This document shows, piece by piece, positions 1-64,000 of a DNA stretch of 64,000 nt. Made by a program: the position numbers and the translations under genes. The stretch's first letter is position 1; each line of letters opens with the position of its first letter. Source of the stretch: a virus. Below the pieces are notes generated by a model. The model ran no database searches. It was not told the DNA's origin and worked only from the letters and a program-made list of their open reading frames with translations. The stretch lies in IMG/VR virus record IMGVR_UViG_3300003872_000001, positions 1-64,000 of that record. One strand, 5' to 3'.

Positions 1-97
1 CTAGTAGTATAGCTACTAGGTACTATAGGTAGGGAATCGACCTTAGCTGCTCTTAGAGTAGTCTAGAAGCCACCTCGTTCACGGGGTGGTAGTTCAC
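1..97 (+). ncRNA. omega-RNA-like / IS200-IS605 right end, copy 1
   Basis: The window opens on a 97-nt element that recurs at 38229-38325 and 60914-61010 with the same length. It starts with codons reading Leu-Val-Val-stop, like the end of the tnpB relic in copy 2. It ends in the hairpin CCACC-loop-GGTGG followed by TAGTTCAC, which is typical of the right end of IS200/IS605-family elements. In that family the right end overlaps the 3' part of the TnpB guide RNA (omega RNA). Bases after TTCAC would be the guide region. Copy 1 has the best-paired terminal hairpin of the three. An intact tnpB could lie just left of the window; that is inference. Confidence 0.62.
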
Positions 98-210
98 TCT
101 AAATACACCCAGAGGCTCTTATATAATTCACTATGTAAGAGCAGTTCACTCTAGTCTACCGCATAGATGTCATTAACTATCAGTAGCCTATTAAGCTACT
201 GATAGTTCAC
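98..210 (+). repeat. Two further hairpins each followed by TTCAC
   Basis: After the omega-RNA-like end come two more stem-loops. One pairs 115-121 with 136-142 and the other pairs 177-187 with 195-205 (11 bp perfect). Each is followed directly by (A)GTTCAC, the same bases that follow the right-end hairpin at 93-97. The second hairpin has the CAGTAGC/GCTACTG core shared with terminators elsewhere in the window. This could be a terminator array or degenerate copies of a transposon end. The stretch up to 240 has no gene. Confidence 0.45.
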
Positions 211-242
211 TACGTGTATGTTTGATTCTAAATAGAAACAAG

Positions 243-259
243 TATATAATATTAAAATA
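243..259 (+). promoter_or_regulatory. Candidate phage promoter, AT-rich motif
   Basis: TATATAATATTAAAATA lies 48 nt before the start at 308. It is preceded by an imperfect dyad (GATTCT...AGAAAC) that recurs almost base for base before the copy at 61642. Seven copies of this motif occur in the window, all upstream of genes. Confidence 0.6.
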
Positions 260-307
260 AGTTAGCATCACTGCAGAATGCTACTTATAATATATGAGGA
301 GGACGAC

Positions 308-1855
308 ATGTATAAGTTAAATAATTTATATAACAAGGCACCATTAACAATAAGTGTAGAACATGGAAATAAAAAAGTTATTTTTGATGTACACTCCCTG
401 TTATCTAAGCGTAACAAAGAGGAGCTCTTTAATAATCAATTTGATTTATTAGAAGAGTATTTAAACTATAAAGGAGATATATTCAAATCTAATTTAATAG
501 ATAAATATTTAGAGGCAGATGATAAGCTAATGCTTACTATCACTAATCCTGATATATATCCATTACCGCTATCTATATCATATCAAATATTAGACCTGTT
601 TGATTATAATGATGTATTGAGTTGGGTTATTAATATAAGAAAAGTTCCGACTTTACCTAATTTGGCAGATGCTTATAATATTAGTCAGGGGAATGATAAT
701 GAATTTACTAGAGCTCAAACTTATCTAAAAAGTGAGTATTTGGAATTAGTTGCATTCTCTATTATAATTAAAACAGTTATACCAGTTATTGCACATTTTG
801 GTTCACTTAAGAATTCTGAAATAGCTGGTACTCATAAGGAATATATTTTATATAATTTTATTCTAGGACATCCAATAGCAGAAGTGCCTCCAGCTAAGCG
901 ACTGTTTATGTTTATTAATAAACTAGTAGAAATAGCAGTTAAAGAAACTACATTAACAGCTATTAGGATTATTGAAAAACGCATACCAAAAGAAGAGATG
1001 TCTAACTATATGATGTCTGTTATAGTACTTAATAAAGTTGCTATAGCTAGTGTGGTTAATGATACACCTAATAGAAATATGATAACTATTATATATACGT
1101 ATGTTAATAATAAGTTATCTGTTAAAGCAGATGCTGGTAATGCTATTAGAGAAAAGACAGTTATGGGTAATGAGAATACTGACGACCAAGAAAGTATAAT
1201 AGAAAGTTTTAGGACCAACGCTAGTTTATCGGAAGGTAAGATATTAGAATTAAATTGGTCTTTGAGTAATCTAAATATAATTACAGGTCAATTAGATGTT
1301 GATATTCCTCCAAAACTATTAATGGATGCGACTGAATTTTGTAAGGAAGTCTTTACTAATTATTTAGCAGAAGAGCAAATCTTAATATTGTCTTATATAT
1401 TTAAGAATATCATAGATCCTAGGGCAATTGAACTATTGTCTATAGATAGTATTTATAATTTGATAGTAGTAGCTTTTGGCTATTTATACACATTAGGTTT
1501 TAAATATTTAGCTATTTTAATAACAGCTATTCCGATAGAGACAAATAATGAGATCATGTATATCAACACAACTGTTAATAGGTCTAGATTGCCTATTGAA
1601 GTAAAAGATACTCTACAAACATTATTTCCATATAATAGAGTAATAAATGCTAAAAATAAAGTTAATTTAGCGGAAGAAACAATTAATGATTTAGCTAATG
1701 AAATATTTTCCAAACAATGGAGATACACAGTAGATGATAAGTACCTTAATGGGGTACCAGGAGCCACTGAAGGAGTACCTTCAGATTTAAAAATACAATT
1801 AGCAAATTTGCTAATACATTTAGAAACAAGGAAAGAATATGATACGTATAAATAA
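308..1855 (+). CDS. Unknown protein, probably virion-associated
   Basis: A 515-residue protein with no recognised domain. The reading frame is open from 278, but the ATG at 308 is preferred because a strong GAGGAGG ribosome binding site sits 5 nt before it. The sequence is rich in Ile, Asn and Leu, largely helical in character, with no obvious signal peptide. Its last 17 nt overlap the next gene, so the two are translationally coupled. They form a three-gene run with 3314-4780 ending at the hairpin at 4802. A virion role is inferred only from size and from the character of the next gene. Confidence 0.75.
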   Translation: MYKLNNLYNKAPLTISVEHGNKKVIFDVHSLLSKRNKEELFNNQFDLLEEYLNYKGDIFKSNLIDKYLEADDKLMLTITNPDIYPLPLSISYQILDLFDYNDVLSWVINIRKVPTLPNLADAYNISQGNDNEFTRAQTYLKSEYLELVAFSIIIKTVIPVIAHFGSLKNSEIAGTHKEYILYNFILGHPIAEVPPAKRLFMFINKLVEIAVKETTLTAIRIIEKRIPKEEMSNYMMSVIVLNKVAIASVVNDTPNRNMITIIYTYVNNKLSVKADAGNAIREKTVMGNENTDDQESIIESFRTNASLSEGKILELNWSLSNLNIITGQLDVDIPPKLLMDATEFCKEVFTNYLAEEQILILSYIFKNIIDPRAIELLSIDSIYNLIVVAFGYLYTLGFKYLAILITAIPIETNNEIMYINTTVNRSRLPIEVKDTLQTLFPYNRVINAKNKVNLAEETINDLANEIFSKQWRYTVDDKYLNGVPGATEGVPSDLKIQLANLLIHLETRKEYDTYK

Positions 1856-3302
1856 ATTGATATTAATCGCTACTCGAAAAAATGGCTATAACGATGTTTA
1901 TGGGAGAAGTTACGATTTAAATATGACTAATGGCGGTCAAAATGCATTAGAAAACTTTTTAGCTAATTCTAGTGTACTTAAACGAGGAGGTCTTAATAAT
2001 ATAACTGTAGCTAATAATCTTCCTAATTTAGTTTCTATGCAAAATAGCCCAACCCATAAAGTTAATATAGCCAATAATTGGGGTACTCAAAGATTAGCTT
2101 TTATTATGGAAGTAGAAAGTAATATAGGCGGGAGTATGTTGGTATCCTATCTTCAGGGTTATAGTGAATATCATGATCCTAGCCTTAGTGGGAGAATAGA
2201 CCCTCAAGTTCCATTTCATATTAATAGTATAGCTACTGTTACTAAGATGGTAGACCCAATTACTAATATGCTTATAGCTAAACCATATAGTAACTTTAAT
2301 ATTATAAAAGATGCATTTAATAACACACAGGCAATAGAAGAAATAACTGATGATAAATTTAAATTGATAAGACCATCAGATGTTATCTCTGGTATAGGTC
2401 ACGTTACTACATTTGGAAGAGATTCTGGGTTAGTGCGAGATACAGTTAGCGATCTAAGTGCTGCATCTACATCTTCTGATAGAGGTAACAATAGTCCTAT
2501 TAAATATTTAACTAAAACGATTAATAGCTATGTGCATAATCTAAATACACCAGGGTATGAAGAAGAAGATAACCTTATGCTTGCTACAGCTGAATATGCA
2601 TCAGATCATAGTTTAGTCGCCATTCCATTTATTAATGCATTGTACAATCAAACAGGGGTACCTGCTCCTACTGTATTTAATATAGATATTTTATCTAGAA
2701 TGGATCCAGATATTCAAAATAAAATTTTACTTATAGAGAATGGTTCAACTTTAGTACCAAATACACCGACTAGTATACTTGATACTAACAACACAGAAGT
2801 CAATTATAAACCAACTATAGAAGCAACAATTGCTAATATTGTAGCACATAGTGTAACTGATCTACTAGTTAGTAATCTATTAGCAACAGTAGATTTTAGT
2901 GTTAGCAATAGAATGGGCCCACCTCTTGTAGTTATATCAAATGTACGAAGTTTTATGGATGGTATAGATGTTACATCTTATGCTAATAAATTAAGTACTG
3001 GAGTAGAAGCTGTACTTATGCCTGAGATTACTCAAAACGGATTACTCATGATAGAACTTTTAGTTCATAGCGATTTACTTACAGAGACTACTGTGAGTGT
3101 TTCTGTTAACGCAGCGCCACCAGTAGTCTTTAGATTTCCTACATTCGCAGATAGTTTGTTCTCGCCAATTATAACTAATCAAACTAATCAGACTTTATTC
3201 ACTGATGATATGAGTGGTGTGTTAAATACTGTATATAATATAGTTAACACAGGAGAATCCGCCAATATGCAACCAGCTAGTTTAAACCCATACCAATATT
3301 AA
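1839..3302 (+). CDS. Putative virion structural protein
   Basis: A 487-residue protein without a recognised family. The start at 1839 follows AAGGAAAG and overlaps the end of the previous gene. The composition is typical of phage structural proteins: many Asn, Thr, Ser and Val residues, short beta-prone stretches, few charged runs, and a carboxy-terminal NPYQY. A segment near residues 120-290 carries repeated DP and NP turns. The next gene follows after 11 nt, so one operon is likely. It may be a tail or baseplate component. I could not match it to a specific phiKZ protein, so the structural call rests on composition and context. Confidence 0.6.
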   Translation: MIRINKLILIATRKNGYNDVYGRSYDLNMTNGGQNALENFLANSSVLKRGGLNNITVANNLPNLVSMQNSPTHKVNIANNWGTQRLAFIMEVESNIGGSMLVSYLQGYSEYHDPSLSGRIDPQVPFHINSIATVTKMVDPITNMLIAKPYSNFNIIKDAFNNTQAIEEITDDKFKLIRPSDVISGIGHVTTFGRDSGLVRDTVSDLSAASTSSDRGNNSPIKYLTKTINSYVHNLNTPGYEEEDNLMLATAEYASDHSLVAIPFINALYNQTGVPAPTVFNIDILSRMDPDIQNKILLIENGSTLVPNTPTSILDTNNTEVNYKPTIEATIANIVAHSVTDLLVSNLLATVDFSVSNRMGPPLVVISNVRSFMDGIDVTSYANKLSTGVEAVLMPEITQNGLLMIELLVHSDLLTETTVSVSVNAAPPVVFRFPTFADSLFSPIITNQTNQTLFTDDMSGVLNTVYNIVNTGESANMQPASLNPYQY

Positions 3303-3313
3303 AAGGAATTATT

Positions 3314-4780
3314 ATGGTTCATAATAACATTATAGATTTTTATAAAGATGTTGTCCTATCTTTAGGACTAAATGTAACAGATGACGGATTTGTTAAGATA
3401 GATATAGGTAATGGTAAATTAACACCATTAACAATCGGTGGTAAGCCTTTGGTTTTACCGCTTAAGGAACATATTGATACCGTTATAGAACCAAAGTCAA
3501 ATGGTGAATTAGATACAACTAAAGTGATATATAATCCACTAAATGAAGATGTCATTAAGTTAGATTCTATTAGCCTTAGAAAGACTAAAGAGATCATTGA
3601 TAAAAAGCTTGCACATAGTATAGCCGGGTTAGGAGAACTATTATTAAAATTAGCTAGTAACCCAGACTTACAAAAGAAAACTTCTCTAGAGATAAATAAG
3701 TTTTTAGTTACTCTAAAAGAGGCAGACAATCCGGGTATAAAGGATATAGTTAATGATAAAAGTATTGACGCGTGGACTAAGCTTTATGCTAAGTCATTAA
3801 CATCTACAGCTAATGATAAGATATTGAAAATATTCCTTAAAAAAGTAGGTACTTATAAGGGTATTAAATATAACCGACTATGTACAGTATCACTTCCGTT
3901 ATATGAAAAATTATTGGAAGCTAGTCGCGACACACTTGTTAATGGATATAAATTCCGTAGTAAAAAAGATATCACAGTTTTTAGATTAGTCTTCAAGTAT
4001 ATATTCCAAGACCTACTAGATGAGAATAATCTTATAGTTATTGGATCTAATGATCCAGAGTCTCCTGGATTTATAGCACTAATGACAGTGTTTATTAAGG
4101 TAGCTACACGTATTAACAATATTGTTAAATATCTTAAAAATATCGATAAGTCAAGCTACGATTTTATTAAGTTCGACCTTAAAATTACTTTAAAGGAACT
4201 AGGTGAATTAAGTAAATTTAAATCTGAACTAAGCACTATACCTGGTGAACTAACTCTTAATCGTATGAAGACTAAAGCAACACCAGCAACTACACCTACA
4301 CCACAAGTAAAACAGGTAAGTTCTATCGGCGGAATACCATTACCAATAGCAGATAATCAACCTCCGATAGTTAAACAACAACAAGAAGTTGTAAACCCAG
4401 CCGATGTACAACCACCGGAATTAACAACGGAACAGAAGATTTTATATGGTAATAATATGCCGATAATACCAGTACAGTCATCTATGCAACCTCAGGCTAC
4501 TCAACAACAAGTTTACCCACCACAAGGTATGCAACAACCTCAACAAGTAATGCCGCCTATGGGTATAAATAGTATACGACCTATGCAACAAATGCCAATG
4601 CAGCAAATGCCAGCGCAACAGATGCCAATGCAACAAATGCCTATGCAACAGATGCCAATACAGCAGATGCAAATGCAAACACCGCAATATCGCGCTGCAC
4701 AGCAATCATTGATGCAACAAGCTATGCCTCAGTATGGTATGCCGCAATATCCACAACAACCTAATCCATATATGCGTTAA
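3314..4780 (+). CDS. Unknown protein with Gln/Met/Pro-rich repeat tail
   Basis: A 488-residue protein preceded by AAAAGGAATTATT. The first ~320 residues are a mixed Lys/Leu/Asp-rich, mostly helical region with no recognised fold. From about residue 330 it becomes low complexity. Residues ~390-460 hold tandem QQMP-M/A units, visible in DNA at about 4585-4680 as repeated CAACAAATGCC-type units. The gene at 42579 has a similar Gln/Met-rich stretch, but at its amino end. Such tails are usually disordered and may bind partners or vary in length by replication slippage. It is the last gene of the leading operon and ends at the bidirectional hairpin at 4802. Confidence 0.72.
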   Translation: MVHNNIIDFYKDVVLSLGLNVTDDGFVKIDIGNGKLTPLTIGGKPLVLPLKEHIDTVIEPKSNGELDTTKVIYNPLNEDVIKLDSISLRKTKEIIDKKLAHSIAGLGELLLKLASNPDLQKKTSLEINKFLVTLKEADNPGIKDIVNDKSIDAWTKLYAKSLTSTANDKILKIFLKKVGTYKGIKYNRLCTVSLPLYEKLLEASRDTLVNGYKFRSKKDITVFRLVFKYIFQDLLDENNLIVIGSNDPESPGFIALMTVFIKVATRINNIVKYLKNIDKSSYDFIKFDLKITLKELGELSKFKSELSTIPGELTLNRMKTKATPATTPTPQVKQVSSIGGIPLPIADNQPPIVKQQQEVVNPADVQPPELTTEQKILYGNNMPIIPVQSSMQPQATQQQVYPPQGMQQPQQVMPPMGINSIRPMQQMPMQQMPAQQMPMQQMPMQQMPIQQMQMQTPQYRAAQQSLMQQAMPQYGMPQYPQQPNPYMR

Positions 4781-4801
4781 ATATATATGGACTAAATAGC
4801 G

Positions 4802-4836
4802 ATATACTAGTAGTAGCTAAGCTACTACTAGTATAT
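4802..4836. terminator. Bidirectional terminator
   Basis: A perfect 16-bp stem (4802-4817 with 4821-4836) with a TAA loop, followed by a T-rich run. It lies between convergent genes and can serve both. It has the CTAGTAG/CTACTAG core shared by many hairpins in this window. Confidence 0.85.
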
Positions 4837-5583
4837 ATTTTTTTGTTTTTTTAATAGAGTTTCAGTCAATGTTAAATACACTTTTATATATAAGTGAGGT
4901 GCATGTTCCCTTAATTCTTTTAAACCTGTATTTAAAAAACCTTCTTCAAACACTATAGTAGTACCAGGAAGAGCTAAATCTAATATCTTATATAATCCAT
5001 CCAAAACATATTTAGTGTCGCTTATAGTATCCTTAAATGGCGCTATAAAGCCCTTTCTTATATCTTTGCCAACATATAAACTACAAACATTATTAAATAC
5101 TGTTATATTTTTCCTTATATCTTTATGTAGTAAATTAGGTACCACGAATATTTTATTAGGAAACTTCTTAACCATACTAGGAACTATTTTCTTAACTATT
5201 TCTGTATTATTATTTTCTAGAACTAAATCTATATTATGCTCTTGTACATCATAATTATCTTCTCTAAGCTTGTTAGCTATCAAATGTCTGTGGCAAAATG
5301 TTCCAGGTTTACAACTACATAATAAAACTTTATTATTATATTTACGATATAGTTTTTTACTATCTATTTTATCTAGTACTTCTTTTTTAAAAATACTAGT
5401 ATACTCTTCAGTAGTCAATTTACCATTCTTATAATCATATAATAATTTTTCACTAGGGGCTAACCCTAAATCTATATCATCTATATAAGAGTTTGCCCAT
5501 TTAGGAGTATATCTCATTATACTAATTTTCTTATAATCTTCAGGTATCTTCTTTAGATTACCTAAATAACTTGTATATACCAT
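4828..5583 (-). CDS. DUF488-like protein with extra C-terminal domain
   Basis: A 251-residue protein. The first ~115 residues fit the DUF488 family: an amino-terminal YTSYLGN strand, the segment RYTPKWA, and the Cys/His motif CSCKPGTFCHRHLIA at residues 89-103, which matches the family's LL-C-x(6)-C-H-R signature. The family's activity is not established. Residues ~135-250 form a second domain with alternating strands and helices (KIFVVPNLL, LYVGKDIRKGF, TTIVFEEGFL) that could be a nucleotide-binding or nucleoside-processing fold; this is unproven. It is transcribed convergently to the gene ending at 4780 and sits 14 nt after the small gene 5598-5939, so these two form a minus-strand pair. 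Confidence 0.72.
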   Translation of the reverse strand: MVYTSYLGNLKKIPEDYKKISIMRYTPKWANSYIDDIDLGLAPSEKLLYDYKNGKLTTEEYTSIFKKEVLDKIDSKKLYRKYNNKVLLCSCKPGTFCHRHLIANKLREDNYDVQEHNIDLVLENNNTEIVKKIVPSMVKKFPNKIFVVPNLLHKDIRKNITVFNNVCSLYVGKDIRKGFIAPFKDTISDTKYVLDGLYKILDLALPGTTIVFEEGFLNTGLKELREHAPHLYIKVYLTLTETLLKKQKNIY

Positions 5584-5597
5584 TACTCATCCTTATT

Positions 5598-5939
5598 TTA
5601 ACTATTTACGAACATATTATATATGATGTTTAACATTCCACTATCCAATACTTTTAATTGTGTCAACTTACCATCATATTCATCAGAGCTATCATATCCG
5701 TTGACTTTTATATACGGATAAATAAGTTCTCTATTAATACCTAATTCTAAAAATAATCCATATAGGTCACCTTTATATTTATAACCCATATCCCCTTTAA
5801 TAGTTGTAACGCCAGTTACATAGTTTTCTTTTAATAAAGGTATAACACTATTCCATTGTTCTAATAAGGCGTTATCTAAGATAGTCTCAGTAGGTATTAA
5901 ATCCGTTATAACACCTGTAGGTATTGTAGTAGTTGTCAT
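5598..5939 (-). CDS. Small protein of unknown function
   Basis: A 113-residue acidic protein starting with a Thr-rich MTTTTIPTG segment. There is no recognised domain, signal peptide or membrane segment. The start follows AAGGAT in the minus-strand reading. It is first in a two-gene minus-strand unit with the DUF488-like gene. The 163-nt region upstream is shared divergently with the gene at 6103 and holds the plus-strand promoter motif at 6066. Confidence 0.7.
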   Translation of the reverse strand: MTTTTIPTGVITDLIPTETILDNALLEQWNSVIPLLKENYVTGVTTIKGDMGYKYKGDLYGLFLELGINRELIYPYIKVNGYDSSDEYDGKLTQLKVLDSGMLNIIYNMFVNS

Positions 5940-6065
5940 ATTATATCCTTATAATTTTTAAATATTCAACAAAAAAGATAGATGCCTCAATATAATGATT
6001 AATTTGATCATAGGTTATAATACGGAGAGGATACAGCAATATGTTTGGTTCGATACAAAATCAAA

Positions 6066-6083
6066 TATATAATATTAATATAG
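6066..6083 (+). promoter_or_regulatory. Candidate phage promoter, AT-rich motif
   Basis: TATATAATATTAATATAG ends 19 nt before the start at 6103 and is preceded by AATCAA. It is the same motif as at 38537 and very close to the other five copies. Confidence 0.6.
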
Positions 6084-6102
6084 ACTAATTAAGGAGATAA
6101 TT

Positions 6103-6450
6103 ATGTACACACCAAAAGAAGATCAAATTGAAGATCCAGTTAATCTTAACTGGGAATTAGGTTTAGATAATATAACTAAGACTATTAATTATATACACGA
6201 TAATCAACACATACATAATAAGATAGATAAGCATAGACTTAACTGGAAATTTTCTGGTTCTAAACTATTTCCTTCTATAACTATATGTGTGTATGAAGTA
6301 GAAATGCTCACACCAGTATATACTGTTAAAAACTCTAATGGTTTTAGACCATTGGTTAAAAATGATTATCCTAATATGATGCAACTTATAGCAGCTATTA
6401 TTAATCAATATGAAAATCACACTAGATTTGAACTCAACGGAGAAAAATAA
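6103..6450 (+). CDS. Small protein of unknown function
   Basis: A 115-residue protein with RBS AAGGAG 7 nt before the ATG. There are no recognised motifs. It contains a beta-type segment LFPSITICVYEVEM and a central HDNQHIHNK stretch. It is first in a three-gene operon (this gene, a P-loop protein, RNA polymerase beta piece) directly behind the promoter motif at 6066. The next gene starts 1 nt after its stop. Confidence 0.7.
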   Translation: MYTPKEDQIEDPVNLNWELGLDNITKTINYIHDNQHIHNKIDKHRLNWKFSGSKLFPSITICVYEVEMLTPVYTVKNSNGFRPLVKNDYPNMMQLIAAIINQYENHTRFELNGEK

Positions 6451-6451
6451 T

Positions 6452-7087
6452 ATGAAAAATTTAATAACATATCAAGAAGACGGATTAACTTATATAGAAG
6501 GCGATCCACATTCAGGTAAAACTACTGAACTTATAAAAGAGTATTTGAAAAATAAAGAATACTCTGTTATGGCATTAACAGAAGAGCTCCCATGCATTAT
6601 AAATGATTTTATTTCAAGTGGTGATCTCGAAGTTAACTGTATGTATAATAAAGAATTAATAATGTTATCTAAAGAAAATTATAAACACAGTATAGACGAA
6701 ATCGTTCACAACTATATGAATCTTAATGGTGTAGCTAATTCTACTAAAATGGGTTTATATCTTTATGTTGATAATCCATCCATAATAAACAATGACTTTA
6801 TTCATTATTTAAAAAAATTAAGTAAGTCATATACTAATTTATATATCACCATAACTAAAAATACTAGTATAGGTAAGAGTAATATATCTCATATATCAGA
6901 TAATGTGCTACCAACTCTTAAACCAAAAAAGCAACGTAAACTCATCATAACTACAGAAATATTACTAACACCTAATGAGGATATTTCTAAAGCTATTGCA
7001 GAATTCAAAGACGATGTTGAGTATAACATATATGGCGAATATGAAGATACTCCTAAAATAACTAACATTACTGAAATAAATGAATAA
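6452..7087 (+). CDS. P-loop NTPase-like protein
   Basis: A 211-residue protein. The frame is open further upstream, but the ATG at 6452 has GGAG 9 nt before it and lies just after the preceding stop. It carries a Walker A motif GDPHSGKTT at about residues 17-25 with a following helix. A candidate Walker B strand is YLYVDNP near residue 105. The rest does not match a known family. It may be a small ATPase that helps replication or transcription. It sits 9 nt before the RNA polymerase beta gene in the same operon, but a functional link is only inferred. Confidence 0.7.
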   Translation: MKNLITYQEDGLTYIEGDPHSGKTTELIKEYLKNKEYSVMALTEELPCIINDFISSGDLEVNCMYNKELIMLSKENYKHSIDEIVHNYMNLNGVANSTKMGLYLYVDNPSIINNDFIHYLKKLSKSYTNLYITITKNTSIGKSNISHISDNVLPTLKPKKQRKLIITTEILLTPNEDISKAIAEFKDDVEYNIYGEYEDTPKITNITEINE

Positions 7088-7096
7088 GGAATCACT

Positions 7097-9226
7097 ATGG
7101 CTAGAATAGATAAAATTTTTACACCAACTCCTGATACTGAGGGACTAGATATCCGTGAAGAGTTATATGGTATACACGCACTAAATCCATTCGCACAATA
7201 TAATAGCTCAGCTCGTCTAGCTATGATGACAAGTCACATTTCACAAATGCTACCGCTAGAAAATGGTGAAGAACCTATTATCCAAACTGGTCTAGAAAAA
7301 CAACTAGGTGAGAACACTTGGTCAGTTAAGATACCTAATGATGCGCGTATAGTGCAAATCATAAGTCGCTACGGTGGTATAGGTGTTAATACAGTTAATT
7401 CCATAACTGAAATTCTAATAGTATATGAAGATTTAGAAACATTAGAATTAGATTTCATCTCAGTTCCACATAGATTCGATCTGCATCCTAACTATGGATT
7501 TAAATATAGATGGAATACTGATATATTAAATAATCTCAGACCGGGATCTATTATAAATAAAAATACTATATTAGCTGATTCTCCTAATGTCAAAGAAGGC
7601 GGAGGATATGGATATGGAATAAATGCTAATGTAGCATTACTCACCATCCCAGAAGTAGCTGAAGATGGTATGGTAATTTCTGAAACTATGTCTAAGAAAC
7701 TTAAACATACAACATTCGAAAAAATAGTTGTAGAATATGGAGTTAATAGTATCCTTCTTAATCTTTATGGTGATGAAACTAATTATAGACCATTTCCAGA
7801 AATAGGAGAATCTATTAAAGATCATTCTATAGTTATAGGTCTACGACGTATAGACCCTAAATTAGCACCAGCTCTATTATCCGTTAAAGATACTATGGAC
7901 TATGATCCTATGTTTGACCGTTGCTATTATGCTAAATATCCGAACGGAATAGTTAGTGATATTAAAGTTTATCACTCTCCTAAATTCAAGAAGAATCTAT
8001 TAGATGGTACTTCTGAAATACCACTTAAATATGCAAATGCACTTACTAATTATTATAAGAAAATAATAGAGGTATATGAGGACGCACAAAAAGAATATTA
8101 TCGTAGATATAAAAGCTGGGATATGAAAACATCTGAAAAGCTTTCTAGATTATTAGTAGAAGCTTACGCATTAACTAATGTTAATAATGATAATATAAAA
8201 AGAACTTTTAAGAAAGATGAATTAGATATCATCAGAGTTGAAATTACTGTAATGCATGAAAAGAAAGTAGTAATCGGAAATAAAATTAGCGATTTATTCG
8301 GAGGAAAAGGAATAGTCACAGCTATATTCCCAGATAATAAAATGCCTAAAGATCCTCATGGCAATCCAGCTGATGTTATTGCTGATCCAACTTCTATATT
8401 TTCTAGAATGAATATCGGTAAATTATATTGGATGTATTTCGGAGGAGTTAGTAGGAAGGTTAAGAATGTAGTAATAGATAAAATATATGAGCTAGAACCA
8501 AATGTTGCACCAGATGTAGCTATCGAATCTATAGCTGAAGAGGAAGTAAATTCTCTTTATAATTATGTATTAGGTTGTATAGGGATTATAGGTACTGAAC
8601 AATTTGATTATTATAGAAATATAACAGATATAAATATACGGATAATGATTCTTAAAGAGATTATAAATAAAGAATTCTATATTAAGTTTTCCGTATCTTC
8701 TAAAAAACTTGCATACCAAGTTGTAGGTGAATTAAGGGATAGTATCTATGCACCTACATTAGTTCCAGTATCGTTTGAATATAATGGTGAAATACGAAAA
8801 ACAAAGCCTATACTCATAGCACCACTATACATTATCTTACTTAATAAAACAGCTGACAACTTCCTATCTACTGCCAGCGCTAAGCTTAATCACTTTAATG
8901 TACCATGTAGCATTTCTAAAGCAGATAAAGCAGTAACTCCTTGGAGGGACAGCCCTACTAAAACCTGGTCTGAAACAGAGCTCAGACTTATGGCAGCTTA
9001 TGGATCGAGAAAAGCAGCGGCAGAGTTCATGAATAGGGCTAGTGATATAAACGCTCATAGGTACCTCTATAGTCATCTGCTGAACGCTGATAAGCCAACG
9101 AACATAGCGAATATTATAAACAGAGATATAGTTCCATATGGTGGAGAAGCTGCACTAAAGCTAATAAACACTATCTTTAACTGTAGTGGAATAACTACTG
9201 AATATGTGGAGGAAGAATTAGACTAA
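7097..9226 (+). CDS. RNA polymerase beta subunit, C-terminal piece
   Basis: A 709-residue protein matching the carboxy-terminal half of bacterial RNA polymerase beta. The key region near residues 390-425 reads KVVIGNKISDLFGGKG, then a VTAIFPDNKMP segment, equivalent to the conserved beta stretch whose two lysines contact the initiating nucleotide and RNA 3' end. A NIGKLYW segment corresponds to the NIGQ(V/L)-type region that follows in beta. The amino-terminal half of beta (lobe and protrusion) is absent, as expected for phiKZ-type phages, which split beta and beta' over several genes. Whether it belongs to the virion or the non-virion enzyme cannot be told here. The partner beta' piece is at 15568. 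RBS AAGGAATC precedes the ATG. Confidence 0.9.
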   Translation: MARIDKIFTPTPDTEGLDIREELYGIHALNPFAQYNSSARLAMMTSHISQMLPLENGEEPIIQTGLEKQLGENTWSVKIPNDARIVQIISRYGGIGVNTVNSITEILIVYEDLETLELDFISVPHRFDLHPNYGFKYRWNTDILNNLRPGSIINKNTILADSPNVKEGGGYGYGINANVALLTIPEVAEDGMVISETMSKKLKHTTFEKIVVEYGVNSILLNLYGDETNYRPFPEIGESIKDHSIVIGLRRIDPKLAPALLSVKDTMDYDPMFDRCYYAKYPNGIVSDIKVYHSPKFKKNLLDGTSEIPLKYANALTNYYKKIIEVYEDAQKEYYRRYKSWDMKTSEKLSRLLVEAYALTNVNNDNIKRTFKKDELDIIRVEITVMHEKKVVIGNKISDLFGGKGIVTAIFPDNKMPKDPHGNPADVIADPTSIFSRMNIGKLYWMYFGGVSRKVKNVVIDKIYELEPNVAPDVAIESIAEEEVNSLYNYVLGCIGIIGTEQFDYYRNITDINIRIMILKEIINKEFYIKFSVSSKKLAYQVVGELRDSIYAPTLVPVSFEYNGEIRKTKPILIAPLYIILLNKTADNFLSTASAKLNHFNVPCSISKADKAVTPWRDSPTKTWSETELRLMAAYGSRKAAAEFMNRASDINAHRYLYSHLLNADKPTNIANIINRDIVPYGGEAALKLINTIFNCSGITTEYVEEELD

Positions 9227-9240
9227 TAGGTGACGGCTAA

Positions 9241-9260
9241 GTAGACACATTGGTGTCTAC
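9241..9260 (+). terminator. Hairpin after RNA polymerase beta gene
   Basis: An 8-bp perfect stem, GTAGACAC with GTGTCTAC around an ATTG loop, 14 nt after the stop at 9226. It is followed by TTGGTTGTTT, a weak T run. It probably ends the 6103-9226 operon. Confidence 0.6.
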
Positions 9261-9317
9261 TTGGTTGTTTAATCATAATTAAATATATATTGGTTGTTTA
9301 ATCATAATTAAATATAT
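9261..9317 (+). repeat. 28-bp direct repeat, two copies
   Basis: Two exact 28-bp copies (9261-9288 and 9290-9317), beginning TTGGTTGTTTAATC and ending TTAAATATAT, are separated by one base. They lie between the terminator hairpin and the start of the HNH endonuclease gene. They could be a duplication made when that gene arrived, or tandem regulatory sites. Confidence 0.85.
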
Positions 9318-9330
9318 GGAAGGAAATGTA

Positions 9331-10761
9331 ATGAACGATGTTAAAAATATGACAATAGGAGAATCTGTAGGTAAAACTATAGGTAATTTTGATATATTGG
9401 AATCAGTTGGCGGTGGTAAAGTAAGAGCTAAATGTAATTTGTGTGGTAATGAAAATTATACAACTCGTTTCTATAGTATAAAGTCAGGTCATGCTAAAAG
9501 CTGTGGGTGTGTTAAACCAGCTAAATTAAATGTGAATGATCATATAGGTAAGAAATATAATAAACTAACTATACTAGGACCATCTACAGAACGAGATAAG
9601 GACAACAGACCGCTAGTAACAGCTAAATGCGATTGTGGTAATATTAAGAATTTGCGACTATCTGAAATCACTAATGAAAAAGTAAAATCATGTGGTTGTG
9701 GTCATAACAGTACTAATAGTTTAGGCCCTAAAGATGTAATAGGAACTACTATAGGAAATTTTGACATACTAGAAGCAGTTGGTGGCGGTAGAGTAAAAGT
9801 TAAGTGTAATCTATGTGGTAACAAAGAATATGTTACATCACTCTATAAGATACGTTCTGGACATACTAAAAGTTGCGGATGTAAAAAACGTATAGTTAGT
9901 GGTAAACCTTATATCGGTAATACATACAACTGGCTAACTATAATAGATGCCAAAGATGAAAGAGATGAAAATCGCAATCTTCTAGTTACAGCTAAATGTA
10001 AATGCGGTAATGTACGTGATATACCATTGAGTTGGATATTAAGAGGTAAGACTAAATCATGTGGATGTATGGCCAGAAGTAAAGACGGCTATGCGGGAGG
10101 TATACATAAGAGTACATATGATGTATGGCGACAAATGTTAAAAAGATGTATGCAGTCTGGTAAACATGTAACTGATGATCCTAGAATATCATTTGTGAAT
10201 AAAGATGTACCACATGTTCGTTATAATGATTATGGTGCTAGGGGTATAACTGTAGATCCTAAATGGTATGATGTTAAGAAATTTGTAGATTGGTATGAAG
10301 CTAATATTAAAGACGGTGAAACAATGGATAGAATAGATAACGATAAAGGTTACTATTCTGATAATTTAAGATCAGCTACATCTAGTATGCAAAATATGAA
10401 TCAACGTGTTAGGAAAGATAACACATTAGGTTACAAGGGTATAACATATACAGATAGTTCTTATAGATGGGCTATAAAGTTAAATAATAAAACTTACCAA
10501 AGAGAAGGATTTACAACACCTGAGTTAGCATTAGTAGCTAGGAACTTATATATAGTTGAAAACAAGTTACCACATGATATACAAAGTTGTTCATCTTGTA
10601 AAACTATATTGGAATATGATAATAGAATCAATCAGTATGTTTTAGCGGTGATAAAAGATGGTCTTAAACATATAACTATATTTAAGAAAGAAGAGCTTGA
10701 TAATTACAAAAAAGTTCTTGATGGTATGAATAAAATGGAGATTGGTTCTGAGAAAGAATAA
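9331..10761 (+). CDS. Free-standing HNH/AP2 homing-type endonuclease with zinc-ribbon modules
   Basis: A 476-residue protein. The frame is open from 9316, but GGAAGGA six bases before 9331 favours that start. Residues ~1-250 contain four Cys-rich modules in an A-B-A-B pattern (KCNLCGN...KSCGC, then KCDCGN...KSCGC, repeated), likely zinc ribbons that bind DNA. Next is an HNH-type nuclease region with YDVWRQMLKRC, YGARGITVDPKWYD and TMDRIDNDKGYYSDNLR, followed by an AP2-like DNA-binding domain (GYKGITYTDSSYRWAI). This architecture is typical of selfish homing endonucleases in phages. It stands alone between the RNA polymerase and ligase genes and is flanked by a short direct repeat, consistent with insertion. 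It may help mobilise the group I introns found elsewhere. Confidence 0.85.
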   Translation: MNDVKNMTIGESVGKTIGNFDILESVGGGKVRAKCNLCGNENYTTRFYSIKSGHAKSCGCVKPAKLNVNDHIGKKYNKLTILGPSTERDKDNRPLVTAKCDCGNIKNLRLSEITNEKVKSCGCGHNSTNSLGPKDVIGTTIGNFDILEAVGGGRVKVKCNLCGNKEYVTSLYKIRSGHTKSCGCKKRIVSGKPYIGNTYNWLTIIDAKDERDENRNLLVTAKCKCGNVRDIPLSWILRGKTKSCGCMARSKDGYAGGIHKSTYDVWRQMLKRCMQSGKHVTDDPRISFVNKDVPHVRYNDYGARGITVDPKWYDVKKFVDWYEANIKDGETMDRIDNDKGYYSDNLRSATSSMQNMNQRVRKDNTLGYKGITYTDSSYRWAIKLNNKTYQREGFTTPELALVARNLYIVENKLPHDIQSCSSCKTILEYDNRINQYVLAVIKDGLKHITIFKKEELDNYKKVLDGMNKMEIGSEKE

Positions 10762-10762
10762 G

Positions 10763-10780
10763 TATATAATATTGATATAG
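10763..10780 (+). promoter_or_regulatory. Candidate phage promoter before DNA ligase
   Basis: TATATAATATTGATATAG ends 20 nt before the ligase start. It begins just after the stop of the preceding gene and is a close match to six other copies. Confidence 0.58.
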
Positions 10781-10800
10781 AATTAAAGAAAGGAAATGCC

Positions 10801-12753
10801 ATGTCTAAAAAAGACTATTTACAAGCTGTAGAACAACTTAGGAAGTGGGGTTATGCGTATTATGTAAAAGATGAACCTATAGCTTCAGATGATGAGTATG
10901 ATAAACTATATGATAAAGTTAAGATATTTGAGAATCAACATCCTGATGAGGTAGATCCTAAGTCACCTACTTTTAATGTAGGAGGCGTGTCTAAAAGTTT
11001 TAATAGAGCTAGTCATAAGGATCCTATGTGGAGCCAGCTAGATATATTCAATATTGAAGATGCTACTAGGTGGATAACTAAGATAAGGATACAGTATCCG
11101 AATACAAAATTTGTAGCTGAGTTTAAAGGCGATGGATTAAGTTTAAAGTTAACATATAAAGATGGTAAATTAGTGAGAGCTGTAACTAGAGGTGATGGTA
11201 AGATAGGAGATGATGTTACTAATAATGCTATGGTTATAGATAATATACCTAAACGTCTTATGATAGATAATAAGTTGGTGGTGGGTGAAGTAGATGTTAG
11301 CGGTGAGATCATTATGTATAAAAAAGATTTTGATCGTTTGAATGCTAAGCAAGAAAAGCTTGGTATGCCATTATATGCTAATCCTAGAAATGCAGCAGCT
11401 GGTACTTTAAGGAGTTTAGATAGCCGTGTTGTTAGGAATAGGAATTTACATTTTTTAGCATGGGAATTATCTTATGGCGGACCTAATATAAAAAGCGAAT
11501 ATAGTCGTATCATTTGGTTGGGTAATTTAGGATTTACTATTCTTGATACTTATAAATTTGAATCTCCTGAAGATTTTGAAGATATAGCTAAGGATGCATA
11601 TTTTGATAGACCTAATTTAGCATATGGTATAGATGGTTTAGTTATCAAAGTGGATGATGTTACACTGCATAAACAGATTGGTTATACTGCTAAGTACCCT
11701 AAATGGAGCATTGCATATAAATTTCCTGCTGTTGAGAAGACCACTAAGATATTAGATATCATAACACAAGTTGGTAGGTTGGGTACAGTGACCCCTGTAG
11801 CTTTATTAGAGCCAATAGAGATAGATGGTTCTGTGGTCTCTAAAGTTACACTGCATAATTTTAGAGATATTGAAATGAAAGATATTAGAATAGGTGATGA
11901 GGTACTGTTGATAAAAAGTGGTGATATTATACCTAAGATAACTAAAGTCTTTAAAGATAGGAGAACGACTGATATAGTAGTGTATAGACCTCCTACGCAT
12001 TGTGGATGTTGTAATACACAACTTATTAGAGAAGATGTATTCAGGAGATGTCCAAATGAATCATGTCCATGTAGGATAAAAGCTAGTATAACACATTTTG
12101 CAGATAGAGCTCATATGGATATACATGGTTTTGGCGATAGTGTGGTATCAGATTTAGTAGATAAGAATTTTATTAAAACTCCACTAGATATATATAAATT
12201 AACTAAAGAACAACTTATGTCATTAGATGGATTTAGTCATAAGAAAGCTGAAAATTTATTACATGCTATTGAAGCTAGTAAAGGTAAAGAAGAGTATTTA
12301 GTTATAGCATCTATAGGGATACCTAATATTGGTAAGACTGTTATGAAGCAACTAGTTGATAGGTATCCAGAGATGTTATTAGATTTAAGTGCTGATTTGA
12401 TCCTTAGTATTAAGGGTATGGGTGAAACTATAGCTAATAGTTATGTAGTGAATATAAGAAATAAGTATAAAAGTCTTATTGAAGAATTATTGGTAATTAC
12501 ACAAGCTAAGAAATCTATAAAAAAGGAAGGAAAGTTTAAAGATAAAAAGTTCGTTATTACTGGAAAAATGATACCGAATCGAGAAACTGTTAAAAAATAT
12601 ATTGAAGATAACGGAGGAGACGTTAGGAGCAGTGTTAGTAGTGATATAGATTATTTAGTAGTTGGTGAAAAAGCTGGTAGTAAATTAGCAAAAGCTAAAA
12701 AATTAAATATAAATATTATAAAACAAGAACAATTAAACGGAGAAAAAATATGA
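10801..12753 (+). CDS. ligA: NAD-dependent DNA ligase
   Basis: A 650-residue protein close to the usual length of bacterial LigA. The amino-terminal domain has the YYVKDEPIASDDEYDKLY segment that binds NMN. The adenylation motif KGDG has the nucleophilic lysine at residue 109 (EFKGDG). The OB fold, a four-Cys zinc finger (HCGCCNTQL...RRCPNESCPC), helix-hairpin-helix repeats (IHGFGDSVV, SIGIPNIGKT, SIKGMGETIA) and a carboxy-terminal BRCT domain (residues ~575-650, GKFKDKKFVITGKM) are all present. It seals nicks in phage DNA replication and repair using NAD. All domains appear intact. It lies behind its own promoter motif and overlaps the next gene by ATGA. Confidence 0.97.
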   Translation: MSKKDYLQAVEQLRKWGYAYYVKDEPIASDDEYDKLYDKVKIFENQHPDEVDPKSPTFNVGGVSKSFNRASHKDPMWSQLDIFNIEDATRWITKIRIQYPNTKFVAEFKGDGLSLKLTYKDGKLVRAVTRGDGKIGDDVTNNAMVIDNIPKRLMIDNKLVVGEVDVSGEIIMYKKDFDRLNAKQEKLGMPLYANPRNAAAGTLRSLDSRVVRNRNLHFLAWELSYGGPNIKSEYSRIIWLGNLGFTILDTYKFESPEDFEDIAKDAYFDRPNLAYGIDGLVIKVDDVTLHKQIGYTAKYPKWSIAYKFPAVEKTTKILDIITQVGRLGTVTPVALLEPIEIDGSVVSKVTLHNFRDIEMKDIRIGDEVLLIKSGDIIPKITKVFKDRRTTDIVVYRPPTHCGCCNTQLIREDVFRRCPNESCPCRIKASITHFADRAHMDIHGFGDSVVSDLVDKNFIKTPLDIYKLTKEQLMSLDGFSHKKAENLLHAIEASKGKEEYLVIASIGIPNIGKTVMKQLVDRYPEMLLDLSADLILSIKGMGETIANSYVVNIRNKYKSLIEELLVITQAKKSIKKEGKFKDKKFVITGKMIPNRETVKKYIEDNGGDVRSSVSSDIDYLVVGEKAGSKLAKAKKLNINIIKQEQLNGEKI

Positions 12754-12974
12754 CCAGAGAAGAAATAGTTGAAAATTTAAATATTGTAAATGCAGCGATG
12801 AGTGCGTGTTCTGAGCGAATGCAAGCAAAACGACAAGAGATCAGTACACACAGTGGAGAGGATACTAGTCACGAAGAAGAGGAATTAATAGATTTACAAG
12901 AGCAGTTCAATATGATCAGTAATGAATCAGAAAAGTTTTCTAATATGTTAATGGATCTAGATAGAGAGTTATAG
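12750..12974 (+). CDS. Small coiled-coil protein of unknown function
   Basis: A 74-residue acidic protein starting in an ATGA overlap with the ligase stop, so translation is coupled. It is predicted almost entirely helical (Glu, Gln, Met and Leu in heptad-like spacing), with the pattern of a short coiled coil. There is no known family. The stop codon lies inside the stem of the bidirectional hairpin at 12963. Confidence 0.72.
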   Translation: MTREEIVENLNIVNAAMSACSERMQAKRQEISTHSGEDTSHEEEELIDLQEQFNMISNESEKFSNMLMDLDREL

Positions 12975-12992
12975 CATATGCTATAACTCTCT
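12963..12992. terminator. Bidirectional terminator
   Basis: A perfect 13-bp stem (12963-12975 with 12980-12992, loop ATAT) between the convergent ligase operon and the histidine kinase gene. It overlaps the stop codons of both. Neither side has a long T run. Confidence 0.7.
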
Positions 12993-14262
12993 AATCTTCT
13001 ACATAATGCTTAAACTTATCATAACGTATTTTAACTTCAAATATAGTACCTTTTTTTATTTTTGTCCAGATTAATTTATCTGTACCATGGTACTTTTCTA
13101 ATATCATTCTATTGATATACATACCGACTCCGCGTTCATAACTTGATACATCAGTTTTAGTAGTGATGTTGATATTGAATATTTTATTTTTAACATAATC
13201 TGGAATACCGTCACCATTATCTATAATTTGAATATATAGATATTTTTCATCTTTATTAGCTAGTTTAAATTCTAATTTAGTACTATGCGCATCAATACTA
13301 TTTTTAATATGATTAATGATGATATTACTAAAAGAACCATTAGTTAAACCTTCATCGTGATAAATAGAATATTTATTAAATTCATCATCAATGACCAGAT
13401 TACTTATAGAATAGTCATTACTTATTTTAACTATATTAATGCTAGATTGTAATAACATATAAACACTTTTATTACCATTACTATTTTCAATACTTTTAAA
13501 ATCACCTATTGGTCTTACAATACCATATACATTATCTAATGCAGTTTCAGCATCTAGAATATCGTCTTTTATTTCACTTAAGCAAGATTGAGTTTTGCTA
13601 AAACAAGTATTTAAACAAGTCGCATTCATAGATATATCTTTATTTAAGATATACTTCATATCGTCTAATAATGACTTAATAACTAATAACGGACTATTGA
13701 GTTCATGATTAATATTAAGTGCTATATTGGTAATTATATCATGCCTTAAATATTCTTCTTTATTATTAATCGAAGATAGATATCCTTTTCTTTCAATAAT
13801 TAATATATGTTCAATAACTAATGTAGTTACTATGAACATCATAATGAAATATAAAAGACTATATAATAATATATATAGATTGTTTTTAATAATAGGAACA
13901 TAAAAATAATATCCATTTACATCTAGTGGAATGTAAATAACATAATGGTCAATAATATAATGTGGGAATTTCCTATAATGTACACTATTATCATATATAT
14001 TAATTAAGTATCCTTGATCTTTACTACCTTGTTTAAATTTGAACATATATTTTGCACCTACTGAGTAACAATACTTATTCATATCAATTTTTTTATCATA
14101 TGTTAATAGTGTATTCAATGTTAGTTCAGTGGTTTTTTCATTAGCATGGAATACTAAAATTATACTTATAATAAATCCAGTAAGGATAAATAGAATGAGT
14201 AAACTACTATATGTTAATGGAACTTTATATTTACGTATAAGATGTCTATAATAAAGCTTCAT
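12991..14262 (-). CDS. Membrane sensor histidine kinase, phage-encoded
   Basis: A 423-residue protein. Two membrane helices at residues ~19-39 and ~129-153 flank an ~90-residue extracytoplasmic loop that could sense a signal. The cytoplasmic part has a dimerisation/phosphoacceptor helix with the H-box NHELNSPL (His186). It is followed by a GHKL ATPase domain: N-box NHIKNSIDA (317-325), G1 box DNGDGIPD (348-355) and G2 box RGVGMYI (377-383). All catalytic motifs look intact. In the known family, such kinases autophosphorylate the His and pass phosphate to a receiver aspartate. Its start overlaps the end of the receiver gene by 17 nt, which strongly suggests they work as a pair. Complete sensor kinases are rare in phages. 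Confidence 0.9.
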   Translation of the reverse strand: MKLYYRHLIRKYKVPLTYSSLLILFILTGFIISIILVFHANEKTTELTLNTLLTYDKKIDMNKYCYSVGAKYMFKFKQGSKDQGYLINIYDNSVHYRKFPHYIIDHYVIYIPLDVNGYYFYVPIIKNNLYILLYSLLYFIMMFIVTTLVIEHILIIERKGYLSSINNKEEYLRHDIITNIALNINHELNSPLLVIKSLLDDMKYILNKDISMNATCLNTCFSKTQSCLSEIKDDILDAETALDNVYGIVRPIGDFKSIENSNGNKSVYMLLQSSINIVKISNDYSISNLVIDDEFNKYSIYHDEGLTNGSFSNIIINHIKNSIDAHSTKLEFKLANKDEKYLYIQIIDNGDGIPDYVKNKIFNINITTKTDVSSYERGVGMYINRMILEKYHGTDKLIWTKIKKGTIFEVKIRYDKFKHYVED

Positions 14263-14812
14263 AGCGTGTCCCCTTAAAAAGATCTTTTAGTAATCCAATA
14301 TTAGTGCTTATTGGAGTATCTTTATAAACTACATGGTCTATAAGATCATCATCACTTATTTCATTATAGCATTTATAAAGCCCGCTAGCTGTGTCCCTAG
14401 ACAGCACATGCCCGGTGATGAATAGATATATTAAATCATGATTAATCTTATGTAGAATATTAGTCAAAATGATACCATTAAAGCCATGTAAAGAGTTGTC
14501 GCTACTTACATAATTACTACCATAAGTAATATCAGCTATAACAATATCGATACTTAAACCATCATTTATATATAGTTCTTTAACTATATCTATGCCGGCA
14601 GTATTACCACCTGAGTATACTATATTAAAATGTTTATCAACATTGTAGCGGATTATCAATTTTTTAAATAATTTAATTATGGAGTTGTAATCATCCACAA
14701 TCAATATAGTAGGTTTATCTTTATCGTAGTTAGATGGTAACTTTGCAGGAGTTACAGTTTTTAGGAAATCAGGCGATATAACATTCTCAATTATATATTG
14801 TGTATTTTTCAT
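14246..14812 (-). CDS. Receiver-domain response regulator without output domain
   Basis: A 188-residue protein. After an ~33-residue lead it has a receiver domain: strand 1 with the acidic pair ILIVDD (Asp40, Asp41), the phosphoacceptor in IVIADI (Asp94), the conserved Thr in LFITGH (Thr133), and a Lys at 164 (VVYKDTP). These are the residues needed for phosphorylation and switching. No DNA-binding or enzymatic output domain follows. It is therefore like CheY/Spo0F-type proteins, acting by protein contact or as a relay. It lies between the one-TM protein gene (2-nt gap) and the kinase gene (overlap), all read on the minus strand. Confidence 0.87.
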   Translation of the reverse strand: MKNTQYIIENVISPDFLKTVTPAKLPSNYDKDKPTILIVDDYNSIIKLFKKLIIRYNVDKHFNIVYSGGNTAGIDIVKELYINDGLSIDIVIADITYGSNYVSSDNSLHGFNGIILTNILHKINHDLIYLFITGHVLSRDTASGLYKCYNEISDDDLIDHVVYKDTPISTNIGLLKDLFKGTRYEALL

Positions 14813-14814
14813 TA

Positions 14815-15393
14815 TTATCTTTCTCCTTTTCCGGTATGTATATTTAAATTTTTAGCTACAGTAGAAACTGTTTTATCAGTAGCTACTAGTGCGCTATTAT
14901 CTACTTCATGTATAGTAGACAGCACTAATATTAATATCAGTATCCACATGATCGAATTCGAGACTGCACCACTTGGCACGATGTTAGGTAGTAGGGTATC
15001 TTTTATAAAACTTTTACTAGATGCAGTATCAGCATCAGTTGTTTTTTCCGTTTCTATATTAAATGTTTTGATTATACTTTCTACATGTTTAACACTAAGT
15101 AATATATGATCTAATATTTTTATCATTTCACCGTCTTGTATCTTTGTTGTGGTAATCTTCTGTGTTTCCATATTGCTTAATATTAATGTAAGATATTCTA
15201 TTGCATTTTGCATATTGTTATCTTCAAATTCTAAATTATCTAGATTATTTATTAATTTATCGTTTATATTATTTTTAGAATTATCTTCAGTTATAGAATT
15301 GATGGCATGTTTTAGTCTAGTTTTATCTTCAAGTACTTTTTCTATTAGATCTTCTAAAGAATTAATTAATATATGGTTTATATCGTCAGTCAT
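14815..15393 (-). CDS. One-TM helical protein, first gene of the two-component operon
   Basis: A 192-residue protein. Residues ~1-130 are acidic, helical and probably coiled-coil (SLEDLIEKVLEDKTRLKHAIN, NLDNLEFEDNNMQNAIEYL). One membrane helix follows at about residues 147-162 (SNSIMWILILILVLSTI), then a short tail of ~30 residues. No enzyme motif is seen. It is translated just before the receiver and kinase genes, so it may be an accessory membrane partner or signal input. The function is inferred from context only. Confidence 0.72.
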   Translation of the reverse strand: MTDDINHILINSLEDLIEKVLEDKTRLKHAINSITEDNSKNNINDKLINNLDNLEFEDNNMQNAIEYLTLILSNMETQKITTTKIQDGEMIKILDHILLSVKHVESIIKTFNIETEKTTDADTASSKSFIKDTLLPNIVPSGAVSNSIMWILILILVLSTIHEVDNSALVATDKTVSTVAKNLNIHTGKGER

Positions 15394-15460
15394 AGTAGCC
15401 CCTTAAATAAGTTCAGTATCAAGAAAATAGTGACATATAATATATGTATAGATCCCTAAT

Positions 15461-15499
15461 TGACTTTGCGCTAAAGTCAAATATATAATATTAAAATAG
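15461..15499 (+). promoter_or_regulatory. Candidate phage promoter with dyad, before beta' gene
   Basis: TATATAATATTAAAATAG at 15482-15499 is preceded by a perfect 7-bp dyad, TGACTTT and AAAGTCA around GCGCT, at 15461-15479. It lies 68 nt before the RNA polymerase beta' start. Confidence 0.62.
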
Positions 15500-15567
15500 A
15501 AGCGTAGAAAAATCATATATGTTACTATATAATGATGTGACGTGTATACAATAATTAAGGATTTCAA

Positions 15568-17616
15568 ATGAGTACTAAAATACAAGCGATACCAGTAAGA
15601 GAGTTTTTAAAATTAGAACCACAAGAATTATTAAGTGGATTGAAGTCTTCTAAGGTAGTTCTTTTTGAAGATAATGTTATAGCAACTATGAGCGCAAATG
15701 AAGTAGTTGTTAATAGATATTTATGGGAAGTTTACAACTTAATACCAGAATTACCATTAGTGTCTAAATATAATATTACTAACTATTATACAAATGGAAT
15801 CTTTTCTTCTAAGAGTATTAATAAATTATTTGCAGTTATACTAGAAGACATGTTTAAAAAGATACTCATACCGTCTAAGGACACATCTTATAAAAGTCTT
15901 ATTTATAAACAAATGTACATCATTAACAACAGGATATATAATGAAATAGTTTATGCTAACTTGCATTATGCATCAAGTATAAATATATTGGATTTATTAG
16001 ATATACAACTTAATACTAAATTGATTACAGCTATGCAACATGTAGCAGAAGTAGAAACACCTGAGTCTATAGAAGAAACTTATAGAATCTTAGATGAAAT
16101 AATGTATGATGATGAGACTGTACGGAAAAGTACAGTAGCTAGGAGTTATGTATCTGGACAGATAAATACAAATCAAGCTAAACAAGTATTAGCCTCCAGA
16201 GGATTTGTAGCTGAGATAGATGGTAGTATTTTCTCTAAACCTATAGCAGCTTCATATACATTGGGTCTTACTAATATGTATGATGTCGGGGTAGAGTCTA
16301 GACCTGCGTCTAAAGCACTTTTTCTAGCAGATAGGGCTATTCAAGATAGTGAGTATTTTTCTAGAGAATTACAATTAGTTTGTATGGAAGTAGAAAGCAT
16401 CGTGGAAGGAGACTGTGGCAATACGACATTGACTGAATGGAGAGTTAGAAGTGCTGATGAAACAATTTCTGGTAAATCTGATCTTAATAACCTTATAGGT
16501 AAACATTTCTTAGATGAAAATACTAACCAAATGAGTATTATTACGAAAGATATGACAGATCTAATAGGAAAGACAATAAAAATAAGATCAGTTATCCATT
16601 GTAAACATCGTAATAAACATAAAGTTTGTTCTGCTTGTTTTGGAGAATTAACACATAGTCTTTTTAAACATACCAACCTAGGTCATATAGCGGCAGGTAC
16701 ACTAACTCAAAAATTAACTCAATCGATCTTATCTACTAAACACCTAACTGGAAGTGCACACGGTGGTACTATCTCGTTAGATGCAATGGCTGCTAGATTC
16801 TTTGTAGTTAAGAATAAAGATGGTTATGCATTTAAACAGGGAATAATTAATAAAGATGTTAAGGTAAATATGATCATAAATCAAACTGATGTATTTGGGT
16901 TTAAACAGTTAATGTCAGGAACAGATATGACTAAATTAGATCCATCTAGAATATCTAGAATATCTAGTATAGTCTTAAGTATAGAACGTAAAGGTAAGAT
17001 AGAATATTTTCCTATCATTATCAAAGATGGTAATAAATATGGAAGCTTTACGTATAAGTTCTTAGAGTATATTATAAAAACTGGGTATGATGTAGATAAC
17101 CAAGATAGATATGTTATCAATTTAGATAAATGGAAATCTAATGTACCTATATTGAAACTTCCACAGATTGAATTTAGTTTCATAGTTCTAGCTAACAAGA
17201 TTAAATCCATGCTTAAAAGTATGAAGGTTGTTAAAGGTACATATAGTCTAGAGACACAAGAAAGTTTACTACAAAAATTATTCGATACAATCAATAGTAA
17301 ATTAGATATAAATATCGCACTTTTAGAGATTATAGTTTATGCATTTACAATCAGTAGTATAGTTGAAAGAGATTATACTTTAGGTAGATTTTCTGAAGAT
17401 AAACAATTGGCGGGTATCATGGATTGTGTGAGTAATAGAAGCCTAGGCTCAGGCTATGCATATCAACGCGTTCCTAAACAAATCTTAGACCCACACTCAT
17501 TTTCTAAAAGAAAACGATCAGATCATCTACTAGATGTAGTAGTTAAACCAAATGAAACATTATTAGATTACTATGGAGGTCTCACTAATACAGAAATAGT
17601 ACCTAAACATATTTAA
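15568..17616 (+). CDS. RNA polymerase beta' subunit, C-terminal piece
   Basis: A 682-residue protein matching the carboxy-terminal half of bacterial beta'. Near residues 350-400 it has a degenerate zinc-ribbon-like CKHRNKHKVCSACFGEL. This is followed by LGHIAAGTLTQKLTQSI and LSTKHLTGSAHGG, corresponding to the G-x-A-x-G-I-I-A-A-Q-S trigger-loop region and the HTGG motif of beta'. The Mg-binding NADFDGD motif lies in the amino-terminal half of beta' and is not here, so another gene outside the window should supply it. This split is known for phiKZ-type polymerases. A final segment LGSGYAYQRVPKQILDPHSF may mark the protein end. RBS AAGGA precedes the ATG. Confidence 0.88.
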   Translation: MSTKIQAIPVREFLKLEPQELLSGLKSSKVVLFEDNVIATMSANEVVVNRYLWEVYNLIPELPLVSKYNITNYYTNGIFSSKSINKLFAVILEDMFKKILIPSKDTSYKSLIYKQMYIINNRIYNEIVYANLHYASSINILDLLDIQLNTKLITAMQHVAEVETPESIEETYRILDEIMYDDETVRKSTVARSYVSGQINTNQAKQVLASRGFVAEIDGSIFSKPIAASYTLGLTNMYDVGVESRPASKALFLADRAIQDSEYFSRELQLVCMEVESIVEGDCGNTTLTEWRVRSADETISGKSDLNNLIGKHFLDENTNQMSIITKDMTDLIGKTIKIRSVIHCKHRNKHKVCSACFGELTHSLFKHTNLGHIAAGTLTQKLTQSILSTKHLTGSAHGGTISLDAMAARFFVVKNKDGYAFKQGIINKDVKVNMIINQTDVFGFKQLMSGTDMTKLDPSRISRISSIVLSIERKGKIEYFPIIIKDGNKYGSFTYKFLEYIIKTGYDVDNQDRYVINLDKWKSNVPILKLPQIEFSFIVLANKIKSMLKSMKVVKGTYSLETQESLLQKLFDTINSKLDINIALLEIIVYAFTISSIVERDYTLGRFSEDKQLAGIMDCVSNRSLGSGYAYQRVPKQILDPHSFSKRKRSDHLLDVVVKPNETLLDYYGGLTNTEIVPKHI

Positions 17617-17633
17617 AAAATAAGGAGTAAGTT

Positions 17634-19163
17634 ATGCGTTTGAAAATAACTATATATAATTTATATTATACCTTAGAGCCAAAGGATGTAATATCACAGT
17701 CAGCTATTGATTATGCATTAACTAAACTTAGTACTTATAGTTGGGTATATGATTATAGGCTAAAAAGAAACACTAAGGTACTAGATAAAATATATGCATC
17801 TATTGTTAAATATAACAATAGCTATAGATTCAATATCAATACTTTAAAAGATATGATGTCACTCCTTGCTAATAAAGGTTTAGTAAAAGAAGATATACAT
17901 ATAAGTATAGATAAAGATTATGATATAGCTGCTATTGATGGTGTGTTTAATCCTGAAATAAAATTAAGACCACACCAAGTTAAGTGTGATGAAATCTTAG
18001 TTAAAGATACTAAAGAAAAATTTCAATTAGTGGATTTACCGCCAGGTAAAGGTAAAACCATTATTGCATTGCATGCGATTATGCGCTTAAATAGAAGAAC
18101 ATTGATATTGATTCTTCCTAGGTACATTGAAAAATGGATAAGCGATATAAAATTTGGTACAGATACTAAAGAATATGAAATTTATGTAATACGAGGGCGA
18201 AAGGGCGTATGCGATTTAGTAGATGAAGTTAGAGAAACTGGTATAATGGATTTACCATATAAGTTTATTATCATAGGTACTAATACTATGTATAATTATA
18301 TAAAAGATTTTGAAAACAACTATGGTACTGATGAGTATAAGTATAATTCTACACCTGATCTTTTAACTAGAGAATTAGGTATCGGTACAGTACTTAATGA
18401 TGAAGCACATCAACAGTTCCATAGTGTGTATAAAAGTTTATTATATTTAGATGCTAAACAACTTATAGCTTTATCAGCTACATTGATAAATAAAGATCCT
18501 GGTATTTCTAAAATGTATAATACCATGTTTCCAGGTGATAGTAGAATATCCAATCTTGTTGGTATAGATAGATATGTGGATATATATGCTATCATGTATA
18601 AACTTAGGAATCCCAAAAGAGTGCAGTATAGAAGACAACAAGGTTATAATCATAATCTTTATGAGAGTTCTATGTTTAGACGTTCCAGTTTATTAAGAGA
18701 TTATGTTAATATGATTTTACATTATTTAAAAGTAGGTCATATAGATAGAGCTAAGAAAGGCGAGAAATGTTTAATTTTTGTAGCATCTATTAATATGGCA
18801 ACATTATTAACTAATACTATTAAAAGAAAATATCCTGGATATGATGTTAGGAGATATGTTGAAGATGATCCATATGAAAATATTATGGATGGTGAGATAA
18901 CAATAAGTACGATCGGCAGTAGCGGTACCGCTGTGGACATACCTGATCTCATAACTGTTATCCAAACAGTATCTATAAGATCTGTACAAGCCATAAGACA
19001 AAATTTTGGTAGGCTTAGAGATATAGGTAAAGAGGTTAGATATTATCAATTTTTTACTAACAATATACCTAATCAGTCTGTAGCATTTAAAGAAAGCAAA
19101 AGTATATTAGGCCGATTAGCTAAAAGTTATCAGCATAGTGTGTATAATAGAGTACTAGGGTGA
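17634..19163 (+). CDS. Superfamily 2 DNA helicase, UvsW-like
   Basis: A 509-residue protein. Walker A PPGKGKT lies at about residues 135-141, with the DEAH box (VLNDEAHQQF) near residue 255 and motif III SAT (IALSATL). Motif VI-like QAIRQNFGRLRDIG follows a motif V-type TIGSSGTAVDIPDL. The amino-terminal ~115 residues form a small domain before the helicase core (LRPHQVKCDEIL), as in UvsW-type phage helicases. It likely remodels forks and D-loops in phage replication and recombination. It follows the beta' gene by 17 nt and shares its operon, which ends at the T-tailed hairpin at 19164. Confidence 0.87.
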   Translation: MRLKITIYNLYYTLEPKDVISQSAIDYALTKLSTYSWVYDYRLKRNTKVLDKIYASIVKYNNSYRFNINTLKDMMSLLANKGLVKEDIHISIDKDYDIAAIDGVFNPEIKLRPHQVKCDEILVKDTKEKFQLVDLPPGKGKTIIALHAIMRLNRRTLILILPRYIEKWISDIKFGTDTKEYEIYVIRGRKGVCDLVDEVRETGIMDLPYKFIIIGTNTMYNYIKDFENNYGTDEYKYNSTPDLLTRELGIGTVLNDEAHQQFHSVYKSLLYLDAKQLIALSATLINKDPGISKMYNTMFPGDSRISNLVGIDRYVDIYAIMYKLRNPKRVQYRRQQGYNHNLYESSMFRRSSLLRDYVNMILHYLKVGHIDRAKKGEKCLIFVASINMATLLTNTIKRKYPGYDVRRYVEDDPYENIMDGEITISTIGSSGTAVDIPDLITVIQTVSIRSVQAIRQNFGRLRDIGKEVRYYQFFTNNIPNQSVAFKESKSILGRLAKSYQHSVYNRVLG

Positions 19164-19196
19164 GAACTATAGCAAGATGCTATAGTTCTTTTTCTT
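19164..19196 (+). terminator. Rho-independent terminator
   Basis: Stem GAACTATAGC (19164-19173) pairs with GCTATAGTTC (19179-19188), followed by a TTTTTCTTTTT tract. It lies just after the helicase stop and ends the beta'/helicase operon. Confidence 0.88.
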
Positions 19197-19235
19197 TTTC
19201 TTGATTATGCATTAATTAAAAAATAAGGATACAAT

Positions 19236-19859
19236 ATGAGTTCATTATTAAGGATTGATAACGAGGGTAATTTAAGATTTAACGATATGGTTGTTGATCT
19301 TTCACAAATTGTTATTAGAGAAGATACCGGTACATTAAAAGATGTACAAGGTAATATTATTGATATATCTGCTATGCTAGGAAAAAATTATAATGCAGGT
19401 AACCTTGCAAATACTACAGTAGTTAAAGCACTAACAGCTGATAATGCTAACAAATTAGCAGGACAGTTACCAGATTACTATTTAAGTAAAGGTAACTATA
19501 AGAATACTATACCGGTAACAGCTACTCCCGCATTAGCAACTGTGGGTAGTGTAGTAAGTCAAACATCTAGTACATTGACTATTTCTAATTTCGATAGTAA
19601 AGCAAACTATGTTATTACAAGCAATATAGGCACATTATCATCTGTTAGTAATGCTGGCACATTTACTTATACGGCTCCAGATATAACATCCTCAACTACT
19701 GACACTGTAGTAATATTTGCTACTAAGGCAGGTGAGATAAGATCTAGTGAGCAAATAGTAAAAATACCATTAATCCCTTTACATATTACATCTGCTGCCG
19801 CATTAATAAATCCAAATTTTAGTGCAAATGGTGTTTTAGATATAGGGTTTAAATATTAA
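19236..19859 (+). CDS. Tail/fibre-type protein, paralogue of next gene
   Basis: A 207-residue protein. It begins LRIDNEGNLRFNDMVVDLSQIV and has an Ig-like segment (LTISNFDSKANYVITSN...GTFTYTAPDI) around residues 105-150, ending in an aromatic DIGFKY. The gene at 19874 has the same layout (start, Ig-like LTISNFD...FEYTAPLI segment, ending INTGYRY), so the pair arose by duplication. Ser/Thr-rich beta proteins of this type are usual in fibres and baseplates. It is first in an operon with the 19874 and 20467 genes. RBS AATAAGGAT precedes the ATG. Confidence 0.7.
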   Translation: MSSLLRIDNEGNLRFNDMVVDLSQIVIREDTGTLKDVQGNIIDISAMLGKNYNAGNLANTTVVKALTADNANKLAGQLPDYYLSKGNYKNTIPVTATPALATVGSVVSQTSSTLTISNFDSKANYVITSNIGTLSSVSNAGTFTYTAPDITSSTTDTVVIFATKAGEIRSSEQIVKIPLIPLHITSAAALINPNFSANGVLDIGFKY

Positions 19860-19873
19860 AAAAAGGATATAAC

Positions 19874-20443
19874 ATGGTCGATACATGGAAATTAACAAAC
19901 TCCGGTGAACTTATGTATAAGAGTTATAGGATCAGTCTTAGTGATCTTGTAGAAAGTAGTAGCGGTAGCGTCAGAAAGATAACTGGTGAAAATATACCTG
20001 TAGTTATAGATACAGCTAATAATGCACTGCATGTAGGTGGTACTCCTGCTAATCAAATGGTTAATGTTAAAAATATTAGCGTATTGCTTCCAGTGACTCA
20101 AAGTCCTGCTGTTGTATTCCCTACTAGTGTTACAGAAAGTAGTAAAACTACATTAACGATATCTAATTTTGACCCAACTGCTGTATATTCAATTACTGTA
20201 GATAACGGAAAAGTTAGTCCTATAACTGGGTCAGGTAAATTTGAATATACGGCACCACTAATCACTAATAATAAAAATTTAACTGTAAAATTTATGTTAT
20301 ATGCTAGCAAAGTTGGTAAAGTAAAAAGTCCTATAGCTACTCATAATCTTACAGTAATATATGTTGATGTTGTAGCTGCTGCTGCACTGGTTAATGCCGA
20401 CTTTAGAACTAATGTTGCCATAAATACTGGTTATAGATATTAA
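19874..20443 (+). CDS. Tail/fibre-type protein, paralogue of previous gene
   Basis: A 189-residue protein related to the one at 19236. It shares the opening WKLTNSGELMYKSYRISLSDLV, a central Ig-like segment LTISNFDPTAVYSITVDNGKV, and the closing AALVNADF...YRY. It probably assembles with its paralogue or with the FG-GAP-like protein that follows 23 nt later. RBS AAAGGAT precedes the ATG. No enzyme motif is seen. Confidence 0.7.
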   Translation: MVDTWKLTNSGELMYKSYRISLSDLVESSSGSVRKITGENIPVVIDTANNALHVGGTPANQMVNVKNISVLLPVTQSPAVVFPTSVTESSKTTLTISNFDPTAVYSITVDNGKVSPITGSGKFEYTAPLITNNKNLTVKFMLYASKVGKVKSPIATHNLTVIYVDVVAAAALVNADFRTNVAINTGYRY

Positions 20444-20466
20444 AAAATTAAAATAAGGAAATAAAA

Positions 20467-23274
20467 ATGATTGCGTTAAAAGATAATTCTACATACATAG
20501 AAAAAATTACATTACAAAATTCAGCAGATACAGATTGGGTATCAGTAGATAATACTACTGTTGGGTATACACCTAAAGAGTTAGGTGTGTTATCTACTAG
20601 CACTACTAGTAGTTTAAAAGTAACTACAGCGTTAGTAGACAGAGTGCCTGCAGCTAGTGATAAATTATTAGCTATAGATGCTAATAACACTATAACTGAA
20701 ATAGTAGCAGGTACAGTTACTGATGATGGACCTACTATTAAACAATTAAATAGTTTCCAATCTACTGGGGTGACTAGTGGTGATGCTTTTGGTGTAAGTA
20801 TGTCTATATCATCAGATGGTCTGATATGTATAGTTGGTGCCGTGGGTATATCTTCTAGAGCTGGTAAAGCTTATACATTCACAAGAGCTACTATTTCTGA
20901 TACTTGGACTGAACAAAATAGTTTTGTAGCTAATGGTTTAGGATCTGGTGATGAATTTGGTATAGGTGTGTCATTATCCCCAGATGGGTTAATATGTATG
21001 GTTGGTGCTCGAGGAGCGTCTTCTAATACTGGTAAAGTTTATACATTCACAAGAGCTACTACTTCTGATGCTTGGACAGAACAGAATAGTTTTATAAGTA
21101 GTAGTACTGTAAGCGGCGATTATTTTGGTTGTAGTGTGTCTATATCGTCAGATGGGTTAATATGTATAGTTGGTGCTTATAGAGTATCTTCTTATACTGG
21201 TAGAGCTTATACATTCACAAGAGCTACTACTTCTGATACTTGGACTGAACAGAATAGTTTTGTAAGTAGTAGTAGTGTAAATGGTGATAATTTTGGTACA
21301 GGTGTAACATTATCAGTAGATGGGTTAATGTGTGTAGTTGGTGCTATGGGAGTATCTTCAGTTACTGGTAAAGCTTATACATTCACAAGAGCTACTACTT
21401 CTGATGCTTGGACTGAACAGAATAGTTTTGCAGCTAGTGGTTTAGGATCTAATGATAATTTTGGTGCATCAGTAGGTATGTCTGGTAATGGACTAGTTTG
21501 TATAGTTGGTGCATATGAAATATCTTCTAGACAGGGAGCTGCTTATATATTTAAAAGAGCTACTACTAGTGATACTTGGACTCAAGTTCATGAGATAACT
21601 GACCCAGGAGCTACTGGTAATGATCTTTTTGGTTTTGGTTGTTCTATAATACAAGATGGAACTATAGCGTTAGTAGGTACATGGGCTAATAATAACAGTA
21701 CAACTACAGCTAATAAAGTATATACATTCGACGTAAATGAATCTTATTCTATAGATACATCTGGTGCTAATTTAACTACTGTACCAACTAAAGTATTTTA
21801 TAATGATAATGTAGATGTTAGTGTATGTTTAGAAGCTACTAAAGATAGAATATCTTCTTTAGAAAGAACATTAACTAAAGTTTCTTCAACAACTACTCAA
21901 TTTGTAGGTAATCTTCCAGGAACTCAAAATGTAGCATTAGCTACTGGTGATACTGTTGTTATAGACGGAGCTAATGTTGCTCTTACTAGTACAACAACTA
22001 CTGGTATTGGAGTGTTAGATTTAACTAATCCAATATTAGTAAATAGTTTCCAATCTACTGGAGTAACTGGTACTGATGGTTTTGGAGCTAGTACATCTAT
22101 ATCATCAGATGGGTTAATATGTATAGTTGGTGCCCCGGGAGTATCTTCCTATACTGGTAAAGCTTATACATTTACAAGAGCTACTACTTCTGATACTTGG
22201 ACTGAACAGAATAGTTTTGCAGCTAGTGGTTTAGGGTCTAAGGATCGTTTTGGCCAGGGTATTTCATTATCTTCAAACGGGTTAATATGTATAGTAGGTG
22301 CTACCGGCATATCTTCTGGTACTGGTAGAGCTTATACATTCATAAGAGCTACTACTTCTGATGCTTGGACAGAGCAGAATAGTTTTGTAAGTAGTAGTAC
22401 TGTAAGTGGTGATGGTTTTGGTTCAGATATATCACTATCATCAGATAGTCTAATATGTATGGTTAGTGCATATAATGTATCTTCTGGTACAGGTAGAGCT
22501 TATACATTTACAAGAGCTACTACTTCTGATGCTTGGGCTGAACAGAATAGTTTTGTAAGTAGTAGTACTGTAGCTGGCGATGCTTTTGGTGTAGGAGTAG
22601 CATTATCACCAGATGGACTAATGTGTATAGTTGGCGCTTCTAATGTATCTTCTGGTACTGGTAGAGTTTATACATTTACAAGAGCTACTACTTCTGATGC
22701 TTGGGCTGAACAAAATAGTTTTGTAGCTAGTGGTTTGGGATCTAATAGTGATTTCGGTAGATCAGTAGGTATGTCTGGTAATGGACTAGTTTGTATAGTT
22801 GGTGCATACGGAGTATCTTCTGGTCAAGGAGCTGCTTATATATTTAAAAGAGCTACTACTAGTGATACATGGACTCAAGTTCATGAGATAACTGACCCAG
22901 GAACTACTGCTAACGATCAATTTGGTACTAATTGTTCTATAACACAAGATGGTACTATAGCATTAGTAGGTACATGGGCTACTAATAATAGCACAACTAC
23001 ATCTAATAAAGTATATACATTTAAACTTGGTGATCCATTTACACAGTATACTTTAGGATTTAGTGCCTTATCTACTGCACCTGCGACTGCTCTTATCCCA
23101 GATAGATCAGTTAAACTCACTAAGTCTTCCAGGCTTTATGATGGTACTAAATTCACTATTACATTTAGTAACTATAATAAACAAGGTAGAGCTGTACAAC
23201 GTAAAATAGTTGCTGCAAGAAAAGATACTACTGTTTTAGAACCGTTAACATCTGATCTTAATAAATTAGCATAA
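20467..23274 (+). CDS. FG-GAP-like repeat protein, putative tail fibre or adhesin
   Basis: A 935-residue protein dominated by repeats of the form NSF-x(3)-x-V/L-GDxFG-x(5)-SxDGLxCxVGA-x-VSSxTGKAYTF-TRATTSDxWTEQ. There are two blocks of six repeats (roughly residues 95-415 and 525-845), each opening NSFQSTGVT and closing VHEITDPG. A ~110-residue linker separates them. The repeats resemble FG-GAP/integrin-type beta-propeller blades, so two six-bladed propellers are a reasonable inference. The amino-terminal ~90 residues may anchor to the tail, and the last ~80 form a different domain. A receptor-binding role is inferred from family behaviour and from position among fibre genes. RBS AATAAGGA precedes the ATG. 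Confidence 0.78.
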   Translation: MIALKDNSTYIEKITLQNSADTDWVSVDNTTVGYTPKELGVLSTSTTSSLKVTTALVDRVPAASDKLLAIDANNTITEIVAGTVTDDGPTIKQLNSFQSTGVTSGDAFGVSMSISSDGLICIVGAVGISSRAGKAYTFTRATISDTWTEQNSFVANGLGSGDEFGIGVSLSPDGLICMVGARGASSNTGKVYTFTRATTSDAWTEQNSFISSSTVSGDYFGCSVSISSDGLICIVGAYRVSSYTGRAYTFTRATTSDTWTEQNSFVSSSSVNGDNFGTGVTLSVDGLMCVVGAMGVSSVTGKAYTFTRATTSDAWTEQNSFAASGLGSNDNFGASVGMSGNGLVCIVGAYEISSRQGAAYIFKRATTSDTWTQVHEITDPGATGNDLFGFGCSIIQDGTIALVGTWANNNSTTTANKVYTFDVNESYSIDTSGANLTTVPTKVFYNDNVDVSVCLEATKDRISSLERTLTKVSSTTTQFVGNLPGTQNVALATGDTVVIDGANVALTSTTTTGIGVLDLTNPILVNSFQSTGVTGTDGFGASTSISSDGLICIVGAPGVSSYTGKAYTFTRATTSDTWTEQNSFAASGLGSKDRFGQGISLSSNGLICIVGATGISSGTGRAYTFIRATTSDAWTEQNSFVSSSTVSGDGFGSDISLSSDSLICMVSAYNVSSGTGRAYTFTRATTSDAWAEQNSFVSSSTVAGDAFGVGVALSPDGLMCIVGASNVSSGTGRVYTFTRATTSDAWAEQNSFVASGLGSNSDFGRSVGMSGNGLVCIVGAYGVSSGQGAAYIFKRATTSDTWTQVHEITDPGTTANDQFGTNCSITQDGTIALVGTWATNNSTTTSNKVYTFKLGDPFTQYTLGFSALSTAPATALIPDRSVKLTKSSRLYDGTKFTITFSNYNKQGRAVQRKIVAARKDTTVLEPLTSDLNKLA
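20748..23020 (+). repeat. Internal DNA repeats encoding propeller blades
   Basis: The coding repeats are conserved at DNA level, for example the unit ACTTCTGATACTTGGACTGA occurs many times. The block from 20748 is repeated from about 22043 in the same blade order. This suggests a recent duplication of a six-blade module, and it may support recombination that changes blade number. Confidence 0.8.
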
Positions 23275-23342
23275 TCATGGTAAACTAGCTTGTCATAATT
23301 AGTCACAAGCAGTTTACATTAAATGGCGTAAATCATTTATTT

Positions 23343-23372
23343 ATACACTAGTAGCCATAGCTACTAGTGTAT
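23343..23372 (+). terminator. Hairpin terminator
   Basis: A 13-bp stem, ATACACTAGTAGC with GCTACTAGTGTAT around CATA, followed by a short T-rich run. It ends the fibre operon and is a member of the CTAGTAGC hairpin family. Confidence 0.78.
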
Positions 23373-23417
23373 ATGTTTTCATTTTCATGATATTAAAATA
23401 TAAGTAAAGGATCTATT

Positions 23418-23918
23418 ATGGAAACACCTACAAGAGAAGTGCAACTCACCATAGCATTAAAATACCGACCAAAACCTAAAACTAATTTTTTTTGGGGATT
23501 AGTTATAAAGGGGATACAATGGAGAACTAATTCTAAATATTTTCATTCAGAACTTATTATAGATAATGAATGGTTATCAGCTTACCCTATTAAAGGTATT
23601 CGTTTACATCCACTTAGACCTACTTTAAAGCATGATCAGTGGTTCTTTTTAGATTTGGGTAAACATACTGTTACCGAAGAACAATATAAAAAGATTATGG
23701 ACTTCATACACGATGTTGTTGGATCTAGATATGACTTCTTAGGCATTTTCTTTTCACAACTTATTAAAATAGGTGTTGATGATAAACACCAATGGTTCTG
23801 TTCAGAAATTGTATCTAAAATATTACAACTATTTTTAGTAAAAGAGTATATAGATATAGTGCCTAATGATTTAGCACCAGGGGACCTTTATAGGTTATCA
23901 AAATATAGGTTGAAATAA
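23418..23918 (+). CDS. YiiX-like permuted NlpC/P60 (papain-like) hydrolase
   Basis: A 166-residue protein. It has the circularly permuted papain-like arrangement of YiiX/YaeF-type proteins: the catalytic His comes first (YFHSELII, His43) and the Cys later (QWFCSEIV, Cys128). A conserved SRYDFLGIFF segment lies between them. Members of this superfamily are cysteine amidases or hydrolases, some acting on peptidoglycan or lipids. There is no signal peptide. It precedes the holin/spanin genes, so a role in lysis or cell-wall or membrane processing is plausible but unproven. Its stop overlaps the ATG of the next reading frame (TAATG). Confidence 0.75.
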   Translation: METPTREVQLTIALKYRPKPKTNFFWGLVIKGIQWRTNSKYFHSELIIDNEWLSAYPIKGIRLHPLRPTLKHDQWFFLDLGKHTVTEEQYKKIMDFIHDVVGSRYDFLGIFFSQLIKIGVDDKHQWFCSEIVSKILQLFLVKEYIDIVPNDLAPGDLYRLSKYRLK

Positions 23919-24286
23919 TGACTAATTCTGATATTATCTCTAATTACTACTACAATATGGTATAGTCTTTAAATAATTTTCCATTAAATAAGTCTTCTAA
24001 TCAATCTACTGGATCTACTACACCTTGTGGTCCTTGTAAACCAGAAGACACCTATGAGTTATATTATAAGAATTTAAAAAGTTATCCATTTACAGTTGAT
24101 ATGTCTAATGATAATTATTTAATAACTAAATTTAGTTTACCAGATGGTAAGGTTATAGTACTAACTACTGATATGAGAGATCCCAATAATATAATTTCAA
24201 CTTTCAGCGGAGATGTACCCCCAAATATGCCATTAGTTAAGACCACACATATTACATCAACAGATATAACTGTAACCTATGTGTAA
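23918..24286 (+). pseudogene. Small gene interrupted by an in-frame amber codon
   Basis: From the ATG at 23918, overlapping the previous stop, one frame of 122 codons runs to 24286, broken only by TAG at 23963-23965 (codon 16). After the TAG the frame is open and contains PCGPCKPEDTYELYYKN, followed by a beta-type region. A downstream ATG at 24101 would give 61 residues but has no good ribosome site. TAG ends many other genes in this window, so it is not reassigned. The gene is either newly inactivated, read through by suppression, or translated from an internal start. The terminator at 24289 follows directly. Confidence 0.6.
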
Positions 24287-24288
24287 CT

Positions 24289-24321
24289 ACTCTTACCTAG
24301 CTTATTAGGTAAGAGTTTTTC
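24289..24321 (+). terminator. Rho-independent terminator
   Basis: Stem ACTCTTACCTA with TAGGTAAGAGT (24289-24316), followed by TTTTT. It separates the amidase unit from the holin/spanin unit. Confidence 0.85.
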
Positions 24322-24343
24322 TATCAAAATTAAAGGAGTTAGA

Positions 24344-24583
24344 ATGTATAGAGCAGACATTAAATTATTAATTAGGTACATTATTTTAGCATTTTTTATG
24401 TACTTAGCATGGATGGTAGTTAGCCCAGCATGGATTATAAATCTTAAAGGTGCTGATCATATGACAATAAATGTTATTATTGGTGCGGTTTATGGTGCGT
24501 TAACATTAGTTTTAAAAGAACATATGAATACTAAAATTTGTGACGATACACCGCCTACTGATAATCAGAATAAGGAACCATAA
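24344..24583 (+). CDS. Candidate holin, two membrane segments
   Basis: A 79-residue protein. Two hydrophobic helices at residues ~10-33 (IRYIILAFFMYLAWMVVSPAWII) and ~42-58 (INVIIGAVYGALTLVL) are joined by a short turn. The tail is short, hydrophilic and charged. Size, topology and direct linkage to a spanin pair fit a small phage holin, which would form membrane lesions that let lysis proteins act. No family signature was recognised, so it could be another small membrane protein. Its stop overlaps the ATG of the i-spanin gene. RBS AAAGGAG precedes the ATG. Confidence 0.65.
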   Translation: MYRADIKLLIRYIILAFFMYLAWMVVSPAWIINLKGADHMTINVIIGAVYGALTLVLKEHMNTKICDDTPPTDNQNKEP

Positions 24584-25026
24584 TGTTTATGACATTACTA
24601 CTTAAAAATTGGAAGACGATCGGCGTAGGTGTGATCTTATTAGCTATAGGATCTTATATATTGATCTTAAGATCTAAAATAAGTGATTTAAAGTCAGATA
24701 GAGATGTATTAAAAACATCTATAATCAAATCTAATCTTGAAATAAAAAGGTTATTAAGAGAGAATAAAGCTACTCTTATATCTGTACAACATATCAAGGA
24801 CGATAATAATAGGCGTATACAATTATGTACAGAACAAAATAAAATATCTTCAGATAAAGATAAAAAGTTATTACATATAATAGATATACTTAAACATACT
24901 AAACCTAGAATTAAAATTGTTACTAAAAAAGTCTATACAGTTAAAGACTGTAAAGTTACTGTAGAGGATACTGATAATAGTAATACTATATTAGGTAACT
25001 TAAATGACACTATAAAGGGGTTGTGA
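24583..25026 (+). CDS. Inner-membrane spanin (Rz-like)
   Basis: A 147-residue protein. One amino-terminal membrane helix (residues ~10-28, IGVGVILLAIGSYILIL) is followed by a long charged, helical periplasmic region typical of i-spanins, with an IVTKKVYTVKDCKV segment near the end. The next gene overlaps its end and encodes an outer-membrane lipoprotein, the usual Rz/Rz1 arrangement. In that family the two proteins bridge the periplasm and disrupt the outer membrane at lysis. Conservation is low in this family, so the call relies on topology and context. Confidence 0.8.
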   Translation: MFMTLLLKNWKTIGVGVILLAIGSYILILRSKISDLKSDRDVLKTSIIKSNLEIKRLLRENKATLISVQHIKDDNNRRIQLCTEQNKISSDKDKKLLHIIDILKHTKPRIKIVTKKVYTVKDCKVTVEDTDNSNTILGNLNDTIKGL

Positions 25027-25367
25027 TGTATAAGCTAATATTAGCCTTTAGAAGGACATTTATAGCTACTGTATCATTAATGTTAGGTAGTCTAATTTTA
25101 ACAGGCTGTGGACCAGTAGTGGACCGTATCGTACCGGGTCCAACTAAAATGGTATATGTTAGGAATAAAATAACAAACATTCCTCCTAAACCTGCACCTA
25201 TAAAGAACGTTAGATTTAAAAAGATTATATTTGGTAAGCATGTTTATTATGGAGTTAACAGAAATGATGCTATAAATTTAACAATAGGTCTATTGAACAC
25301 AATAGAATATAATAAAAAATTACTTAAAGTAATACAAACATACAATGATAGTAATGCATCTAAGTAA
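25026..25367 (+). CDS. Outer-membrane spanin lipoprotein (Rz1-like)
   Basis: A 113-residue protein starting in a TGATG overlap with the i-spanin stop. A GTG at 25023 is an alternative start. The signal sequence ends in the lipobox LILTGC, with the lipidated Cys near residue 28, followed by a Pro-rich stretch (GPVVDRIVPGPTK...IPPKPAPIK) common in o-spanins. It is anchored to the outer membrane and pairs with the i-spanin. A lipoprotein with this partner points to a Gram-negative host. Confidence 0.82.
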   Translation: MYKLILAFRRTFIATVSLMLGSLILTGCGPVVDRIVPGPTKMVYVRNKITNIPPKPAPIKNVRFKKIIFGKHVYYGVNRNDAINLTIGLLNTIEYNKKLLKVIQTYNDSNASK

Positions 25368-25387
25368 ATAACATAGAAGGAGAAATA

Positions 25388-26299
25388 ATGGCACTAATAA
25401 ACACCATTGATAGTATAGTTACTACAATAAATAATTTAATCACTGCTATGAGAAACACACAAACTTATGTAGGTATTACAAGTAGTATTACAGATAGTAC
25501 ATTAACAGGTAGAATTTATTTAATGGAGAAGTTAAAAACATTTAGGTTTTATGTTTCAAAAAGTTCTACAGATATTACATCAACTGAAGCACTTGCTATT
25601 ACTGAACCTAATTTCCTACACATTAATACCAATAAGAAAAGGTTTGAATATTTAGATAAGACAGATAAAAAATGGCTTACAATTAATTATAAAGAAATAG
25701 GCATTGATTTTTCTATAGAACATATTAACATATATAATGTCAATGGAACATTTTCTGATGGATACGATGTATCGCGTCTTATACAGGATAACAAAAAATT
25801 AGAAGATGATAAATATTCTAGATATAGAAAACGCGATTACTCTATTTACGATGGATGGGGTAGAGTATATGTGGGTGGTAACTATATATTCATAAACGGA
25901 GAAGCTTTAAATTATAATAAGGCTATTTATAATAATGGTGCTTTAATGTTATTTAAACTAGAAGACGTAACTAATATAAGATTTGCTGGAAGAACTGGTA
26001 TGGATTGGGTAGGTAAAGTAGTGATAGATGACAGGACTATATCTATAAATGGTACCACTGCCTATTATAATAGTAAACATATTGAAAATGGATGGGGTAA
26101 TTCTCCTACTATTAACCATTTAGTTATATCTATGAATAATGTATCTGATCACTCATATTCTAATAATACTGCTAGTGACTATGATGAGTACAGCTGGGAG
26201 TCTCCAGAAAATGTAGCTTACTTGGCTATATACTGGTGTGCTACTACTACTGATATAACTTGTTTAACAGATAAATTAATACAAGGATGGTTCGGATGA
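25388..26299 (+). CDS. Putative tail fibre protein
   Basis: A 303-residue protein with RBS AGAAGGAG. The amino-terminal ~60 residues are helical (TIDSIVTTINNLITAM), followed by a beta-rich, Gly/Asn/Tyr-rich body (YDGWGRVYVGGNYIFING, ISINGTTAYYNSKHIENGWGN). A short helix then trimer-like beta body is usual for tail-fibre or short-spike proteins. No catalytic motif is seen. It overlaps the next gene by ATGA, a common layout for fibre and fibre-associated protein. The function is inferred from composition and context. Confidence 0.6.
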   Translation: MALINTIDSIVTTINNLITAMRNTQTYVGITSSITDSTLTGRIYLMEKLKTFRFYVSKSSTDITSTEALAITEPNFLHINTNKKRFEYLDKTDKKWLTINYKEIGIDFSIEHINIYNVNGTFSDGYDVSRLIQDNKKLEDDKYSRYRKRDYSIYDGWGRVYVGGNYIFINGEALNYNKAIYNNGALMLFKLEDVTNIRFAGRTGMDWVGKVVIDDRTISINGTTAYYNSKHIENGWGNSPTINHLVISMNNVSDHSYSNNTASDYDEYSWESPENVAYLAIYWCATTTDITCLTDKLIQGWFG

Positions 26300-26907
26300 T
26301 CTATTATCTTTATGATATTGAAAATAATAATATTTATTTAAGTCAAAGTACAAATCCATATGATAATTCTACTACAATAGCACCTCCGTCTATAGACAGA
26401 GAAGATTATAGTTTTGATACCACTAAACAAGTTTGGTCTAAAAATAGTACATTCTTAGCGACTAAAAAAGCAAATGATTTGACTACAAGAATAAATGAAT
26501 TGCTGCTTAGATTCGATAGTATTTGTAATCAAAAAGTAGAAACTGCATTTACTACAGTGACTGGAAACCCTTATTCTGAATTACTAATAAAAAGATATGA
26601 AACTAAATATTTAGTTGCTAAACGCTTTATTGCTACAGGCGATACTGCTGATAGCGATACCTTGTCATTAGAAGCCGGATTCAATAATTTAAGTGTTACA
26701 GATTTTGCGAATCTTATTATTAAGATGGGCGATACTCTCAAGTCTACTCTAGACACATTAAATATTAAAATTGATGCAGTTAGAGTTAGAATAAAAAATA
26801 TTCTTCTTGTTGATAAGGATTTAACTAAAGCTAAAACTATTTTAATTAAGTTTGAGGCTTTACCATATACTGCAACAAATGCTGATATTGTCGCAATCTT
26901 TTCATAA
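26296..26907 (+). CDS. Putative fibre-associated protein
   Basis: A 203-residue protein. The frame is open from 26287, but AAGGA at 26282-26286 spaces well only to the ATG at 26296, which overlaps the previous stop as ATGA. The first ~50 residues (IYYLYDIENNNIYLSQSTNPYDN) recall the start of tail-fibre-attached or assembly proteins. The rest is helical (NDLTTRINELLLRFDSICNQKVETAF). No recognised family. It probably acts with the preceding fibre protein. Confidence 0.6.
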   Translation: MIYYLYDIENNNIYLSQSTNPYDNSTTIAPPSIDREDYSFDTTKQVWSKNSTFLATKKANDLTTRINELLLRFDSICNQKVETAFTTVTGNPYSELLIKRYETKYLVAKRFIATGDTADSDTLSLEAGFNNLSVTDFANLIIKMGDTLKSTLDTLNIKIDAVRVRIKNILLVDKDLTKAKTILIKFEALPYTATNADIVAIFS

Positions 26908-26986
26908 TTATTACTCATTGATTTTTTCACAGTTAATATTCATTGAAGTATTAACTATTAATTTAATAAGGAGGTAATTATCATCT

Positions 26987-27175
26987 ATGAGCTATCCAAC
27001 TAAGAAAGACATTATCGCCTTATTAGATAGTGTAAATACAAAAGAAATAACATTAGCATCTAGGGTAACCACGTTAGAAGCTGAAATTAAAAAACTTAGA
27101 ATGGAACTTAATATTCTCCAAAACAATACATGCTTGGATGATACCATGAAATTTATGTTCAAACCTATGAAATAA
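26987..27175 (+). CDS. Small coiled-coil protein
   Basis: A 62-residue protein with a strong RBS (AAGGAGGT). A heptad-like segment spans residues ~15-46 (VNTKEITLASRVTTLEAEIK, then KLRMELNILQNN), indicating a short coiled coil. It is positioned between fibre genes and the 27199 gene. It may be an oligomerisation or chaperone-type accessory; that is not established. Confidence 0.68.
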   Translation: MSYPTKKDIIALLDSVNTKEITLASRVTTLEAEIKKLRMELNILQNNTCLDDTMKFMFKPMK

Positions 27176-27198
27176 ATATTCATTAAGGAGTATATAAT

Positions 27199-27774
27199 AT
27201 GAGTAATATTATGAAGGTAAATAGCAGCAATATGATTGCGTTTAGTGCTAAAGACGCATATGGTGCTGATTTTAAAGTTAACATTTTTGATATGAAAACT
27301 GGTAATGTGATTATTAAAGATGCACCTCTAATTGAAGGAGTAGAACCAATAACTGCGGCAGCTACAACTATTTCTGCTAATCAAGATGTTAGTATGAATA
27401 AAATAGTTGTAGCAGATGCAACAATATATACACCGGGAGATAGAGTTAGTATAAGTAATAATATTTATAGGATTCAATCTACAGATACTACTACGAATAC
27501 TTTAGTGTTGAATAAAGGATTAATAGTAGCTGCTACAGCTAAAGATGCAGTTACTAAAGTTGGCAATTTAAGTGCCTTTTATGTTGAGTTATATGTTACG
27601 AAAATAGGGTTCTTTTTGATTCAAGCTAGGGATAGCAAATTCGGGTTACAATATACAGAATCAGTAGATGTTCGTAGCGTATTACTTGACGAGACATTAA
27701 GTCAAATCGGAGGTAATGTGGATCAAGTTATGGAAGAAACAAAATCTTCTTTTGGATTCAGAATTGTCATTTAG
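27199..27774 (+). CDS. Virion-type protein sharing a domain with next gene
   Basis: A 191-residue beta-rich protein. Residues ~50-165 (GDRVSISNNIYRIQSTD...LVLNKGL...FYVELYVTKIGFFLIQARD) align by eye with the amino-terminal region of the 505-residue protein that follows (GDTILVSGNYYVVTSID...FGLNKDL...YKASATVSTVGDYVVVMSN). The two are therefore paralogous in that domain, probably by tandem duplication. A head or tail decoration or fibre-base role is possible. RBS AAGGAG precedes the ATG. Confidence 0.65.
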   Translation: MSNIMKVNSSNMIAFSAKDAYGADFKVNIFDMKTGNVIIKDAPLIEGVEPITAAATTISANQDVSMNKIVVADATIYTPGDRVSISNNIYRIQSTDTTTNTLVLNKGLIVAATAKDAVTKVGNLSAFYVELYVTKIGFFLIQARDSKFGLQYTESVDVRSVLLDETLSQIGGNVDQVMEETKSSFGFRIVI

Positions 27775-27856
27775 ATTTGGCTTTAATAAACGTTAGGTCT
27801 AGTTAGAACCTTATCTTAGATTAAATTTAACAATTAAAAATAAAAAGGATTTTAAT

Positions 27857-29374
27857 ATGTCTAGTATTAAAAAAGCTGGCGTCGCGTTTGACGTATTTGT
27901 AGATACCTCTAAAGATATCTTAGGTAAACCGTCTGGTTTTTCTGGTAAAATAATCTCTAATTCAACTGGTGCAGAAATTACTTTGCCAACATTTACTGAA
28001 GTTGTTGAAACTATAACTGCTGCAAGTACAACTACATCTGCTGCGGCTGCAATAGGTTCTAGAACACTTCCTGTATCAAGTGTAACTGGGTTCGAATTAG
28101 GCGACACTATTCTTGTATCTGGTAATTATTATGTTGTTACATCTATAGATTCTAATGCTAAAACATTTGGTCTTAATAAGGATTTAGAAGGTGCTATAGC
28201 AGCTAGTGCTGCAGTTGATAAAGCTGGCAACACTGGTACATATAAAGCTTCTGCTACTGTAAGTACAGTTGGTGATTATGTAGTAGTTATGTCTAACTAT
28301 GAACTTGGTATGGGTAATGTTTCATATCCACTAACTATCGAAAGTGCTAATATCGACGATGTTAAAGGTGTAGTTGACGCAGTACAAACTGATGTTACCG
28401 CTATCCAAAGTAAAGTAAATACTCTAAGTACTACAGCATTAGCTGATATAAGTACACAAATTTCATCTGTAGATAATGTTGTTAGTAATATCAAAGGTAT
28501 GCTAGATGGTGCTCAAGATGTTATACTTACTATTAATGGTGACGAAACAGCAAAACTTGTTGTTGGCGATACTGTAACTGGTAATACTTCTAAAGCATCT
28601 GGTATAATCAGTGCATCTACTTATGATTCAAACACTAGTCTTACTACAATCACAGTTAATAATGCAACTGCTGCATTCTCTGCTGGCGAAACATTAAGTA
28701 ATGGTAGTGCATCTACAACTGGTACTATACAAAGTATTATTAATGATGCTATCAATGATGTTTTAACTTTTGTTAAAGATATTAATAATGCACTAACTAC
28801 TGGTGGTTCTTCACTAGCTGCTCTACAATCATTGAATGATAATATAGAGTATATGCTACAAGGTAGTGCAAAACTATCTGATGGTTCAGCTAACCCTCTT
28901 GCTGGTATGGGTCTAAATGATATCATAACTGCAATCGCTGCTGTTAAAGCTGATACTTCTGCTATTCGTACATTGGCTGAAGATTCTGCATATGGATTTG
29001 CTGCTATAAGAACTGCTGTTGATAATGGTAGAAATTCAATCGAAAGTGCAATCGCTGCATTAACTGATACTAGTGTAGCTACTTCATTAATTTCTAAAAT
29101 TAATGCTGCTGAAACAGCAATTGCTGCTAATGCTTCTACTCTAGGTGATTCTGTATATGGTCTTAGTGCTATCAAAACTGAACTTGATACTTTAAGTGCA
29201 ACATTTGCTAGTGGTGGTTCTATTGAGAAACAACTCACTAATCTTGAATCATACACTCAGAACTTGTCATCTGCTATCGCAGCACAAACTGCTCATATCG
29301 ATGGTAAATTTGCTGATGTTATGACTGGTATTGACAAACTTGGTGCTAGAACTAGTTACAAAGTTTTTGCTTAA
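27857..29374 (+). CDS. Virion-type protein with Ala/Ser/Thr-rich helical region
   Basis: A 505-residue protein. The amino-terminal ~155 residues carry the beta domain shared with the 27199 gene. The remainder is low in aromatic residues and rich in Ala, Ser, Thr, Ile and Asp, with long helical stretches (VKGVVDAVQTDVTAIQSKVN, SAIRTLAEDSAYGFAAIRTA, TQNLSSAIAAQTAHIDGKFA) that look like trimeric coiled-coil shaft. A glycine-containing insert (VVGDTVTGNTSKASGIISAS) lies near residues 235-290. Such proteins are often long, thin tail fibres or whiskers. Codons look well used, consistent with high expression. It ends at the perfect hairpin 29381-29402. Confidence 0.65.
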   Translation: MSSIKKAGVAFDVFVDTSKDILGKPSGFSGKIISNSTGAEITLPTFTEVVETITAASTTTSAAAAIGSRTLPVSSVTGFELGDTILVSGNYYVVTSIDSNAKTFGLNKDLEGAIAASAAVDKAGNTGTYKASATVSTVGDYVVVMSNYELGMGNVSYPLTIESANIDDVKGVVDAVQTDVTAIQSKVNTLSTTALADISTQISSVDNVVSNIKGMLDGAQDVILTINGDETAKLVVGDTVTGNTSKASGIISASTYDSNTSLTTITVNNATAAFSAGETLSNGSASTTGTIQSIINDAINDVLTFVKDINNALTTGGSSLAALQSLNDNIEYMLQGSAKLSDGSANPLAGMGLNDIITAIAAVKADTSAIRTLAEDSAYGFAAIRTAVDNGRNSIESAIAALTDTSVATSLISKINAAETAIAANASTLGDSVYGLSAIKTELDTLSATFASGGSIEKQLTNLESYTQNLSSAIAAQTAHIDGKFADVMTGIDKLGARTSYKVFA

Positions 29375-29380
29375 TCTTTC

Positions 29381-29402
29381 TACAGGAGCAATTGCTCCTG
29401 TA
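29381..29402 (+). terminator. Palindromic hairpin
   Basis: Perfect 22-bp palindrome (TACAGGAGCAAT and its complement), 7 nt after the stop at 29374. There is no long T run, so it may terminate weakly or stabilise the mRNA 3' end. Confidence 0.6.
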
Positions 29403-29472
29403 CACTATATTGATAGTACCGAGGTATAAAGCATATTTAGCTAGTATCAATATTAATTAAAAAGGAAGGTAT

Positions 29473-30309
29473 ATGCAAAAGTATGAAATGCTTGAGAGGG
29501 GACAAACTAATGTAAAGGTTACCACGAATGCTCCTGGCAATTCTTTAATTGTATATAAATTAGCCGAAGATAGTAACGGTAAGGTAATCTTAACTAATAT
29601 AACTGAAACATATCCAGTCGTTATTACTATTGCTCATGGGTTATTTTCACAATATTTATTAAGTGCTCCAAGTGAAGATTGTTATTTATTATGTTTACTA
29701 AATGGAATGCCTAAGTTCTTTCGGGTAGGTACTCCTACTCTTAGAGCTTTCATATATAATGGAGTTAGTGGTGCGACTATACCATATAGACTTTTAGATT
29801 TTAATGGTAATATTATACAAAATTCAAATCTAACTGAAATAGGAAATGGTATATACTGTATGAAACCAGATGACGTTGGTGATTACATATTAGATATACA
29901 AAATATGGGACCTGTTCCAATACATACTCCATATATTATAGATATGGCTGGTATGTCCGGTAAGATCATATTTCAAAAAGATACTTGGGCAATATTAGCT
30001 ATCCCTAAATCTAATACTAGAATAAATGATATTATTACAGATATTGAAAAGAAATATAATATTAAAGGTAATACCATCTTTAATATATTTTCAGCTTATC
30101 CTGACACTTCTCTACAAGAAGGTGAAATGTTAGATTTCATACCAGGAGTAACTTCAATAACAAGTAAATATAATTTTCCGTTAGTAATAAAAGATATCGA
30201 TAAGGGCGTGGAGATTGTCGGTTTTTGGTGTAAAACCTTAAATTACCAACTTAAAGATAGTGACGGTAATGATGTACCTGATTTAATAGAATATGAATGG
30301 TATGCCTGA
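29473..30309 (+). CDS. Putative virion structural protein
   Basis: A 278-residue protein with RBS AAAAGGAAGG. It is beta-rich, with short strands (SLIVYKLAEDSNGKVILTN, AFIYNGVSGATIPYRLLDF, YCMKPDDVGDYILDIQNMG) resembling Ig-like or carbohydrate-recognition-type modules. No family was recognised. It lies in the tail/fibre region and ends just before the strong hairpin at 30311. It is probably a baseplate or fibre-linked component. Confidence 0.6.
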   Translation: MQKYEMLERGQTNVKVTTNAPGNSLIVYKLAEDSNGKVILTNITETYPVVITIAHGLFSQYLLSAPSEDCYLLCLLNGMPKFFRVGTPTLRAFIYNGVSGATIPYRLLDFNGNIIQNSNLTEIGNGIYCMKPDDVGDYILDIQNMGPVPIHTPYIIDMAGMSGKIIFQKDTWAILAIPKSNTRINDIITDIEKKYNIKGNTIFNIFSAYPDTSLQEGEMLDFIPGVTSITSKYNFPLVIKDIDKGVEIVGFWCKTLNYQLKDSDGNDVPDLIEYEWYA

Positions 30310-30310
30310 C

Positions 30311-30379
30311 AACTATAGTCACTAGGTATTAACCTAGTGACTATAGTTATATATTATGTCTTTCTAGCTTATTAGAAAG
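30311..30379 (+). terminator. Strong hairpin plus second short hairpin
   Basis: A 17-bp perfect stem (30311-30327 with 30332-30348, loop ATTA) directly after a stop codon, then a second stem CTTTCTA...TTAGAAAG at 30360-30379. Together they probably end the 29473 transcript. Confidence 0.78.
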
Positions 30380-30423
30380 AGGCTCTATGTGTAAAATTTA
30401 AACAATTATAAAAGGATAGTATT

Positions 30424-31029
30424 TTGTTAGTACAATATAATATATGCGGTAATCTAACCGTTAAAGGAAAACCAGTTACAGCTACATACACTGTGAAAAA
30501 TCTTGATACTAATTTTATTAGTAAGGCCTACATATCAGCAAAAGGTTTTTATAATATAAACTTAGCTAATTTTCCTAACAAACAATTTAAAGAAGGTGAT
30601 GTCATATCTATAGAATTTAAGTACATAGATAATGACGGAGTTAATTATTATACTAGGATAGCTGTAGCTATAAGTAGTCGTCTACACATTAATGTGATTG
30701 ATGTAATACTCGTATCTAATTGGGATCATACGTCACAAATAGATATAACTTCATTATATCCTGGTAAAATAAAAGTAAATTTTATAGCTAATATGTATAC
30801 AACTATCTTATTTAAATTGTATTATAAGTATAATAATAAGTATCAAGAAGTGGAATCTGGTACTATAACTAAATCATCTATCACCATGTTAAATTTTCCC
30901 TATAGTGGTAAATTTATGTTAGTTGGTTATGTATTCTACGAGTCTAGTTTATTATCATATTCACAAAAAGAATTTGATATAACTTCAGCGGATACAGCAA
31001 ATAGTAGACATTATATAGAATGGGAGTAA
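30424..31029 (+). CDS. Putative virion protein, TTG start
   Basis: A 201-residue protein starting with TTG at 30424, preceded by AAAAGGAT 7 nt upstream. No other in-frame start nearby fits the protein's beta-rich opening (VQYNICGNLTVKGKPVTATYTVKNLD), which resembles a carboxypeptidase-regulatory or Ig-like fold. The body has further strands and an aromatic-rich segment. It has a 3-nt gap to the next gene, so they form a unit with 31033 and 31448. Likely a tail or fibre component; no family identified. Confidence 0.6.
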   Translation: MLVQYNICGNLTVKGKPVTATYTVKNLDTNFISKAYISAKGFYNINLANFPNKQFKEGDVISIEFKYIDNDGVNYYTRIAVAISSRLHINVIDVILVSNWDHTSQIDITSLYPGKIKVNFIANMYTTILFKLYYKYNNKYQEVESGTITKSSITMLNFPYSGKFMLVGYVFYESSLLSYSQKEFDITSADTANSRHYIEWE

Positions 31030-31032
31030 ATT

Positions 31033-31416
31033 ATGAGATATAGCGAAAATGAGCATGCGATTTTAGTGGGTCAATTTAGTCCAAATGAAACTGTAAAGAT
31101 ACGTATATTAGATTTAGAACATGATTTAGAAATATCATTAATAAACAATATATGTAACGAAAGTAATACTATTCCCGGTATTTATTTATGGGATACAAAG
31201 TATATAGATACTAGTAAAATAAGTACATATATTAATTTACTATATGAAATGACTGATTCTAATAATAATAAATATTATGGAAAGTTTGTATATGGCGGAT
31301 ATGTGGATAAACTCATAACAGATATGCTAAAATTATCAGATAATTCTGGTACATCTACAGGATCTACAAATGATATTATTTTAAAATTAGTTAAAGTAAT
31401 CAATGCAAGAATATAA
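31033..31416 (+). CDS. Small virion-type protein
   Basis: A 127-residue protein with RBS GGGAG. It is beta-rich at first (HAILVGQFSPNETVKIRILDLE, GIYLWDTKYIDTS) and helical at the end after a Ser/Thr/Gly linker (SGTSTGSTNDIILKLVKVINARI). That architecture, a small beta domain with a terminal helix, is common for tail accessory proteins. No known family. It is in the middle of a three-gene unit. Confidence 0.6.
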   Translation: MRYSENEHAILVGQFSPNETVKIRILDLEHDLEISLINNICNESNTIPGIYLWDTKYIDTSKISTYINLLYEMTDSNNNKYYGKFVYGGYVDKLITDMLKLSDNSGTSTGSTNDIILKLVKVINARI

Positions 31417-31447
31417 TTTTTTGAATACAACAAAATAAGGATATAAA

Positions 31448-32425
31448 ATGGTAGCTATTAGAATAACTGATTTAGATTTACCTACAGGCGTCAAACATAC
31501 AGCTACAGATTGGCAGATAGCTACTGACCCATTATTTAGTAATATAATTTTAGAGTCTTTAGATGATACTAAAAACTTGACATCTATAATGTGGACTAAT
31601 ATACTAGACCCAGATAATAAGTATTATGCTAGGGCTAGAAGCCTTTTAAATACTGGCTGGACTATATGGGGTAATTTAGATATTTTCATCCCTAAAGATG
31701 TTTATACTATTGATAATAATATAGATATGCCAGGAACAGTCACACCACCTACTATTAAAACTAATAGCTTAATCAATAATCATATACCCACTATGTTTAC
31801 AATAACTGTTAGTGATTTTAATACTACTGGTACTGCGATACATACCGCTACTAGTTATATCATTACAGATATAAATGGTAAGTATGTTTGGTCTAACATA
31901 TATAATGAAGTTGATAAAGACAGTATATTAGTAGATCAACCTATTTTGAAACGAGGAAATGTCTATCTTATTAAAGCAGCATTCCATACTTCTAGCGATG
32001 ATGTCTCACAATTTTCTACATTAGCTATACATGTTGTAAAACAAGAAGTTATGATAGTGGGACCTAATTATGATTTCAATGTAACTATTCCTAATGTACT
32101 TAGATTTAAATATCTTTGTGATGCTACCTCTAGCATATGGGATATATATGCTGTAGAAAATGATGGATTAACTAAAGTAACATCAATCCATAGCATGCGT
32201 GGTGATCCACATAGTATAGTAATTCCACCTAATAGTTTAAAAACTGGGCAAATTTATTATGTAGGAATTGAGATTACTAAAACTGACGGTACTAAATATC
32301 CGATTGCATATGATGAAATTAGTACTTTCTACAGTGGAGCAGAGTCTAACGTTAACATTCATAACGAAACCAATACTTTCTATATAGAACCAAAATCTAA
32401 TACCAATATACCTATCGGCGGATAA
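31448..32425 (+). CDS. Virion protein with fibronectin-like repeats
   Basis: A 325-residue protein. Three fibronectin type III-like modules are suggested: each has a TxxxWxI-type strand (ATDWQIATDPLFSNIIL, ATSYIITDINGKYVWSNI, SSIWDIYAVENDGLTKV) and a YxARA/YLIKAAF/YYVGIEI strand about 30-50 residues later. Such modules are frequent in phage tail and fibre proteins and can bind sugars weakly. RBS AATAAGGAT precedes the ATG. It ends at a bidirectional hairpin facing the endolysin gene. Confidence 0.65.
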   Translation: MVAIRITDLDLPTGVKHTATDWQIATDPLFSNIILESLDDTKNLTSIMWTNILDPDNKYYARARSLLNTGWTIWGNLDIFIPKDVYTIDNNIDMPGTVTPPTIKTNSLINNHIPTMFTITVSDFNTTGTAIHTATSYIITDINGKYVWSNIYNEVDKDSILVDQPILKRGNVYLIKAAFHTSSDDVSQFSTLAIHVVKQEVMIVGPNYDFNVTIPNVLRFKYLCDATSSIWDIYAVENDGLTKVTSIHSMRGDPHSIVIPPNSLKTGQIYYVGIEITKTDGTKYPIAYDEISTFYSGAESNVNIHNETNTFYIEPKSNTNIPIGG

Positions 32426-32440
32426 TTCATTATACCTATA

Positions 32441-32474
32441 TTTACACTAGTAGCTTATAAGCTACTAGTGTAAA
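32441..32474. terminator. Bidirectional terminator
   Basis: A 14-bp perfect stem (TTTACACTAGTAGC with its complement, loop TTATAA) between the convergent fibronectin-like gene and the endolysin gene. Same CTAGTAGC core as other hairpins. Confidence 0.83.
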
Positions 32475-32483
32475 ATAAAGTAT

Positions 32484-33008
32484 CTAAACCCTTTTCATCC
32501 ATCCACTAAAGAATTTTTCTTGTTTAGGATTTCTTTTTACGATATTATAATATCGCATAAACTGTAATCCACTAATTACTTTTAGTAAAGATGGTTTATC
32601 ATAACTTTCCAATGAATGTAAAGCTTTTAAGGTAGTGGGACCCGCAAAGCTATCTACTGTCATATCAGGAAATAATTTCTGATTTCTATTCATTAGGTTT
32701 AAAGCTTCTTGTAAAAACTCTGCAGCAGACCCTACACCTTGGTTAACAGCTGAATCAAACAATTCTATAGCTAATTTATTACTAAACTCACCAATTGTAG
32801 TTAAGTTCATATGTTTAGTATTCCAATAATTATCATAATATATTTTCTTAGCGTCAGCTAATGTTAAATTTTTAATATCTAAATTTGGATAATCCGCTTT
32901 AGCTATTCCATATTTTGTTTCGCCGCCTGGGTCAGTTGGGTCATTTACATAACCACCTTCAAATCCTATTATTACCCCAAATGCTTGGTTGTATAATTCT
33001 GAATCCAT
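32484..33008 (-). CDS. Endolysin, GH108 lysozyme-like muramidase
   Basis: A 174-residue protein. It has the GH108 (secretion-activator) signature GFEGGYVNDPTDPGGETKYGI at residues 15-35, with the likely catalytic glutamate Glu17. A central KIYYDNYW segment and a carboxy-terminal peptidoglycan-binding part (DSFAGPTTLKAL) complete the family architecture and usual length. There is no signal peptide or SAR helix, so it would need a holin to reach the wall. It cleaves peptidoglycan of Gram-negative hosts at lysis. It is transcribed away from the holin/spanin cluster at 24344-25367, on the opposite strand and about 7 kb away. Confidence 0.9.
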   Translation of the reverse strand: MDSELYNQAFGVIIGFEGGYVNDPTDPGGETKYGIAKADYPNLDIKNLTLADAKKIYYDNYWNTKHMNLTTIGEFSNKLAIELFDSAVNQGVGSAAEFLQEALNLMNRNQKLFPDMTVDSFAGPTTLKALHSLESYDKPSLLKVISGLQFMRYYNIVKRNPKQEKFFSGWMKRV

Positions 33009-33111
33009 GTGTGTTCCTTTATTATTTGTCCGACTTAGAATAACTAAGCGGATAGATTGTGTAAGCAGGTTTCACTGCTCAATGAACTATTGAAACTTTG
33101 TATTTCCTTCT

Positions 33112-33477
33112 TTAAAATCTAAATGATTCACTATCTGCGCCAGTGTCATTTTCTTCAAATGCAATATGTTTATCGTCATTTATGTTTTCTTTAATAGGTG
33201 CATTCTTAGGGAATGGTAAGCTGAATACCATCTTCTCATCTGGTAGTATTCCTGGCTGTCTATCTTTGCCTCTACCCACAATTAATTTCCATTTTCGTTT
33301 AACACTAACTTTAGTTAGATATAATTCGAGATCTACTACTTGGTCTAGTTGTCTGGAACCTTGGAAGTAACCTTTATTTGCAACTTCATTAATAAACTCT
33401 TTTCCTTTAATGCCACCTCGTAACAAACCTTTAGCTTCAGTACTAAATTGATGATTAGTAATGGTAAGTATTTTGTG
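33112..33477 (-). CDS. DnaB-type helicase, exon 2 (C-terminal)
   Basis: Reading upstream of the first possible start (TTG at 33426) the frame stays open and encodes HKILTITNHQFSTEAKG, the conserved DnaB-type segment with the Gln-bearing NHQ motif that follows Walker B. It continues into LLRGGIKGKEFINEVANKGY and DQVVDLELYL, with WKLIVGRGKDR near the end. These belong to the carboxy-terminal half of a RecA-fold hexameric helicase and match the missing end of the 33904-35061 product. The splice boundary near 33477 is inferred from a G just upstream and the resumption of homologous protein sequence. Spliced protein: about 508 residues. Confidence 0.85.
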   Translation of the reverse strand, partial: HKILTITNHQFSTEAKGLLRGGIKGKEFINEVANKGYFQGSRQLDQVVDLELYLTKVSVKRKWKLIVGRGKDRQPGILPDEKMVFSLPFPKNAPIKENINDDKHIAFEENDTGADSESFRF

Positions 33478-33903
33478 CCTTTTTATTCTATATGTATCGT
33501 TACTACATATACGATTAGTTGGTTTATAACATTATCTTCATAATGTAACTAATCAGCTAGTACTCTCATACTAGAGTAGACTATATCATGATCTGTTATT
33601 CAATTAGATAACAGACCCTCTACATTTCGTCTTTAAGGGGACCATACCCCACCACTTGGCGCTACTCCCGTCAGGGATAGTCGTTGAACTCACACACTCC
33701 TACTAGAGGATAGTTCTCACTATTTAAGGTGCTTCGCTGCGTCGATTACCTACATATCCTACAAGGTTTTTACGATGCCTATTGACTATATTACGTCATA
33801 GGTATTACAGTCTATTTCTAGCTGTAAGTCGTACTTGTTGGCTTTAAGGGTTCCCCGCAATTAGAAGAGTTTGCATATAATGTCACCACTATATGGGCCT
33901 AGA
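33478..33903 (-). ncRNA. Group I intron in helicase gene
   Basis: Read on the minus strand, this ~425-nt stretch has group I core elements. There is a P-like element AATTGCGGGGAACCC followed by TTAAAGCC, then an R-like element GTTCAACGACTATCCCTGA with CGGGAGTAG (P7 side), and an S-like GATATAGTC. It interrupts the helicase reading frame exactly where the conserved protein sequence breaks off. There is no internal endonuclease ORF. The core is nearly identical to the plus-strand intron at 41466-41954. The exact 5' and 3' ends are approximate. Confidence 0.85.
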
Positions 33904-35061
33904 TAAATAAGCCGAGCTAAAATTCCTAACTCTATTAAATAAGTCTAGTACATCATTACCAGTTGGACCTGAAGTAACACATCCGGTTGTTGGTAACTTA
34001 TATAAGTAATCTATTAACATAGCATGGATTTCATATCCATTTGCTTCTAATTCTAATACTTTATTAAATAAAGATTTATAAGTCCACTCACTTGGGTTAA
34101 CTCTCATCATTTTAACATGATAACCATTTACACTTAATCTCTTTCTAATGTAAGATGCTACTTCAGCACCAGTAACTTTAGTTAGATCTGGTAATTCATT
34201 ATTTTCGTTATAATATAAATATCTATACATAAATTCTGTAAATACTTCACTATCATCTTCAAAACTTATATATAATATAAGTGGCTTCTTAGTCGGATCA
34301 TCTAAGGCTGGTTTATTATGCATAGCGAATTGCATAAACAAACTCTGCATAAACCCAGATTTATAATTATGTTGTAATGCTGCTATCATACACATAATGC
34401 CACGTCTGAATCCATTTTGTGTCATTTCATTAAGTTCTTTCCATCCACTTAATAGCTTACCTCCTTCAACTTTTTGGTTTTTAACTTTATTTAATACTGC
34501 ACCTAATCCATTTTCATCACCAATATCTAATTCGTCCATGATACCAGGATCCTTAGTTCTCGCTTTAAGAGATAATGCTTCTAGTGCAGTTATTAATTTT
34601 TGTGTATAAGCTGTAATGGTATCACCGTCTAATTTACCCGTTCTCATTTGATATGATGCCTTACTTATAGTAGCTTTCAGTTTCTCCTCTTTATAATAAT
34701 TATTAATAAGATTTCTAATACTAACTACTGTTCTCTTAAGGCTAGCTTGTGAAAATTCATTATCAATAGCATTTGTTACAATTTTACATAGATCTGGTTT
34801 ATTCTTAAATATTAAATTAATACTTTGTAATAAAGAAACTTTATCATAATTATCAGGATTATTTAATAGATCTAATATTAGATGTTTTAAGTCATCTTCT
34901 ACACTACCGTCACCACCTATGAACTGATTATCCCTATTGTCACTGGTAAAGACAGATAAGACTGTTCTTACTAGGTCTTTACTATCGCTAGTATCATTCT
35001 CTATTTCTTTCTCTCTATATAAAAGAGTTAACATCTTTATTAATATCTCTAGTTTAGACAT
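33904..35061 (-). CDS. dnaB: DnaB-type replicative helicase, exon 1
   Basis: An exon of about 385 codons. The unspliced frame runs on into the intron and stops at 33889 after LSRPI. The amino-terminal ~190 residues are helical, and the ATPase core follows. A Walker A-like stretch (IAALQHNYKSGF) is less canonical than in bacterial DnaB. A DDSEVF segment follows, and Walker B is hAMLIDYLYKLP near residue 355. With exon 2 the product is a hexameric replicative helicase of ~508 residues that would unwind phage DNA. RBS AAGGAATT precedes the ATG, and the 144-nt region upstream is divergent with the head genes. Confidence 0.85.
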
Positions 35062-35205
35062 TTTAATTCCTTGTACTTTTACTATTTTTACTAATAAAAT
35101 AAACTATTCATACTTTTTTGTTAAACTAATTATATGTGAATATTTAAAATTAGGTAGTTATAGCGATTTATTTGAATAAAAGAATAAAACATAATAGGAG
35201 TTAAT

Positions 35206-35847
35206 ATGACGCCACTATCATCACCACTTTCAGGGACACTTTATGGTCCTGGTAAAACAGGCCGGCAATTGATATATGAAACACCAAGTGTTGTTTATAT
35301 ACCAGATTTTTTATCATCTGCATTAAATATTAATACCTTAATAGATATAGCAGGTATTGGATTTCAAATGGATAAACGTTTTTATACGTATGATAATGTG
35401 GCTAGAGAAGCTATAATAAAGATATTTAATGCTAAACTTTCTAAATATGATATTAGTAGCTTTATAAGTATAAATCAATATCTATACGAATTCATAAATA
35501 ATAGTAGACCGCACCTTATGAATAATTTAGTTGATTTTTTAACTAACGGAGAGCTTAATGACTTCCGTACTATACCTGGTAGTAATGATAAAGAATACTT
35601 AGATGTATTAAATATTCTAAAAAGTTCGAATACTATGAGTGAAAATAAAAATGACATTTATAACTTTATTCATGCAGATGGTATAATATTTGTTATTCTT
35701 CACGAAGGTTTTAGTAATTTAGTAATAGACAGTAACGATGGTCTTCAATCATTTCGGGAAGACCTACTTAATAGTATGTATAGTAATTTTAATGATGAAC
35801 AAGTTAGTTCAACTAGATTGTTCAAAACGTTCTTAAAAAATAAATAA
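35206..35847 (+). CDS. Unknown protein, first gene of the capsid unit
   Basis: A 213-residue protein with RBS AATAGGAG. It opens with a Pro/Gly/Ser-rich segment (TPLSSPLSGTLYGPGKTGRQ) and is then mainly helical. There is no recognised domain. It lies 18 nt before the major capsid protein gene, in the same direction. In phiKZ-type genomes a small virion-related gene often sits here, so a head-assembly role is plausible but unproven. Confidence 0.65.
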   Translation: MTPLSSPLSGTLYGPGKTGRQLIYETPSVVYIPDFLSSALNINTLIDIAGIGFQMDKRFYTYDNVAREAIIKIFNAKLSKYDISSFISINQYLYEFINNSRPHLMNNLVDFLTNGELNDFRTIPGSNDKEYLDVLNILKSSNTMSENKNDIYNFIHADGIIFVILHEGFSNLVIDSNDGLQSFREDLLNSMYSNFNDEQVSSTRLFKTFLKNK

Positions 35848-35865
35848 AAAGTGAGGAATCAGAAT

Positions 35866-38049
35866 ATGGCTGGTAAAAAGAAAATAGTCAAGGATTTGTT
35901 AGATACTCTAACATTAAATATTGGTGACGAAGGTCTAAATAAAAGAAAAGAGTTAACAAACTTTGTAATCTCTAATGAAGATATGGATTCAGCATCACGT
36001 GAGTCAGCTACAGTTGTGCTTGATAAACTACAAGATACTGTTAGCAGAACTTTAAGCGCTGTATTGTCACAAGAAGATATGGACGCATCTCAGTTTACAG
36101 AAGCACAATTTAATGCCGCAAACCAAATCGCTGCATTGGCATTAAATCCAAAAATTGCATTAGATGCATTTCGTAACCCAAAATCTGTTGATGTTAAAGG
36201 ACCACATAGTGTAATTGGCGCTGACGTTCTAGGTGTAGAAGATATACTACTAGGTGATCAATTGTCTTCTGAAGGTTATGATGGTGAAGCTACAAACAAT
36301 GCTATATATTTTTCAATTGTATCTAACTTCATGTCAGCAACACAAGATAAATTTGGTGAAGCATTTTTCCCAACTATTAGTATGGACCCAACTGTTTCAG
36401 GTGCAACTATTGAATGTGAATTTACTTCAATTTATAAAGAAATAGCTAGAAAAACTGATGGTTCATCTAGTATGAAAGATTTCGATAAAACTCCTATCGT
36501 AAAAGCAATCTTTGATAATAAACTATTCGGTAATGATAAAAATAGACTCATTCCAGTTGTAAGAAAGAATAACAGTTCAGTGCTTTTAGCTGACGTTTAC
36601 TCATTTGTAGAGTATAATGGCTCTGAAGATGTAACTACTGCTCCTTTAGCATTTGGTAAAACTATTGGTCTACTAGGTATTTCTCAAACTGACGCACAAC
36701 TTGCTAAAGGTGTTATGGATAATACTGATGCACTAGACAGAACTCTTAACTTAGAGAATATCTATTATTCACTAACTGGTACTGACTCAGCTGGAAAAAC
36801 TGTAACTGAAAACTTTATGGCTAATATATCTATATTACCACATAGTAACTTTACTTATAGCCCACAAGCACATGCAAAATCATTAGGATTAACTTTTTCT
36901 AGCGATGCTATTGCAATAGGAACTAGTACTAAAACTACTGTAACAGGTGCAGCTTCTGCTATATTATCACAACTCCCTGCTGGTCACACTATACAAATGC
37001 AAACAGTATTACATGGTGATGGCGATACTCAATCTGGTGATATTGCTGTTTATGCTTCTGAAATGAAAGTTGCTGCAATCTTGGATTCTGCAGGTAATGT
37101 ACTACCAACAACAAGTGCTGATTATGTAACTATTGAGAAAGTAATGTCAACTGTTAAACTTCTAGGTTATACTGTTGAAGCATATAGCACTAACTCTAAC
37201 CTTAGAAAACGTGGACAGCTTGTTACAACTGACCGTTATATTCAAATTTATAATGTTCCACTAAGAACAGGTGTTACTGTACTTGCTCCAGTTAACTCTA
37301 TGTCTGGTACTGATAATGATGCAGCTAGATTAACTAGTCAAATTACATATGCTGGTATAAGAACTTCTGTTGATGCAGTTAAAGCACTTGTTAACCATGC
37401 TGATATGTTGAATAACATAACTAATAATGGTGTTCCAGTTACAGCTGATCTAATGGGTGTTGGTAGATTCTATGTTGATACATATTACAATGAACTTAAC
37501 ATCGCAATTGATACTCATGTTGATTCTATTAAATCAAAAGATAGACTTGCTGACATTAGAGCTCTTTTAGTTAACAAAATTAAAAATGAAACAGTTAATA
37601 TGGCTATTAAAGCAAATTACTATATTGCTAATGTTGTCCTTAATGGAGCTAATAATGGTAAAATACAAGTTATCATAGGTACTGACCCGATTATAGGTTC
37701 ATACTTAACTGAAAATGGCGAAGGTGTTATTGACCTAGGACCTGACTATGAAGGCATTGTTGTTACTACACCTAATAAACTTATCCGTGGTTCAATCTTT
37801 GTATCATTTGGTATATTTGATGCAAATAGAAACACTAAAGCTAACCCATTGAACTTTGGTCAATGTTTCCGATCACCATCAATCACTACTGATGTTGTAA
37901 GAACATTAAGCGGATCTACTTCACGTGAATTAACATCTATGAATAGATATCTTCATGTTATTAACCTTCCACTTATGTTTAGACTAAACATTACTGGTAT
38001 CGCTACAGCACTAGAAAAAGTTGCAGTAGATTTTCGTACTGTAAAATAA
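35866..38049 (+). CDS. Major capsid protein (phiKZ gp120-like)
   Basis: A 727-residue protein. The frame is open from GTG 35851, but that codon lies inside the ribosome binding site (GTGAGGA) for ATG 35866. It resembles phiKZ-type major capsid proteins in length (~750 for phiKZ) and in the segment GEAFFPTISMDPTVSGATIE at residues ~165-184, typical of the capsid N-arm/E-loop region. It also has long Ser/Thr/Ala-rich beta stretches. The amino-terminal ~90-120 residues are charged and helical and may be removed by the head protease during maturation. Codon use is even and CA/CT-rich, consistent with very high expression. The hairpin at 38073 follows. Confidence 0.82.
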   Translation: MAGKKKIVKDLLDTLTLNIGDEGLNKRKELTNFVISNEDMDSASRESATVVLDKLQDTVSRTLSAVLSQEDMDASQFTEAQFNAANQIAALALNPKIALDAFRNPKSVDVKGPHSVIGADVLGVEDILLGDQLSSEGYDGEATNNAIYFSIVSNFMSATQDKFGEAFFPTISMDPTVSGATIECEFTSIYKEIARKTDGSSSMKDFDKTPIVKAIFDNKLFGNDKNRLIPVVRKNNSSVLLADVYSFVEYNGSEDVTTAPLAFGKTIGLLGISQTDAQLAKGVMDNTDALDRTLNLENIYYSLTGTDSAGKTVTENFMANISILPHSNFTYSPQAHAKSLGLTFSSDAIAIGTSTKTTVTGAASAILSQLPAGHTIQMQTVLHGDGDTQSGDIAVYASEMKVAAILDSAGNVLPTTSADYVTIEKVMSTVKLLGYTVEAYSTNSNLRKRGQLVTTDRYIQIYNVPLRTGVTVLAPVNSMSGTDNDAARLTSQITYAGIRTSVDAVKALVNHADMLNNITNNGVPVTADLMGVGRFYVDTYYNELNIAIDTHVDSIKSKDRLADIRALLVNKIKNETVNMAIKANYYIANVVLNGANNGKIQVIIGTDPIIGSYLTENGEGVIDLGPDYEGIVVTTPNKLIRGSIFVSFGIFDANRNTKANPLNFGQCFRSPSITTDVVRTLSGSTSRELTSMNRYLHVINLPLMFRLNITGIATALEKVAVDFRTVK

Positions 38050-38120
38050 TTATCTCTTCATAGTTAGTAAAACTCTGTCCTTCAGGACAGAGATACACTA
38101 ATGTAATATTAATATCTTAA

Positions 38121-38240
38121 GATATAGATAACTATAACAACATAAGGAGTACCTATGCTCATACAGATGATGCAGATATCAATGCTGCTAAGAACATCCA
38201 ACATATAGGTGCTACTAGAGTGTTACAACTAGTAGTATAG
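38121..38240 (+). pseudogene. tnpB: tnpB C-terminal remnant
   Basis: An open frame of 39 codons ends at TAG 38238-38240. It reads ...STYAHTDDADINAAKNIQ followed by HIGATRVLQLVV. The DADINAAKNI stretch is the RuvC III motif (D-x-N-A-A-x-N-I) at the end of TnpB nucleases, where the Asp is catalytic. The zinc ribbon, RuvC I and RuvC II parts are missing and a stop (TAA) lies just upstream, so it is a remnant and not a gene. The frame continues directly into the omega-RNA-like region, as in intact elements of this family. Confidence 0.85.
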
Positions 38241-38325
38241 CTACCAGGTACTATAGGTAGGGGACCGACCTTAGCTGCTCTTAGAGTAGTCTAGAAGCCA
38301 CCTCGTTCACGGGGTGATAGTTCAC
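38229..38325 (+). ncRNA. omega-RNA-like / right end, copy 2
   Basis: A 97-nt copy differing from copy 1 at a few positions. The terminal hairpin has a G-to-A change that weakens it (GGTGATAG). It overlaps the tnpB relic's last codons. The bases following TTCAC (ACATTTAGTCAAG...) would be the guide if it were transcribed and used by a TnpB supplied in trans. Transcription has not been shown; that is inference. Confidence 0.6.
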
Positions 38326-38392
38326 ACATTTAGTCAAGATTAATTTCTTGGCTGATTTAAAGCACTATACAACACGCACTATTATAACACCA

Positions 38393-38426
38393 GTGGCTAA
38401 TATGCCACTGGTGTTATATGGTCTTT
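38393..38426 (+). terminator. Hairpin terminator
   Basis: A 14-bp perfect stem ATAACACCAGTGGC with its complement around TAATAT. It lies between the tnpB relic and the next promoter. The rest of 38050-38645 holds no gene beyond the relic, this hairpin and the promoter motif at 38537. Confidence 0.75.
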
Positions 38427-38536
38427 ATATTCATTTTAAGGTACCTAGAAGACACGATCTATTCTAATGTGATGAATTATATGTATTTGACATTTAGACG
38501 TTATATGTGAGCTATTGACTTTGATTCAATATCAAA

Positions 38537-38554
38537 TATATAATATTAATATAG
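38537..38554 (+). promoter_or_regulatory. Candidate phage promoter with dyad
   Basis: TATATAATATTAATATAG is preceded by TTGATTCAATATCAA (5-bp dyad). It is 91 nt before the start at 38646 and identical in core to the copy at 6066. Confidence 0.6.
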
Positions 38555-38645
38555 AAGGAATGAGTAATATTAATAAAAGTGAATAACAGCTGAATTCATA
38601 TTTAATAATATTCATAACTTACTATTTAAATAAAAGAAGGCATAC

Positions 38646-40106
38646 ATGAATACATTACCGTACAATGTGAATAGTTTTGTAAGTCTAGAAAATGACCGTG
38701 AGGATAATGTATATGCGCACTATGTGCCGTATACAGAAAATGTTGGATCAGTTAGAAATAAAAATGATCTATATTTAAATTGTGATTATAAGTTAACTTT
38801 TATTAGCACTATAGGACCTGATATAAAAGTAATTCATAAGCGTAACATTGTGAGTGAGATAAGAGAAGATAGTAGTTTAAAATCTTTGATTGGATCTTAT
38901 GTTAAAGGTCTATCTGGTAAAGGGATTTATATAATTGAAACGTATACATTAAATGTCTTTAATAAAGATAAATTAGATAAAATTATTAATAATCTTGCTA
39001 ATGCCGATGGTGTAGCACTAACCTCTGATATTATTAAAGATATTTATGAGCAATATTCTAATAAGAAGCCTAAATATAGCCTAAGTATCCCGATCAATAT
39101 AAGATTTATATCCTTTGTACCAGAAGGACCACTTCGTGAATATGGATCTCTGTATGTAAGACAGTATGATATTGTTTTAACAAGTAATAGTTATGGTGCA
39201 CTACCAGAGCATCCGAACTCACAATTTAAAATAAATCTATCTCATAAGGATAGAGTTAATGGGATTCCATCAAATGTATTAACTTTAGATATTACAGATA
39301 ATGAATCTGTATTAAAAGAAACTAATGGTAGTAATAAGAAAGGTACAAATTACTTTATGAAGATTGGTAATGGTGTATATAGATTTGTATCTACTAGCGA
39401 TGGTGTAACTCCTAGTGGCGCAGTTATGGCTATTAAACATCAATATAGTGACCTACCAGAAGTAATCAATATAGATAAGGCTGATTTTGAAAAATATGGA
39501 TTATATAAGGATCGTGATTTAGCTATTTATAATGGAGATAAGAAAGGGCTACTAGAAGACAGGAAATTACAATTAGAATTAGATAAAATATCTAATGATA
39601 AAGCTAAATTACATAGAGAGATAAAAACATTAAAAGATGATAGAAAATCTTATAAAAAGGAACTCAAACTCAGGAATGATAAGTTGAACTTAGAACGAAA
39701 AAAGTTAGAGCATGAGCTTATTAAGATGGAGCATGAATTAGAGAAAATGAGGATGGATAGGCAAATGTTAAGAAAGAAAGCTGCTATGGAAATTATTTCT
39801 AATAGTTTTAAACTTCTTAGTCTGGAAATAGACATGAGTAGAGACCGACAAAAATTTCTATTAGAACAAAGTAGGTTGGATAATAAATTTAAATTGGATA
39901 ATTCATTGCTTAAAGCCAAATTTAAATTGGATAGTGATCTTACTAAATATAAGTTTAACAGGGAGGACAAGTTAGCAGAGGAGAAGTTTATCAGAGAAGA
40001 TAAAATAGCAAAGGATAAAAATCGTCGTGAAAATATTAAGAATACTTTTGACACTGTATCTAAGGCAGTTAATACTGGTATCAATATAGGAAAAGAATTT
40101 CTATAG
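38646..40106 (+). CDS. Virion-type protein with long coiled-coil tail
   Basis: A 486-residue protein with RBS AAAAGAAGG. Residues 1-~285 form a globular beta-rich region (IPINIRFISFVPEGPLREYG, YVRQYDIVLTSNSYGAL). Residues ~300-465 are a long, highly charged coiled coil (RKLQLELDKISNDKAKLHRE, LERKKLEHELIKMEHELEKM), with a 9- to 11-residue near-repeat near the end (KFKLDNSLLKAKFKLDSDLT). It is the first gene of a unit with 40125. It may be a tape- or scaffold-like internal virion protein, but no family was recognised. Confidence 0.65.
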   Translation: MNTLPYNVNSFVSLENDREDNVYAHYVPYTENVGSVRNKNDLYLNCDYKLTFISTIGPDIKVIHKRNIVSEIREDSSLKSLIGSYVKGLSGKGIYIIETYTLNVFNKDKLDKIINNLANADGVALTSDIIKDIYEQYSNKKPKYSLSIPINIRFISFVPEGPLREYGSLYVRQYDIVLTSNSYGALPEHPNSQFKINLSHKDRVNGIPSNVLTLDITDNESVLKETNGSNKKGTNYFMKIGNGVYRFVSTSDGVTPSGAVMAIKHQYSDLPEVINIDKADFEKYGLYKDRDLAIYNGDKKGLLEDRKLQLELDKISNDKAKLHREIKTLKDDRKSYKKELKLRNDKLNLERKKLEHELIKMEHELEKMRMDRQMLRKKAAMEIISNSFKLLSLEIDMSRDRQKFLLEQSRLDNKFKLDNSLLKAKFKLDSDLTKYKFNREDKLAEEKFIREDKIAKDKNRRENIKNTFDTVSKAVNTGINIGKEFL

Positions 40107-40124
40107 TAATAAAAAGGAAAACAT

Positions 40125-41465
40125 ATGAATGCAATTTTTGCGAAAATGATAGACGAAGTTGCACCGAAAGTTAATAAGAAGATAACTGATGGTGTTAATG
40201 CAGACATACTTAAACTATGTCCTACCTATATTAATAGCATAATTATGTCTGGTATGCGGTCTATAAATACAGATATACCATTAGTGTACCACGGGTGGCG
40301 CAGGTTGACACCTAAAGAAGAATTTGAAAAAATATATTCTGGTAAAAATAATAGAGTGAATTATGATATAGCTATAAGTTATTTATATGTTATCGAATTA
40401 AGATTTTCTTATAGAGGTGAACCAATTGTAAGACATATGTATCTTCCTTATGCCTCAGAAGGTAATATTATGAAAATATCTAGCACGCCATATAATATTG
40501 TATCTATTATGTCAGATACAGTAATATCACCAACGCATAAAAATATCTTTGTAAGATTGCATAGAGCTAAATTGATATTTGAAAAGACCGATAGAAATTT
40601 CTTATTAAATAATATTAAAACTCCAGGTCAAATTATCTATTCTGATATATACAAAACAAATAATAGGAATATTGAAGATAAGTTAGGTACTGTAGTGCCA
40701 CCCGTATGTCTTTATATATTAGGATTTTATGGACTAGTTAGATCTCTTGAAAAATATGCAAGTGTAAAAGGTGTGCAAGTATTAACAGGTGATGCTAACT
40801 ATTTAATGGAAACACATAGAGTATATGCGTCTACTAAATTAAAACCTAAAGATCTAAATGAAAGTTATTATACTGGTCATGATTTGAAAATAGCTATACC
40901 TAATGCTGCTATAGATAATAGTAATAGAGATTTTATAGATAATTTTGTATTTAGTATTATGTATACTATAGATATATTTCCAGATGATAGTGCCGATGAT
41001 TTAGTTTATGTAATCAATTCTAATGATCTAAAAAGTGAAAAGTTATTTTGGAGAGTTCTATTAGGTAAGATAGTATTTAAGAATAGTTTTTCTATAGATA
41101 AGATTATAGCTGATATTAATGATCATTTTACAACGCTTAATAGTTATATAGACGCATTACTTAAAACAAAGTTAGAAGAGTCGGGTGTGGTTATAGATAA
41201 CTTTTTTGATTTAATAGCTATCATTGTAAGTAATTATAATGGCTGGATAATCAACAGTAAACTTTATAATAGTGATCTCAATAATCGTTATATTGATGTT
41301 TTGTATTACTTAATGTACGATATAGTAATTTCTGTTAATAAAGCTTTATTCGATATTAATAGGAAATATAATAAGAATAAAAAAGATCTGTCATTTTTAG
41401 AGATAAATAAGATCTTATCAGACATTGGTCTCAGAAAAATTTTTTCGATTTTATCAGGTTCGATT
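40125..41465 (+). CDS. Virion-type protein of unknown family, exon 1
   Basis: The unspliced frame runs to 41477 (450 residues), but a group I intron starts near 41466, so the exon has ~447 codons ending ...LSGSI. The sequence is mixed alpha/beta (FRYRGEPIVRHMYLPYASEG, VYASTKLKPKDLNESYYTGH) with no recognised motif. A 12-bp inverted match, TTGTCTAAATAA with TTATTTAGACAA, at 41467-41478 and 41508-41519 probably forms the intron P1 region. The carboxy-terminal continuation is at 41955-42311. It follows the coiled-coil gene by 18 nt. Confidence 0.62.
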
Positions 41466-41954
41466 TTGTCTAAATAAAATAAATAAAAAAATAGGTAGTG
41501 ATATACCTTATTTAGACAAGAGCCCTTCACAGTAGCGATATTGTGATTGCATCTATCTAATTGCGGGAAATCCTTAAAGCCAACAAGTACGACTTATACA
41601 TAGAAATATAGTATAATACCTATGGAGTAATGTTTCCAATAGGCATCGTAAAAACCTTGTAGGATATGTAGGTAATCGACGCAGCGAAGCACCTTAAACA
41701 GTGAGAACTATCTACTTGATGTAGAGTGTGTGAGTTCAACGACTATCCCTGACGGGAGTAGCGCCAAGTGGTGGGGTATGATCCCCTTAAAGACGAAATG
41801 GTAGACATCTCTAGTAGATGATGATATAGTCTATTCTAGTATGAGAGTACTAGCTGATTGGTTATACTTATGACATAAAGTATTATAAATAAACCAATCG
41901 TGGTTAGAGTAACGATCTAATCAGAATACCAAGGGACTTAACTTATGTCTTATG
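41466..41954 (+). ncRNA. Group I intron, second copy
   Basis: A ~490-nt noncoding insert. It has AATTGCGGGAAATCC followed by TTAAAGCC (P element), GTTCAACGACTATCCCTGA with CGGGAGTAG (R element), AAGACGAAATG and a GATATAGTC S element near 41824. The core is nearly identical to the minus-strand intron at 33478-33903, read in the opposite sense. No endonuclease ORF is present inside. 5' and 3' splice points are estimates: the 5' site from the P1 inverted match, and the 3' site from the in-frame coding that resumes at PGGDSSPD. Confidence 0.8.
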
Positions 41955-42311
41955 CCGGGTGGCGATTCTTCACCTGATATTAAATACCCAAAAATAACTA
42001 GCGTGTTATTAGATCAGAGTAATGGCGTGGGTGTTAAAAGAGCTAAAACATCTAGCTTACCAGAAAGTATGAGGTTTATTAGAGGTACAGATCTTTATGT
42101 TGGTTCTATTCTATTCCTACTTAAGAGTTCTAATAGTCCGCGTTATAAGAAAAATATTTATATGGATTATAATGAAAATACTGGTAGGGTTATAATGTCT
42201 AATGACATGGTACATATTACAACTAAATTAGATAAATTATTAACAAGTAAAATAGGGAGAGAAATTGTTAAAATCAATGTGCTCGGAGAAGAAGAAGAAG
42301 TGGATGACTGA
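41955..42311 (+). CDS. Virion-type protein of unknown family, exon 2
   Basis: Open coding (about 118 codons) reading PGGDSSPDIKYPKITSVLL and ending in an acidic GEEEEVDD. The ATG at 41952 has no ribosome binding site, and the coding lies directly behind the group I intron, so it is best read as the carboxy-terminal exon of the 40125 gene. The joined product would be about 565 residues. The join ...LSGSI plus PGGDSSP keeps frame, but the exact splice is inferred. If not spliced, it would be a separate small ORF without an initiation signal. Confidence 0.6.
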   Translation, partial: PGGDSSPDIKYPKITSVLLDQSNGVGVKRAKTSSLPESMRFIRGTDLYVGSILFLLKSSNSPRYKKNIYMDYNENTGRVIMSNDMVHITTKLDKLLTSKIGREIVKINVLGEEEEVDD

Positions 42312-42492
42312 AGTAAAATTAGTACGAAGTATTTTACATAATATTAGTACTGGTTGTGATAGAAGTGATCCTAGTTCGTATGAACGTATAGTTACAAGTC
42401 GTAAATTATTACAAATGAATAATAGCAAGCTTATAGATGAGTTATTAAAAATGGATAATCCAGAGGATTTCTTAAAATTGATTCTAGAGTAG
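42304..42492 (+). CDS. Small protein of unknown function
   Basis: A 62-residue protein overlapping the end of the previous gene by 8 nt (start ATG 42304). A GGAG lies about 13 nt upstream. It is helical, with no recognised family (TEVKLVRSILHNISTGCDRS). It is the last gene of the unit before the promoter motif at 42521. Confidence 0.6.
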   Translation: MTEVKLVRSILHNISTGCDRSDPSSYERIVTSRKLLQMNNSKLIDELLKMDNPEDFLKLILE

Positions 42493-42500
42493 ATGAATTG

Positions 42501-42538
42501 ATTCTAGAAAGAATCAAGTATATAATATTAAAATAGTG
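42501..42538 (+). promoter_or_regulatory. Candidate phage promoter with perfect dyad
   Basis: Core TATATAATATTAAAATAG at 42521-42538 follows the perfect 7-bp dyad TGATTCT and AGAATCA (42501-42518). It lies 40 nt before ATG 42579. Confidence 0.63.
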
Positions 42539-42578
42539 TGTAATGCGCAAACACATCAAATATATAAAAGGAAAAAAC

Positions 42579-43928
42579 ATGTATAGAAATATGAATCAAC
42601 AACAGCCGGCATATCCTGTTGAGCAACAAATTATGAGTGCATCGCCACAATCATTACCACAGGCAAATGCAGTTCAGTACGCACAACCAAACATGTCATT
42701 GCAACAACTACAGCAACAACAACAGTATCAAATGATGCAACAAGCTCAGGCTATGCAACAAGCTCAGGCTATGCAAAATCAAATTATGCAGCAACCAGCT
42801 CCACTACAAGGTTTTGGTACACCAGTTACCAATGTAATGCCTATGCCAGAATCTCCAATAGTACAAGCTACAAATAGATTTAGTCAAAATGTTGAAGTAG
42901 CAAAAGAAATGGCGACACCCGCTCAAGTACAAGGAACACCATGTACAACACAGCAACCAGCGCCTCCTACGAATAATGTTTCAGAAATAAAAATATACCC
43001 AATGCTAGGAAATGAATTTGAGCCACTAACAACAGAAAATATTCTAGTTGAAAAACAAGTACAGGGTGATAATTATAAATACGCTATTATGGGTAAACTT
43101 GATGATACTATTTTGAAATCAAAAGAGTTTGCTGCGGATGAAATCATTCCGATGGATGATCCAATAACACGTAGGTTATCTAGAACCCTATTGGTATATA
43201 AAATGAAAAATAAAGTAGAAACTGAATCTATAGATGCAACATTTCAAACAGTTAGTCTGTTAGAATATTTACCAATAACTGATGATAGATTTTTATTAAA
43301 TGGTATGATTGCTTCTACTAATAATTTAAGTGAATTAGCAAGTACACTATTGGTTAAATATCGAGGTGTTGATTCAGAAGAAGATAAAATTTATCTTGAA
43401 GCAGTAAATGAGTATCTTACAAAGGCTGTTATGTTAGTAATTAAACTATGTTTAAACGAAACAGAAAAGATTAGTTCGTTTATGGACGATTATAAACTAC
43501 TATTAGATACTTATGAAAATGCATTTATTAAGATGCCGGGTGTGGCTAAGCGATATAAATTTAGCTTAGAAAGCATCTTTACTGACCTGCAAGCATCTAT
43601 GGATATATACAATATAATGAATGAGGATTTAGCAGAAGAGGAACCTACTACTTCTTTTAAAAATTTTAAAAGAGGTATCATAATAGACCCAGTTGTAATT
43701 ATGGTTTTAAATACCAATTCACAGTTAGTAAAGGCAACAAATATACTTTCTGTATTTAAAGATATGGAAGGAGTTAAAGCTATACGTGAAGATGTACTAC
43801 CTACATTACATCGCTTAATAGATCAAGCATATGAAACTGGTTATACTAAATTGGTCCTGATCGTAGGTGATGCTACTTTCATTGTTAAACGAACAGTATC
43901 AGACTACTTCACTATAAGTAAACTATGA
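42579..43928 (+). CDS. Unknown protein with Gln-rich amino terminus
   Basis: A 449-residue protein. The ATG at 42579 has AAAAGGA 6 nt upstream; an earlier in-frame ATG at 42543 does not. Residues ~1-125 are Gln/Met/Pro-rich and probably disordered, with a tandem AQAMQQ unit. The rest is helical with mixed charge (EDKIYLEAVNEYLTKAVMLV, KMPGVAKRYKFSLESIFTDL). There is no known family. Its layout mirrors the gene at 3314, whose Gln/Met-rich part is at the other end. It ends just before a hairpin separating it from the convergent portal gene. Confidence 0.68.
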   Translation: MYRNMNQQQPAYPVEQQIMSASPQSLPQANAVQYAQPNMSLQQLQQQQQYQMMQQAQAMQQAQAMQNQIMQQPAPLQGFGTPVTNVMPMPESPIVQATNRFSQNVEVAKEMATPAQVQGTPCTTQQPAPPTNNVSEIKIYPMLGNEFEPLTTENILVEKQVQGDNYKYAIMGKLDDTILKSKEFAADEIIPMDDPITRRLSRTLLVYKMKNKVETESIDATFQTVSLLEYLPITDDRFLLNGMIASTNNLSELASTLLVKYRGVDSEEDKIYLEAVNEYLTKAVMLVIKLCLNETEKISSFMDDYKLLLDTYENAFIKMPGVAKRYKFSLESIFTDLQASMDIYNIMNEDLAEEEPTTSFKNFKRGIIIDPVVIMVLNTNSQLVKATNILSVFKDMEGVKAIREDVLPTLHRLIDQAYETGYTKLVLIVGDATFIVKRTVSDYFTISKL

Positions 43929-43930
43929 TA

Positions 43931-43962
43931 TATCACTAGTAGCATATTAGCTACTAGTGATA
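43931..43962. terminator. Bidirectional hairpin
   Basis: A 13-bp stem TATCACTAGTAGC with its complement around ATATTA. It lies between the convergent 42579 and portal genes and belongs to the CTAGTAGC family. Confidence 0.78.
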
Positions 43963-44046
43963 ATTTAAGCAACTATTAAGAAGAAGTTTTTTTATTTTTT
44001 TAAAAAATTAATAGCTGTAAGCGTATATACATCTAAACAAATACCG

Positions 44047-46656
44047 TTAAACCGTGAGATCATCTTCTGTATCGCCGCTATCATCACCTGTGTCACCATC
44101 ACCACTATCACCGGTATCTGTATTGTCATCATCACTAGCATCACCAGCATCAGTAGTATCATCCGGAATATCACCTTCAGGATCTCCTTCATCTTCTCCG
44201 CCGGTATTGTCCTCATTGGTATCATCTGCTGTGCCATCTCCTTCCTCATCAATTTTATCTAATTTCTTATTTACGTCTTTAACAAATTTACCTGTCTTCT
44301 TAAAGAATGGTATAAGTAGTTCACTAAGAATACTAGTGTAATCTTGATATTCATCTAATAAATCAAATTTAATTTTACCTTCTTCATTCCTGGTCATAAA
44401 CTCAGTTATTTCAGGAAAATAGTTATTATCAACCATCCATTTCTTAATTAATATAGTTTTCATAACTACTTTAATACCATCTATCTTACCGCTCATATCA
44501 CCTATAAGTTCATCTGGCAAAGCGTCACTGCTCATAACTAAATCTAGATAGTCATCTAGTGCACTACTATAGTCCCCGAATAGATCTTTCACATTAGTAT
44601 TATCAGTAACTTCTGGTTTAGGTAAACTAACATTTAAATTATCGATATATTCTTTGGTAAGATAGTCCACAATAATATCTTTTTTATTTTCCAATCCTAA
44701 TTGAGCTATATCTGATTTAAAATTTTTTATTAGTTTGGTGTAGTTACTCTCTATCAAACCTTTTATTTTATTATAAATTCTAGGATCATTATAAATAATC
44801 TTTCTAGTATAAGATTGAACTTGTGGTATCAATATATTTTGTAACTGCATAACACGCTTAGACAGTAATATATTCTTTGCAACTACTGTTGTAGCGAAAT
44901 CTGGATCGTATCCACTTTTAACTAATTCTTGTGTTAAACCAAATGACATAATAATATGTTCTTGTATCATATTATCTAATTCGTCATCTGGGATTACTTT
45001 ACTTGTATTAGTGTCTGTAGTTGTTATATCCATAGCTGGTAGACGTGGGTGTTTAAATTTAAACACAAAACCTACCTTATGTGCCCAATCAACTAGGTCG
45101 TCGATTTTAGTAACTCCTAGAGGCAATTGTGTTTGTCTAGTTTTCATAGCTTCAGAAATTATTTTTTCTTTAGTACCATCTGGATCGATATCATCGTCAT
45201 CCAACTCAGCAGAAACTTCAGTAGTAGTGGTACTATTTTTTATATTCGCCATTAGTTTAGTAAATAGAATAATACTTCTTATACTAAATAGCATAGTTAC
45301 TTTTTCCAGCATGCTTTTACCAGTACCATTATCTCTATAATCAAATGCGAAATATTCTAATAGTTGTTTTGGAATATATAATAATTTAGTTTTCTTACCA
45401 TCTAAAGCACGGAATAACATAGTTTCATATATATCGTCAGCATCACTTAAAGTAGCTAATGATCCATACACTCCAGTTTCTAATCGTTTTTTAAGTTTAT
45501 TTTCAATTAGAGTATTATAAATTTTTTTAATATCTTTTAATTTAGGATCTTTCTTTATAATACCTTTTAAAGCTTTTTGTGTCTTCTTTATAATATCCAA
45601 TTTATTATCAGTACTACCACTATTTAGAGATCCATTTAACACTTCAGTATTAGATAAAGCTTTCTGTGTATTTTTTAGAGGAGCACCATTATCGTCAAGC
45701 ATAATAAAATATCCCAAATGATCAGTATTATCATTAACACTATGCACCGGGATAATAGATTCAGGAGATAATTTAAGTATAAGTGGTTTACCTACATTTT
45801 CTCTAATAGTTTCATCAGAAGTTTTAACTTCAAGATAAGTAGCCTCTTTATATGAAGTTGTTCTAAATAGGCTATCCAGGCCCATTTTATTTTCCAATTT
45901 CTTCATTTTTTCTTTTACACTCATATCGACATTTGCTTCTGTGCTAATATTAAATATATCATCGATTTTACTATTAACTTTACGCTTAAATACTTCATTT
46001 GCTACTAGACATGTATAGTCATCTGTGATGTCCAATACATCATTTTCTAAATATTCTAATTTTATTTCTTCATTACCAAACGTATAAGATTCAGTGGATA
46101 ATTTATCAGACGCACTACCTAATAATCCTTTACTCTTTTCTGATTTTTGAATATATTTAGCCACATCCATATCTTCATGTGATGCATATATATCGCTGTT
46201 TATGATTTCATCTAATGCAGATTCTGGTATGATGGCCTCGGCGTAACAACCTTTAGTAAATAATGCTTCTCTTATAATAGTTGGTAATTTAGCATTTATG
46301 TCATATTCTTTTAACATGAATGTTTCGATTTCATTTAGGATAGTATTATTTATATCTATTGGTATGTTCAATTCTGGCTTAACATATCTTAATTTACTTT
46401 CAAGCATGTCATTAGGTGCCAGTATACTAGAAGTTAATATTTGTATCGATAGCTCAACATCCGGAAATAATTGTGTGATATCTTCATTATTCTTGATTCT
46501 ATCAAGTACACTATTTCCTATATCACTAATATTACTAGCGTTATTACCCATATTGTAACCAGAACTTTTTCCTGGTTGTGTTAATTTACTGAATACAGCT
46601 TCAGCTTCAGCATTTTTCATAATATACTTTGGTATTTTAGCAGTTGGTTTTTTCAT
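44047..46656 (-). CDS. Portal protein with long acidic tail
   Basis: An 869-residue protein. The frame is open from 46686, but GGAG 6 nt before ATG 46656 marks the better start (MKKPTAKIPKYI). The portal call rests on size, helical character, and a segment around residues 560-650 (FKFKHPRLPAMDI, DDELDNMIQEHIIMSFGLTQ, LLSKRVMQLQNILIPQVQSY) that resembles the stem and clip region of large-phage portal proteins. Twelve copies would form the head vertex for DNA entry. The last ~70 residues are almost entirely Asp, Glu, Gly and Thr, an unusual polyacidic tail. It is divergently transcribed from the 46687 gene, and convergent with 42579. Confidence 0.7.
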   Translation of the reverse strand: MKKPTAKIPKYIMKNAEAEAVFSKLTQPGKSSGYNMGNNASNISDIGNSVLDRIKNNEDITQLFPDVELSIQILTSSILAPNDMLESKLRYVKPELNIPIDINNTILNEIETFMLKEYDINAKLPTIIREALFTKGCYAEAIIPESALDEIINSDIYASHEDMDVAKYIQKSEKSKGLLGSASDKLSTESYTFGNEEIKLEYLENDVLDITDDYTCLVANEVFKRKVNSKIDDIFNISTEANVDMSVKEKMKKLENKMGLDSLFRTTSYKEATYLEVKTSDETIRENVGKPLILKLSPESIIPVHSVNDNTDHLGYFIMLDDNGAPLKNTQKALSNTEVLNGSLNSGSTDNKLDIIKKTQKALKGIIKKDPKLKDIKKIYNTLIENKLKKRLETGVYGSLATLSDADDIYETMLFRALDGKKTKLLYIPKQLLEYFAFDYRDNGTGKSMLEKVTMLFSIRSIILFTKLMANIKNSTTTTEVSAELDDDDIDPDGTKEKIISEAMKTRQTQLPLGVTKIDDLVDWAHKVGFVFKFKHPRLPAMDITTTDTNTSKVIPDDELDNMIQEHIIMSFGLTQELVKSGYDPDFATTVVAKNILLSKRVMQLQNILIPQVQSYTRKIIYNDPRIYNKIKGLIESNYTKLIKNFKSDIAQLGLENKKDIIVDYLTKEYIDNLNVSLPKPEVTDNTNVKDLFGDYSSALDDYLDLVMSSDALPDELIGDMSGKIDGIKVVMKTILIKKWMVDNNYFPEITEFMTRNEEGKIKFDLLDEYQDYTSILSELLIPFFKKTGKFVKDVNKKLDKIDEEGDGTADDTNEDNTGGEDEGDPEGDIPDDTTDAGDASDDDNTDTGDSGDGDTGDDSGDTEDDLTV

Positions 46657-46686
46657 TATAGCTCCATTCATTTTAAGGATATTCAT

Positions 46687-49200
46687 ATGTATACATTACA
46701 GCAATACGTAGATGACAATATAGTATTGGCCAAATCTATGGTCATAAAATTAACCGATATAGGTGAGCAAATAAACAATAGTTTAAAAGCTTTATTCAAT
46801 ATAGATATACCCTCAGATAAACATGACTGGAAATATTTTTTAAACCTTTCTGGTCAGCCACATTCTACTAATAGTAGAGATATTAAAATAAACATATTAG
46901 AACTAAATCAGATAAGACCATTTAATATAGACACATTAGATAAATACCCAGACACAAGAGCTTCTCTTACAGGATTTAGTAACTATTATAATGAATTAAT
47001 ATATAAGTATCCTAATGATATAGCATATATAAATGGTTGTATAAACCCTGTTAATATCGATGTAGCTATATCAGCCCCAGAAGGTACTATCTTAACTTAT
47101 GATGATACACTTGTTGAGGAACAAGAATTATCGATAATTAGGAAATTAGAAAAATTCATTATAGATTATCTTGCAAGATGGCATCTTAAAAATTATATGG
47201 TCTGCGATGAACTTTATATGTCATCTATGTTAGCTACCTTATATGGTGCGATACCTAATAAGTTAATGAATATAAGATTAGCCAATGCTAGATCTAATGA
47301 AGCTCATAGCTTCCATGTAGAACATTATTTTAGGTCAAATTTTAATTTATGGGATGATGTGCAAGTATTGAATAAAGAGTCACTCTGGTGGCTTTATAAC
47401 AATCTAGATTACATCATCAAACATGGAGGTAGAGAGAGCACAACTGATCTTATATTAAATAAAATTTTTAATGTAAATAATATTGGCGTCGGCAGGATTA
47501 TGTTAGGTTTCCAAGATGCTACACTTAAGAAATCTCCTACACTAGATGAATCAGTTTATAATAATTCTACTAGCAATATTATTTCTATAAAAGCAAATGA
47601 CAGTTACTTTATGAACAATAACAAAACTAGAAGTATTCAAACTTTTATAGACACACAATTAGCTAGTAAACAAATAACATCTGACTTATTTAAAAATGAT
47701 CCATTTTACACTGATATATTTAAAGAAAAACTAAATGGTAAAAATGATGTATTAGAAAATACAAAAACATTTGATATTAATCCAGTAGTTTTATTAGATA
47801 TATACGGATTAGATCTTTTTGAAACCATTGTTGATACATGGGCACATAAAGCTTATAATGACCAATATTTAGCTTTACAATATTTTACCGACCCTAACAC
47901 TAACGCGAGGTATACTTTATCGCCTAAGCAAGGTTTCTTAGTATTGATTAAAATGATCGCTATGTTATATGGTGACACTAATACGACTATAGATGATTAC
48001 TATTATAATAATGTGATATCACCTTCTTATGATAAGTCTACATTAATAAATAATTTATTTACTACAGAAGATTTATCAGATATAGCAGACGTTATATTAG
48101 CTAATGTTCCTAATACAGTATTTATTTCCACTAACACTAAGTTTACTACTTATATTAATGATATATTAAAACTTTTTGTAACGGTTAAACTCATTGATTC
48201 TAATATAGAAGATTTATCCATTTCTACGGATATAAAAGCAATTGCAAATCGCTTAGCACAACGTGGAGTTATAAGTATATCCAAAGGTAAGACGATAGAT
48301 GAATTACTAATGGCAGAAGGTATAAATATAAGTATGCCTGGGATATACAATCCTAAGTTAACTATTGCTGAACTACTATTAGTCTTTACAGGTATGAATG
48401 TCGACATATATCAAAAGTTTACAGATATTAATGACCACTATATATCAATATTCAATAAGTTAACATCTTATACAACACAGATAAATTATACGTCAGATGG
48501 TGCTAAATCGTTATATTCTGAATATACTACTATGTCTGTTAACCATATCACTAAAGGTGTGATAACAACTGAAGCAGCACATGGCTTCCCGTTGGAACAA
48601 GAAAAAACTATAGTTAAAGGTATGGGTAATAACTTTAAAGATAGGTTAGATGGGTTCATACTAGATAATACAGATAATATATTTGTATATGATGTATGTG
48701 GGATAACCGGCATATGTGAAATATATTCTATGCAAAAGGATATACTGGCAGAAGTAACTCAGCCTAATGTTTATGTGGAAGTACTTAGAAATTGTATACC
48801 GTATTATAGCCCTAGTGTTGATGTTGAGTCTAATACATTTAAAGAAGAAATATCTTATAAATGGATAGATAATACAGAAGGATTACACTATGCTAATTGC
48901 AAAATAGGAGGGTTAGTAATTATTGATCAGCAACAGAAAAATTTAGTAGGCAATGTAACAGAACCTAATGTAATAGGTGAAGTTCTACAAGAATGTATAC
49001 CGTATTATAGTCCAGAGATAGTATCTGCAGCTAACGACTTTAAAGACAGTACCCATGGAAAAATAGTTAATACTAATACTATTAAAAATGTATCTAAAGT
49101 TGTTATAGATCCAGTTATAGCGTATACAGGAGATAATACTACAAATCAACCTACAGGAAATGCTACTGTGCCTAATATAATTGCTCAAATAGATATTTAA
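46687..49200 (+). CDS. Large virion structural protein
   Basis: An 837-residue protein with AAGGAT 8 nt before the ATG. It is mostly helical in the first ~550 residues (HSFHVEHYFRSNFNLWDDVQ, ESLWWLYNNLDYIIKHGG). The carboxy-terminal part has two near-repeats, YVEVLRNCIPYYSPSVDVES and IGEVLQECIPYYSPEIVSAA, each preceded by (T/E)xPNV, and the protein ends with a third VPNIIAQIDI. This suggests repeated small domains. In phiKZ-type genomes a large baseplate or tail protein lies next to the portal gene; by position this may be one. No family was identified. Confidence 0.65.
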   Translation: MYTLQQYVDDNIVLAKSMVIKLTDIGEQINNSLKALFNIDIPSDKHDWKYFLNLSGQPHSTNSRDIKINILELNQIRPFNIDTLDKYPDTRASLTGFSNYYNELIYKYPNDIAYINGCINPVNIDVAISAPEGTILTYDDTLVEEQELSIIRKLEKFIIDYLARWHLKNYMVCDELYMSSMLATLYGAIPNKLMNIRLANARSNEAHSFHVEHYFRSNFNLWDDVQVLNKESLWWLYNNLDYIIKHGGRESTTDLILNKIFNVNNIGVGRIMLGFQDATLKKSPTLDESVYNNSTSNIISIKANDSYFMNNNKTRSIQTFIDTQLASKQITSDLFKNDPFYTDIFKEKLNGKNDVLENTKTFDINPVVLLDIYGLDLFETIVDTWAHKAYNDQYLALQYFTDPNTNARYTLSPKQGFLVLIKMIAMLYGDTNTTIDDYYYNNVISPSYDKSTLINNLFTTEDLSDIADVILANVPNTVFISTNTKFTTYINDILKLFVTVKLIDSNIEDLSISTDIKAIANRLAQRGVISISKGKTIDELLMAEGINISMPGIYNPKLTIAELLLVFTGMNVDIYQKFTDINDHYISIFNKLTSYTTQINYTSDGAKSLYSEYTTMSVNHITKGVITTEAAHGFPLEQEKTIVKGMGNNFKDRLDGFILDNTDNIFVYDVCGITGICEIYSMQKDILAEVTQPNVYVEVLRNCIPYYSPSVDVESNTFKEEISYKWIDNTEGLHYANCKIGGLVIIDQQQKNLVGNVTEPNVIGEVLQECIPYYSPEIVSAANDFKDSTHGKIVNTNTIKNVSKVVIDPVIAYTGDNTTNQPTGNATVPNIIAQIDI

Positions 49201-49203
49201 CAT

Positions 49204-49237
49204 AACTACTATTAGCCACATATGGCTAATAGTAGTT
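49204..49237. terminator. Bidirectional terminator
   Basis: A 14-bp perfect stem AACTACTATTAGCC with its complement around ACATAT, between convergent genes at 49200 and 49236. Confidence 0.8.
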
Positions 49238-49892
49238 AAAGATTACTTCGTATCATCATAGCATGTAACATAGCTTTTACAGTATTAGTAGAAACTACAC
49301 CAGTAGCATAGTTTGCTAGTACTTTTTGACTAACAGAACCTTGGCTTATTAACAATTTAGTCATAGCATCTTTACTGCCTAAATCACCACCACGATCTTT
49401 CATAAGTTCTTGAGCACTCTCTTTAATACCCATACCAACTAATATTTGTAATTCAGGTAAAGTTAATTTGCTAGCTTTACTTTCTCCAGTAACTTGACCA
49501 GTTAATAGATCTATTGTTTTATCATCCTTAGGAATAGATATTTTTTTAGTTAAGATTTGGCTAGCACGTCTTGTTGCTATATTAAGAACTAAATATTTAT
49601 TTGGTGTAATGTAAGGATGTTTTTTAGCAAATCGTAAACGTTGAAATACTGGCTCACCTAACTCCTCTACTATTTTCATACATTTTTTAGTGTCTAATTT
49701 AATATCAGATCCATTAGGTGCAACGACAGATAATTTAATTTTTCTATCTCTTAGATCTCTCATAAAGTTATCAAAATCTTTATTAGACATATTTTTAAAT
49801 ATAAGATCTTTATATAGTTTCTTATTCTTGGTACCAGCTATCTTTTCTATATAAGTAAGTATAGTTTGTTCAGCTTTTTTTCTATCGGCCAT
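49236..49892 (-). CDS. Unknown helical protein
   Basis: A 218-residue, Lys-rich, helical protein with RBS AAGGAATC. Segments such as YIEKIAGTKNKKLYKDLIF and ALQ-type helices show no known domain. The sequence RATKSQILTKKISIPKDDK-like middle region is basic. It is last in a minus-strand gene group running from 53595. A virion or DNA-binding role cannot be told apart here. Confidence 0.65.
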   Translation of the reverse strand: MADRKKAEQTILTYIEKIAGTKNKKLYKDLIFKNMSNKDFDNFMRDLRDRKIKLSVVAPNGSDIKLDTKKCMKIVEELGEPVFQRLRFAKKHPYITPNKYLVLNIATRRASQILTKKISIPKDDKTIDLLTGQVTGESKASKLTLPELQILVGMGIKESAQELMKDRGGDLGSKDAMTKLLISQGSVSQKVLANYATGVVSTNTVKAMLHAMMIRSNL

Positions 49893-49905
49893 TGGGATTC
49901 CTTAT

Positions 49906-49931
49906 ATATGATGTAATATATTACATCATAT
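49906..49931 (-). terminator. Hairpin between minus-strand genes
   Basis: A perfect 11-bp stem ATATGATGTAA with its complement around TATA, between the genes at 49935 and 49236. It has no T run, so it may attenuate rather than terminate. Confidence 0.5.
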
Positions 49932-49934
49932 GAT

Positions 49935-50708
49935 TTAAAACATTATTGGTATACATATATTGGTAGGTGTCTTAATACCTAAGTATTTTACACGATATGT
50001 TTCACGATCAGACTGAGTTATCGTATATGTTGGAATAGGACTAGGTGTAGTGAATACGTCCTTAGGAGTACCAAGATTTAATAAACCAGCTAATTGATTC
50101 TTCTTATCTAAAACACCTACTTCTGGGGAATCTACAATTGTTTTCCATACATTATTACTACCATTACTTGCTAGTCCGTGCATAGTTACAACTTGGTGTT
50201 TATTAGATATGTCCTCTTTAACTGTAGGTAATTTAAATATAGTTTCTAAAGGAAGAACGGCATCACTTGCTTCTTCATTCATAATACTACCACCACCAAC
50301 TCTATAACCCCACACATCATAACTATTACCCTTTAAGTTTTGATCTATATATTCAAGTTCAGGTATGAGTATAATATCCATATACACTTTATCATAATAT
50401 GCACGCATATAGTTATTAGTAACAGATGATGTAAATGATGTTAGAAATATAAATCTGTAATCTTTATTCTTTTTATAATAATTAGTATCAACAATGGTAT
50501 TATTAGCGTCTTTACGACTTAAAACTAAAGGTGAATAAGTACTTGTTTTTACTTCTCTTCTGCTTATTAATGTATCACTAATGCTCATTAACGGTAAGGT
50601 CTCTTTAATAGTGATAACTAAGTTATTTCCTGTTAACGTTTGTTTTTTGCTTTCACTAACAGCTAACTCTACTTTACGTGTCTGAAAGTCTGGTTTTTTA
50701 TATATCAT
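49935..50708 (-). CDS. Putative virion protein
   Basis: A 257-residue beta-rich protein with RBS AAGGAT. It contains Ser/Thr/Asn-rich strands (NYMRAYYDKVYMDIILIPEL, DVWGYRVGGGSIMNEEASDA) and a carboxy-terminal YRVKYLGIKTPTNICIPIMF. No signal peptide and no known family. The composition resembles tail or baseplate proteins. It lies between small genes in a minus-strand group. Confidence 0.62.
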   Translation of the reverse strand: MIYKKPDFQTRKVELAVSESKKQTLTGNNLVITIKETLPLMSISDTLISRREVKTSTYSPLVLSRKDANNTIVDTNYYKKNKDYRFIFLTSFTSSVTNNYMRAYYDKVYMDIILIPELEYIDQNLKGNSYDVWGYRVGGGSIMNEEASDAVLPLETIFKLPTVKEDISNKHQVVTMHGLASNGSNNVWKTIVDSPEVGVLDKKNQLAGLLNLGTPKDVFTTPSPIPTYTITQSDRETYRVKYLGIKTPTNICIPIMF

Positions 50709-50727
50709 CTATTTATCCTTCAATTTT

Positions 50728-51120
50728 TTAAATATCAAGAAAAATGTTATTAGTTATAAAGTATGGTAAAACTATTTCTTTCATAAGAGTAACCCAGTCT
50801 TCAATGTAACCATCATTTGCAATAAACGGCAATACGTTATTTATAATATTACCACTAACACTTCTGTACACTAATAACTCGGTTATAAATAATCTATTTA
50901 TAATTATCCTCTGCACTACTTGGTTCTTATTATAGATTGATTTAATATCAGGATTATTCAAAAACTTTTTACTGTGGTCTTTATTAGTAGTTGCTATATG
51001 GTCAGCTATTAGCTTAACCAAATTAATATCTCCCGATGCTCTGGGTTCATTATATAAATCCATAACATTAACTATTGGTATTGGTTTTTCTTTCTTTTTT
51101 GTAACTTTATTAACACTCAT
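50728..51120 (-). CDS. Small protein of unknown function
   Basis: A 130-residue protein with a basic amino terminus (MSVNKVTKKKEKPIPIVN) and a helical body (ADHIATTNKDHSKKFLNNPD, RLFITELLVYRSVSGNIINN). The start lies inside the end of the preceding gene, overlapping by 11 nt, with AGGAG upstream. No known domain. Confidence 0.65.
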   Translation of the reverse strand: MSVNKVTKKKEKPIPIVNVMDLYNEPRASGDINLVKLIADHIATTNKDHSKKFLNNPDIKSIYNKNQVVQRIIINRLFITELLVYRSVSGNIINNVLPFIANDGYIEDWVTLMKEIVLPYFITNNIFLDI

Positions 51121-51436
51121 AAGTATCTCCTAATTTAGTATTTTCTTTTAGCCAATTGAAATGTCTAATAACTTCAAAATTCTTATGCTTAGCGGCTATC
51201 TCATGCATAATAGTTATTATATTTTTATATTTAGCATCGGTAGCTAATTTATTAACTACTTTAATTTCTGCACTCTGTATTAAAGGTCTAGTAGTTTCGG
51301 TTTGTGTCACACCACTCATGTGAAAACATAGTCTTTCTAAATAGTAAAAGTAAGTCTCTATTAAGGTATCATCCTTAACATTTAAATTGAATTTTAACCA
51401 TTCCGGATCCATTGTACACCAATTCTTAAGCTTCAT
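51110..51436 (-). CDS. Small protein of unknown function
   Basis: A 108-residue protein. The frame extends upstream to 51577, but that part overlaps the dUTPase gene. The ATG at 51436 (MKLKNWCTMDPEWLKF) comes just after the dUTPase stop and gives a compact layout. Helical, with Cys and His scattered (LERLCFHMSG). No known family. Translationally coupled to its neighbours. Confidence 0.62.
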   Translation of the reverse strand: MKLKNWCTMDPEWLKFNLNVKDDTLIETYFYYLERLCFHMSGVTQTETTRPLIQSAEIKVVNKLATDAKYKNIITIMHEIAAKHKNFEVIRHFNWLKENTKLGDTYEC

Positions 51437-51437
51437 T

Positions 51438-52133
51438 CTATTTACCTTGACAATCTTGATCTTGAAAATCTTTATTTGCAATATAATATTTATCATACTC
51501 TGCATATAGCTCGTCAAATGATAAATCATTATTATTAGAAAATATTCTACAAATATGAACATTATCTTCCTCACCATTTATCACTTTCATATAAGTTCCA
51601 TCTTTATAACCGTTATCTTGTCTAAATATATTAAGTACATTCTTAATGACGTATAAAGTGTATAATTCATCTATATCCATATGTATACTATTCATAACTT
51701 TAGCAAAATTAAATATTAATGTTCCTATACTGTATGGTCTAATAAAAGTTACCTCAAGAAGACCTTCTAAGCATTCTACAGTTTCTAAATAATCTAGCGG
51801 ACCAGTTTTCTTTTCAATATGTTCAGATAATAAATCAGAGCACATCTCTTCAGTTATATTTGTACCTGCTATCTCAATACCCCTACTCATAATGAAATGC
51901 CAAATATCAACAACTTCTATTTTAAGATTATCCCAATCTACAGCACCATCTAAATTCTTCCAATGCTTATAAGTATCGCTACTGTCTATGGCCTCAGCTA
52001 TTTCTTGTCTAATATATCTTAACCATGTTATTTTTCTACCATTAGTAGTTCTACCTTCAGGCCAATTTTTACCACATGTTTTAACATTAAGTGCATCTTG
52101 TAATGCAACCATTTCTCCTATTTTAGAATTCAT
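51438..52133 (-). CDS. Dimeric dUTPase (all-alpha NTP pyrophosphatase)
   Basis: A 231-residue protein. It matches the dUTPase_2 family: the segment WLRYIRQEIAEAIDSSDTYKHWK (residues 37-59) carries the first metal-binding glutamates (Glu44, Glu47), then DWDNLKIEVVDIWHF supplies Glu73 and Asp76, and the later FRQDNGYKDGTYMK motif is typical of this family. It hydrolyses dUTP to dUMP, keeping uracil out of phage DNA and feeding dTMP synthesis. RBS AAGGAT precedes the ATG, 1 nt after the RecA-type gene stop. It is part of a minus-strand replication and unknown-gene group. Confidence 0.87.
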   Translation of the reverse strand: MNSKIGEMVALQDALNVKTCGKNWPEGRTTNGRKITWLRYIRQEIAEAIDSSDTYKHWKNLDGAVDWDNLKIEVVDIWHFIMSRGIEIAGTNITEEMCSDLLSEHIEKKTGPLDYLETVECLEGLLEVTFIRPYSIGTLIFNFAKVMNSIHMDIDELYTLYVIKNVLNIFRQDNGYKDGTYMKVINGEEDNVHICRIFSNNNDLSFDELYAEYDKYYIANKDFQDQDCQGK

Positions 52134-52134
52134 C

Positions 52135-53595
52135 TTATTTATCCTTTTTTGTTATATTTAATTTTTTTCGTAGATCTTCTGGGTACCAATAAGGTATATA
52201 CTCACCTTTTCTCATTTTAAGTAAATCTATAGTACTTAAGAAAGGTATAACATTTTTATCATATTGATTAGGTATCCAAAATCCTCTAGTGTTTAATAAT
52301 AAATCCCAATCATAACCCATAGTTTTAAGATCGTCATATAGTTCCTTAGGAGTACATAATAATCCATTTTCACGATATAAAGGTTTAAATACACTTAATT
52401 GTAACATTTCACTAGTAATGTTAATAGCCCTTCTTAGACTACTATCTTCTTCAGTTTTTTTTCTAATTGTTGTCCTGCCTAAGTTAACTTCAGGATATAT
52501 ATCTAAATGATAATGAACTAAGCTACCATCTATACCATATCTATTATTACTTTTAATATAATGGAATTCAGTCAAACTAGGTAATACACCCTCATTTTGG
52601 CTAACTACTAATTCAATAGTAAATCCACTAGCGCCACCTTTATTCCTAAGAGCAGTAAGCTTAACAATATTCAATTCTGTTTCACTAGCATCATCTTTAG
52701 ATCTAGGATATTCTGGTAGTCTAGTAGATTGATTTTTTAATACTCTAGCTGTATGAGCATACCATGCTATGTTAGTTAAGAAGAAAAATTTAGGACCAAC
52801 TCCTTTAATAGCATCATCCTGCTTCAGATATTGTAATTTTTTAGTGGGTTGATTATACATAGCTGGGCCGCTAGCCATATTAATCTTTTCACCAATATGT
52901 GCTGTTGTTAAAAAACATATATTAGCTTTATTCCCTAATGTAGGAATACTACTTAGAAACTTAGTTTTAAATAAACCTTGTTTCATAAACGCAGTATTAG
53001 TTTTACTATCATCTATATCTTTACTCATAAGCGAGCTTGTGGAACCTGGTTCAAATTCAGTAAGACTATCTATTTCAGCAAATGTGGGTATAATCAATTC
53101 TAATGGTTTTTTTGTATACGGGTCTCTGAATGCTGTAAAAATCATTCTAGTATTTTTAGATTTAGCTTTTTCATCTGCATATTTATTAATATCATTCACC
53201 CATTCATCTGCATTCTCTAAAGATTTATCAGTTATATGCCAAAGTGCATTTTCTCCTAAGATTACACTATTCTCATCCATATTAACAAATGGTTTAGCTA
53301 GCATTGATAATCTGTCTAGAGATACATTAACTTCGGTATCATATGTAGTCATAGCAGTTGGTGTGGAATATAATAGTTTATCAGCTGCTGACAACATTAT
53401 ATAGTGTGTTAAAGTGCTTTTAAATGAGTTACCTGTACCAACTACTGCCGACATGCCCCCAATACTTATACCACCATTAACCACGGTCTCCCCGTTTTTA
53501 CCTATAACAAAATTTGCTGTTGGTATATCCATTAGAGCACCTATATTAATAGACACCTTAGGTAATGTCCTTGTTTTAGTATTAAATTTTAACAT
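52135..53595 (-). CDS. RecA/UvsX-type recombinase-like ATPase
   Basis: A 486-residue protein. The Walker A motif GTGNSFKST lies at residues 53-61 in GGMSAVVGTGNSFKSTL, preceded by a short NVNGGISIGG lead as in UvsX-like proteins. A Walker B-type hydrophobic strand ending in a loop follows (NKANICFLTTAHIGEKINMA), with later ALRNKGGASGFTIELVVSQN resembling the L2-to-C-terminal region of RecA-fold ATPases. It is longer than RecA, as in phiKZ-type phages. It likely drives strand exchange or related DNA remodelling; a KaiC/DnaB-like ATPase is the main alternative. RBS AAAGGAAT precedes the ATG. Confidence 0.75.
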   Translation of the reverse strand: MLKFNTKTRTLPKVSINIGALMDIPTANFVIGKNGETVVNGGISIGGMSAVVGTGNSFKSTLTHYIMLSAADKLLYSTPTAMTTYDTEVNVSLDRLSMLAKPFVNMDENSVILGENALWHITDKSLENADEWVNDINKYADEKAKSKNTRMIFTAFRDPYTKKPLELIIPTFAEIDSLTEFEPGSTSSLMSKDIDDSKTNTAFMKQGLFKTKFLSSIPTLGNKANICFLTTAHIGEKINMASGPAMYNQPTKKLQYLKQDDAIKGVGPKFFFLTNIAWYAHTARVLKNQSTRLPEYPRSKDDASETELNIVKLTALRNKGGASGFTIELVVSQNEGVLPSLTEFHYIKSNNRYGIDGSLVHYHLDIYPEVNLGRTTIRKKTEEDSSLRRAINITSEMLQLSVFKPLYRENGLLCTPKELYDDLKTMGYDWDLLLNTRGFWIPNQYDKNVIPFLSTIDLLKMRKGEYIPYWYPEDLRKKLNITKKDK

Positions 53596-53764
53596 TTATA
53601 TTCCTTTAATTTATTTCATCAAGTAATACATGTATAGTATAAATTATTTGTAATTTAACGAAAGCTAATTTATTCTAGTTTAGTATTATATGATAATATT
53701 TAATTTTAATTCTATTTCATTTAACATATGGAGTTAAAAAATAATACACACAAAAGGAAACAAA

Positions 53765-55210
53765 ATGGATAAGATAGAAACTAGGCATGAGTCAGTGGTA
53801 AATAGTTTATATAAAAGTATATGTTATAAGTTAAGTAATGATAATAAAATTAGAATGTTCACTAAGGATCAATTAGATAAATATCTATTATCTAATGAAA
53901 CATATAATACTATATTAAATAATCTACAACATACACAAAATAAAGAAGACTACCCGGTATTAGACTATGTAGATAATGGTAGAAATGAAATATATTTAGA
54001 CCATTTAACTATAGATACTAAATCGGGCATATTGAAATTAACAGGTTCTAAAGTATGTAGTGTTTGTAAAAAGGAATTACCTTTAACAGATTTTGGTAAA
54101 ACTGGTGTTAATAGTAGATCAGCTACCGGTAGACATTCAGCCTGTAAGAAATGTATTAGATTAAAAATGAAAGAGCCTAAACAACTATTATCTTTTATAC
54201 ATAGATATTTAGATAAAAATCCTAAAATAGATTTAAAATTTACTAGAGAAGAGATGTGGGATAGTTGGTTACGACCGGATAGTGAATTTATGAAGTTATA
54301 TAACGCATGGGACAAAATAAATATAAATGATACTCCGAGAATAGAACTCATTGATAAAACTAAACCTTATACATTAGATAATATAAGGCCAATCACTATG
54401 AGAATACTTAAACGATTAGCTAAAGAATCCACTACTAAAGTATGTCAAAAATGTAAAAAAGAATTACCTAAAGAAGCATTCTCTATAAATAGTAAAACTA
54501 AAGATGGTAGAGATACTACTTGTAAACAGTGTACTATAAACGAAAGTAGAGATTTTCATAAGTTAGGATGGCGTATGTATAATGGTATGGTTGGTCGTAG
54601 TAAACGTAGAGGGCATGCGTTACCGACATATGATAAATATGAGTTTCAAAAATGGTTAGAGAACCAACCTAATTACAAAACACTATACAATAATTGGAAA
54701 GAACATAATTGGAACGAAAATTATTCTCCTAGTATTGACAGAATAAATAATTATATAGGTTATACTTTAGATAATATACAATTAACTACACGGGAAGCTA
54801 ATAATGGTAAAGAGAGAATTCCTGTTTTACTATATGATAAAAGGGGCAATCTCTTAAAGTATTTTGTTAATATAAAAAATTGCGCAGAATATCTAGAGAT
54901 ACACCCAGTTACTATTTTTAGGAATGTTAAAAAAGGTAAATTTTACTATAATGAACATATAGTTATACCTGAAAGAATATTTTCTGAAATGTTATTAAAA
55001 TCTATATTAAAAAGAGTAGTTACTATAGTAGACAATAAAGATAAAATTTTATCTATAGGTAAAAAAGGTAACATTAAAGTGTATGATAATATTAAAGATT
55101 GCTCTAGTGATACTAATGATTCTCCTAAAGCTATTAATAATATATTAAGATCCGGTAATAAAAGAAAATTTAGCAAGAATGGTTATACATATGAAAAACT
55201 AGTTAAGTAG
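53765..55210 (+). CDS. Free-standing HNH endonuclease with zinc fingers and NUMOD1-like domain
   Basis: A 481-residue protein with RBS AAAAGGAAAC. It has two Cys4 zinc fingers (VCSVCKKELPLTDFG...HSACKKC and VCQKCKKELPKEAF...DTTCKQC). Each is followed by an HNH-type region (RIELIDKTKPYTLDNIRPIT and SPSIDRINNYIGYTLDNIQL), so the arrangement is duplicated. Residues ~355-405 (VLLYDKRGNLLKYFVNIKNC, AEYLEIHPVTIFRNVKKG) resemble NUMOD1 helix-turn-helix modules common in phage homing endonucleases. Likely a selfish DNA endonuclease. It stands alone between divergent genes with a 169-nt AT-rich leader (53596-53764) holding no gene. Confidence 0.83.
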   Translation: MDKIETRHESVVNSLYKSICYKLSNDNKIRMFTKDQLDKYLLSNETYNTILNNLQHTQNKEDYPVLDYVDNGRNEIYLDHLTIDTKSGILKLTGSKVCSVCKKELPLTDFGKTGVNSRSATGRHSACKKCIRLKMKEPKQLLSFIHRYLDKNPKIDLKFTREEMWDSWLRPDSEFMKLYNAWDKININDTPRIELIDKTKPYTLDNIRPITMRILKRLAKESTTKVCQKCKKELPKEAFSINSKTKDGRDTTCKQCTINESRDFHKLGWRMYNGMVGRSKRRGHALPTYDKYEFQKWLENQPNYKTLYNNWKEHNWNENYSPSIDRINNYIGYTLDNIQLTTREANNGKERIPVLLYDKRGNLLKYFVNIKNCAEYLEIHPVTIFRNVKKGKFYYNEHIVIPERIFSEMLLKSILKRVVTIVDNKDKILSIGKKGNIKVYDNIKDCSSDTNDSPKAINNILRSGNKRKFSKNGYTYEKLVK

Positions 55211-55261
55211 CTAAATTCTAATATTTCTTGAATGTTCCAAAATAAAAATAAGGTTAATGTC

Positions 55262-56134
55262 ATGACAGAAAATGTATTAAAAGAATATAGGTTAGCTATA
55301 GAGAGTTTACCTAATTTAAAACAACGCGTAGATATGTTAGAATCTTCTAATGAGAATTTAGGAGCTGTATTCAATAGTGTCTCAGGATTTATAACATCAC
55401 AATTCACAGCTATATATAATACCTTTAGTAATAACAGCAGTAGATTAGAGAAGGTTAATAAAAAAGATCTAAGCGAACAAGCGAAAGACCTTATTAAAAC
55501 TAAAAAAGATATAGCTAAAATTATATCTAGTAAAGAAATGGCTACTTTACATAATATTGAAGTGCCTGTACCACTAGGTATGAAAGTAGATATGCTTACT
55601 GCATCAAGTTATCTAAATACAGCAACTACTAGAATCTCTAAAAAGATATTAGTGTATATATACGAAGTAGATACATTAGTTAGTAAAATGTTAGCTGACG
55701 CTGACTATAGGAAGAAACTTAAACCAGGCAAAATGTTCTTTGAAATACGAAGTGACTCTAATGATAATTTAGATAATATAAAAGCTATCATTGATGAAAA
55801 TGGTGTTAAAGATAGGATGACTCTAGATAACCTTTTACCTAACTTAAATAGTTTAAATTCAATTTTAGCTAATTTAAATAGTGCTAATAACACACTCACT
55901 TATAGTAAGGTAAAAAAAATAGCAGAATCTATAAATGAATTAAGTAGCAAAATAAATGATTTATACGAATATTATACTGATAATAAAGATCTCGGTATAA
56001 CTAAATCTAGTATATCTGAATTAGCTTATGGTGTAGAAAATCTAGCAGATTATACTACTAGTAGTATAACAGTTTTCTATTTAGTTAACCAACTGAATAG
56101 TTCATTTGTCAATATGATAAAATTAATAAAATAA
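55262..56134 (+). CDS. Candidate head-internal or virion protein
   Basis: A 290-residue, mostly helical protein. The frame is open from 55232, but the ATG at 55262 (MTENVLKEYRLAIESLPNLK) fits the spacing to AAGG upstream. Long coiled-coil-like helices (LKQRVDMLESSNENLGAVFN; LNSLNSILANLNSANNTLTY) and few aromatics are seen. It lies 9 nt before the 56144 gene, with which it shares an acidic helical start. A head-internal protein injected with DNA is one possibility; no family is recognised. Confidence 0.6.
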   Translation: MTENVLKEYRLAIESLPNLKQRVDMLESSNENLGAVFNSVSGFITSQFTAIYNTFSNNSSRLEKVNKKDLSEQAKDLIKTKKDIAKIISSKEMATLHNIEVPVPLGMKVDMLTASSYLNTATTRISKKILVYIYEVDTLVSKMLADADYRKKLKPGKMFFEIRSDSNDNLDNIKAIIDENGVKDRMTLDNLLPNLNSLNSILANLNSANNTLTYSKVKKIAESINELSSKINDLYEYYTDNKDLGITKSSISELAYGVENLADYTTSSITVFYLVNQLNSSFVNMIKLIK

Positions 56135-56143
56135 GGAAACAGA

Positions 56144-57448
56144 ATGAAGTTATTCGACTTAAGTAATGAAGAAGTAGTTGCTACTGAAGCATATGTACCA
56201 AATGAAGATATGGTTGAAGAAATAACTAACCTACAGAATGAGATAGTTATGAGTTGTGAGGCTATGACTGAAGGTCTAGCTACAGTTGAAAGACTAGAGA
56301 CTATGTTAGCTAGTCACGAGAATCTACCAAAGAATATTAAGTCTGATGTAGCTTATTGTAATGTAGCTACAGAGAACATCTCTATGGTATGTGCTAATAT
56401 AGGCCTAACTCCGTCAGTACAAGTATCTGTAGAGTCTATAGATGATAAAGAACTAGGATCGCTATCTACTGAAGATATTAAAGATACTATACAAAAAATA
56501 ATAAATGCAATCAAGAAGATGTTCTTGAAAGTAGCAGCTAAGATCAAACAGTTCATAACTAAACTAGTTCATAATGGTAGAAGACTAGATGCTAGATTGG
56601 ATGCATTTAAAAAAATAGTTAATGACTCTAAAGCAGAAGATGTGCAAGATGAAAAGAAAGAAATTTTATTAAAGAAATTAAAGAAATTCACAACTTTATT
56701 TTCAGCTGCATTAGATGATGGCGCTTCTGGTTCATTAACACTTAAACAACTTGATACATTAATTAGCTTTAGTTCAGAATACAAAAACGTGGATAGTTCT
56801 ATTGAAGTACCAGAAGAATTAATGAATGCTTTCATGAATGGTTTTGCTGACCCTGAAAATGAAGACAAAATATGGGCCGATATCGTTAAACGTTACGAGC
56901 ATAATTATAAAACTCTATTCGGTAAACTATTACATAATCTGGCTAAGAATAAAATAGAAGGAGATGACGAAAAAAAAATTGTAACTGATATAAAAATACA
57001 GCCAATACGCGTGGATGGTGATGTGATTTCCGGTATGATATACTACATGTATACCAAGAATAAAGATAAAGAACCAGAACTTATGTTAAAATTTATGAGC
57101 TTTAAATGTGACCAAGATCGGGTATTCCATGATACTTCAAGTGAGAAAGTTTCTGTTCCGGATTTAGCAGATGTTAAAAAATTTATATCTGGTATTGAAA
57201 AGCCTAGTTCCGTATTAAGTAAATTATCTAAAGGTGGTGAAGAAGATTTAGACACAACTGAAAGATCTATTAAAAGATTAGAAGAAATTGTCAAAGACGA
57301 TGATAGTGAAAGTGTTCGTATTAGTTCAAAAATTAATGAAATATATAGTATAGTTCCTAAAGTAGTTAATGGTAATATTATTAACTATTATAACAATATT
57401 GTTAATATATTAGATTTATTTTCTGCATATATTGTAGTTAAAAAATAA
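56144..57448 (+). CDS. Candidate head-internal protein with possible protease sites
   Basis: A 434-residue protein with RBS AATAAGGAAA. The acidic amino-terminal ~100 residues (MKLFDLSNEEVVATEAYVPN) end with VQVSVESIDD. A basic amphipathic helix pattern then follows (DTIQKIINAIKKMFLKVAAK, IKQFITKLVHNGRRLDARLD). In phiKZ-type phages the head protease cleaves after S/A/G-x-E, and SVE here would fit, releasing a propeptide. That layout, acidic propeptide then basic mature protein, is typical of ejected inner-head proteins. This is inference from pattern; there is no direct match. A hairpin at 57454 follows. Confidence 0.6.
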   Translation: MKLFDLSNEEVVATEAYVPNEDMVEEITNLQNEIVMSCEAMTEGLATVERLETMLASHENLPKNIKSDVAYCNVATENISMVCANIGLTPSVQVSVESIDDKELGSLSTEDIKDTIQKIINAIKKMFLKVAAKIKQFITKLVHNGRRLDARLDAFKKIVNDSKAEDVQDEKKEILLKKLKKFTTLFSAALDDGASGSLTLKQLDTLISFSSEYKNVDSSIEVPEELMNAFMNGFADPENEDKIWADIVKRYEHNYKTLFGKLLHNLAKNKIEGDDEKKIVTDIKIQPIRVDGDVISGMIYYMYTKNKDKEPELMLKFMSFKCDQDRVFHDTSSEKVSVPDLADVKKFISGIEKPSSVLSKLSKGGEEDLDTTERSIKRLEEIVKDDDSESVRISSKINEIYSIVPKVVNGNIINYYNNIVNILDLFSAYIVVKK

Positions 57449-57453
57449 GTATA

Positions 57454-57492
57454 GTTATACGCTAGTAGCTAATATGCTACTAGTGTATATAA
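57454..57492 (+). terminator. Hairpin terminator
   Basis: Stem GTTATACGCTAGTAGC with GCTACTAGTGTATAAC around TAATAT, one G-T pair, followed by TTTT. CTAGTAGC family. Confidence 0.75.
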
Positions 57493-57543
57493 CTTTTAAA
57501 TTACTTATTTCATTAGTGGAAAATAGAAAATAAAGGTTAAGAA

Positions 57544-58971
57544 ATGTCTAAAACTAAAGAAGAGAATGATATTGAAGTAGAACCTACATATCATATGGTT
57601 ATATATTGTGATGGAAGTGCTGGGCCTACTAATCCCGGATTCTATGGTACTGGTATACATGGTTATATTTATAGTAATAAAAGTATAGGTATGAAAAATG
57701 GTGACCGGCCTAATAAGTTTATGATAACCGATATGGGGTATATAGAAAATGGTCAAATGAGTGATAAGGCTAATACTATTATTCCATTAGTCTACTTAGA
57801 TGGCTATAGGTCTAATAATGGTATAAATAGTAATAATGCTGCTGAAATAGATGGTATACAAATAGCTATAGAAACTGCTCTGGATAATTCTAAATATAAA
57901 ATATCGTCTATCTATATTAAAACAGATAGTCTATATGCTATGGGTGTTTTTGAGAAAGCTAAAGGGAGTGTGAAAATTTGGGATACACCAGACAGACCTA
58001 ATATCGAAAGATATTGGTTAGCTAAGGATATATTAGAAAGAGCTAAAGAAGTTAACCTTGAAATTAATATTATTAAAGTACTTGGACATAGTACTGCTAT
58101 CGGTAATCATTTAGCTGATAGGATGGCATTCTTAGGTAGAGATATGAGTGGTAAGTATTCTAAAGATGAAACTATTATTAAATATACCGAACCAAAATAC
58201 TGGAAGCCTAAAATAATTAAAAATTCTCTTATTAATTTTAAGAATTTATACTTTATGAAAGGTCTGACTAATCCTAATATGTATTCTATATTAAATTATG
58301 GTGATGTGGAATTAGGTAAAAAAACAAACACAGCAACATTTGGGCTAGTTAAATTAAATGAGCCTATTACATATATTAATAATATTATAGATCAATTTAA
58401 CAGGTATCTAGGAACTAAAGCAGTTATTTCAACTATAGATCTTAGTGTACTTTATTCGCAACGCATGATGCATTATTATGATTTATTTAAAGATGAAATA
58501 CTTATTCCTAATCCTAGAGGTAGAAAATACTTAGCTGTTCTAGAAGAAGATATAGTGTGTAGTGAAGTATACCCGCCTGGATTAGCTAAAAGTGCCCTAG
58601 ACAAGACTTTGATACTTAATAATATCATCTATGATTATGAACATGAGAAGAATATGTTCCACTATGTAGATATAACAGATAAGATTTATGGTGTGGACAG
58701 TAAAGGTAAACCTAAAACTCTACTAACACAAACTGATACTATAATAGATGTTACTATAGAATGTGGTGTTGTTAAATTAGAAGTAGGCACAGATATAATA
58801 AATAGAAATTTACTTAAGAAGATTGAAAATGAAGAAACTAAAGTTTATTTAGTTTATGTATATAAAAGTAAAACTAGTGTACAATACTGGACCTTAGTTG
58901 ATGCTACTAAGGTTAATAATATTGGTGTGTACTGTAATTTTTATACTGGTTATTTATTCTGTAAAAAGTAA
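57544..58971 (+). CDS. RNase H-type protein with extra C-terminal domain
   Basis: A 475-residue protein. Residues ~15-200 form an RNase HI fold with all catalytic residues visible: Asp23 (YCDGSAG), Glu101 (NNAAEIDG), Asp128 (IKTDSLYA), and a His182/Asp192 pair (GHSTAIGNHLADRMA). It would degrade RNA in RNA:DNA hybrids, for example primers or R-loops. The remaining ~275 residues (INFKNLYFMKGLTNPNMYSI, LIPNPRGRKYLAVLEEDIV) match nothing I recognise. The fusion is unusual in length. RBS AAAGG precedes the ATG. A hairpin at 58978 follows. Confidence 0.85.
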   Translation: MSKTKEENDIEVEPTYHMVIYCDGSAGPTNPGFYGTGIHGYIYSNKSIGMKNGDRPNKFMITDMGYIENGQMSDKANTIIPLVYLDGYRSNNGINSNNAAEIDGIQIAIETALDNSKYKISSIYIKTDSLYAMGVFEKAKGSVKIWDTPDRPNIERYWLAKDILERAKEVNLEINIIKVLGHSTAIGNHLADRMAFLGRDMSGKYSKDETIIKYTEPKYWKPKIIKNSLINFKNLYFMKGLTNPNMYSILNYGDVELGKKTNTATFGLVKLNEPITYINNIIDQFNRYLGTKAVISTIDLSVLYSQRMMHYYDLFKDEILIPNPRGRKYLAVLEEDIVCSEVYPPGLAKSALDKTLILNNIIYDYEHEKNMFHYVDITDKIYGVDSKGKPKTLLTQTDTIIDVTIECGVVKLEVGTDIINRNLLKKIENEETKVYLVYVYKSKTSVQYWTLVDATKVNNIGVYCNFYTGYLFCKK

Positions 58972-58977
58972 TATCTG

Positions 58978-59004
58978 TATACTAGTAGGCAACTACTGGT
59001 ATAC
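58978..59004 (+). terminator. Imperfect hairpin
   Basis: GTATACTAGTAG with CTACTGGTATAC around GCAA, one mismatch or G-T pair, 7 nt after the RNase H stop. Confidence 0.6.
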
Positions 59005-59092
59005 TTGTAAGCATTTCTTGAATAATATGTAACCTTTAGTTATTAAAAAGAGGTTCATTATGTTAAATATGAAAAATTAATAAGGAATGATT

Positions 59093-59500
59093 ATGTCTGA
59101 TAATAGTATATTTACCGATGACGAAAAAGAAATATTAGAACTTACTAAAAAAGTAAGAATCGATGCTTTAAAATCTTTAACAAAAAATGGCTCACCTGTA
59201 AAAACTAATGAACTAAGAATATTAAATGAAATAAGTACATCTTTAGATAAGGTTGTACAAGATTCTGCGTCAAATAGACTTAAGTCAGAGGATGTTAAAA
59301 ATAGTAGTGCCACTGTAGATTTAGTTAGGGAGACATTATTAAATGCTCAGAAGATTAAAAGTAAAATGACCATGAATACTGTACGTGAATTAGATAGCAA
59401 TTTTAAATTAGAACATATTGTTCCCGGTCATACTGATATCAACCCTGGTAAACTAGAGCCTTCTGAATTTATAGATATTAACGATGGAGATGCCAAATGA
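59093..59500 (+). CDS. Small protein of unknown function
   Basis: A 135-residue protein. ATG 59093 is preferred over 59087 because AATAAGGAA spaces 8 nt to it. It is highly charged and helical (SDNSIFTDDEKEILELTKKV), ending GDAK. The ATGA overlap with the next gene couples translation. It resembles small phage accessory or chaperone-type proteins, but no family is recognised. Confidence 0.65.
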   Translation: MSDNSIFTDDEKEILELTKKVRIDALKSLTKNGSPVKTNELRILNEISTSLDKVVQDSASNRLKSEDVKNSSATVDLVRETLLNAQKIKSKMTMNTVRELDSNFKLEHIVPGHTDINPGKLEPSEFIDINDGDAK

Positions 59501-60300
59501 TAATCAACTCACAAAGAACTATATACGCACTAGACATGCAATCACATATGATGCTAGGTATGCCATATGAAACATTACCGAATACTACATTAAATGAAAA
59601 ATATAATTTTTTAACTAACTTAACTACAAATGGTGTATATCCTACTATTAAATATCTGGTAATAGGTAAGGGCGGTACACCTAAGTTCACTAATAGTCTA
59701 ATGAAGCACTCTGCACACACAGCTAAAGATGCAGCACTATTCGAACAAGTTCCTTTTGTGATGAAAACACATGAGACTGATTTGTCTGCAGCAGACCAAG
59801 CTAAATATAGATTTAGATTTATAGAGATTCATAATGGTGTAGAATATGTATGTTACTATTTAAAAATTATTCCATCGATTGATTTAAATCGTGGTATTTA
59901 CCAGGTTAATGTTGTTGGTAATGATGGTAAGTTAGGTTACTTCGACACAAACAGAAGCGATATATTACTACCTAAACCAGCGGCTAATATAAATTATTTA
60001 GATACAGCAAATAGTGTTTACCTTGCAAAAAGTATGAAAGTTATGTTCGAGATGACTATTGATGATATAGACAACCTTAAAGAAGTATATAAAATACTTT
60101 ATAAGGAACCTGTTAACATAACTGAAATTGGAGTTTGTAGCGGGATTGACACACCTATTGCTAGTGGAGCTATTGAGGCTAAATGCGTACAACTTAATTA
60201 CTTTGTAGGAGTAGACATTAATCTGGTAGAAGATCTTGACGCCAATGGCCAGTTTATTAGATCGATAGAAATTGGTGGTAGTGAAATGTTAATAATGTAA
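59497..60300 (+). CDS. Putative virion structural protein
   Basis: A 267-residue protein starting in an ATGA overlap. It is beta-rich (YLVIGKGGTPKFTNSLMKHS, FRFIEIHNGVEYVCYYLKII), with the IYQVNVVGNDGKLGYF segment and a carboxy-terminal SIEIGGSEMLIM. The composition fits a baseplate- or tail-type structural protein of large phages. It lies in a unit with the 59093 gene and, 14 nt later, the RuvC-like gene. Confidence 0.65.
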   Translation: MIINSQRTIYALDMQSHMMLGMPYETLPNTTLNEKYNFLTNLTTNGVYPTIKYLVIGKGGTPKFTNSLMKHSAHTAKDAALFEQVPFVMKTHETDLSAADQAKYRFRFIEIHNGVEYVCYYLKIIPSIDLNRGIYQVNVVGNDGKLGYFDTNRSDILLPKPAANINYLDTANSVYLAKSMKVMFEMTIDDIDNLKEVYKILYKEPVNITEIGVCSGIDTPIASGAIEAKCVQLNYFVGVDINLVEDLDANGQFIRSIEIGGSEMLIM

Positions 60301-60314
60301 ATTAAGGAGGATCT

Positions 60315-60869
60315 ATGGATACAATTAATATTTTAGCAATAGATCCTGGTGGGAATACAGGTGTTTCTATATTTACTATAAATGTAGTTACTATTGAAAT
60401 CGTTAATATAGAAACATTTTTTATAGATTTAGAATATTATGATAAAGATAATGATTATGAAAAACTAAAAAATAAACTATTAGGTTTAAGCGTTAGCATA
60501 AAACATATAATAGATGTTTATAATCCACACATACTAGCAATTGAAGATACATTTGTAAATTATAGATTTCCCAAATCAGCAATTTATCTTTCCCAATATA
60601 TAGCAACTATTGAACTAGCTGTAATGTCGTCTAATAAATTTATTAAAATATATAAATATCCTCCTAAACTTATAAAATATTATGTAGGAGCTAAAGGTAA
60701 TGCCGATAAAGATATGATGTTAGCTAGAGTAGCTCTTATACCTGAGATAACTAAATATATTAACCCATACCATATAACTGAACATGAAATCGATAGTTTA
60801 GCTATAGGTTATATTACTATAAATTTTATACGAGAAGATCCTTTACAATTATTAATCCTTTGTAGTTAG
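60315..60869 (+). CDS. RuvC-like Holliday junction resolvase
   Basis: A 184-residue protein with RBS AAGGAGG. It shows the RuvC/RNase H-fold pattern: ILAIDPGGNTG (Asp10), LAIEDTF (Glu77, Asp78), and HEIDSLAIGY (Asp160) with a preceding GNADKDMM segment as in RuvC. It likely resolves branched phage DNA before packaging. The carboxy-terminal end LLILCS-stop overlaps the left edge of the third tnpB-type element, so the last codons may have been changed by insertion. No signal peptide. Confidence 0.85.
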   Translation: MDTINILAIDPGGNTGVSIFTINVVTIEIVNIETFFIDLEYYDKDNDYEKLKNKLLGLSVSIKHIIDVYNPHILAIEDTFVNYRFPKSAIYLSQYIATIELAVMSSNKFIKIYKYPPKLIKYYVGAKGNADKDMMLARVALIPEITKYINPYHITEHEIDSLAIGYITINFIREDPLQLLILCS

Positions 60870-61010
60870 TAAAACTTCATCCTTCAGAGCTGGGTAACAC
60901 TAGAGTGTTACAACTAGTAATATAACTATCAAGTACTATAGGTAGGGAACCGACCTTAGCTGCTCTTAGAGTAGTCTAGAAGCCACCTCGTTCGCAAAGT
61001 GGTAGTTCAC
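60863..61010 (+). mobile_element. Internally deleted IS200/IS605-type element, copy 3
   Basis: A 148-bp element: the left end TAGTTAGTAAAACT with a degenerate hairpin, a few tnpB codons (RVLQLVI-stop), and the 97-nt omega-RNA-like right end at 60914-61010. It is shorter than copy 2 and has lost nearly all of tnpB. The terminal hairpin loop reads TTCGCAAAG in place of TTCACGGGG, reducing pairing. A non-autonomous, decaying copy. Confidence 0.72.
60914..61010 (+). ncRNA. omega-RNA-like / right end, copy 3
   Basis: A 97-nt copy sharing most bases with copies 1 and 2, including GGTAGGGAACCGACC and TTAGCTGCTCTTAGAG. The bases following TTCAC (TAATGATATAAC...) would be the guide position. There is no experimental support here for transcription. 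Confidence 0.58.
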
Positions 61011-61024
61011 TAATGATATAACAT

Positions 61025-61047
61025 ACTATTAGGTATTACCTAATAGT
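61025..61047 (+). terminator. Hairpin terminator
   Basis: A perfect 10-bp stem ACTATTAGGT with its complement around ATT, just after the copy-3 element. Confidence 0.7.
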
Positions 61048-61106
61048 GTGTAAATATTTGACATATATCACTTCCCTGAATGAAGAAAATATAAATAGGA
61101 GGAGCT

Positions 61107-61586
61107 ATGATTAAAAGGATTATAAATAAGTTACAAAATTATTTAAATATACATAATGAAGACCCAATCATAGTAAAAATTAATAAATTAGAATCACATA
61201 TTTCTAAATATGAATTTAATCCTTATTTAACAGCAAGTAATATAGAAGTCATACATCCAGATATATTGATCTATACAAAAGCCATTAATGACTTACTTGC
61301 ACAAAATTTATCTAAAAATTATATTAAGGTACAACCTATAAATAAGAATAGTGTATTAACAGTCCATATAGGTACCTTCTGGACTGATCAAGGCAATTTA
61401 CTAACAAATACTAATGCAGCTTTTAAAGAGTGGCTAGAGGCCTCTAAAGAGCTTATTAATAGATACAATATAAATATCAAATTAGTAGGATCTGGTATAC
61501 CATATAGTAATGCAGTCAAACTACAACCATACATCACTAATATAAGGAGTATAATCAATACATTGGAATTAGATTACTTCTCTTAG
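61107..61586 (+). CDS. Unknown protein
   Basis: A 159-residue protein with a strong AGGAGGAG ribosome site. It is helical at the amino terminus (IKRIINKLQNYLNIHNEDPI), then mixed alpha/beta with strand VLTVHIGTFW. No recognised family. It stands alone between the tnpB-type element and the promoter motif at 61642. Confidence 0.62.
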   Translation: MIKRIINKLQNYLNIHNEDPIIVKINKLESHISKYEFNPYLTASNIEVIHPDILIYTKAINDLLAQNLSKNYIKVQPINKNSVLTVHIGTFWTDQGNLLTNTNAAFKEWLEASKELINRYNINIKLVGSGIPYSNAVKLQPYITNIRSIINTLELDYFS

Positions 61587-61619
61587 TTACCAGAAGTAAG
61601 TATTTGAGATATGTGCGTA

Positions 61620-61659
61620 TTTGATTCTAAACAGAAACAAGTATATAATATTAAAATAA
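61620..61659 (+). promoter_or_regulatory. Candidate phage promoter with dyad
   Basis: Core TATATAATATTAAAATAA at 61642-61659, with the upstream GATTCT...AGAAAC dyad nearly identical to that before 243. It is 59 nt before ATG 61719. Confidence 0.6.
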
Positions 61660-61718
61660 GCATAACAATCAATGTTGTGTAAGCCATCACCAAGTATGGT
61701 GATATAAAAGGAAACTTT

Positions 61719-62132
61719 ATGAATAAAGGTAAGATCAAGTTAGAGGAAATAACAACTTTCCAAGAAGGAACAATATTAACGAAACTATGGCGTAATATTT
61801 TACATGATATTAACTATATAAATAATTTAGAATATTTAGTTAATAGATATGTCAATAAGACTAAATCTTCTGTTAATATGGTTAATAGACGAACTAAGTC
61901 GTCACTTATTAAAAATATAACAGCCAAAGATATGAGTTGGAGAACTTTTATAGATTTAATATTTAATGTCTTAGATATCAAATTTATGACAATTAGTATT
62001 AAGTTAGATCATGCTGACGGTACTAGTACTGTGCACCATATTAAAACAGCTAAACCAATTATTAAAAAGACACTTAAGGGAGTCATAGATGGAGATACAG
62101 ATGAAGAAACAAATGATAAAAAGTCTATATGA
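61719..62132 (+). CDS. Small protein of unknown function
   Basis: A 137-residue protein with RBS AAAAGGAAA. Helical, basic middle (VNMVNRRTKSSLIKNITAKD), and an acidic end (GVIDGDTDEETNDKKSI). First gene of a coupled three-gene unit (61719, 62089, 62525). No known domain. Confidence 0.65.
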   Translation: MNKGKIKLEEITTFQEGTILTKLWRNILHDINYINNLEYLVNRYVNKTKSSVNMVNRRTKSSLIKNITAKDMSWRTFIDLIFNVLDIKFMTISIKLDHADGTSTVHHIKTAKPIIKKTLKGVIDGDTDEETNDKKSI

Positions 62133-62553
62133 CACAATAACAGAAACACGATCACCAGAATTAAAAAAGCTATCTGATTTCTTTAAAGAGATATATAAAT
62201 ATAATGTACATACTCTATCTACAGAGATAAGTATAAATAAACTTATGGGATATATTTATGAAAATGATACAGACACCATCTTTGACTTTTTATATAGATT
62301 GAAGTACAACTTACTTTTAGCTAATTGTGAAGATGCTTTGCAGACTGTAAGTAAACTAAATAAGAATGATAAATTGTTCTTAAAAAGTAAATATATAGAT
62401 AAAACATTATCTGCAATTATGACATATAATTTTGATAATACAGATGAATTTGTAGAGCTGGTTGTCTTATTAAGATTAAATATTAATTATGTTATAAAAG
62501 ATATTATATTTAAAATGGAAGGAAATGATGATGTACCAAATAACAATGAATGA
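62089..62553 (+). CDS. Small protein of unknown function
   Basis: A 154-residue protein overlapping the previous gene. The start may be 62089 (AAGGGA about 9 nt upstream) or 62101 (GGAG 6 nt upstream). The body is helical (ELKKLSDFFKEIYKYNVHTL; INKLMGYIYENDTDTIFDFL), with no recognised family. It overlaps the next gene's start as well. Confidence 0.62.
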   Translation: MEIQMKKQMIKSLYDTITETRSPELKKLSDFFKEIYKYNVHTLSTEISINKLMGYIYENDTDTIFDFLYRLKYNLLLANCEDALQTVSKLNKNDKLFLKSKYIDKTLSAIMTYNFDNTDEFVELVVLLRLNINYVIKDIIFKMEGNDDVPNNNE

Positions 62554-63103
62554 TATTGAAGGTAAAGATTATATCAATATTAGCACATATAGTAAAATTA
62601 AAGTAGGTAAGCAACTTGCGCCAGGATACCCTACATCTTTTAAAACGATATTAGGTACTACTGGAAGTATCAAGAATGCATTAAGTTTCCTTACCATCAA
62701 AGGTTTCCCCGTTAAACTCATAGGTAAGAAACGATTAACCTCATATGACGTTAAATCCCTACAAACTAAAGAGTCGGTTAAAATAGATAACTATAAAGCT
62801 TATTTAATTTATTTCATAAGTCTCAGAATACTAAATGATCCCGAGCTACTTGAGGCATTAAAGAAACTCCCAAAAGATATTAAATTCACTAGCTTTAATA
62901 CCTGTACAGATAAAATACTAGACTGTAAAAGTAGGTTATATAATAGTAATCAAAATATGTATTGTGATGTAGTAAGTGAATTATTCGCACTAATACAAGA
63001 TGATAAATTTGATAATACTTCTATTCAAAAATTTGTAATAGATAATAAGTCTAAAGATATTGAACTGTTTACTTGTTTACCGAATCCAGTTTCTATAATC
63101 TAA
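62525..63103 (+). CDS. Small protein of unknown function
   Basis: A 192-residue protein. There are three consecutive ATG codons at 62525, 62528 and 62531, with GGAAGGAA just upstream; 62531 has the best spacing. It has a basic, beta-type middle (FPVKLIGKKRLTSYDVKSLQ) and a helical end. No known family. It ends before the bidirectional hairpin at 63126. Confidence 0.62.
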   Translation: MMMYQITMNDIEGKDYINISTYSKIKVGKQLAPGYPTSFKTILGTTGSIKNALSFLTIKGFPVKLIGKKRLTSYDVKSLQTKESVKIDNYKAYLIYFISLRILNDPELLEALKKLPKDIKFTSFNTCTDKILDCKSRLYNSNQNMYCDVVSELFALIQDDKFDNTSIQKFVIDNKSKDIELFTCLPNPVSII

Positions 63104-63125
63104 TCTATTAAGAAGACATAACTTG

Positions 63126-63163
63126 TTGTATACCTATAGCCTTATTTGGCTATAGGTATACAA
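63126..63163. terminator. Bidirectional terminator
   Basis: A 16-bp stem (63126-63141 with 63148-63163) around TTATTT, between convergent genes at 63103 and 63171. Confidence 0.82.
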
Positions 63164-63170
63164 TCATTAG

Positions 63171-64000
63171 TTATGACGCAAAATTAGTATGTTTACTAAT
63201 GTCTATTGTTGGTTTGGGAAATTCTGTTCTCCTATGTTCTATTTGCTGTTTAGGTGTTGTATCAAATACACTACTTATAACATCACTAACTGCATTTGTA
63301 TTATTTTTTTTATCACTTTCCATCTTAGTTAATAACTCTAATATTTTTAATTGTATATTAACTGTATAACCAATATTATTATCCATATTAGCTAATAGTT
63401 TATTAGAGTCCTGGCTAACCATATGTAAATCATTTAATGGCTTATTTATGTCCTGAGGAACAGGTTGATAATGCTTAGTAGGTACGATTCTCTTTTTAGG
63501 TTGTGACGTAACCACACCAACGATAGCTGCGTTATTACTATTTATCTTAGCAATTTTATCATTAGGTAGATCTCTATCAGTTGATAAAGCATTATCACTT
63601 TTTATAATATGATTAGTAGCTTTAGTTGTATTTTGTTTTTTAGCAAATTGACTATAAGCACTTTTATAATCACTAGGATTATTGAAAATATTACTACCTA
63701 ATTTATACCCGACAGTTGAACCTATAGCATGATTAGACTTAACAGTATTTAGGATACTGTTATTAGTATTATTATTGGCAGGAATGAGCTTAGATCTACT
63801 AGTTTTATCACCCAATCCTGGTTTAATACTAATATGTTTAACCGTACTTGGTATATTGTTATTAGCAGGAGTAAGTTTATCAGTTGCTGTATGTTTAACT
63901 CCAATATGTGTTTTATTTTTATCATTCTTTTTAGGATATTTTACTTTTATAGTTGGCTTAATAGGCTGACCCTCGGCATTGACTGGTGCCGAATCTTTAG
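63171..64000 (-). CDS. Unknown repeat-containing protein, cut by the window edge
   Basis: The reading frame on the minus strand stays open to the last base of the window, so this is the carboxy-terminal part (at least 276 residues) of a longer gene. A TTG at 63815 has no ribosome site. A near-repeat reads KLTPANNN...STVKH and KLIPANNN...NTVKSNH about 35 residues apart, in a basic, Asn/Lys/Pro-rich and probably disordered region. The rest (SKLLANMDNNIGYTVNIQLK) is helical. No known domain. It may be a virion or DNA-packaging accessory protein, but nothing fixes that. Confidence 0.65.
   Translation of the reverse strand, partial: KDSAPVNAEGQPIKPTIKVKYPKKNDKNKTHIGVKHTATDKLTPANNNIPSTVKHISIKPGLGDKTSRSKLIPANNNTNNSILNTVKSNHAIGSTVGYKLGSNIFNNPSDYKSAYSQFAKKQNTTKATNHIIKSDNALSTDRDLPNDKIAKINSNNAAIVGVVTSQPKKRIVPTKHYQPVPQDINKPLNDLHMVSQDSNKLLANMDNNIGYTVNIQLKILELLTKMESDKKNNTNAVSDVISSVFDTTPKQQIEHRRTEFPKPTIDISKHTNFAS

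Follow-up and report, generated by a model that had tools for sequence, protein, structure and literature searches.

The infection programme of lytic phages is commonly regarded as fixed, and a locus that encodes a sensor histidine kinase next to a receiver raises the question of whether a phage carries a two-component system of its own, and for what purpose. The locus examined here lies in a window of 64,000 nucleotides (the whole stretch of DNA analysed) taken from IMG/VR record IMGVR_UViG_3300003872_000001, a virus contig of 107,322 bp. Genes for RNA polymerase (RNAP) beta (7097-9226), beta' (15568-17616) and a phiKZ-type major head protein (35851-38049) were found in the window and, together with other core genes, place the record with the phiKZ-like phages. 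An earlier reading made from the sequence alone had called this a jumbo phage, a label that agrees with the size of its relatives (225-322 kb), although the record itself is a fragment.

The open reading frame (ORF) list gives three minus-strand ORFs of 192, 188 and 423 aa in the cassette, bearing out the coordinates and strand of the three coupled genes that the sequence-only reading had described (Table 1). The receiver and kinase frames overlap, likely resulting in translational coupling, and in most relatives this junction is likewise an overlap or gap of a few nucleotides. A putative cassette promoter probably lies in the divergent intergenic stretch that separates these genes from beta'.

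Table 1 Coordinates of the cassette and its features in the window
Feature	Position	Strand	Basis
Two-TM sensor histidine kinase, 423 aa	12991..14262	-	PF02518, HK853 match
Putative phospho-acceptor His186 of kinase	13705..13707	-	Invariant, 16 homologues
Extracytoplasmic sensor loop of kinase, ~residues 39-130	13873..14148	-	Hydropathy
Receiver/kinase frame overlap, 17 nt	14246..14262	-	From coordinates
Stand-alone receiver, 188 aa, without output domain	14246..14812	-	Conserved residues, profile
Putative phospho-acceptor Asp94 of receiver	14531..14533	-	Invariant in 14 homologues
Tail-anchored helical partner, 192 aa	14815..15393	-	ORF, hydropathy, AF2
Partner TM helix, residues 143-161	14911..14967	-	Hydropathy
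Divergent intergenic region, cassette versus RNAP beta' gene	15394..15567		Sequence read

The kinase scores 45.0 bits against Pfam HATPase_c (PF02518, cut-off 26.4), a profile that also matches all 16 kinase homologues. Residues 177-415 align with the DHp and CA domains of HK853 (PDB 4jas, E 2e-8), and the predicted model (pLDDT 75) matches HK853 and many other kinases. The H (NINHELNSP, His186), N (NHIKNS, Asn317), G1 (DNGDGI) and G2 (RGVGM) boxes are intact, and hydropathy places two transmembrane (TM) helices near residues 20-38 and 131-149, as had been claimed. Of the three Pfam profiles that the sequence-only reading had suggested searching, HATPase_c lies above its cut-off, HisKA finds no match in the window kinase (4 of 16 homologues match, best 7e-5) and Response_reg remains below its cut-off. 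Searching NCBIfam with the kinase returned only generic kinase matches, all far under their cut-offs. A family motif, YSNGNKxxYD, sits between DHp and CA. The sensor loop was modelled by AF2 at low confidence as a helix (61-68) and five strands; most relatives have a CxxxxC motif in this loop, which the window kinase lacks, and two relatives have a loop of only ~30 residues. One relative (G002/L014, kinase at L014:5521-6729) has no G1 box owing to an apparent in-frame deletion, and its kinase may therefore not bind ATP, or the assembly may be faulty.

The receiver is more divergent, reaching E 0.016 and 15.8 bits against PF00072, under the 30.2-bit gathering score, and the profile matches 5 of 14 receiver homologues (best E 0.007). 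In an alignment of these 14 homologues D40, D41 and D94 are invariant, T133 is conserved in >90% and K164 in most, all in register, which upholds the residues named in the sequence-only reading and its statement that an output domain is missing. A profile built from the homologues and compared with the PDB gave 15 matches, all of them CheY-type receivers (best E 0.027). After the phospho-Asp the receiver has DITxGG, at the position where usual receivers have MPxxxG. Many receivers start with an amphipathic segment, e.g. MxxFxKxLFKK, and N-termini across the family are amphipathic, with a mean moment of 0.53 versus 0.35 for 219 other ORFs (P=2e-7), a control set that includes some spurious ORFs; that of the window receiver is weakly so (moment 0.42). 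In one relative the kinase is followed directly by two more CheY-like receivers (L050:5084-5491 and 4687-5118), the first of which, at 38 bits, is above the Pfam cut-off.

The first gene has one TM helix, as previously read, and it is C-terminal (143-161). The predicted layout is of cytoplasmic helices, the TM helix and a short extracytoplasmic tail; AF2 gives helices at 2-123 and 143-186 (pLDDT 60), and this low-confidence model had no match in the PDB. The basic flank preceding the TM helix indicates an N-in/C-out orientation in most members. A histidine phosphotransfer (HPt) role was considered and rejected, as homologues share no conserved His. Taken with receivers that lack output domains and have amphipathic N-termini, this orientation suggests signalling confined to the membrane. 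The proposal that the receiver acts by protein contact fits the missing output domain, the amphipathic N-termini in many relatives and the tail-anchored neighbour.

We considered whether the cassette could be host DNA, either captured recently by accident and without a phage-specific role, or misassembled into the contig. Its GC content is 23-29% compared with 28-33% for most flanks, and this greater AT-richness is what such an origin would have in its favour. The cassette lies, however, between the beta and beta' genes of a phiKZ-like phage, and a sister phage (L031/L054) whose beta' is 65% identical carries it at the same site, with cassette proteins 39-42% identical to those of the window. 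Misassembly is rejected on this basis, and the cassette is better regarded as an old resident of the lineage than as misjoined host DNA, in line with the original description of it as phage-borne. Gene order is moreover conserved in 29 viral contigs, and a cellular cassette was not found in 84,980 genomes at ~50% sensitivity (see below), leaving a recent accidental origin barely credible.

In FLC9 and pEa_SNUABM_54 the beta and beta' genes adjoin. In the sister phage the cassette alone separates them, and in the window the cassette shares the interval with an HNH gene, an NAD-dependent ligase and a 74-aa ORF. The HNH endonuclease gene (9316-10761, between RNAP beta and the ligase) is missing from this site in the sister phage and so probably arrived later as a mobile insertion. 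The gene next to RNAP beta on its upstream side (6410-7087) codes for a 225-aa protein with a weak match to the PlyG cell-wall-binding domain (E 8e-5, below cut-off). The 935-aa product of 20467-23274 has ten FG-GAP_2 repeats and is probably a surface or tail protein with a beta-propeller fold. The sister phage encodes a GGDEF (diguanylate cyclase) domain protein near its RNAP beta gene (L054:2873-3400; PF00990, E 3e-11). That the window and the sister phage both have the cassette between beta and beta' would suit a receiver that contacts the phage's own multisubunit RNAP to control transcription. We consider this decidedly improbable: in other lineages the cassette adjoins lysis, tail or neck genes, many of the relatives' receivers look membrane-bound, and the partner, nearly constant in the family, is itself a membrane protein.

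Single-sequence searches recovered no family member, whether by tblastn against 50,697 GenBank phage records or against the viral contigs, and the family is consequently visible only through back-translated motifs. In IMG/VR one member came from a DNA search pattern encoding NINHELN[ST]P, another from an alignment of the pair, and the remainder from motif scans. Each of the 23 stretches that fit the pattern HHE[LMI][NK]xP carries the kinase; four motif-scan loci (L021, L023, L033 and L041) had no kinase and were discarded as chance matches. The kinase family comprises 29 viral contigs (the window and 28 others) of 10-273 kb, with exactly one copy per contig. In 27 of the 29 the receiver is immediately upstream of the kinase on the same strand, the exceptions being G027, where the copy is cut by the end of the contig, and G015, which has none adjacent. 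Of these 27 contigs, 26 have the partner directly upstream of the receiver, 25 by profile and one (G020) by position and a TM helix. This order recurs in most of the 28 other viral contigs and is therefore more than chance; a search for the same triplet in other phages, which the sequence-only reading had advised for jumbo phages, thus succeeded. That reading had also judged an intact pair in such a genome unusual; the pair is a genuine phage kinase and receiver, but it belongs to a cassette family with a partner and is no isolated oddity. Two contigs have an extra protein between receiver and kinase (L027:5840-6451 and L046:1365-1961) with a TM-periplasmic-TM layout, which by eye resembles a Cache-type sensor.

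The three core genes co-diverge (Mantel r=0.83 for kinase and receiver, 0.77 for kinase and partner, 0.76 for receiver and partner; P=2e-4), as expected of one functional unit. Adjoining and co-diverging, the kinase and receiver qualify as a predicted cognate two-component system. The phages that carry it differ in type, including T4-like, phiKZ-like and others: T4-like gp23 was above cut-off in seven contigs, and the window has a phiKZ-type head protein. A HATPase_c search of seven phiKZ-like reference genomes gave no match at all. Stand-alone receivers are often shuttles or sinks, and the kinase or receiver might instead cross-talk with host two-component systems as a phosphate donor or sink, rewiring envelope stress responses or behaviour; the two additional CheY-like receivers beside one cassette (L050) would fit such a role. 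The tight co-divergence of kinase, receiver and partner and the family-specific nature of the partner argue rather for a closed circuit, and the cassette occurs across unrelated phages with presumably unrelated hosts, making a takeover of host signalling improbable.

Two kinase motifs were scanned in 84,980 bacterial and archaeal genomes with a sensitivity of ~50%, as 14 of the 29 viral members carry them. The one confirmed match (L036) was a generic cyanobacterial kinase of other architecture without a cassette, and was rejected as a family member, as were plasmid matches, also generic kinases. The two-component cassette is a conserved phage family, apparently phage-specific at the sensitivity tested.

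Some cassettes extend beyond the core genes. A small secreted protein that carries a [KR][ST]xxGWxR motif is encoded 3' of the kinase in 13 contigs, and 10 contigs additionally encode a barrel-like protein of 360-420 aa with an aromatic last residue; the window cassette has neither. These extended cassettes, and a partner with a single TM helix at the inner membrane, would be compatible with superinfection exclusion or envelope defence, in which an incoming phage is sensed, the partner blocks DNA entry and the barrel replaces or masks a receptor. Yet the barrel is missing from most copies, including that of the window, and the recurrent neighbours are lysis rather than exclusion genes, so we regard this as unlikely.

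Lysis genes neighbour the cassette in several relatives. A GH108 endolysin and a GTA-type holin adjoin the triplet in L034, and L022 has the same layout; holin-like and Rz/Rz1-like spanin genes are directly upstream of the cassette in L032, and downstream of it in L029 are a holin-like gene, two spanin-like genes and an M15 endolysin. An M15 endolysin also lies upstream, within 2 kb of the cassette, in L027 and L050, and in L044 holin- and spanin-like genes adjoin it in divergent orientation, judged from reading the sequence only. Overall, an endolysin was within 3 kb of the cassette in 5 of 12 contigs versus 0.76 expected (P=4e-4, or P = 0.004 after dropping one of two related contigs), values that are optimistic, and suggestive rather than conclusive, since the endolysin families were picked after adjacency had been seen. 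Endolysins of the PF00959 and PF01510 families were not found in the cassette-bearing contigs. The linkage to holin, endolysin or spanin genes is absent at the window cassette, which is 17 kb from a GH108 endolysin (32484-33008); the endolysin of the sister phage is 9 kb away, and in G009, G021 and G024 the detected endolysin is >80 kb distant. Among the outputs first suggested (lysis timing, host signalling or phage gene expression), the context in several relatives thus favours lysis over the other two, although the window itself, with its distant endolysin, does not share that context.

The reading we tentatively favour, at a little under an even chance, is an envelope-sensing phosphorelay in which the target of the receiver is the tail-anchored partner at the inner membrane, most likely tuning lysis. 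The cassette would be a dedicated phage two-component module operating at the host inner membrane during infection. An extracytoplasmic condition would be sensed by the two-TM kinase through its ~90-residue loop, probably fed in many relatives by the secreted protein and in some by an outer-membrane barrel. The kinase would autophosphorylate on His186 and pass the phosphate to Asp94 of the receiver, which, having no DNA-binding or enzymatic output, would remain on the membrane side and switch the partner encoded upstream of it by contact. Holin-driven lysis would be delayed or released when the envelope reports superinfection or damage. The biochemical logic of the cassette is well supported by its predicted domains and conserved residues; we infer phosphotransfer, the contact between receiver and partner, the signal and the lysis output. 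For the output, lysis timing would be our preference, with exclusion second. A broader possibility, which we hold to be somewhat unlikely, is that barrel, secreted protein, kinase, membrane-bound receiver and tail-anchored effector make up a phage-only envelope-spanning system by which lytic phages of several lineages time lysis by an external signal, amounting to lysis inhibition by phosphorelay or to virus-virus sensing.

Thermotoga HK853-RR468 also pairs a kinase with two TM helices with a receiver lacking an output domain. The window kinase has the same DHp and CA architecture and H, N, G1 and G2 boxes, whereas the cassette differs in being phage-encoded and in its near-constant tail-anchored partner, the YSNGNKxxYD motif and the receiver DITxGG. 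The nearest precedent for a phage-borne kinase is Clostridium difficile phage phiCDHM1, which carries the histidine kinase gene agrC with agrB and agrD, and in which no response regulator was found; its agr locus adjoins the endolysin gene and its genes derive from host loci (PMC3901668). Both phages thus have a histidine kinase, in phiCDHM1 with an endolysin gene nearby, but here the kinase comes with a receiver and a membrane partner as part of a phage-specific set. In T4 lysis inhibition, the RI antiholin binds the T holin directly in the periplasm without a phosphorelay (PMC8385771, PMC11413866). The role proposed here, adjusting lysis to an envelope or superinfection signal, would be shared with T4, while the chemistry would differ from that of the RI/T system. 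Divergent receiver domains of jumbo phages have been described as cREC, which is reported never to be linked to histidine kinases and to be linked instead to NAD/ADPr enzymes (PMC7824862); in contrast, all 27 contigs with the receiver described here have a kinase next to it. In the openly accessible papers that our survey covered, no report of a phage-encoded two-component pair turned up. The exceptions to a fixed programme known to us, T-even lysis inhibition, arbitrium and borrowed agr genes, use other chemistry or have no receiver. If our interpretation is correct, a conserved phage-only set of kinase, receiver and effector in unrelated phage lineages would mean that bacterial viruses maintain their own true environmental sensing, and the trigger of lysis timing would be open to standard two-component biochemistry.
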